Shown here piece after piece: positions 1-25,582 of a DNA stretch of 25,582 nucleotides; within the stretch, counting starts at the first letter, position 1; every line of letters starts with the position of its first letter. The stretch comes from a virus: positions 1 through 25,582 of the IMG/VR virus record IMGVR_UViG_3300031673_000433; one strand, written 5' to 3'. Both the position numbers and the translations under genes were made by a program. Below the pieces are notes generated by a model, which worked only from the letters and a program-made list of their open reading frames with translations, did not search any database and had not been told where the DNA came from.

Positions 1-166
1 ATCCACAACTTTGAGTACCTCTGACAAATCCATCGGATCTGACAATAGTGGTATTTCCGCAATCACATTTACACAGAAAATATCTTCTTCTCCCTCTTTT
101 TTCTGCTTCATTCAAAATGGTTAATCTTCCAAATCGATCACCTGATTTAACTTTTATTCTTTTCAT
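1..166 (-). CDS. AP2/HNH-type phage endonuclease, N-terminal part (cut by window edge)
   Basis: Reading leftwards from an ATG at 166-164 there are 55 codons open to the window edge. The peptide has the pattern SGDRFGRLTIL, then YFLCKCDCGN, then RGTQSCG. This Cys-rich N-terminal domain is familiar from phage AP2-domain and HNH homing-type endonucleases, where a DNA-binding or nuclease domain follows. That part is outside the window, so the nuclease assignment is inference. The start is well supported by an AAAGGAG Shine-Dalgarno just upstream. The ATG also overlaps the TGA of the preceding ORF (ATGA), which indicates translational coupling. It could instead be a DNA-binding protein without nuclease activity. 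Confidence 0.6.
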   Translation of the reverse strand, partial: MKRIKVKSGDRFGRLTILNEAEKRGRRRYFLCKCDCGNTTIVRSDGFVRGTQSCG

Positions 167-618
167 AGGGAACTCCTTTCCTTTTGGCAATAAGCCCTGA
201 ATGATTCGAAGTGACCGTTTTCAAGAATGAAGAAATAAGCCTTATTTTTGGCATCCACTTCAATCAGGAAGTCCGAAATAAGTTTATGGGTCGGCCTGGT
301 ATATAGGTCGAAGATCAGGGAAGCACGACTGTTTTTGTGGTTTTGTTTGGCTATTATAGCCACGCTTTGTGCGGTTGCACTTGTTGAGTTTTTTAGCATT
401 GCAATAAGTTTATATGGAGGCATAAAAATAGGGATGCCGCCTCGCCCTTTGCTAAGTTCCTCAACGGGACTGCATAAACTATTACGGTCTATGCAAGGGA
501 GTGCGACATCTTTATCTTTGAAGGCATAAAAAAAGCCCTCAGAATTAGCGGGCGACTCTGTCCCGTTGATAAAACTTAGCACTACAAATATACAACTATT
601 TTTTAATATCCAAATCAT
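163..618 (-). CDS. Hypothetical ORF laid over a structured RNA leader; start uncertain
   Basis: This 151-codon ORF resembles no family I can name. The first ATG (618-616) lies upstream of the -7 promoter element at 585-592, so a transcript from that promoter cannot contain it. The likely translated part is shorter. One candidate is the in-frame Met at the FMPPYK segment, which would give about 86 residues; a non-ATG start is also possible. The C-terminal half (NHKNSRASLIFDLYTRPTHK onward, ending YCQKERSSL) looks like ordinary protein. The N-terminal half coincides with the base-paired RNA and is rich in Ser and Pro. The last codons overlap the next gene as ATGA and contain its ribosome binding site, so the 3' part is probably translated. 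I would treat this as an RNA plus small-protein locus. Confidence 0.45.
   Translation of the reverse strand: MIWILKNSCIFVVLSFINGTESPANSEGFFYAFKDKDVALPCIDRNSLCSPVEELSKGRGGIPIFMPPYKLIAMLKNSTSATAQSVAIIAKQNHKNSRASLIFDLYTRPTHKLISDFLIEVDAKNKAYFFILENGHFESFRAYCQKERSSL
451..580 (-). ncRNA. Structured 5' leader or small RNA with long-range helix
   Basis: Read on the minus strand, the leader begins GCTAAG (580-575) followed by TCAACGGGAC (569-560). About 90 nt later come GTCCCGTTGA (470-461) and CTTAGC (456-451), their exact reverse complements in the right order. This gives a 10-bp helix and a 6-bp helix separated by a short asymmetric internal loop. Inside this closing stem are smaller hairpins: GAGGGC with GCCTTC across a T-run (one G-U pair), and GCATA with TATGC. 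The paired arms start exactly at the predicted transcript start. Further downstream GGCAT/ATGCC can also pair. I do not recognise an Rfam family. It could be a cis-acting regulator of the downstream ORF or a free-standing small RNA. Confidence 0.5.
585..614 (-). promoter_or_regulatory. Bacteroidetes-type promoter for the structured RNA / HNH unit
   Basis: On the minus strand there is TTTG (614-611), an 18-nt gap, then TATATTTG (592-585). This is a full match to the Bacteroidetes -33 / -7 TAnnTTTG arrangement. The predicted transcription start falls near 578-580, the first base of a long-range RNA helix. The promoter makes the left-end genes a separate transcription unit from the recT operon. 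Confidence 0.7.
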
Positions 619-630
619 TTGTTGTTATTT

Positions 631-678
631 TTAGTAGCCGTTGCCGGTGCTACTGGATGACAGGGTAATAAAACGCAT
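631..678 (-). pseudogene. Start of an MBL-fold metallohydrolase-like gene, cut after 15 codons
   Basis: An ATG at 678-676, 5 nt after the stop of the previous gene, encodes MRFITLSSSSTGNGY and then TAA. The pattern LSSSSTGN-x-Y resembles the first strand and loop of YycJ-like metallo-beta-lactamase-fold hydrolases (LxSGSxGNxxY), which phages also encode. No metal-binding HxHxDH motif follows. The sequence runs straight into the promoter of the structured RNA unit. It reads as the stump of a gene replaced or interrupted by that unit. It could also be a genuine 15-residue peptide. Confidence 0.4.
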
Positions 679-683
679 AATAA

Positions 684-995
684 TTAATCAAAAATTGGAT
701 CACGATGAACTGGTTTTCCATAACTCTTTTTTTGCCTGGCAATTTTCTGCTTTAATTCGCCTGGAAGAAATTCGCCAAATTCTCTTATCATATTTGTTTT
801 GCCAAGTACATGAATTGGCTTTGTTACATCAAAATCTTTTGCAAGAATATTCCATGCAACTCCCTTTGTAAATCCAAGATTACAAGAGCTTACTTTAGTC
901 CAATCTTTAATATTTGCTTTCGCATTATCAAACATCTGCTTTAATTGTTCATTTGTAACAATATCAGCCAATTTACGAGCATCATTTCTATTCAT
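684..995 (-). CDS. Hypothetical phage protein, 103 residues
   Basis: A soluble, Lys-rich protein starting MNRNDARKLADIV and ending VHRDPIFD, with no signal peptide, membrane segment or recognisable motif. An early segment (TNEQLKQMFDNAKANIKDW) is predicted helical by eye. The ATG at 995-993 sits inside the last codons of a 25-codon mini-ORF on the same strand. The stop is followed 5 nt later by the MBL-like gene stump. Position downstream of recT places it in the early operon. Function unknown. Confidence 0.65.
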   Translation of the reverse strand: MNRNDARKLADIVTNEQLKQMFDNAKANIKDWTKVSSCNLGFTKGVAWNILAKDFDVTKPIHVLGKTNMIREFGEFLPGELKQKIARQKKSYGKPVHRDPIFD

Positions 996-1065
996 ATTTT
1001 ATTTGTTTCAATGGTTTAGAATCCCGGCTTAATGTTATCATCGATGACAGGGTGATGAATCTCAT
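988..1065 (-). pseudogene. Junction of two gene scars: MBL-like start and RecT-like tail
   Basis: An ATG at 1065-1063 overlaps the preceding stop (TGATG) and encodes MRFITLSS, the same eight residues as the stump at 631-678. The codons differ at five bases, all synonymous. After TCATC the sequence changes. In another frame, ending TAA at 1018-1016, it reads DDNIKPGF-stop, close to the DSLKPGF-stop at the end of RecT, and the DNA shares CCGGGATTCT with the recT 3' end. The open frame runs 25 codons and its TAG overlaps the start of the next gene. I read this as a recombination joint. A short translated coupling peptide is possible. Confidence 0.4.
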
Positions 1066-1343
1066 CAGGTTGCTTTTTTAATTACTTCTTTAATTCTTAA
1101 CCAGAGCCATTCCGGAACTTGTCCAGCGTCATTTTCAATAGATTGAAGTAATTCAAGCATTTCAGGAGCAGCAGTGATTAGTTTTGCATCTGCCTTCCTG
1201 CAAGACTCTGCTATCAGAGCGCCGCCGTAGTATTTTAAACTTTCCGGTGTATATCTTTTTTCAAAATCAACGGCGCTCTTATCATCGGTAACAACACAAC
1301 TTGAGTGTTTGCCGACTTTCCAATTTCCTCCTGTTATTTCCAT
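1065..1343 (-). CDS. Small phage hypothetical protein, 92 residues
   Basis: Starts MEITGGNWKVGK and contains the segment ADAKLITAAPEMLELLQSIE, the [N/D]AKLIxAAPEMLExL pattern seen in many small phage early proteins of unknown function. It is acidic to neutral, without membrane segments. Its ATG overlaps the recT stop by one base (TGATG), so it is translationally coupled to recT. A role in recombination or host takeover would be a guess. Confidence is high that it is a gene and low for function. Confidence 0.75.
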   Translation of the reverse strand: MEITGGNWKVGKHSSCVVTDDKSAVDFEKRYTPESLKYYGGALIAESCRKADAKLITAAPEMLELLQSIENDAGQVPEWLWLRIKEVIKKAT

Positions 1344-2323
1344 CAGAATCCCGGTTTCAGACTATCATTTTTGTCAAAAAGTGCGGCTTCTTCCGGCTCG
1401 GGATCATTTACAACAGGTCGTTCTGGCGATTCCTTTTTGGCAGTATCCTCCTGCTTCGCTGTTTTCTTTATTTGCTTGCTATTGCCATTTTTCCCCGTCA
1501 CATCTTCGCCCTGGACATCCATTGTCAGCTCTTCTTTGTTAGCGGCGGCTGCGATCTTCTCCCTGGCTGCTGTGGTGAAATTATCCGTTTCCGGATCATC
1601 AAAGAGAGCGCTGTCATCACTTGAGCTGATAAAGAGTTTGCAGGCCCGGCTGATCACTGTCTTGATTGCCATCTGATCGGGAAAGTTTTTATGTGCGGGG
1701 CTGGCTCCTTTGGTTGCTCCCTGCATCCATGCCTGCCGGATCTGAGCGATGGTCATGATCTCGACATAGGGTTCCCGGTCCCGGTCCTCAAAGAGGAGGG
1801 TGGCATAGGCTCCTTTGATCTTGTTAACATCGATATTGTCAATTTCCTGGTTGTGCTTTAGGACCTTCTTATAGCCCTGGGCATCGATGCTGTATTCGAA
1901 TTCGTCGTCCTCATAGATAACATTACCTACAGCTTCCTTTATATTACCGTAGCGTTTTGCCAGAGCGATCGTGCCATGATATTCCCTCTGCATGGTCAGT
2001 TTGTCGCCATAGGCAATGAAATCGCATTGCTTCTTTACGGGATTGAGTCCCTGGAGGACCATGTTAAGGAGTGCATTGGCGATGCTCTCCCTGGTGCAGC
2101 TCTCAAGTACAGCCTTACCGTCTTTGTTTTTCGTCTCGAGCATTATAAGCCATGCGCTCTTCAGGGCGTTTTCCGGACTGTAACCGACTGGCAGCCGGAT
2201 GTCCTTATTCACGGTAAATTGCTGCACTCTCTGCAGGACGCTGTCTGCGATAGATTTTTGAATTGCCACTACAGTTCCGGGGGATCCTCCGTTTCCTTTC
2301 GTTGTTTGTTTTTTCTGTTCCAT
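1343..2323 (-). CDS. recT: RecT-family single-strand annealing protein
   Basis: 326 residues. RecT proteins bind single-stranded DNA and anneal complementary strands during phage recombination and replication. The family pattern is clear: SIADSVLQRVQQF near the N-terminus, LNPVKKQCDFIAYGDKLTM in the core, the YHGTIALAKRYGNIKEAVGN segment, and SPAHKNFPDQMAIKTVISRA. The C-terminal 70 residues are charged and low-complexity and end in LKPGF. No RecE-type exonuclease partner is visible. The nearest nucleic-acid enzyme upstream is the SMC-like ATPase. The ATG at 2323-2321 is the only sensible start. The stop overlaps the next gene by one base. Confidence 0.92.
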   Translation of the reverse strand: MEQKKQTTKGNGGSPGTVVAIQKSIADSVLQRVQQFTVNKDIRLPVGYSPENALKSAWLIMLETKNKDGKAVLESCTRESIANALLNMVLQGLNPVKKQCDFIAYGDKLTMQREYHGTIALAKRYGNIKEAVGNVIYEDDEFEYSIDAQGYKKVLKHNQEIDNIDVNKIKGAYATLLFEDRDREPYVEIMTIAQIRQAWMQGATKGASPAHKNFPDQMAIKTVISRACKLFISSSDDSALFDDPETDNFTTAAREKIAAAANKEELTMDVQGEDVTGKNGNSKQIKKTAKQEDTAKKESPERPVVNDPEPEEAALFDKNDSLKPGF

Positions 2324-2362
2324 GATTTTAAGATTTGGTTATTACTTTCAGTTCCTTATATT

Positions 2363-2527
2363 TTACCATCGTGAATATTCATTATCATATTCCTCTTGTG
2401 CAGCATCTCGAGCGGCACGTTCATAATCTCTTTCGAGTTCTCTGATTTCTCTTGCCTTTTCTTCATTGGTTAATGAATCTTCATTTTCAATGGATTCTAT
2501 TTCCCTGTCAATTCTATCTCTTTTCAT
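2363..2527 (-). CDS. Small charged helical phage protein, 54 residues
   Basis: An ORF from ATG (2527-2525) to TAA (2365-2363). It starts MKRDRIDREIESIE and ends YDNEYSRW. Almost every residue is charged or helix-forming (NEEKAREIRELERDYERAAR), so it should be one or two long helices. It fills the otherwise empty gap between recT and the ATPase gene, on the same strand with 11 nt to the ATPase stop. Small acidic proteins of this sort are common in Bacteroidota phage early operons. Function unknown. Confidence 0.65.
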   Translation of the reverse strand: MKRDRIDREIESIENEDSLTNEEKAREIRELERDYERAARDAAQEEYDNEYSRW

Positions 2528-2538
2528 AATAGAATTTT

Positions 2539-4476
2539 TTAATTAGTTATTACTTTCAGCTCCTTATCTTCTGTGACAAAGAGTTTTATCATCTGTGATT
2601 TGGTCTTGAAAATCTCATTAATGGCCTCGGCATTATCCACAAAAATCGGTGCATAGACATCGTAATGCTTTGAAAAGGCATTGATAATATCTATTCCTGC
2701 ATTTATCTTCGCCCCGTTATTGGCATCCCGGAAGGGTACGCCCTTGATCAGGGCCTCGCAGGTCTCTTCGAGTCCTCCGTTGACCTGGGTGCTGAACATC
2801 TTAAACCGTACGAATGAGAACAGGCCATTGATCTTATCTTCGACCATTCTGACCTTTGTGATGATGAACTTCTCGCATTGGAATTCCTGTTTTTCAATAC
2901 TGGCTATCTGCTGGGACAGGGATTTCTGCTGGTCCTCCAGTTCTGTGAGTCGGGACCTGAGCTTCTCATTCGATTCCCTGATAAGAAGCTGCTGTCTTAA
3001 AAGATCCCGCTCATCGGTCAGGTCTTGTTTTTTAATAACCAACCCCGGAGTTATCTCAGTGATCAGGGGTATGATGGTTTTTTCAATCTCTACTATCTGG
3101 TCCTGCAGAGTCTTGATTTGTGGATCCGGGGTTATAATCGGATTGCTGGGGATGATAATTTTTTCAGCCTCTTTCAGCTTGCCTGAGATCTCTGCCGTTA
3201 TGGTTTCAATCTCCTTTTGGTTGCGCTGGATTTCTGCTTTCAGCCTGTCGATCTCTGTTTTGTTAACTTTTCCCTTATCACTGATTCTCTTCAGCCTGGC
3301 AGCTTTATCATTGTTAAAGTTAGCTGTCATCTCTGATTTCCTAGCTTCGATATCATCTGCTTCAAAGGGACGGATGCAGGTTGGGCAGATAAACTCATCC
3401 TTTGCAAAGGATAGCACCTCTTCATTCATCCGAACCCACGCTTTGCGGAGATTATCATTTTCTGCAGTAAGGGAATCTATTGCATTCTGTTCGGTGCGAA
3501 TAATATTTTGAAGCGATCCGATATTCTGCTCAAGAGTGACTGCACTTCTCTGCAGATCTTCCTTTTTAAATCTTAACTTATTGATCGTTTTTTCTGCATT
3601 ATTCCTTGAATTATATTCCAGATCAAGGATCTTGTGTTTTAATTCATAAATGCTGTTATGCTTTCCCTGGTTCTCATGGTTCTTTTTCTCAAATTTCTTC
3701 GCCGCGCTGGTTATAAGAGTGTCGGTATCGCCGATCTTCTTATCCAGATCCCGTATCTGTTTTTCAACCTTTACATAATCTGGATCGGGCTGGATGGATC
3801 GGTTGACCTCATCCATTCGTGCAGGAATATCTGCAAGCTCTTGCTTTAATGACTTTTTCTTAAAAGCGATTTCTTTTTTGAACTCTTCAAGGGATTTGCC
3901 GTTCAGCGAATTGAGAAGATCCTTGAGTTCCGGGAGCATGGCGATTACCTCATTATCCTTAATGTCACCGGCAACTTTAAAAAGGATCTCCCTGCGCTCA
4001 TTCCATTTCAACTTCGTGTTAAAATAGAAGGGATTGGTCAGTAGCTTAAAGAGATTTTCCGGCAATATGTTATTAATCTTCTGCTGGTACTCTCCTTCCT
4101 TGTGAGGCACATCATTGACTTTATATAGTGTCTCGTTGCCATCAAAATCCGTTGTCTCCTCACCGCGTTTCTTAACCCATTTCTCCCGGAGGACCCTTTC
4201 AAGCTTTGTTTTCAAACCGGCAATATCCAGGACTGCGCTGACCGAGTGGTCCGCTTTGTGGAGGGGTTGGTTGTTCACGTCCAGGGACTTGATATTAAAG
4301 TCATTCCTGTCCTCTGAATCCTTGCCAAAATTAAGCCACGTAAAAGCGTCGAATAGCCTGGTTTTGCCCGAGGCGTTGCATCCACTAATGGATACTTCAT
4401 TTCCAAGATCGGAAAGTTTAAAATCCTTCTCTCCCTTGAAATTTTGCAATCGTAATTCCTTGAGTTGTATTTTCAT
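2539..4476 (-). CDS. SMC/SbcC-like ATPase with CPTC half-hook
   Basis: 645 residues. The Walker A motif is GCNASGKT at about residues 32-39. A coiled-coil-rich middle (about 195-560) is broken by ICPTC at 363-367, the zinc-hook half-motif of Rad50/SbcC-type proteins. The C-terminal lobe has INAGIDIINAF in the signature position and a Walker B-like IFVDNAEAI around 611-619. Such proteins hold or resect DNA ends, normally with a nuclease partner. No SbcD-like nuclease is seen in the window. Position next to recT suggests a recombination or replication role for phage DNA. An anti-host or DNA-end-protection role is also possible. Confidence 0.85.
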   Translation of the reverse strand: MKIQLKELRLQNFKGEKDFKLSDLGNEVSISGCNASGKTRLFDAFTWLNFGKDSEDRNDFNIKSLDVNNQPLHKADHSVSAVLDIAGLKTKLERVLREKWVKKRGEETTDFDGNETLYKVNDVPHKEGEYQQKINNILPENLFKLLTNPFYFNTKLKWNERREILFKVAGDIKDNEVIAMLPELKDLLNSLNGKSLEEFKKEIAFKKKSLKQELADIPARMDEVNRSIQPDPDYVKVEKQIRDLDKKIGDTDTLITSAAKKFEKKNHENQGKHNSIYELKHKILDLEYNSRNNAEKTINKLRFKKEDLQRSAVTLEQNIGSLQNIIRTEQNAIDSLTAENDNLRKAWVRMNEEVLSFAKDEFICPTCIRPFEADDIEARKSEMTANFNNDKAARLKRISDKGKVNKTEIDRLKAEIQRNQKEIETITAEISGKLKEAEKIIIPSNPIITPDPQIKTLQDQIVEIEKTIIPLITEITPGLVIKKQDLTDERDLLRQQLLIRESNEKLRSRLTELEDQQKSLSQQIASIEKQEFQCEKFIITKVRMVEDKINGLFSFVRFKMFSTQVNGGLEETCEALIKGVPFRDANNGAKINAGIDIINAFSKHYDVYAPIFVDNAEAINEIFKTKSQMIKLFVTEDKELKVITN

Positions 4477-4497
4477 CAGTTTAATAATTTGGTTTAT

Positions 4498-4797
4498 TTA
4501 TGCAATATCACCTTTGATAAGATAATCCGGATGTGTCAGATCGCCTCTGGTTTCACTTTCGCCCATTTGTAGATGGGACACTTTAGTAACTCGGTAATCG
4601 AATTGGTTTTTTTCTTCATTTAAGGTATATGATAAGCCGGCATAAGTATAGAACCATTCTTTGTTGACATAATCCCAATGTACCACAGTACGGGCTAAAT
4701 TGCCGCTACATTCCGGACACTTTAAATCAGCAAGTTTATTACCTCGTTGATTTCTGAATTCGATTGCTTTCTTACAGATTTTACAAATTGCTTTCAT
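4498..4797 (-). CDS. Zinc-ribbon phage hypothetical protein
   Basis: 99 residues. The N-terminus has CKIC (residues 5-8) and CPEC (about 27-30), a CxxC...CxxC zinc ribbon. The rest (VVHWDYVNKEWFYTYAGLSY) looks beta-rich. It lies between the ASCH-like gene (3 nt upstream) and the ATPase gene in one minus-strand operon. Zinc-ribbon proteins of this size bind nucleic acid or protein partners. No specific family is recognised. Confidence 0.7.
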   Translation of the reverse strand: MKAICKICKKAIEFRNQRGNKLADLKCPECSGNLARTVVHWDYVNKEWFYTYAGLSYTLNEEKNQFDYRVTKVSHLQMGESETRGDLTHPDYLIKGDIA

Positions 4798-4800
4798 CGG

Positions 4801-5421
4801 TTATAGTTTTTTAAATGTTATTACCCATACCCAAGGCTTTGAGGACCATGAATCTATGCCGTTAATGGATTCCCATAATTCTTTGTAAGATGTTATCGGA
4901 CTTCGGTTAGGTACGCATGAATGAGGATGCTTTTGTCCTTTATATTTTCCAATATGAATTATCTCATAACTTTTCCACCCGTCTCTGTCTCTTTTAACCC
5001 CTTCAGCAATAGCATCTCCCTCCGAAATATTCTGCAATCTTTCAACTCTTATATCGGTTATTTGCAGCTTAATACGGCAAACTGCTTTAGGCATAAAGAT
5101 TGATGGCCTCCATTTTGGTAAATATGTCTCATCGTCTGCCTTATAACAATAAAATGGCACATCCATTGGTTCAAAATCGCTCCTTTGTAATCCCCATGTT
5201 TCACGCACCCAAAGAATATCTCCGAGCTTGCCATAAGGACTTGCAGTAAATTGTCCCACCCCATGATCATAATGGAAATCAAATTCACAGCTTGTTAAGT
5301 GCTTAGTTACACAAGGATAGGACTGATAAGGCTCTTTAATAACCCTCCTGGTCTGTGTCTTATTTCCTGCCAGTAGCGCTTGCACCATTAAGGTGCTGAA
5401 TAAGATAGGTCGTTCTTTCAT
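4801..5421 (-). CDS. ASCH/PUA-like phage protein
   Basis: 206 residues starting MKERPILFSTLMVQALLAGN then KTQTRRVI. That opening is characteristic of ASCH-domain phage proteins annotated as morphogenetic or hypothetical. Later conserved-looking parts are GDILWVRETW, ICRIKL-like strands, RVERLQNISEGDAIAEGV and a final KPWVWVITFKKL. ASCH domains belong to the PUA-like fold and are thought to bind RNA or modified nucleotides. The phage role is not established. Early-operon position fits a nucleic-acid function. The ATG at 5421-5419 gives the standard family start. Confidence 0.75.
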   Translation of the reverse strand: MKERPILFSTLMVQALLAGNKTQTRRVIKEPYQSYPCVTKHLTSCEFDFHYDHGVGQFTASPYGKLGDILWVRETWGLQRSDFEPMDVPFYCYKADDETYLPKWRPSIFMPKAVCRIKLQITDIRVERLQNISEGDAIAEGVKRDRDGWKSYEIIHIGKYKGQKHPHSCVPNRSPITSYKELWESINGIDSWSSKPWVWVITFKKL

Positions 5422-5434
5422 TAGTTATTTGGTT

Positions 5435-5581
5435 TTAAATGCCTTCCTTTTGTAATTTCCACTCATGTATGACGTCAACTTCAAAATTCAATTCGTTGAT
5501 TTTTTCTATCAATTCATTAATTTTAGCCATAAGTTCCTGAGCCGTAGGATAATTAACTTCCATTTTTTTAATTGTTTTCAT
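5435..5581 (-). CDS. Small helical protein, 48 residues
   Basis: ATG at 5581-5579 overlaps the TGA of the LuxR-type gene (ATGA) and the ORF ends TAA at 5437-5435. The sequence has a heptad-like stretch (ELMAKINELIEKINELNFEV), so it is probably a short coiled coil. Coupling to the regulator gene suggests it is translated and might act as its partner or antagonist, but that is inference. It could also be a neutral small phage peptide. Confidence 0.6.
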   Translation of the reverse strand: MKTIKKMEVNYPTAQELMAKINELIEKINELNFEVDVIHEWKLQKEGI

Positions 5582-5946
5582 AGTTTCAATATTTGATGAA
5601 GGATAAAATATAAAAGACAGAAGTCCAGGAACATCGTTTGTTCCTTTATTCTATGGCAGCGTTGGATATACCAGCGTGTTAGCTCCGTATCCTTGTGTAT
5701 CCCTATCGCATCATAAATGTTTTTGATATGGGTATCTACTGTCAGGGGAGAGATAAAAAGCCTATCGGCAATTTCTTTGTGGCTAAAACCATAAGAAATC
5801 AGTCTTACAATGTTTAACTCCCTCGCTGATAGTTGTGGGCATTTAATTTTCATCCAGTGTCTGGCTTCAATTAATCTTTGATGGTTCTGTCTGAGTAAAA
5901 TTTTATTCATAAGCAGTTTGTTAGATTCGCTCACCCGTCCAGGCAT
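5578..5946 (-). CDS. LuxR/GerE-type helix-turn-helix regulator
   Basis: 122 residues. The core is LSARELNIVRLISYGFSHKE followed by IADRLFISPLTVDTHIKNIY, a textbook GerE/LuxR C-terminal HTH at about residues 40-85. There is no receiver or autoinducer domain, so it would work as a stand-alone DNA-binding domain. The tail (FLDFCLLYFILHQILKL) is strongly hydrophobic and may be a dimer or membrane-contact helix. Translation from 5946 overlaps the upstream gene by 26 nt. An in-frame ATG at 5910-5908 would avoid the overlap. As the second gene of the early operon, it probably regulates phage early or middle transcription. Confidence 0.75.
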   Translation of the reverse strand: MPGRVSESNKLLMNKILLRQNHQRLIEARHWMKIKCPQLSARELNIVRLISYGFSHKEIADRLFISPLTVDTHIKNIYDAIGIHKDTELTRWYIQRCHRIKEQTMFLDFCLLYFILHQILKL

Positions 5947-6181
5947 TTAAACTGAATCTGCTGAATATCTCCTGTATGACAGGTACCTCGTTTTCCCTTA
6001 GTGGAGATTCTCCGCTTCGCTTGTAGTAAAATGAGGAGGGCGACCAGTGCAGACGCTTCTGCAGTTCCCTGCGGGCAATCATTCTGAATCTGCTGGGTAG
6101 GTTTTCAAATGCATCAGAAAAGCCATTGTAATTGACTTTGGGAGATAATTTTGCCCTGTTTTTGGTATTTGTTATTTCCAT
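5921..6181 (-). CDS. Cro-position small DNA-binding-like protein
   Basis: 86 residues, first gene of the leftward early operon and divergent from the repressor gene at 6284. The segment RRELQKRLHWSPSSFYYKRS resembles a helix-turn-helix, followed by LRENEVPVIQEIFSRF. Position and size match Cro-like regulators in temperate phages. The HTH is judged by eye only. The ATG at 6181-6179 lies downstream of a good -7 element at 6211-6218. Confidence 0.6.
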   Translation of the reverse strand: MEITNTKNRAKLSPKVNYNGFSDAFENLPSRFRMIARRELQKRLHWSPSSFYYKRSGESPLRENEVPVIQEIFSRFSLNAWTGERI

Positions 6182-6210
6182 AATTCTTTGTAATTTGGTG
6201 ATTGTAACTT

Positions 6211-6240
6211 CAAAGATAAATAGATTTTCCGAATAAAAAA
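6211..6240 (-). promoter_or_regulatory. Early leftward promoter in the repressor/Cro intergenic region
   Basis: On the minus strand TATCTTTG (6218-6211) is a perfect TAnnTTTG -7 element, about 30 nt before the early operon's first ATG. The -33 element is weak (an A/T-rich stretch with TTCGG). Just beyond it, near 6263-6275, is an A/T-only palindrome AAATAAATTATTT that could be part of an operator, but the low complexity makes this unsafe. The plus-strand promoter for the repressor is not clear to me. Confidence 0.5.
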
Positions 6241-6283
6241 ATATTTTCTTGATTATTTTGTGTAAATAAATAAATTATTTTTT

Positions 6284-6712
6284 ATGAATGACCCGGAACG
6301 AATATCCAAATTATTATTAGAATTGAAGATAGATGCCCAAGAATTGGGCAAAAGCATCGGTAAAAGAGGCGGCGATATTATTAGAAATGTCTTAAAAGGT
6401 AAAAATAAAATATCATATAAGCTCGCATCTTCTATTGCTAATAAGCATGGTATAAGCTATAAATGGCTGATGACCGGGGAGGGTGAAGTGTTTGCCGCAA
6501 AAGAAAAAAATCCCATGCCTGCTTCAAAAGAGAACAATCCCTGTCTGGTCTGCGAGGAGAAGGAGCGGGTTATCAAACTCCTGGAGAATCAAATTGCAGA
6601 GCAAAATGATAGGATAGCGGAGCAGAAGGAAGTAATTAAATACCAGGAAAAAAGTATTGAGGAACTGACCCGCTTGGACGCGGTAAGGCCGTCAGGGCGG
6701 CATACCGGTTAA
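6284..6712 (+). CDS. XRE-type phage repressor
   Basis: 142 residues. The N-terminal 65 form an XRE/CI-type DNA-binding domain, ending with HGISYKWLMTGEGE, the usual end of the HTH domain in this family. After a linker with a CLVC pair comes a coiled coil (about 85-130: KERVIKLLENQIAEQNDRIA and on), replacing the S24 peptidase domain of lambda-like repressors. Induction therefore cannot follow the RecA self-cleavage route unless another protein intervenes. It is divergent from the early operon, with a 102-bp shared control region, and is the best candidate for the lysogeny repressor. Confidence 0.8.
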   Translation: MNDPERISKLLLELKIDAQELGKSIGKRGGDIIRNVLKGKNKISYKLASSIANKHGISYKWLMTGEGEVFAAKEKNPMPASKENNPCLVCEEKERVIKLLENQIAEQNDRIAEQKEVIKYQEKSIEELTRLDAVRPSGRHTG

Positions 6713-6771
6713 GAATAACTTGGGTCAAACATTTATAAAGTGATATTGAATAAATAGTTTAACTTTATATC

Positions 6772-7236
6772 ATGAAAAAATTACTTTACTTAATCCTAAC
6801 AGGGACCTTATTTATATCGTGTACTGCAACACGTATCCTTGTTAATTTTGATGAACCTATTGTTAGGACATTCGATGTTAGTGGAACAAAGGATGAATTA
6901 TTCATTAATGCAAATAGATGGATGATTTCTGTCTTCAGGGATGCCAGAAGTGTAATTCAGTTTTCAGATAAGCCTGGAGGGATATTAATTGGTAAATACT
7001 TACTCCATCAGTTTGAAGATTTACATAATATCTACTCTCCTGATATTTATGCTATAATTGAAATAAATGTTAAAGATGGGAAATCCCGCATATCTGTCAA
7101 ACCGGATAATTGGGATTATTATTGGTCCAGTACACAGGATTTATATTCATACAATAAAGAAAAAGCAATCGCTGATATAGATGCTTTATGTGAAAGTTTC
7201 AATAAATCTCTGCAATCCGAAAAAGTTAATTTTTAA
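6772..7236 (+). CDS. DUF4468-like lipoprotein (lysogenic-conversion candidate)
   Basis: 154 residues. The N-terminus is a lipoprotein signal peptide with lipobox LFISC (Cys17), so the mature protein should be lipid-anchored. The mature part follows the DUF4468 pattern: FDVSGTKDELFINANRWMIS, then a VIQFSDKPGGILIGKY strand pair and an IIEINVKDGKSRISV strand. This TBP-like-fold family is common in Bacteroidota cell-envelope proteins. It lies between repressor and integrase on the repressor strand and is convergent with the integrase (11-nt overlap of the ends). That is a classic place for genes expressed from the prophage. A role in envelope alteration or superinfection exclusion is inference. 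Confidence 0.7.
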   Translation: MKKLLYLILTGTLFISCTATRILVNFDEPIVRTFDVSGTKDELFINANRWMISVFRDARSVIQFSDKPGGILIGKYLLHQFEDLHNIYSPDIYAIIEINVKDGKSRISVKPDNWDYYWSSTQDLYSYNKEKAIADIDALCESFNKSLQSEKVNF

Positions 7237-8434
7237 CAGCCTCAATCACTCTCTCATTCGCCTGGTCCACAAGATCCAAGTTGAAATCTATATAGAGATC
7301 GGTCATAGTGCTGATGCCATGTCCCAGGGCATGAGCTATAACATCCCGGCTTATCCCTATGCTGGCTGCAATAGTGGCCCAGCTGTATCTGGCATAATAG
7401 GTGCTTAATTTTACCGGGATCCCTGCTTTCCTGGCTATAATCCTCAGATGTTTATTGGTGTTGTCCAATATGGCTTTATGCTCCCTTCCGTGACGGGATC
7501 CCCTGGTGATTTTCTCCTTTTCCTCCATGAACCGGAGCTGATATTTCTTTCCCTGGTAGCTGTTCAGGATCTCCCTGGCTTCCGTGGCGATCTTTATTGA
7601 ATATTCCCTCCCGGTCTTGAATCTGTTATAAAAAATCCTGTCCTTATAAATGTTCTCTGGCTTCAGATACAATAGGTCCTTTAGGTTTATACCGATGAGG
7701 TAAAATATTAAAAGGAAAATATCGAGAGCCTTCTTTTGTCCTTCCGGCAGGGAGGGTTGTATCCGGATCAGCGTTTTCAAATCGTCAATGTCCAGGGCAC
7801 GTTTCCGGGTCTGTTCCTGCTGGATTTTGTATTTTCTAAATGGGAAGATATCGGGTCGGATGACTTCTGCATCTATGGCATGATTAAAGACTGCCCTGAT
7901 GTTGTTCAGGTATATCCTGATGGTGTTTATCCTTGCCTTCCGTTCCTGCCTTAAATAGCCCTCAAAATCCTTTAAGAACGATACCGTTATTTCTTTAAAT
8001 TGAATTTCCTTTTTGCCGGCAAATGTTTCCAGGTGTATTAACGTCACCTGGTAGCTCTCGGCATAGCTGTACCGGCTTTCTTTTATAAGCTGGTCGATCC
8101 TGTATTTAAAATATTCTGTCAGGGAGGATCCGTGTCCGGTCCGGCCCCGGAATCTGGCCATGAGTGTATTTATATCCATGTGCTCAATTTCCGGACCGAT
8201 TTCTTCCATGATCCTGTAATATTTTCCGAGGACCAGACTGAGGTTCAAATTAAGTTTATTTGCCCCGGGATATTTCGCGCTGATAGTCCCGTTCTTTTCC
8301 ATTAAATCCGGATCTATATCCCAGGGTGTTCGTAAATAACCTACTCTCCGGTCATGTGAAACCCGGATTTTTATATTACATTTACGGTCCAGCTTGGTCT
8401 GGCTGATTCTCACAACAGGTTTCAGGGATGCCAT
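7226..8434 (-). CDS. int: Tyrosine recombinase (integrase), Bacteroidetes type
   Basis: 402 residues from the ATG at 8434-8432 (MASLKPVVRISQTKL). The frame is open 10 codons further to a TTG at 8464, but that overlaps the promoter. Order: arm-binding domain (1-90), SAM-like core-binding domain (about 100-200), catalytic domain (210-402). Visible catalytic residues are Arg349 (YYARYSWAT), His372 (ALGHG) and the nucleophile Tyr381 (MTDLYIDF), with the beta-hairpin Lys in RFKTGRE. The first conserved Arg is absent (GINLKDLLYLK) and the HxxR His is Tyr346. Bacteroidetes integrases are known to tolerate such changes. It lies 160 bp from the attachment core. Confidence 0.92.
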   Translation of the reverse strand: MASLKPVVRISQTKLDRKCNIKIRVSHDRRVGYLRTPWDIDPDLMEKNGTISAKYPGANKLNLNLSLVLGKYYRIMEEIGPEIEHMDINTLMARFRGRTGHGSSLTEYFKYRIDQLIKESRYSYAESYQVTLIHLETFAGKKEIQFKEITVSFLKDFEGYLRQERKARINTIRIYLNNIRAVFNHAIDAEVIRPDIFPFRKYKIQQEQTRKRALDIDDLKTLIRIQPSLPEGQKKALDIFLLIFYLIGINLKDLLYLKPENIYKDRIFYNRFKTGREYSIKIATEAREILNSYQGKKYQLRFMEEKEKITRGSRHGREHKAILDNTNKHLRIIARKAGIPVKLSTYYARYSWATIAASIGISRDVIAHALGHGISTMTDLYIDFNLDLVDQANERVIEAVKN

Positions 8435-8453
8435 TGTCGTGTATTTGTAGTGC

Positions 8454-8490
8454 GAAATATACAAATTCTAACAAATTCTGACAAATAATA
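8454..8490 (-). promoter_or_regulatory. Integrase promoter embedded in 10-bp tandem repeats
   Basis: Plus-strand 8461-8490 is three consecutive 10-mers: acaaattcta, acaaattctg, acaaataata. On the minus strand each gives a TTTG. The furthest one (8485-8482) is 20 nt from TATATTTC (8461-8454), a near-consensus -7 element. Next to it lies the palindrome CAAATAATATTTG (8482-8494). The predicted transcript starts about 15 nt before the integrase ATG at 8434. The repeats may be arm-type integrase sites or operator copies. Confidence 0.5.
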
Positions 8491-8596
8491 TTTGTAATTT
8501 CAGGAATGGGAATCAGCCGGGAGGCAGATTAAATGGCAGTGTGTCGGGGGGTTACAAAATCATACTGCAGGGTACACGCTGTGCAAGCGGTTGTCT

Positions 8597-8619
8597 GTTC
8601 GAGTCTTGTCACCCCGACA
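8597..8619 (+). other. Attachment-site core (attP): 3' end of a tRNA, probably tRNA-Pro
   Basis: GTTCGAGTCTTGTCACCCCG reads as a tRNA T-loop (TTCGAGT), 3' T-stem strand, the 3' acceptor strand CACCCCG, then discriminator A. Acceptor G72 with A73 implies a tRNA starting C1 GGGGTG, typical of tRNA-Pro. The 5' T-stem strand does not pair, so only the 3' end is present, as expected for a phage attP that restores a tRNA end on integration. It lies between the integrase gene and the late-operon terminator. The amino-acid identity is inference. Confidence 0.55.
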
Positions 8620-8629
8620 GACATTAAAT

Positions 8630-8664
8630 GAGGGCACCCGGGTTTTGGGTTCCCTCTCTTTTTT
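8630..8664 (+). terminator. Rho-independent terminator, plus strand, next to the att core
   Basis: GAGGG-c-ACCC, a 7-nt loop, GGGT-t-CCCTC, then TCTTTTTT. This forms a 9-bp stem with one mismatch and a U-tract, 13 nt past the tRNA-like end. It is the kind of terminator found after tRNA genes, so it may travel with the att core or end plus-strand transcription. Confidence 0.7.
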
Positions 8665-8696
8665 GGCATTGTCATGCAATTGGAAAGCATTTCATT

Positions 8697-8730
8697 AAAA
8701 AGCCAGGGAGTTAAATCACTTCTCCCTGGC
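8697..8730 (-). terminator. Late-operon terminator
   Basis: On the minus strand GCCAGGGAG (8730-8722), an 11-nt loop, CTCCCTGGC (8710-8702), then TTTTT. This perfect 9-bp stem lies 40 nt after the stop of the last late gene (8770). It ends the whole structural and lysis operon before the attachment site. Together with the opposed terminator at 8630-8664 it insulates the region. Nothing else is seen between 8435 and 8769 beyond the integrase promoter, repeats, att core and terminators. Confidence 0.85.
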
Positions 8731-8769
8731 AAAAACAAACCTAAAACTAACCTATGAAGAACAGAACTC

Positions 8770-9327
8770 TTAAAAATCAAAAATATTTATCCCGGCTTTG
8801 ACAGATGCACTCCTGTATCCTGCTCCCAGTCCAAAGTAAAGCCTGGGATAAACGACTATGGCTTCGACCTCTGTGTATTTGGGTTCCGCGATTGGCAGGC
8901 TCAATCCCGTATAGACGGATCTGGTCAGAGGAGCCATGTTTAGAATATTCTCGATCACTTGCTGAGACCGGTTGATCCGGTAATTGAATTTCGTATCAAT
9001 GATCTGGTTCATGCTTACTGCATCGTGCATCTGCACATAAAGAAGAGAATCGGAAAATTCCCGGGTGTAGTAATGAATGGCAAAATAATCTTTTAATATG
9101 GCCGTTGTGTCCACGTCTTTAAAAATCGTATCCCGGTAAACGACCGAGTCGGTCCGGTAAACGTAATATGGTACGTAGTTCGGTATCTCCCTTATTACTG
9201 TGTCGATCACATAAATTGTGTCCGATTCGATTGTCGGGCAGGGGTTAAACTTGGGGTAGATCCGGTAGCCGAAAAACAAACAGCCTGCCAGAATCAAAAA
9301 AAATACTATATAACTCCAGGTTTTCAT
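8770..9327 (-). CDS. N-terminally anchored envelope-spanning protein, spanin candidate
   Basis: 185 residues. One N-terminal membrane segment (WSYIVFFLILAGCLFFGYRI) is followed by a periplasmic-type region rich in Asp, Tyr and Thr (DTIYVIDTVIRE, YRDTIFKDVDTTAILKDYF). The C-terminus (YPRLYFGLGAGYRSASVKAG then INIFDF) has alternating aromatic/small residues and a terminal Phe, like an outer-membrane beta-signal. Last gene of the late operon, downstream of the lysis cluster and tail fibers. An inner-membrane anchor plus an outer-membrane-like end suggests a spanin-type lysis role. It could instead be a structural or superinfection-exclusion protein. No family is named with confidence. Confidence 0.6.
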   Translation of the reverse strand: MKTWSYIVFFLILAGCLFFGYRIYPKFNPCPTIESDTIYVIDTVIREIPNYVPYYVYRTDSVVYRDTIFKDVDTTAILKDYFAIHYYTREFSDSLLYVQMHDAVSMNQIIDTKFNYRINRSQQVIENILNMAPLTRSVYTGLSLPIAEPKYTEVEAIVVYPRLYFGLGAGYRSASVKAGINIFDF

Positions 9328-9377
9328 TTGCTTATTGTTTGTAATTTAGTAACCATGTTATCTATTTTTACTTCCAT
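9324..9377 (-). CDS. 17-residue mini-ORF, or remnant of a deleted gene
   Basis: ATG at 9377-9375 overlaps the fiber gene stop (TAATG) and the TGA at 9326-9324 overlaps the next start (ATGA). Both joints are of the kind used for coupled translation. The peptide is MEVKIDNMVTKLQTISK. Its first five codons and the bases before them match the start of the gene at 15075 over about 17 bp. It may be a coupling peptide or what is left of a gene whose body was lost. Confidence 0.4.
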   Translation of the reverse strand: MEVKIDNMVTKLQTISK

Positions 9378-10369
9378 TATGCTCCTAGATTTACTGTTGT
9401 TATTGACTTTGCTATCTTCAATGCTGCTACTGCATCTGTCACTGCCTGAGGTGGAGAAGCATAATCAGCATAGTCATTGATTGTGACTGTTGCAGGCAAA
9501 TCTCCTACCCTGTTTGTCAGGTTTGTCAATAGTGTGACCATATCAGCACTTGACATTTTTGCTATACGGTAATCATATAGAGTAAACATAGTAATATTAC
9601 CTGTTCCACTAATATCTAATCCAGTCCAATCTATTTTAGCTCCACGTAAATACAAATAAGTCAATTCTACAGGTAAAGCCCCGGTATAAGTCCATGCAAT
9701 ATTGGCACCATATAAATACAAATAAGTCAAACCTGTTTGTAATGCACCGGTATATGTCCATGCAATATTATCTCCACGTAAAAGCAAGAAAGTCAATTCT
9801 ACAGATAAAGCCCCGGTATAAGTCCATGCAATATTGATACCATATAACCACAAATAAGTCAAACCTGTTGGTAAGGCTGTATTGCCAGTGGTTGGTAAGA
9901 TAATTGTGTATTGTTCATTCTCTCTTATTTTTAAACACGTTGCAGGAATATCATTTAAATTCCAGGTAAGAATAGGTGCAGTTGTATTCACACCAACATA
10001 AAAATCAATAGTTGGATTAGATGCTCCAAGATGATTGCCCAAACTTACAACTTTTGTCCTGTCAGGGATAACAACCGTTCCACTTCCATTATTCGGGCAA
10101 TTGATAGTAACAGTATGTTTTCTGTAAATGTCATCTGCTGCCTGTGCAACGGAGATCGTCACATCACCAGTTTTTGTAATCGTTATATCTTCCGTGCAAC
10201 TGATGACCATTGTCCCTGCAGTGGTTGTGCCAGCCGTTTGTCCGATTATGGATATAATCCACGGATTTGAGGATGAATATAATAAAGTGGTTCCTTTATA
10301 TATCTTCTTTATCTCAGTAGCACCGAGGTAGACTTTCTTAATTGCAGTATCACCTAAGTAAATAGCCAT
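9377..10369 (-). CDS. Tail fiber / receptor-binding protein with 22-residue leucine-rich repeats
   Basis: 330 residues. The N-terminus (GDTAIKKVYLGATEIKKIYK then GTTLLYSSS) is the short repeated strand motif with which many phage tail-end proteins begin. A Thr-rich beta region follows, with a possible Ig-like fold. Residues about 167-250 hold four repeats of 22 residues built on GLTYLYLYGANIAWTYTGAL. Most repeat positions are constant, while a few surface-type positions vary (Trp/Leu/Tyr, Tyr/Arg, Ile/Asp/Ala, Asn/Lys). It sits downstream of two baseplate/fiber genes, so host recognition is the natural guess. Similar leucine-rich arrays are known as protein- or glycan-binding surfaces. Confidence 0.65.
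   Translation of the reverse strand: MAIYLGDTAIKKVYLGATEIKKIYKGTTLLYSSSNPWIISIIGQTAGTTTAGTMVISCTEDITITKTGDVTISVAQAADDIYRKHTVTINCPNNGSGTVVIPDRTKVVSLGNHLGASNPTIDFYVGVNTTAPILTWNLNDIPATCLKIRENEQYTIILPTTGNTALPTGLTYLWLYGINIAWTYTGALSVELTFLLLRGDNIAWTYTGALQTGLTYLYLYGANIAWTYTGALPVELTYLYLRGAKIDWTGLDISGTGNITMFTLYDYRIAKMSSADMVTLLTNLTNRVGDLPATVTINDYADYASPPQAVTDAVAALKIAKSITTVNLGA
9620..9871 (-). repeat. 66-bp tandem repeats with 132-bp higher-order period
   Basis: Within the fiber gene, units start at 9871, 9805, 9739 and 9673 (66 bp each; the last is shorter). Units 1 and 3 share one version (gtcaaacctgtt at 9858 and 9726) and units 2 and 4 another (gtcaattctaca at 9792 and 9660). The array therefore grew by copying a two-unit block of 132 bp. 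Confidence 0.85.
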
Positions 10370-10711
10370 TTATTCAGTAGTAAAATATAAGGTATTATCA
10401 TCCCATGTACCCAAAGCGGCATATTGTTCGGCCGTACCAGACCAGAAATCTTTTGAAGAAATACTACCGTGGGTATGATCAGAAACTGCATAATCTGTAC
10501 TATCAGTATAAGCAGCCGAACCGAGCCCCAGGATTGTCTTGACCTGAGTAAGTGTTTTTACTAACCATGCAAATGGCGAAGCACCACTGACAATAAAACT
10601 ACTCTCCTGGGCCGCGGTAGGTTTACCGGAAATACCATTCCATGTAGCACCGTCTGTCATCTCAACAGCGATGGTCTCCTCAACAATCGTTACATCAATA
10701 GTGTCTGCCAT
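10370..10711 (-). CDS. Small trimeric-type tail fiber / minor structural protein
   Basis: 113 residues. GATWNGISGKPTA and YAVSDHTHGSISS are typical of phage fiber stalks (the HTHG motif often lines a trimer axis). The C-terminus FWSGTAEQYAALGTWDDNTL then YFTTE matches the WxGTxxEYxAL...DNTLYF end of Phage_fiber_2-type head/tail fiber proteins. The stop abuts the next gene's ATG and its start overlaps the previous gene by one base. It probably bridges the baseplate protein and the repeat-bearing fiber. Confidence 0.7.
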   Translation of the reverse strand: MADTIDVTIVEETIAVEMTDGATWNGISGKPTAAQESSFIVSGASPFAWLVKTLTQVKTILGLGSAAYTDSTDYAVSDHTHGSISSKDFWSGTAEQYAALGTWDDNTLYFTTE

Positions 10712-11061
10712 TATGATATTCTTTTAGTCGTTACGTCTTCAATCTCACAAAAACCTGATTTGGTGTTTAGTTGCACTAATGGATCGGCTTTGTAAATTCT
10801 TATGTCCCACCGGTAATCGCCCACGGTAATATCTGTCTGTTCAGTATTAAGTTCGAGAACCGTTATCCCGTTTTCCTCATCTGTATGTTCAGTTATATCT
10901 TTAGTGATTAAAGAAGCATCATCATTATCAGCATGATCATTTCTGCTTTTCACGGTAAAAAAAACTGTTTTACCTGTCAAATCGTAAGGATTACCAGCCG
11001 AATTCCTGATCGTTATCGTGGCATTATACGGATTGCCCTTTTGTATTGTCAGTCTTCCCAT
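10711..11061 (-). CDS. BppU-like baseplate Ig-fold domain protein
   Basis: 116 residues. The pattern NPYDLTGKTVFFTVKSRND, then DASLITKDI, GITVLELNTEQTDITVGDY and RWDIRIYK resembles the N-terminal domain of lactococcal baseplate protein BppU (DUF2479-type): an Ig-like beta-sandwich that holds receptor-binding proteins. Adjacent to two fiber-type proteins, it likely anchors them to the tail tip. Family assignment is by pattern only. Confidence 0.65.
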   Translation of the reverse strand: MGRLTIQKGNPYNATITIRNSAGNPYDLTGKTVFFTVKSRNDHADNDDASLITKDITEHTDEENGITVLELNTEQTDITVGDYRWDIRIYKADPLVQLNTKSGFCEIEDVTTKRIS

Positions 11062-11062
11062 C

Positions 11063-11386
11063 TCATTTCACATTTTTAAGTCTTTTCTTAAATATCTCAT
11101 AAGCTCCTGCACCCAGGCCAAGCCCGCAGGCGAGAGCTATTACTAACTCTGCTGAAACGGCTACCCCTGCCGGCAGGAATGTTTTCAGCCATTCGGTGAG
11201 ATTCGTGCTGGAATCCATTAGGATGATCATGGCCGCGAGATCAAGGAGCAAGGCCACAGACAGTTGAACCCAGTTATCCCGGATCCAGAACTTAAAGCTG
11301 AAGCCCGGGACCTTGTCTGTGCGGTTGGAGTACCGGATTAAAAAGTATGCCATAGTCCCGAGGGAAAATAGCAGCCAGCTCTTCAT
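11063..11386 (-). CDS. Holin-like membrane protein
   Basis: 107 residues from the ATG at 11386-11384; a GTG one codon earlier is also possible. There are two to three hydrophobic segments: the N-terminal SWLLFSLGTMAYFL, then VQLSVALLLDLAAMIILM, then VSAELVIALACGLGLGAGAY, and a basic tail KKRLKNVK. The topology and basic tail fit a holin. The start overlaps the stop of the preceding membrane protein (TGATG), and the endolysin is two genes upstream. It could also be an antiholin or a structural membrane protein. Confidence 0.55.
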   Translation of the reverse strand: MKSWLLFSLGTMAYFLIRYSNRTDKVPGFSFKFWIRDNWVQLSVALLLDLAAMIILMDSSTNLTEWLKTFLPAGVAVSAELVIALACGLGLGAGAYEIFKKRLKNVK

Positions 11387-11781
11387 CACTCTTTGGGTTC
11401 GATCTTTAATGCCTGAAGTAACAATTTAACCAGGCCAATATCAAAGATCCCGTTTGCAATAAATCCGGCAGCTACCCCGTAAATAACTGTATGAAACCAG
11501 TTAAGATCTGCCATGAATCCCATATTCACAAAGTTGCCGGCAACCAGAAGCAGGATAGCAATTAACCATGCCGTGAGTTGTTTAACAAATCCCTTTGTCT
11601 TTAACAAAGTATTTACTGCAGCAGCCAGGAAAACGGTTACCGCAGCTATGCCTGCCAAGCTGCCAAGCCATACGTTGAAATTGGCAAACAAATCAAGCCA
11701 GCTGGCGGGGGGTTCAACGACCTGAGCAATAATGGGAATGCTCAGCAAAAGCGCAAATAAAACAATCATTAATTTTTTCAT
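11386..11781 (-). CDS. Membrane protein with signal peptide, holin candidate
   Basis: 131 residues. It begins with what looks like a cleavable signal peptide (MKKLMIVLFALLLSIPIIAQ). Three hydrophobic helices follow: WLGSLAGIAAVTVFLAAAVN, LTAWLIAILLLVAGNFVNMG and TVIYGVAAGFIANGIFDIGL. The tail is short and charged. Located between endolysin and another holin-like gene. A cleaved signal before holin-type helices would set an N-out topology; known holins reach this in other ways. It could alternatively be a signal-anchor helix. Confidence 0.6.
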   Translation of the reverse strand: MKKLMIVLFALLLSIPIIAQVVEPPASWLDLFANFNVWLGSLAGIAAVTVFLAAAVNTLLKTKGFVKQLTAWLIAILLLVAGNFVNMGFMADLNWFHTVIYGVAAGFIANGIFDIGLVKLLLQALKIEPKE

Positions 11782-11829
11782 CTTTTTGAATTTTAAGTTA
11801 ATACTGGTATTTTATTTTAGAAATTCTCA

Positions 11830-12261
11830 TTAAAAATCTCTTTCGTTTGGTATCAGTTCAAAGTGTGGCTCATCTCTGAACCTATCATCTTTGATATCAT
11901 TGTTCATATCAAAATCAGCACCCAGCCTGATGCGATGTGTAATCACTCCGGTACTGTACAGCTTATATGCGACTCCTTTAACAAATCCGGCAAAGAAAAG
12001 TAATTGTTCACGCGTCCAGTCTATTTTATTTTTAACATACGGTGCGGCATCAGTGGCCCAGCTGGGGATCCTGTTGTGTTTACTCTGTGGATATTTCAGT
12101 TTTGACTTTCCTTCCGCATAGGCCTTATCCTGCTCCTCCTTTTCCCGGTGTCCGCAGACTATCGTACAATCCATTTCCTGTCCAACGTGGGCAAACAATA
12201 TCTGCAGATCCACGTGGCAGGTCCTGAGCCTTGCTTTTGATGTCTTGCTGAAGTGGTTCAT
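11830..12261 (-). CDS. Endolysin, M15-family peptidoglycan peptidase
   Basis: 143 residues. The M15 (VanY/T5 endolysin-like) zinc site is visible: SKHN with His62, WATDAAP with Asp71, DEPHFEL with His133, and Glu131 as the catalytic base. CGHREKEEQDKAYAEGKSKL just before is the usual substrate-side helix of the family. It should cut the peptide stems of peptidoglycan. No signal peptide is present, so it needs a holin. The ATG overlaps the stop of the upstream small membrane protein (ATGA), and two more membrane proteins follow. Confidence 0.9.
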   Translation of the reverse strand: MNHFSKTSKARLRTCHVDLQILFAHVGQEMDCTIVCGHREKEEQDKAYAEGKSKLKYPQSKHNRIPSWATDAAPYVKNKIDWTREQLLFFAGFVKGVAYKLYSTGVITHRIRLGADFDMNNDIKDDRFRDEPHFELIPNERDF

Positions 12262-12458
12262 CTCTTTTTAGTTTTTGAAAAGAGCCAATCCAACAGCAAC
12301 TTAATAAGATAGCCAGTTAATGTGCCGACAATAGTTAGTACTATCAATGACGTCACAACACTCCATTCGGGCATGAATTTACTTATCTGTGTCAGTGCTC
12401 CTGTGGTACCACCAACAACGGGTAGGGATTCGGTTGAGAAGATTGCTTTGTAGATCAT
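12258..12458 (-). CDS. Small single-helix membrane protein upstream of endolysin
   Basis: 66 residues. One strong hydrophobic helix (VVTSLIVLTIVGTLTGYLIK) runs into an amphipathic LLLDWLFSK and a basic end KTKKR. Size, one helix and basic C-terminus fit a class III holin or antiholin. Its stop overlaps the endolysin start. It is the first gene after a 99-bp gap and may head the lysis module. No consensus promoter is obvious in that gap. Confidence 0.6.
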   Translation of the reverse strand: MIYKAIFSTESLPVVGGTTGALTQISKFMPEWSVVTSLIVLTIVGTLTGYLIKLLLDWLFSKTKKR

Positions 12459-12542
12459 GTCGGAATTGTTATTGTCATTGTTTATAGTAATTAATCATTT
12501 AATTCGCTGTGATAATTGTTTTCCAAATTGTACTATAATTAG

Positions 12543-12565
12543 TTTATTAAAATACTTTTAATAAA
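12543..12565 (-). terminator. A/T-only hairpin over the end of the HYR-like gene (weak)
   Basis: TTTATTAAAA, three bases, TTTTAATAAA: a perfect 10-bp inverted repeat covering the stop at 12558-12560. It has no G/C in the stem and no U-tract, so termination would be inefficient. It may be a pause or a chance product of A/T richness at the cassette edge. Confidence 0.25.
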
Positions 12566-13127
12566 TTTGTAAAATTAAACTATCCGGCACAAATGTTATT
12601 ACTCTTCGTCCCATCTTATTTTTTGCATAAGCTGGAGGTGTCCAAATAATCATAGTGTTTTTATAGTACGTAGAATCCCTATCGTTTTCTGGAATGTTAT
12701 AAAACTCATAAGGGAATGTGGCATCAAACTCCTCCATTTTATCCAACACCATCAGGTCGGCCATATTATAAAACCTGTCAATAATATTCCACGTGGCATC
12801 ACTTGACAAAGTATCCCAATTAATTATCGGAGGTATTGTGTCTAAAAGTGTAACTGTGAAACTAATCTCTGCTATATTATTAGATATATCCGCAGCTCGA
12901 ATAAAGACTGTCGCTATCGGATTAGTTGCAGTCAGCAGGAATCCAGGCAACGGAGCCTGAATAATAGAATTGATTGCACAGTTATCAAGAACAGTAACTC
13001 TCGGAACATAGTTAGGCAGTGAAGCTTCACAGCCTGCACCAGCATAGATAGTCTGTGGTGGAATCTGACTCAGGACGCACTTACACCCTGTAAATAAAAC
13101 CAGTAAAAGAAACATTGATTTTTTCAT
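12558..13127 (-). CDS. Secreted HYR-domain-like protein downstream of the ECF sigma factor
   Basis: 189 residues. Signal peptide MKKSMFLLLVLFTGCKCVLS, possibly a lipobox at FTGC. Residues about 22-105 resemble one HYR (hyalin-type Ig-like) domain: PPQTIYAGAGCEASLPNYVP, VTVLDNCAINSI, PIATVFIRAADISNNIAEIS, then TVTLLDTIPP. Such domains are common in Bacteroidota surface adhesins. The C-terminal 80 residues match no family I know. Its ATG overlaps the sigma-factor stop (ATGA), so the two are co-translated. Expected in periplasm or on the cell surface, not in a virion unless the signal is skipped. Function unknown. Confidence 0.65.
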   Translation of the reverse strand: MKKSMFLLLVLFTGCKCVLSQIPPQTIYAGAGCEASLPNYVPRVTVLDNCAINSIIQAPLPGFLLTATNPIATVFIRAADISNNIAEISFTVTLLDTIPPIINWDTLSSDATWNIIDRFYNMADLMVLDKMEEFDATFPYEFYNIPENDRDSTYYKNTMIIWTPPAYAKNKMGRRVITFVPDSLILQIY

Positions 13128-13600
13128 GATAATAATTTTTTAAGTTTTTTTCTTCCTCTATGTAAATAACTTTGTATTATACCCATTGATAAATTCATTA
13201 TTTCCGCAATCTCATTGTATTGATACCCTTCTGATCGCAGGTTAATAATTTCCTTATATGGTGATTCTAATTGCTCAATAGCTTTTTCAATTTTACTAAT
13301 TTGATCTTTATTAATCAACTCCTGCTCAGGGTTAAGACAGTCCAACCTCATATTATAATCCAATTCCTTAAAGTTGCAAGGAATATAACTTTTATGTTTT
13401 ATAAAGTCCAAAGTTGTATTTCTGCCTATCTTAAACAACCATGTAGAAAACTTATAATCAGGTGTAAACTTACCTTCATAAGCTTTCATAAACGTCACTT
13501 GCGTTAAATCTTCCGCATCACATAGGTTATTTACCATGCTGTAAATCATAAAGAATAGCGGATTCCTGTATTGTTTTACTATATTATCAAATTCTACCAT
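13124..13600 (-). CDS. ECF-type RNA polymerase sigma factor in the late operon
   Basis: 158 residues. Region 2 is clear: NNLCDAEDLTQVTFMKAYEG, then FSTWLFKIGRNTTLDFIKHK. Region 4 likewise: SPYKEIINLRSEGYQYNEIA, then EIMNLSMGIIQSYLHRGRKK. There is no region 1.1 or 3, as expected for an ECF factor. It would redirect host RNA polymerase to a special promoter set. It overlaps the lyase gene upstream by 7 nt and the HYR-like gene downstream by 4 nt. No anti-sigma gene is seen. An ECF factor inside tail/lysis genes is unusual. It could drive phage lysis or late genes, host envelope genes, or be cargo. Confidence 0.88.
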   Translation of the reverse strand: MVEFDNIVKQYRNPLFFMIYSMVNNLCDAEDLTQVTFMKAYEGKFTPDYKFSTWLFKIGRNTTLDFIKHKSYIPCNFKELDYNMRLDCLNPEQELINKDQISKIEKAIEQLESPYKEIINLRSEGYQYNEIAEIMNLSMGIIQSYLHRGRKKLKKLLS

Positions 13601-15075
13601 TTTATACGCTCTCCACTATATTTTATAACCCCACCATATTTTAAAATCCTTTTTATAATTTCATCCAAGTCTGGGGAGGTATCCCCAAATATATATTCAA
13701 ATGCACCTAAATCTGGAGCAGTCCCTTCATAAGATAATTCTACATTTACACCGGCATTTATTAAATCGGATGTTGATGTAAGTCTAAGAAAATCAAGATT
13801 AGGAAGTGACCCATCTGATTGTCTAGCACCATCAACACCAGTACTATTTAGACTTACAAAATCCACATCACTTACAGTTACACCACCATCCCATGTATTA
13901 TGATCATGAATGAAATTAGTCTGGTTAACCCAATTGCTTCCAGTATTAAGGTAACTGATATTATTACGAAAAATACTCGCTGTGTTTCTGTTGTTATAAA
14001 ATCCCTGAGAACCATTCTTGTAAGATACATTGTTATAAAGTGTTCCCTTCGCTTCGCATTCACTCTGATCTATTCCTATTGACCTGTTATTAAAAGCAAG
14101 GCAATTTTTCATCACAACTGCTATCGGATTGCCGGATTCATAACCTTGCGTGGCTCCCCACTTGATGCCCGTTCCATTACCGTCTCTGCGACCATTATCC
14201 CATGACCAGCAGTTCTGCCATGTTATATAACCTCCTTTATTTCCTGCATCGGAAGCAAAACGGTCAAAGCCATCGTCACTATTTGCCCACGCCCTGCAAC
14301 CGATAAAGAACGTATGATAACCCCCGGTACTACCATAATGTGAAGCTATGAACCCGTCAGCGAATCCGCCATCATCCAGATAATCTTCATTATGATAAGA
14401 ATCACAATTAATAAAATATCCATAATCGGAGAATCCGTTTACAGCGAATCCCGGCCCTGAATTATGTCTTGAGACACACCTCTCGATTGTTATATAATTC
14501 GATGACTGTATCATAAAACCGGCTGCTAAAGCACCGTTCTCCGGCACGTTTTGAACAATCAGCCCTTTAATAGTCATATAGGGACTATTAACAATATTTA
14601 TTCCTCGCTTCGCACTGCCGTTGGTTGGGAAAGACGCACAATTAAGAATTGGTATTTCTTCTTGGTAAGCCTCAATACACACAGGATTCCCGGACGTGCC
14701 TCCCTTACCATTGATATAAACTCCGTTCCAATTACCGTAGCCGGAGAAGCCGGATGTATTATAAGTACCACCCCTGATATAAACTAAATCTCCCGCCACC
14801 GCCGTATTAAAGCCTTTTTGCCATGTTGCCCACGGAGAATTGATCGTCCCGGGGTTAATATCATTACCCCCATTCGCAGGAGTTGCTATATAGTATGTTG
14901 CCCCTTTAAGAGTAGCGGCAAATAATAAGAGTAATATTATAAGTGACTTTTTCATTACTGAAATGGATGAGTAGTTCCCGTAGTTGCCGGTTTGAGTAAT
15001 AGAATATCGGCAGGTGTTAATCTCATCCTTACTTCGTGGATGCTTTATTTCATCTTTTAATATTTTTACTTCCAT
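13594..15075 (-). CDS. PL9-type parallel beta-helix polysaccharide lyase with internal signal peptide
   Basis: 493 residues. Residues 1-40 (MEVKILKDEIKHPR onward to YSSISV) look like the start of a phage structural protein. Residue 41 begins a complete signal peptide (MKKSLIILLLLFAATLKG; ATG at 14955). The rest is a right-handed beta-helix of the PL9 pectate-lyase family. FADGFI (Asp240) and SDDGFD (Asp267, 268, 271) match the Pel9A calcium ligands. Lys305 (GTGIKWG) stands where the catalytic Lys is expected. It may act as a tail-spike depolymerase or, from Met41, as a secreted lyase. It follows the tail-tip gene by 18 nt and overlaps the sigma gene by 7 nt. Confidence 0.75.
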   Translation of the reverse strand: MEVKILKDEIKHPRSKDEINTCRYSITQTGNYGNYSSISVMKKSLIILLLLFAATLKGATYYIATPANGGNDINPGTINSPWATWQKGFNTAVAGDLVYIRGGTYNTSGFSGYGNWNGVYINGKGGTSGNPVCIEAYQEEIPILNCASFPTNGSAKRGINIVNSPYMTIKGLIVQNVPENGALAAGFMIQSSNYITIERCVSRHNSGPGFAVNGFSDYGYFINCDSYHNEDYLDDGGFADGFIASHYGSTGGYHTFFIGCRAWANSDDGFDRFASDAGNKGGYITWQNCWSWDNGRRDGNGTGIKWGATQGYESGNPIAVVMKNCLAFNNRSIGIDQSECEAKGTLYNNVSYKNGSQGFYNNRNTASIFRNNISYLNTGSNWVNQTNFIHDHNTWDGGVTVSDVDFVSLNSTGVDGARQSDGSLPNLDFLRLTSTSDLINAGVNVELSYEGTAPDLGAFEYIFGDTSPDLDEIIKRILKYGGVIKYSGERIKW

Positions 15076-15093
15076 TACTATATAATTTTTTTA

Positions 15094-18000
15094 TCAAACT
15101 TGTCCTCCATCTGTTATTGTCCAACCGTGACCACCGCTACCAACTGCTAAAACAAGATGTGCTCTTGCAGCAGCAGCAGCACCACCGGCAGTATATTTTG
15201 CAGTTCCAGCATGAAAGGGAACATCATTTTTTACATCTTGTGCAGACCAGGCTATTAATAAAGCATCATAGTTTGATGTTGTCATCTTAAAAGCATCCAG
15301 GAACATATCGAACATACTTGTAACATTTACAACATTGAATCCCGATATATTTTGATTGAAAGCCAAACAATTACAAAACATATCATACATAGACGTGACC
15401 AATGCCGTATCAAAATTAGCAACAGACTGATTAAAAAGCCAGCAACCATAAAACATCTGATACATAGTCGTCACTTTTGCCGTATCGAAATTAGCCACTG
15501 ACTGATTAAAAACCCAGCAACTTGTAAACACACCATACATGGTCGTCACTTTTGCCGTATCGAAATTAGCAACAGACTGATTGAATTTATGACAGTCGCA
15601 AAACATATAAGTCATATCCGTCACTTCTGCCGTATCAAAATTAGCAACAGACTGATTAAAAGCCCAACAATTATAAAACATATATGACATATCCGTGACC
15701 AATGATGTATTAAAATTGGCAACAGACCCGTTGAATTTAAAACAATCACGAAACATGTACGACATATTCGTAACATCATTCGTGTTCGGTTGATCTCCAT
15801 ACGTTGCTATCAAGTTTAAACAACCGTAAAAACTTTTTTCCATAGAACGCCAAACACCAGTTCCCCAATTTTTTATTTCAATTAACTTTAACTTATCACC
15901 GGCATCATTGAAATATATCTGCGGGAAAGTACCTGATATACTAACTTCCTTAATACCAATTGTTGCGTAAATATGTGTAATTGTCCCTGGTGTATTTAGT
16001 GTGCCACCAACATAATCATCTGAACTACCATCACCCCAATCAACTTTACAGTTATATCCATTTGAATAAGTAGGAATAACAATTGTCTTCGTTGCTGATC
16101 CTGTCTTTTCAGTATCAAAGGTCATAATAAAGGAACTCGTTTCCGTCCCTATCTCAAAAAGATCAAGATTCCACATCCGGTTTCTCTCATCAAAATCACC
16201 CCTGTTAATAACAAAAACACGAGCTTTACCGTCAAGAGTGTTTATTGTGTCTTGAATATTTCCTAAAAGGTTGATTGCCATTTGTCCGGAAGTGTCCATA
16301 ATAGGCATCTGAATCAATTGCTTAGGTCTGCTGTACTGATCTGCTATCTCATCACATATTATCTGTGAGAGTTCTTTCATTTCTACCGTCCATCTGCGAC
16401 TCCATGAGATCGTAGGATTTAATGTATAAGCAGGTGTGGTATGTGTTACTATCCCGTCCATTGTACCTGACTTATAAGTAACCGCAGCATCATCAAAATC
16501 CATACCTGCCACATCTGATGTGAAGATAACATCCTCACCGTCACTTGTCACCGTGATTTCTACCGCTGCAAAATCAGCGGCATTGTCAGTAACAAAGTCA
16601 ATAGCTGTCTGTGTTAAAGTTGAATTAAATACTACCGATCCTCCTGCACCTCCGCAACTTATAGCAATAATACCACTACTGCCCGTTAATCTGACTTTAT
16701 CAACCTTAAACTGCAAATCTCCTATAATTGCCAGAGCACCGGCAAACTGCTCCAGTACATTTTCAATATTAGCATCAACCACATCGCCAAGTAAACAATC
16801 ATATTCAACCTCTTCGCCATTGATAGGATTGGTTTTAGTATAATCTTTTCCTTTTGTATTTCTTATTTTGGAAGTTTTGTAAACTGTTCTTTGTCTCATT
16901 TTACTATAAAATATTCCAAGAAATCTATCTCTTTGATAAGGTAGTACCTGCATACTTTCCATTGCAGACATTTCTTCAGAATTGACAAAAAACTTAATAT
17001 TTTTAAACCCTGTTATAAAGTCAATCTCATCCCCGGCAGCATGAGAACCATATAATGTTATTGTATAAGATCCATTTGCCTCTAAACCAGTTAATAATAT
17101 CCCCTTCCATGTTTTCCATTCACTAATACCATTCGGAACAACATATATAAAATCTACATAATCTTCAGTATCAACCCATGCAAGGATATTAGCACCACTA
17201 CGGGTTAAATATTTTGAATTTGTATTGTTTTTTACTTGAATAGAAATTGTAACAGCATTGATACTACCATCATGCCAACTATATGTCATCCAGTCAAATG
17301 AAAAACCAAATTTATCTGTTGCACTAATTATAGCATTGATACCAAAAATTTGACTGATTTTGTAAGTATATGGAATGGCATGTGAAGGAAGAGCACAACC
17401 ATCTGTTTCCGTTGTTATCCAATTTGTTAAAGGAGTACTCCCATTATTTGTCCAATAATCCCATGTACCCGGACCAACATGATAAGTATCACCTTTAAAT
17501 TCCCAATTGTCTAACCATGATTCTTTCCATCCATAATCTTGTTTTATTGTTACTTTCTTTGCCGGGGATTGCATCATCTTTACTCCACCAGGGACTTGTC
17601 TGATCGTGCTTGAAGGATGCGTGTCTGGACGATAAATAAACTGATCGGGTGTGATAATAACTGAGTTTTTTGTTGTCGCATCGGTGAAGTATCTGCCTGC
17701 CACGCTGTCCCCTATCATCTCCGTGGGTCTGGTGATATAAAACACCCCGTAACTCTGCCGGATAATAGCATTGAAAGAATTAAGAATCTTCTCAAGCACC
17801 TCATAACAGTACATATCCTTGAAAATATCCACGTCTGGAAATGTCTGATCAAAGGGTGAATCATCAACACTATCAGCCATCCTATTTTCATAGATATTAC
17901 AAAACTCGTAAAATGAAGTAAAACCTATTTTTGCAAGTATATCAAGTATGATCTGGCTCTCCCGGATACGTCCGTTGTATGGCGTTCCCGGACTTTCCTC

Positions 18001-18402
18001 GTAGAGAATATTTTTAAGCAATGTCAATCCGTCAATGCAACAGACAGACACGGAATAAGGCACCGGCCCATATTGCTCCGTACACTGATGAGGGTCAATG
18101 TACCCCGTCCAGTATAAATTTTCTCCATTAAAGATTTCTACTTTATGGTACATATCTTCGACTGAATATAATTCTGCCAAAGCAAACATGCTAAAAGACC
18201 ATACCGTCAGAATGACTCTTGAGCTCTTGATGGGATCAAAGGGATCATCGGATTTATTACAAAACTCAAATCTCAGAGGGGTACTGCCTGCTCCGATAAG
18301 AGTGGTGACAACGCCAGAATAACCATCCTGATATATTTTTACTGTCCCCAAAACATTAAAGCGGTCCCGCAACAGTGCTTTATATTTTTCTCCCCATACC
18401 AT
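15094..18402 (-). CDS. Central tail-tip / baseplate protein with C-terminal BspA-like repeats
   Basis: 1102 residues, directly after the tape measure gene (one-base overlap), the normal position of the tail-tip protein. The first ~550 residues look like a baseplate hub (FEFCNKSDDPFDPIKSSRVI; YWTGYIDPHQCTEQYG). Residues about 571-660 are an inserted Gly/Thr-rich beta domain. From about 775 a PKD-like module (KVDWGDGSSDDY) leads into DUF285/BspA-type repeats at 877-1050: seven units of 25 residues on VTDMSYMFYNCWAFNQSVAN FDTA. It ends WTITDGGQV, like free-standing BspA-like surface proteins. The hub appears to have captured a bacterial adhesin-type repeat domain, likely for receptor binding. 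Confidence 0.8.
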   Translation of the reverse strand: MVWGEKYKALLRDRFNVLGTVKIYQDGYSGVVTTLIGAGSTPLRFEFCNKSDDPFDPIKSSRVILTVWSFSMFALAELYSVEDMYHKVEIFNGENLYWTGYIDPHQCTEQYGPVPYSVSVCCIDGLTLLKNILYEESPGTPYNGRIRESQIILDILAKIGFTSFYEFCNIYENRMADSVDDSPFDQTFPDVDIFKDMYCYEVLEKILNSFNAIIRQSYGVFYITRPTEMIGDSVAGRYFTDATTKNSVIITPDQFIYRPDTHPSSTIRQVPGGVKMMQSPAKKVTIKQDYGWKESWLDNWEFKGDTYHVGPGTWDYWTNNGSTPLTNWITTETDGCALPSHAIPYTYKISQIFGINAIISATDKFGFSFDWMTYSWHDGSINAVTISIQVKNNTNSKYLTRSGANILAWVDTEDYVDFIYVVPNGISEWKTWKGILLTGLEANGSYTITLYGSHAAGDEIDFITGFKNIKFFVNSEEMSAMESMQVLPYQRDRFLGIFYSKMRQRTVYKTSKIRNTKGKDYTKTNPINGEEVEYDCLLGDVVDANIENVLEQFAGALAIIGDLQFKVDKVRLTGSSGIIAISCGGAGGSVVFNSTLTQTAIDFVTDNAADFAAVEITVTSDGEDVIFTSDVAGMDFDDAAVTYKSGTMDGIVTHTTPAYTLNPTISWSRRWTVEMKELSQIICDEIADQYSRPKQLIQMPIMDTSGQMAINLLGNIQDTINTLDGKARVFVINRGDFDERNRMWNLDLFEIGTETSSFIMTFDTEKTGSATKTIVIPTYSNGYNCKVDWGDGSSDDYVGGTLNTPGTITHIYATIGIKEVSISGTFPQIYFNDAGDKLKLIEIKNWGTGVWRSMEKSFYGCLNLIATYGDQPNTNDVTNMSYMFRDCFKFNGSVANFNTSLVTDMSYMFYNCWAFNQSVANFDTAEVTDMTYMFCDCHKFNQSVANFDTAKVTTMYGVFTSCWVFNQSVANFDTAKVTTMYQMFYGCWLFNQSVANFDTALVTSMYDMFCNCLAFNQNISGFNVVNVTSMFDMFLDAFKMTTSNYDALLIAWSAQDVKNDVPFHAGTAKYTAGGAAAAARAHLVLAVGSGGHGWTITDGGQV
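15256..15774 (-). repeat. 75-bp tandem repeats encoding DUF285/BspA-like units
   Basis: Seven in-frame units, starting at 15774 and every 75 bp down to 15324, the last shorter. The best conserved plus-strand block is gccgtatcaaaattagcaac, seen at 15404 and, with small changes, 15479 and further units. Central units are nearly identical at DNA level. The outer ones have diverged, as expected for an array expanded by recombination. Confidence 0.85.
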
Positions 18403-19973
18403 TAGTTTTCTTCCTCCGTTCTTCGTCCTTGCAATGCGATTACCCTGCCAGCTATTTCGCCGGTCACGTGTATATTTATTGATCTGTTGAAATCCCTGCT
18501 TTGCCTTGCTGTCAGCACTGTCTCTCCAGAGCTCAGCATGGCCGGGAATGTATCATGAGGGTATCCGGAAGGTACAGTACCTCCGCTGGCTCCTTTTGTA
18601 AAACCCATACTTGCAGCCGCTCCCTTAAAGACGCCTTTTAAAGCACCTGAAAAGCCTCCCGTCACTATATTAAGGATAGTTAATACTGCAGCCCTCGCCA
18701 GCAGTTCTGCTATCAGTCTCTTCAGTCCGGCTATTATGGAATCAATCATTGCCTTAAACCCATCTTCCGTTGATGTGAATAAAGTCTCAAAGGCGTTTGA
18801 TAAAATGGCGACGGCTGTTTGTTGTTCATAGAGAGCCTCTGTCATTTCATCTATTTGCCCGGTTTCTGCTGATATACCACCAAATGGTTGTATTCCCTCA
18901 GTAGGCAATCCTGTTATACCAGTCAGAGCAGGAGCTTTTACTTTTGAAATTCCTTCGACCCTGACAAGTACTTCTTCAAGAGTGGTCAGTTTCTTAATCA
19001 AATCTTCTGTTATCTTTATCTGCTCTAATAGGCCTCGTCCTCTGGCATCCTCTGATCCCCGAGTATCTTCAACTTGTTTTTTTAAATCTTCTAATTTTGC
19101 TCTTAAATCGGCTATTGTCTCGACTTGTTTTTCAACAATTCCTGCAGCAAGCGGTCCCCCTTTAGATTCACCACCGGAATACATATCGACATATAATTCT
19201 TTGTATCTTTTGTATTTCTCCGGGGTCATCCGGAATTTTTGCCAGTCTGTTAAATGAGGGTCATTAAGAATTTCAATCATGGTTTTTGCCCAATCTAATA
19301 ATGACTGTAATTTATCGCTTCCAATAATGGCCTCTCCGAGTGATGTCTTCAAATTCTCCCAAGCTGTTTTTATAGAAGCGATCTTTATTGCTGTTGTTTC
19401 CGCAACGGTACCCATTGATTCGAGTTCCCTGCGGATGATATTTCCGGCAGCAATTCCAAAATCACCTGTCTTTTTAACCTCATTTTGAAGTTCCACTGCT
19501 GAGATCCCCAGATTATCCATAACAAGTACCGACTTACGCCCGATGCCTGTTATAATGGAATCCACCAGGTAATCAACCGATTCTCCCGTCTGTATAGCTC
19601 TTTTTGTGGCAAACTCAAAATAAGTGGCTAACTGGGAAAGTGGTATTTTAAAGTTCTTTGCCTGGACAGCCTTTTGCATTAATTGAAGATCAGTAACCGT
19701 ACCTCTTGTCGCTGTTCTTAATTGTTCAAGTAAAGTCGGATCTCCAAGTCTTTCAAAGGCAGTTCTTACTCCTTCGACTTTTGATGCAAGTCCAATAAGC
19801 TGCTTGCCAAAATTGATAAGTATTCCTATACCAAAAGCAGCAGCCATAATACCTGCCAGCTTTTTCATGCCTGAATTGAATTTGCTGGTTTTTTTCTCAG
19901 CATCATCAAAACCCTTGTCGAAACGGGATTTGTCTAACCCTAAAATAGCTTTCAGCTGACCAATAATTTTCAT
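18402..19973 (-). CDS. Tail tape measure protein
   Basis: 523 residues. N-terminal GLDKSRFDKGFDDAEKKTSK is the usual opening of siphophage tape measures. Hydrophobic stretches follow at LAGIMAAAFGIGILINFGKQ and near ELLARAAVLTILNIVTGGFS. The middle is helical and coiled-coil-like (DLRAKLEDLKKQVEDTRGSE). ASGGTVPSGYPHDTFPAMLS and SSGETVLTARQS near the end are typical tape-measure C-terminal motifs. It sets tail length and helps DNA exit. Using the common rule of about 0.15 nm per residue, the tail would be near 80 nm (inference). It follows the tail chaperone pair, as expected. Confidence 0.88.
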   Translation of the reverse strand: MKIIGQLKAILGLDKSRFDKGFDDAEKKTSKFNSGMKKLAGIMAAAFGIGILINFGKQLIGLASKVEGVRTAFERLGDPTLLEQLRTATRGTVTDLQLMQKAVQAKNFKIPLSQLATYFEFATKRAIQTGESVDYLVDSIITGIGRKSVLVMDNLGISAVELQNEVKKTGDFGIAAGNIIRRELESMGTVAETTAIKIASIKTAWENLKTSLGEAIIGSDKLQSLLDWAKTMIEILNDPHLTDWQKFRMTPEKYKRYKELYVDMYSGGESKGGPLAAGIVEKQVETIADLRAKLEDLKKQVEDTRGSEDARGRGLLEQIKITEDLIKKLTTLEEVLVRVEGISKVKAPALTGITGLPTEGIQPFGGISAETGQIDEMTEALYEQQTAVAILSNAFETLFTSTEDGFKAMIDSIIAGLKRLIAELLARAAVLTILNIVTGGFSGALKGVFKGAAASMGFTKGASGGTVPSGYPHDTFPAMLSSGETVLTARQSRDFNRSINIHVTGEIAGRVIALQGRRTEEEN

Positions 19974-19979
19974 TCTACA

Positions 19980-20264
19980 TCAGTTTTTTGGTATATCCGG
20001 CCATTTTGCTATCAACTCAAGAGCCTCCTCTCTATTCCATTCCGGTATCCCCGATTTATTATCAAAAGGAAGTCTTATAATCTGTTGGGGTGTTATGTTT
20101 CTTTTCCTTCCCTGAGCAGTATTGTGCTGCATTGAAGCTATAAACCTTGTCTGTTCCCATCGTCGTTCTATCTCCCTGTTATATCTCATCTGCATCATAT
20201 ATGTCCGAAATGGAGGCATTGAGAAAAACTCTTTTTCCGTCAGTCCCAGCTCAGCAAAGGCCAT
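19980..20264 (-). CDS. Tail assembly chaperone, frameshift-extended part (gpT-like)
   Basis: 94 residues if read from its own ATG (20264-20262), starting MAFAELGLTEKEFFSMPPFR. The frame stays open upstream of this ATG through GAC ATT TAT GAC ATG back to the A-run at 20306-20297. It is in the -1 frame relative to the gene before it. The main product is therefore probably a 222-residue fusion made by -1 frameshifting, like lambda gpG-gpT. These chaperones bind the tape measure during tail assembly and are absent from the virion. The tape measure gene starts 6 nt downstream. Confidence 0.75.
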   Translation of the reverse strand: MAFAELGLTEKEFFSMPPFRTYMMQMRYNREIERRWEQTRFIASMQHNTAQGRKRNITPQQIIRLPFDNKSGIPEWNREEALELIAKWPDIPKN

Positions 20265-20284
20265 GTCATAAATGTCGGAGATTA

Positions 20285-20647
20285 TTAAGTCTCTTCTTTT
20301 TTTTTTCCTGCTTCATTGCAGGCTTTCAGCCAGTCTGGGAATTTGGCATACGACATGGCATCGGTCAACTTCATATTCTCGGCTTTGGTGGCCTTTAGCA
20401 ATGCTTCTTCCAGATCAACATATCTGAAGAAAACCTTCTTGCCATTCTTTAACAAGTGCCAAGCTGCTGCACCGTAAGCCAGTCCAGTGATCTGCTTATC
20501 GATATCCAGCTTTGAGAACTCTTCCGGTCCCACGTCAAAATGGTCATAGGCCAAAAGCCAGGCCTTCCACTCATAGGTAAAGCCCACCTTAAAGCGCCAG
20601 GGAACCCTTTTGAATTTAAGGCTTATCTCTGCCTGCCATTTTTCCAT
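20285..20647 (-). CDS. Tail assembly chaperone (gpG-like)
   Basis: 120 residues, between the tail tube and tape measure genes, where the chaperone always sits. Mostly helical, without membrane segments (KRVPWRFKVGFTYEWKAWLL; DKQITGLAYGAAAWHLLKNG). It ends GKKKEET-stop just after a run of ten A. Most ribosomes should make this short form and a fraction should slip into the -1 frame to make the extended form. The ATG at 20647-20645 overlaps the tail tube stop by one base. Confidence 0.8.
   Translation of the reverse strand: MEKWQAEISLKFKRVPWRFKVGFTYEWKAWLLAYDHFDVGPEEFSKLDIDKQITGLAYGAAAWHLLKNGKKVFFRYVDLEEALLKATKAENMKLTDAMSYAKFPDWLKACNEAGKKKEET
20297..20306 (-). promoter_or_regulatory. Programmed -1 frameshift site (A10)
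   Basis: In the chaperone frame the codons are GGA AAA AAA AAA GAA GAG ACT TAA. The run of ten A provides A AAA AAA slip heptamers. After a -1 step the reading becomes AGA AGA GAC TTA ATA ATC TCC and continues without a stop into the downstream chaperone ORF. No strong downstream pseudoknot was worked out. Confidence 0.75.
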
Positions 20648-21060
20648 TATGCCCCAACTACGCCCGTTGACGGCTCACCTGTCACGATAACATCAACAGT
20701 ATAACTGGCAAGATCATCATGAGGTCCGTCGATATGCACCCTGCGGATATAAGCATCCGCGGAATAATATCTACTGCCGGTTTCTGTGTTGCCGTACTTA
20801 GCCGTGAATTTAGTCCCACCTTTCAATAGATCAAAAGCATCATCAAAGCTTTTATTGTCCCCAGCGACAGGATCATAAAGACCATCAACACTAAATTCCA
20901 TGCCTTTGAACAGTGGGATAACTTCCTTCCACTGATTTGTTGATGCTCCAGTCGTTGCATCGCCCATATCAGCCTCTGCATCCATGCTATGACTGCGATA
21001 ACCGACAAGGGTCTTGCTATCGAACTGTAATACAATTTTGTAACCTGGTACTTTTCCCAT
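20647..21060 (-). CDS. Major tail (tube) protein
   Basis: 137 residues, soluble and beta-rich. It resembles siphophage tail-tube proteins of the TP901-1 type: GYKIVLQFDSKTLVGYRSHS near the start, NQWKEVIPLFKGMEFSVDGL, and the C-terminal VHIDGPHDDLASYTVDVIVT then GEPSTGVV. It is followed directly by the tail chaperones and tape measure, which fixes its role by synteny. The upstream neighbour is a signal-peptide protein that interrupts the usual order tail terminator - tail tube. Confidence 0.82.
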   Translation of the reverse strand: MGKVPGYKIVLQFDSKTLVGYRSHSMDAEADMGDATTGASTNQWKEVIPLFKGMEFSVDGLYDPVAGDNKSFDDAFDLLKGGTKFTAKYGNTETGSRYYSADAYIRRVHIDGPHDDLASYTVDVIVTGEPSTGVVGA

Positions 21061-21075
21061 CTCTATAAATTTTAA

Positions 21076-21639
21076 TTATTGATAACTATCTGCTGTTAAC
21101 AGAATTACATAAAGTATTGCCGCATCGCTGCTCCCGGTGTAAGTAATATGTTTTAATGACGCGGAGACAGGTGCAAGCACCGTGTCTGCCTTGAAAAGCA
21201 GGCTTTGATTAGCGTTAAGCTGAAACGAGTACGTAGTACCAAAAAGAGGATAAGAAGTTGATACTCCATTGCTTATGACACATGTTGCCCCGAGAACATC
21301 AACCAAACGGAATTTAGCGGCAACAATGACATCACCCGTCAGATCCAATGTCTCACCAAGCGAATTGGTAAGGCTTGTCAGGTCTATTATACCTGTATGG
21401 CAGACGGTATCTGCCCATATATTGTCAACATCAAAACGGAGACTGCCAGGTGTGTAGTTTACAACCTCATCAAGCCCGTTGATCTCTATAAATGTGGAGG
21501 TCGTCGGCGTGACAAGATTTTCCGTTACCGTCAACCGGCTAATAAGGCGGGCATTACGCACGCTTGTTGTGGCGAGTAGAATTACGGCCAGCATTATAAA
21601 TGCTAGCGGCATAAAAAATTTAATCTTTTTCATTTTCAT
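21076..21639 (-). CDS. Signal-peptide protein embedded between tail terminator and tail tube
   Basis: 187 residues. The N-terminus MKMKKIKFFMPLAFIMLAVI then LLATTS is a convincing signal peptide or membrane anchor. The mature part is beta-rich (LRFDVDNIWADTVCHTGIID; TYSFQLNANQSLLFKADTVL) and ends VILLTADSYQ, like a jelly-roll domain of phage accessory structural proteins. The ATG overlaps the stop of the tail terminator gene (ATGA) and the tube gene follows after 15 nt, so it is expressed with virion components although it appears destined for export. Function unknown: virion accessory protein, envelope protein, or cargo. Confidence 0.7.
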   Translation of the reverse strand: MKMKKIKFFMPLAFIMLAVILLATTSVRNARLISRLTVTENLVTPTTSTFIEINGLDEVVNYTPGSLRFDVDNIWADTVCHTGIIDLTSLTNSLGETLDLTGDVIVAAKFRLVDVLGATCVISNGVSTSYPLFGTTYSFQLNANQSLLFKADTVLAPVSASLKHITYTGSSDAAILYVILLTADSYQ

Positions 21640-22061
21640 TTTTGTTCTATAAAGTGTAACATTCGTAATTTTTTAATTATAATATAATTGGATTCGCTCA
21701 TCTCCGTATCATGTTCCGAGTCTCCAAAAGTGCTGGTCAGGGCGGTAAAATCATTCATGATTATCGAGTCGGGATCGCCGACTATTCCCAGCAACTGATC
21801 AAGAATACTGTTCACGACTGTCTCGTCGCCTTCGCTAATATCCTGCAGGCTCACTATCTGCATGGCCATCGTGATATTGTAAAGAACCTTGTCACCTGTT
21901 GAATAGTTATTCGTTGCCTCGATATACAGGTAGACATATTTCGTTTTCTTCCTGGGGATCCTGGTACCGACGGTTATTGTCTCACCTTCATAAATGATAT
22001 GTCCATCCAGTATGTTTTGGTAAGCTTTCAGTAGTTGCTGTGAAGGATCCCTGTATGTCAT
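21636..22061 (-). CDS. Tail terminator / tail completion protein
   Basis: 141 residues. It starts MTYRDPSQQLLKAYQNILDG and has the alternating strand-helix character of tail terminators (gpU / DUF3168-like): YVYLYIEATNNYSTGDKVLY, then TMAMQIVSLQDISEGDETVV. It follows the gp10-like gene (ATGA overlap) and precedes the tail genes, the usual position. Assignment rests mainly on gene order. Confidence 0.65.
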   Translation of the reverse strand: MTYRDPSQQLLKAYQNILDGHIIYEGETITVGTRIPRKKTKYVYLYIEATNNYSTGDKVLYNITMAMQIVSLQDISEGDETVVNSILDQLLGIVGDPDSIIMNDFTALTSTFGDSEHDTEMSESNYIIIKKLRMLHFIEQK

Positions 22062-22546
22062 AATGCTTGTTTAATAAGTTTTTCCAGTTGCTGGCATGCG
22101 AATCTCCATGACGGATACATATAAGGATGCGGATTCGTGCCGGGATGCTGTACTTGCTTGCCATAGGTGGCATAACCCATCGAGGCGCTCTTCGCGCTTA
22201 TATCCCATCCTGCAGGAGCACCTCGTTTTGGTCCGGCAAGGACTTTCTTGTTCCTGGCCCTTATGATGTGCGGCCTTGTTCCTTCTTCGAATGCCTGGGA
22301 GTATCCGGCCCAGCTGATAACTTCTCCTGTCAGTCCTGATGCTATGATCCGTTTGCGGATGTTATTTATCAGGAACCCGCTTTTCACTTTTGCACTACGG
22401 GTGAAGTTCCGGACCTTCATCTTGGCCAGCTTCTCCATCTCGAGAGTTGCCCGGAGGACAGCATGCTTGAATTCAGCGTCTTTGCGTTTGGCAAACTGTC
22501 GCATCTGCCGCCGGAACTGCCGGTCATCTATTGTAAAAGTTATCAT
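22058..22546 (-). CDS. HK97 gp10-like head-tail / tail component protein
   Basis: 162 residues. The family pattern is clear: a basic helical N-terminus (DDRQFRRQMRQFAKRKDAEF), then YSQAFEEGTRPHIIRARNKK, VLAGPKRGAP, and QVQHPGTNPHPYMYPSWRF. The EEGTxPHxI and HPGTxPxPY motifs define HK97 gp10-like proteins. Starts and stops overlap both neighbours by 4 nt. It acts in joining tail to head. Confidence 0.85.
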   Translation of the reverse strand: MITFTIDDRQFRRQMRQFAKRKDAEFKHAVLRATLEMEKLAKMKVRNFTRSAKVKSGFLINNIRKRIIASGLTGEVISWAGYSQAFEEGTRPHIIRARNKKVLAGPKRGAPAGWDISAKSASMGYATYGKQVQHPGTNPHPYMYPSWRFACQQLEKLIKQAL

Positions 22547-22857
22547 CCCGCGGTCTTTGCTATATCCAGGTTAACTTTGTCATCATCGATCATAAAGGAG
22601 ATGATCTGGTAATTATTGCCCTTAAAAACTATGCGGCAGTCACCGTCTGCGTTTATCATTCTTTTGCGCATCTCCACTTCGTATGCCTCATTGTATTCAA
22701 GTTTGGCATATTCGAGTTTCTTAAATCCCTTAACCGGTACCACCGAGGCCCAGCAAGAAAACATATCAGTCCATGTGTTGCTCCAGCCTCCGATATCATT
22801 CTCAACTGTTATCCTTTGCTGGACAGTTATCCGTTTATTATACTTCGTTGGCCTCAT
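22543..22857 (-). CDS. Head-tail adaptor (SPP1 gp16-like, stopper)
   Basis: 104 residues. NKRITVQQRITVENDIGGWS, then NTWTDMFSCWASVVPVKG, and YEVEMRKRMINADGDCRIVF with KGNNYQIISF is the head-closure (gp16/gpFII-like) pattern. It lies between the gp6-like connector and gp10-like genes, overlapping both by 4 nt, the standard order in HK97-type cassettes. Confidence 0.85.
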   Translation of the reverse strand: MRPTKYNKRITVQQRITVENDIGGWSNTWTDMFSCWASVVPVKGFKKLEYAKLEYNEAYEVEMRKRMINADGDCRIVFKGNNYQIISFMIDDDKVNLDIAKTAG

Positions 22858-23408
22858 ATTACTTTCGTCTTGTACTTGTTAAGAATCTTGTCGATACTGC
22901 CGAGGATATTGAACTCGAAGAAATCATCCCTGTTGTCATACCATTGTTTGACCTGCATCTTCATGCATTCCAGAAGGTCTGCCGGTAGTTTTTCGGTATC
23001 TGCATGGCCATATCCTGCCTTATAAGTAACCAGCAGATCATAATATCTGTCGCTGGTCATCTCCGATGCCTGGATCAAGACTTCGTACAGGCCTCTTTTG
23101 TAATAACCGGAATTCAGTACCAGTTCGACTTTTGTTCCCAGGTAATCGACAGTCTCGACTTTGTCGACACTGATAACCGGGGATCGGGGCAGGAGGTATG
23201 GCTTGTCATCGTACCGGAACAAGGTCTCGAAGGTCTTTTCTGCAAATGCCAGACCTGTCCGCTTCTCAAAATGTGCACGGACTGAGCTGATCATATTGGT
23301 TATGAGCAGATCCTCCTCAGCGTTATCATCTTCGAACTTGATAAAAGTTGAAAGCTCATCCTGGCTGAGAGGCTCCTGTACTAAATCGGTCTTGATCCGT
23401 GTGTCCAT
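22854..23408 (-). CDS. Head-tail connector protein (HK97 gp6-like)
   Basis: 184 residues. The gp6 family features are DNAEEDLLITNMISSVRAHF, EKRTGLAF, LPRSPVISVDKVETVDYLG, and LLVTYKAGYG followed by LPADLLECMKMQVKQWYDNR. These proteins form the ring below the portal. It precedes the adaptor (4-nt overlap) and overlaps the small gene upstream by one base. Confidence 0.87.
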   Translation of the reverse strand: MDTRIKTDLVQEPLSQDELSTFIKFEDDNAEEDLLITNMISSVRAHFEKRTGLAFAEKTFETLFRYDDKPYLLPRSPVISVDKVETVDYLGTKVELVLNSGYYKRGLYEVLIQASEMTSDRYYDLLVTYKAGYGHADTEKLPADLLECMKMQVKQWYDNRDDFFEFNILGSIDKILNKYKTKVI

Positions 23409-23674
23409 TACTTCTTACCTGTTTTGAAACTTTTTGAATCAATATTTGCTGGTCTTGGAGGTGGTTCTTCTGTTTCACCCGGCCCAGGATACCAGTTTGC
23501 TGATCTGCGCTGGATTTTCTTATCCTGCTTCGTTTTCCCGACATCTTTTTCCTCTTTGGTCACGTTCGGGACTTTGGATTCTTTCAGCATTCCGGCCTCT
23601 TTCAGGATCTCAACTTCCTGGGGGAGCACTTCGATGGTTTTCCCCGTTTTCAATTCTACTTTCACTAATTTCAT
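23408..23674 (-). CDS. Small hypothetical head-region protein
   Basis: 88 residues, Lys- and Pro-rich. It starts MKLVKVELKTGKTIEVLPQE then VEILKEAGMLKES, a short folded strand-helix unit. A disordered tail follows (NWYPGPGETEEPPPRPANI). In HK97-type clusters a small gene of this sort often lies between capsid and connector. Function unknown. The stop overlaps the connector ATG by one base. A hairpin lies 19 bp upstream of its ATG. Confidence 0.65.
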   Translation of the reverse strand: MKLVKVELKTGKTIEVLPQEVEILKEAGMLKESKVPNVTKEEKDVGKTKQDKKIQRRSANWYPGPGETEEPPPRPANIDSKSFKTGKK

Positions 23675-23692
23675 AATCTCGATTTTAAATAA

Positions 23693-23721
23693 GGAGAGCA
23701 GGGATTATTCATCTGCTCCCC
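23693..23721 (-). terminator. Hairpin between the signal-peptide gene and the connector genes (leaky terminator or processing site)
   Basis: Minus strand GGGGAGCAG, an 11-nt loop, CTGCTCTCC: 9 bp with one G-U pair, followed by TTATTT and not a full U-tract. It lies in the only sizable gap of the head cluster (23675-23737). It probably lowers read-through or stabilises the mRNA end of the capsid plus signal-peptide gene pair relative to downstream genes. Confidence 0.5.
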
Positions 23722-23737
23722 TCGTTCATCATTTAAC

Positions 23738-24280
23738 TTAATCTCTCAAACCAATCTTGATGGCCAGCTTAGAGATAACTGCGCATTTGTTCGCATCTAA
23801 CCCTATCGCCCTGATTCTGAGATAACGCCAAAGCACTCCGGTAGTCACATCTTTAAGATTATATGACCGTAGAGCTGCCAATGTAGGCGAAGCCTGAATC
23901 TGTGTAGGCAATGAACTGAAATCAGGATGGAATAAAACACTATCAATAGCGCAGTATGTCACACCGTCAATACTCGCATCAAGCCATACTATGACATGGT
24001 TGCCAAGTACCCTCGCGGGAGTCAGCACTGTATCATATTCAACAAAAAACTGGTAATAATACAGTCTGGGCTTCTGGATAGCGAATATCCATGTCTTTGC
24101 TGCTGCTGTTCCTGCTATCGAGTCTTTCAGTGTCGTAGCATCCCAGTCACCAACATGGCTATTACTAAAAGCACTATACCATGTCACGTTCGCCGGGAGC
24201 GTGTAAGTTGTCCCGGATGTCTGAGCCTGCAATCCCACGATAAGGAGAAGCCCGATAATAATTCCTAATAACTTTTTCAT
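23738..24280 (-). CDS. Signal-peptide protein directly downstream of the major capsid gene
   Basis: 180 residues. The N-terminus MKKLLGIIIGLLLIVGLQAQ is a typical Bacteroidota Sec signal ending AQ. The mature part is beta-rich: YTLPANVTWYSAFS, IQKPRLYYYQFFVEYDTVLT, HVIVWLDASIDGVTYCAIDS, and C-terminal VISKLAIKIGLRD. It suggests a jelly-roll like those of phage head-decoration or accessory proteins, but that is by eye. It has its own strong AAAGGAG ribosome binding site, lies 15 nt after the capsid gene, and is followed by a hairpin. It should be made together with capsid and in quantity. Destination (envelope, periplasm or virion) unknown. Confidence 0.7.
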   Translation of the reverse strand: MKKLLGIIIGLLLIVGLQAQTSGTTYTLPANVTWYSAFSNSHVGDWDATTLKDSIAGTAAAKTWIFAIQKPRLYYYQFFVEYDTVLTPARVLGNHVIVWLDASIDGVTYCAIDSVLFHPDFSSLPTQIQASPTLAALRSYNLKDVTTGVLWRYLRIRAIGLDANKCAVISKLAIKIGLRD

Positions 24281-24295
24281 ATTTTTCTCCTTTCT

Positions 24296-25582
24296 TTAAT
24301 CAGTGTGAATTAATGCCTGTCCTGCAGCGAATGTGCCCGTGATAAATGCGAAGGCATCATGCGTAGTAACCTTCAATCCTGCCAGACGCATACTTGCCAA
24401 CACCAGAACCAAATCGGCTAAAACATCATTCTCATTCTCGTAATGGAACGATATCCTCATGGCACGTTTCACATAAGCCTTTGCCCTGCTAAAATCCCCG
24501 ACAACGAATTGACCGGCGGTCAAGTCAAGGCTGGTGGCGATCCTCGCCCCAGTGAAAATGCTACCGTCCGGAGAAAGCAGGGGATGATGCAAATAACTCT
24601 GATTTGCATTTTTCAGCAATCTCATGTTGACGGTGTCACCCGGATTCAAGAGGATAACGTTAGGAACATACCCCTTCTTGTTCGTATCTGAAGTGTCACC
24701 GTTCATGCACTGCAGAACGGCCGCTGCCAGCACGTCACCTTCATTGGCCGCGGGCACTAAATTGAAATTAGCCGGCTTTGCAAAGGTCTTGGCATAATAC
24801 GTGAGCCCCCTGGGATAAGTTGTCCCTGCTCCGGAGAGCAGTTGTCCTTCCCTGAATCTGGGTATGCCATTACTCATCAGATCATTGACCTCACTGGTGA
24901 TATATTCAAAATCTTCGAGTGCAGACTTTGACACCTTCGTGAAATCTTTAATCATTAGGATATCCAGGGTCTGCTTGGTCCATGTCTTTGCCGATCCTAC
25001 AGTTGGAGCTGCCTGCTCTGTTACCATAGCGGCTGAATCGGTGCGGGTCGTTTCTTCCCACCAGCTTACACTATCCCTGCCCTGGCCAATAACACCCTTG
25101 TTGATGTTATCCCATATCGGATTAGCTCGCCAGGGAGCTGCGGAGACACCGGTCTCTATCTGTGTCTCAATATTCCCGGCATTTATATCATCGGTGTCAA
25201 TGAGAGCAGCAACTTTCGAGATATCCACCTCGAAAGCATTTATCTGACCCTGACCACCGGTATAAGCCTTCACCTTGTCCTGGAAATCTTTGCTTTTGAC
25301 TTTCTCAAAAACCTGCAACGACATGCTCTTGCCCTTCCCGGCCTGGTGTTCCCCGAGCTGCTTGAGCTGGGTAGAAATCTCGTCAAGCTGTTCCTGCTGC
25401 TTGGATATTTCTTCAGGAACGATCGTCTTACCGTCCCCATCCACGAGCTTATCCAGCTTGAGTGTTATCTTCTCTAACCTGTCCTCGAGAACAGAGAGAT
25501 CGACCTTGTCCTTGATAGACTTTTTCAAGCCTTCAATAGAACTGTTAATCTCTTCCGCTATCTGTTCGACAGTTTTTTCTTC
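24296..25582 (-). CDS. Major capsid protein, HK97 fold (5' end outside the window)
   Basis: The frame is open to the window edge, so at least 429 codons. The apparent TTG start at 25528 is not needed because 18 more in-frame codons (EEKTVEQIAEEINSSIEGLK...) precede it. The N-terminal ~90 residues are coiled-coil (RLEKITLKLDKL; EEISKQQEQLDEISTQLKQL), the delta domain that serves as internal scaffold and is usually removed by a protease. The capsid proper follows: SVSWWEETTRTDSAAMVTEQ, LDILMIKDFTKVSKSALEDF, PNVILLNPGDTVNMRLLKNA, VVGDFSRAKAYVKRAMRISF. These are HK97-type E-loop, spine-helix and P-domain patterns. Protease and portal are expected just outside. Confidence 0.9.
   Translation of the reverse strand, partial: EEKTVEQIAEEINSSIEGLKKSIKDKVDLSVLEDRLEKITLKLDKLVDGDGKTIVPEEISKQQEQLDEISTQLKQLGEHQAGKGKSMSLQVFEKVKSKDFQDKVKAYTGGQGQINAFEVDISKVAALIDTDDINAGNIETQIETGVSAAPWRANPIWDNINKGVIGQGRDSVSWWEETTRTDSAAMVTEQAAPTVGSAKTWTKQTLDILMIKDFTKVSKSALEDFEYITSEVNDLMSNGIPRFREGQLLSGAGTTYPRGLTYYAKTFAKPANFNLVPAANEGDVLAAAVLQCMNGDTSDTNKKGYVPNVILLNPGDTVNMRLLKNANQSYLHHPLLSPDGSIFTGARIATSLDLTAGQFVVGDFSRAKAYVKRAMRISFHYENENDVLADLVLVLASMRLAGLKVTTHDAFAFITGTFAAGQALIHTD

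Follow-up and report, generated by a model that had tools for sequence, protein, structure and literature searches.

An ECF sigma factor and an HYR-like exported protein form a two-gene cassette recurring in otherwise unrelated phage contigs

Sigma factors encoded by phages are usually regarded as switches of whole programs; the T4 gp55 and SPO1 sigma factors direct the host RNA polymerase to late promoters. Small AT-rich extra units of the late operon, known as morons and exemplified by bor and lom of lambdoid phages, encode envelope proteins and use a host promoter; the unit described here resembles these morons and differs from them in bringing its own sigma factor. Among phages of Bacteroidota, crAss-like and other phages encode group IV sigma factors of the ECF type (cr6_1, YP_010112684.1) that likewise consist of regions 2 and 4 and share about 30% identity with the one analyzed here; in the crAss-like phages examined, however, the sigma gene is found among other conserved genes and has no HYR-type partner.

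Sporulation-like sigma factors of Bacillota phages are likewise phage-borne and are possible switches of the host program, although they belong to a different sigma group and come from a different host phylum, and the available part of the report mentions no exported partner gene (PMC9429907). With respect to exported proteins, the closest parallel is provided by Porphyromonas gingivalis phages, which encode signal-peptide proteins that obey the Bacteroidetes Q rule (PMC10367356). Judging by tape-measure matches, these phages are of the same broad tail type as the phage described below, and their proteins, too, are exported by Sec; neither a sigma factor nor an HYR protein is mentioned for them in the available part of that report, unlike the arrangement described here.

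The tail-to-lysis slot and its lyase

The window, that is, the whole stretch of DNA analyzed here, is the entire IMG/VR viral record IMGVR_UViG_3300031673_000433 (25,582 nt, or 25.6 kb). Its late region runs from capsid through neck and tape measure to tail tip, followed by an endolysin and a weak holin match; RecT, SbcC-like and integrase genes are also present, and the integrase, taken together with the phage gene set, marks the record as all or part of a temperate phage. The tape-measure matches come from Bacteroidota phages, those of P. gingivalis among them, and PADLOC detected no defense family. A contig from another sample (L002) is identical to the window from the capsid to the tape measure and ends within the tape-measure gene, before the sigma-HYR cassette; in this phage, the cassette is known from one contig, the window sigma being a single sequence.

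Between the tail genes and the lysis genes, a lyase, an ECF sigma factor and an HYR-like exported protein are encoded in succession on the minus strand (Table 1). The sequence-only reading had located the three ORFs correctly, including the 7-nt overlap of the lyase and sigma genes (ATGGTAG) and the 4-nt overlap of the sigma and HYR genes (ATGA), and took these overlaps to imply one translated unit. Overlaps of 4 nt or 1 nt are found all along the late operon of the window, and the tight overlaps of these three genes are nothing special within it.

Table 1 Features of the tail-to-lysis region, in window coordinates
Feature	Coordinates	Strand	Remarks
Small membrane protein, downstream edge of the slot	12258..12458	-	91% identical in L005
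Scar, 38 nt	12499..12536	-	92% identical to the 3' end of the L005 small lipoprotein-like slot gene (TIWKTIITAN*)
HYR-like exported protein, 189 aa, cassette gene 2	12558..13127	-	Signal peptide followed by a single HYR/Ig-like domain (about residues 20-105)
ECF sigma factor, 158 aa, cassette gene 1	13124..13600	-	Regions 2 and 4 intact; GC 0.29
PL9-type lyase (beta-helix, signal peptide), 453 aa when read from the likely start	13594..14955	-	Pel9A-like matches; tail-slot resident
Scar, 63 nt	14961..15023	-	90% identical to the 3' end of the L005 LamG-like slot gene, in another frame
Tail-tip type protein encoded upstream of the slot	15094..18402	-	N-terminal part 63% identical in L005; C-terminal DUF285 repeats

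In related phages, the tail-tip gene and the small membrane and lysis genes enclose a slot that is occupied by runs of signal-peptide proteins (LamG-like and beta-helix proteins, lyases and a small lipoprotein-like protein), and two stretches of the window match the 3' ends of such genes in the close relative L005. The longer stretch is probably an out-of-frame remnant of a deleted slot gene. The shorter one lies in the gap at 12459-12557, which had been suggested as a place to look for a promoter; by this comparison, the gap is largely a deletion scar and no conserved regulatory region. The two scars show that the slot is rebuilt through cassette exchange.

Many of the relatives have 3 to 6 consecutive signal-peptide proteins after the tail-tip gene (L005 4379-10961; L048 12363-19106; L049 7376-15854; L106 4692-12060; L113 2237-7541), and some of these proteins bear a tail-fibre-like motif, 'GT.NDGTGDPLR.AF'. 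The DUF285 repeats at the C-terminus of the window tail-tip protein (15496-15846, Pfam E 8e-47) lie outside the part shared with L005, which suggests acquisition by a domain swap. Downstream of the lysis genes, the window encodes BppU_N-like and Phage_tail_C proteins (10370-11061), and the lysis genes are flanked on both sides by tail-type genes.

The lyase matches the Pel9A-like family of Pfam (PF22842, E 2e-16) and, over its full length, the solved structure of Pel9A (PDB 1RU4; residues 20-420, E 6e-41). Like Pel9A and PelN, it is predicted to be a right-handed beta-helix throughout; unlike these enzymes, it is encoded in a phage tail slot, and it scores far under the PelN equivalog cut-off. 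The ADGF, NSDDGFD and GNGxGxK columns, which we take to hold the Ca-binding Asp and catalytic Lys positions of Pel9A, are kept in the alignment with 1RU4, so that lyase activity is plausible. The longest ORF spans 13594-15075 on the minus strand; because the DNA at 14961-15023 matches the end of an L005 gene in another frame, the true start is probably at 14955 (MKKSLIIL...), and the first 40 codons of the long ORF are probably a spurious, non-coding extension.

That the lyase, sigma and HYR genes make up a single three-gene module, as their overlaps in one operon could indicate, appears highly improbable given how common such overlaps are across the operon and given the loci of lyase relatives. 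The same slot in related phages holds lyases 33-40% identical to that of the window and lacks the sigma gene, and none of the 17 viral loci with lyase relatives has an adjacent full-length ECF sigma gene or an HYR gene, so the proposed three-gene order was not found there. In another phage (L099), a PL9-like lyase without a signal peptide is encoded after the tail tip, and about 29 kb separate it from that phage's sigma-HYR pair, indicating that the pair moves without the lyase. The sequence-only reading had also raised the possibility of a mobile cargo module; this idea stands for the sigma and HYR genes and falls for the lyase. By these comparisons, the lyase is an ordinary tenant of the variable tail-to-lysis slot, outside the sigma-HYR cassette, and would be a capsule or polysaccharide depolymerase in its own right, belonging to the tail region.

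Two weak matches to the sigma profile among the lyase loci were rejected as other proteins, not encoded in the slot: a divergent sigma-like protein after the terminase in L109 and an HTH protein in L112. Beyond the window sigma, related phages encode two divergent sigma-like proteins (that of L109, at 5604-6065, and one in L092, at 1345-1770), one directly 3' of the terminase and one with a region-2-like part only. The profile A1, built from phage ECFs, proved too diverse for scanning.

The sigma factor and its exported partner

The window sigma contains both expected Pfam domains (Sigma70_r2, E 6e-13; r4_2, E 3e-12), matches the NCBIfam ECF model TIGR02937 over its full length (88.7 bits against a cut-off of 42.9) and aligns with the SigW and SigH structures full-length. 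Regions 2 and 4 are present, and regions 1.1 and 3 are lacking, as in group IV. The conserved residues of regions 2.2-2.4 and 4.2 are kept relative to chromosomal ECFs (AEDLTQ..F.KAY, FSTWLFKIGRN...D, Y.EIAE....G....LHRGR). By all these features, the protein is an intact ECF (group IV) factor; the earlier recognition of such a factor in the late operon of a phage, next to export-type proteins, is borne out by the domains and the late-gene surroundings. No cognate anti-sigma gene adjoins the sigma gene, and the neighboring HYR protein carries a signal peptide and lacks any anti-sigma domain; an adjacent anti-sigma gene is common, not obligatory, for ECF factors.

The best matches of the window sigma are chromosomal Bacteroidota ECFs (up to 39% identity), followed by phage ECFs (36% at most). 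These matches could point to a factor that reprograms envelope, surface or polysaccharide genes of the host in infection or lysogeny, with the HYR protein as a surface protein of that program, and sigma factors that alter host programs are known from Bacillota phages (PMC9429907). We consider such reprogramming unlikely inasmuch as no specific orthologous group of host factors emerged: the window sigma reaches no NCBIfam equivalog cut-off, and the sigma tree neither fixed its placement nor gave a supported grouping with the crAss-like phage sigmas.

The HYR-like protein belongs to a family of proteins of about 190 aa, with a signal peptide that contains an invariant Cys-x-Cys and Ser-Gln, a single HYR/Ig-like domain and another conserved part. 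Residues 20-105 of the window protein match HYR repeats found in giant surface proteins of Bacteroidota (the repeats themselves were verified as Pfam HYR); the Pfam HYR model (PF02494) gave no match to the window protein and matched one relative at E 0.017. Across about 400 Bacteroidota genomes, the matches were confined to HYR repeats within giant proteins. The full-length family was found in viral contigs only, annotated phages and plasmids contained no relatives, and the C-terminal part has counterparts only in the viral relatives. The structure model (mean pLDDT 55) is usable only for the Ig-like half (about residues 20-100). With regard to export, Cys15, a candidate lipobox residue, is invariant in all seven members of the family, three of which weakly match LPAM_1. 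The invariant Ser-Gln would equally suit cleavage by signal peptidase I, and its position at the likely cleavage site parallels the Q-rule proteins of P. gingivalis phages (PMC10367356).

The sigma-HYR cassette in other viruses

The sigma and HYR genes recur together, as a two-gene cassette, in phage contigs that are otherwise unrelated. A scan with the sigma alignment, blind to HYR, yielded 9 viral loci, in three of which (L098, L099 and L101) the next gene encodes an HYR homologue; the converse scan, which used the HYR alignment and ignored sigma, recovered the same three loci and 6 sigma-less ones, 3 of these near-identical. The three loci repeat both the gene order and the 4-nt ATGA overlap of the window pair. 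The HYR proteins of the other loci are 37-47% identical to that of the window, in most cases with the C-terminal part included. The window capsid found no match in the L098, L099 and L101 phages (a search run without a positive control), and the genomic positions differ: the window pair and the L121 HYR gene occupy the tail-lysis slot, whereas the others lie ahead of terminase or glycosyltransferase genes. Alignment queries were needed for these scans, given that searches of viral contigs with the single sigma, lyase or HYR protein gave no match; motif-based scans overlook remote relatives, and the patterns used for HYR fall within the signal peptide. No description of the pair was found in the open-access literature.

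For HYR, the partnership is optional: in L119, L120, L121 and L124-126, which represent at least four lineages, the gene occurs without sigma. In L098 and L099, a block of DNA homology extends exactly from the sigma ATG to the HYR stop, with different DNA upstream. Its recurrence in unrelated viruses makes the pair look like a transferable cassette. The dN/dS values in the L098-type lineage are 0.10-0.11 for sigma and 0.06 for HYR, rough estimates with dS near saturation for some pairs, and by this measure the pair is under purifying selection. A single origin of the two sigma-HYR pairings is not established: the window sigma and the L098-type sigmas are about 30% identical, and the best tree places them on one side of a branch with weak support (31/78).

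Alternatively, the sigma gene might be a passenger, a host ECF gene gained by illegitimate recombination in a variable slot, its adjacency to HYR being coincidental in one or both lineages. Such an origin would be compatible with the low GC content of the sigma gene, the lowest among all window genes (mean 0.42, z -2.8; the HYR gene is within the window range), as well as with its absence from relatives, the frequent occurrence of HYR without sigma and the weak tree support for one origin. Two cases of adjacency in unrelated phages with the identical ATGA overlap, the purifying selection on the L098-type sigma and the exact coincidence of the conserved block with both genes nevertheless make mere chance quite improbable.

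The sigma factor had also been proposed to drive late or lysis promoters, that is, to steer the host RNA polymerase to late promoters and time lysis. Its gene is located directly upstream of the lysis genes in the window, the L098-lineage sigma gene lies in an early-to-late region, region 4 of the L123 sigma weakly matches the antitermination protein Q, and crAss-like phages have ECF-type factors of their own. However, none of the related contigs with a readable slot has a sigma gene there according to the sigma profile search, in which the positive control and the leave-one-out test both worked. Among 20 whole related records, only one contains any sigma region-2 domain, in a 141-aa region-2-only protein encoded elsewhere, with the caveat that records lacking sigma may be incomplete. 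Phages with HYR just ahead of the terminase also do without sigma, and in the window the gene lies inside the late operon, not before it, with the downstream gap largely a deletion scar. Given that relatives whose tail and lysis genes are laid out alike, and whose late genes are the same, manage without the factor, late or lysis control is unlikely.

Possible role and surroundings of the cassette

Our preferred reading, which we hold tentatively and with slightly less than even confidence, is that sigma and HYR constitute a moron-like accessory cassette in which the sigma factor switches on its own unit and the HYR protein alters the cell envelope. As in morons, the inserted unit is absent from close relatives and atypical in composition, the latter for the sigma gene only. 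The ECF factor would recruit the host RNA polymerase to a promoter ahead of its own unit, positive autoregulation being usual for ECF factors, and perhaps also direct the polymerase to host envelope promoters; the pair could then be expressed independently of the late promoter. A scan for a host-type promoter motif gave no match before the sigma gene; the motif is of the host type, and the ECF promoter consensus may differ. The HYR/Ig-fold protein would be exported by Sec, either as a lipoprotein or after cleavage before the invariant Gln, and would modify the cell envelope during infection or lysogeny, for instance to block superinfection. We infer this course of autoregulated expression, export and envelope modification from the genes and their arrangement.

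In a more specific form of this accessory-cassette reading, which we regard as possible, the ECF factor would be dedicated to one phage-specific exported HYR/Ig protein, the two forming a self-contained, transferable unit that remodels the surface of the infected or lysogenic Bacteroidota cell. If so, a small sigma factor plus one exported protein would be a minimal way for a phage to bring a surface effector under controlled expression in Bacteroidota, the promoters of which differ from those of other bacteria. The exported phage HYR-like family becomes testable and is set apart from the arrays of signal-peptide lyases that occupy the same slot.

Several observations concern the surroundings of the pair. 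We do not claim a remnant of sigma ahead of the HYR genes of L125 and L120; the scores were slightly above the 95% mark of shuffled sequences and below the shuffled maximum. In L101 (4935-5450), about 60 nt of unrelated DNA have taken the place of the 5' part of the HYR gene, and the adjoining sigma gene is intact. Downstream of HYR in L098, L099 and L124-L126, with or without sigma, a 55-aa ORF is followed by a family 2 glycosyltransferase.
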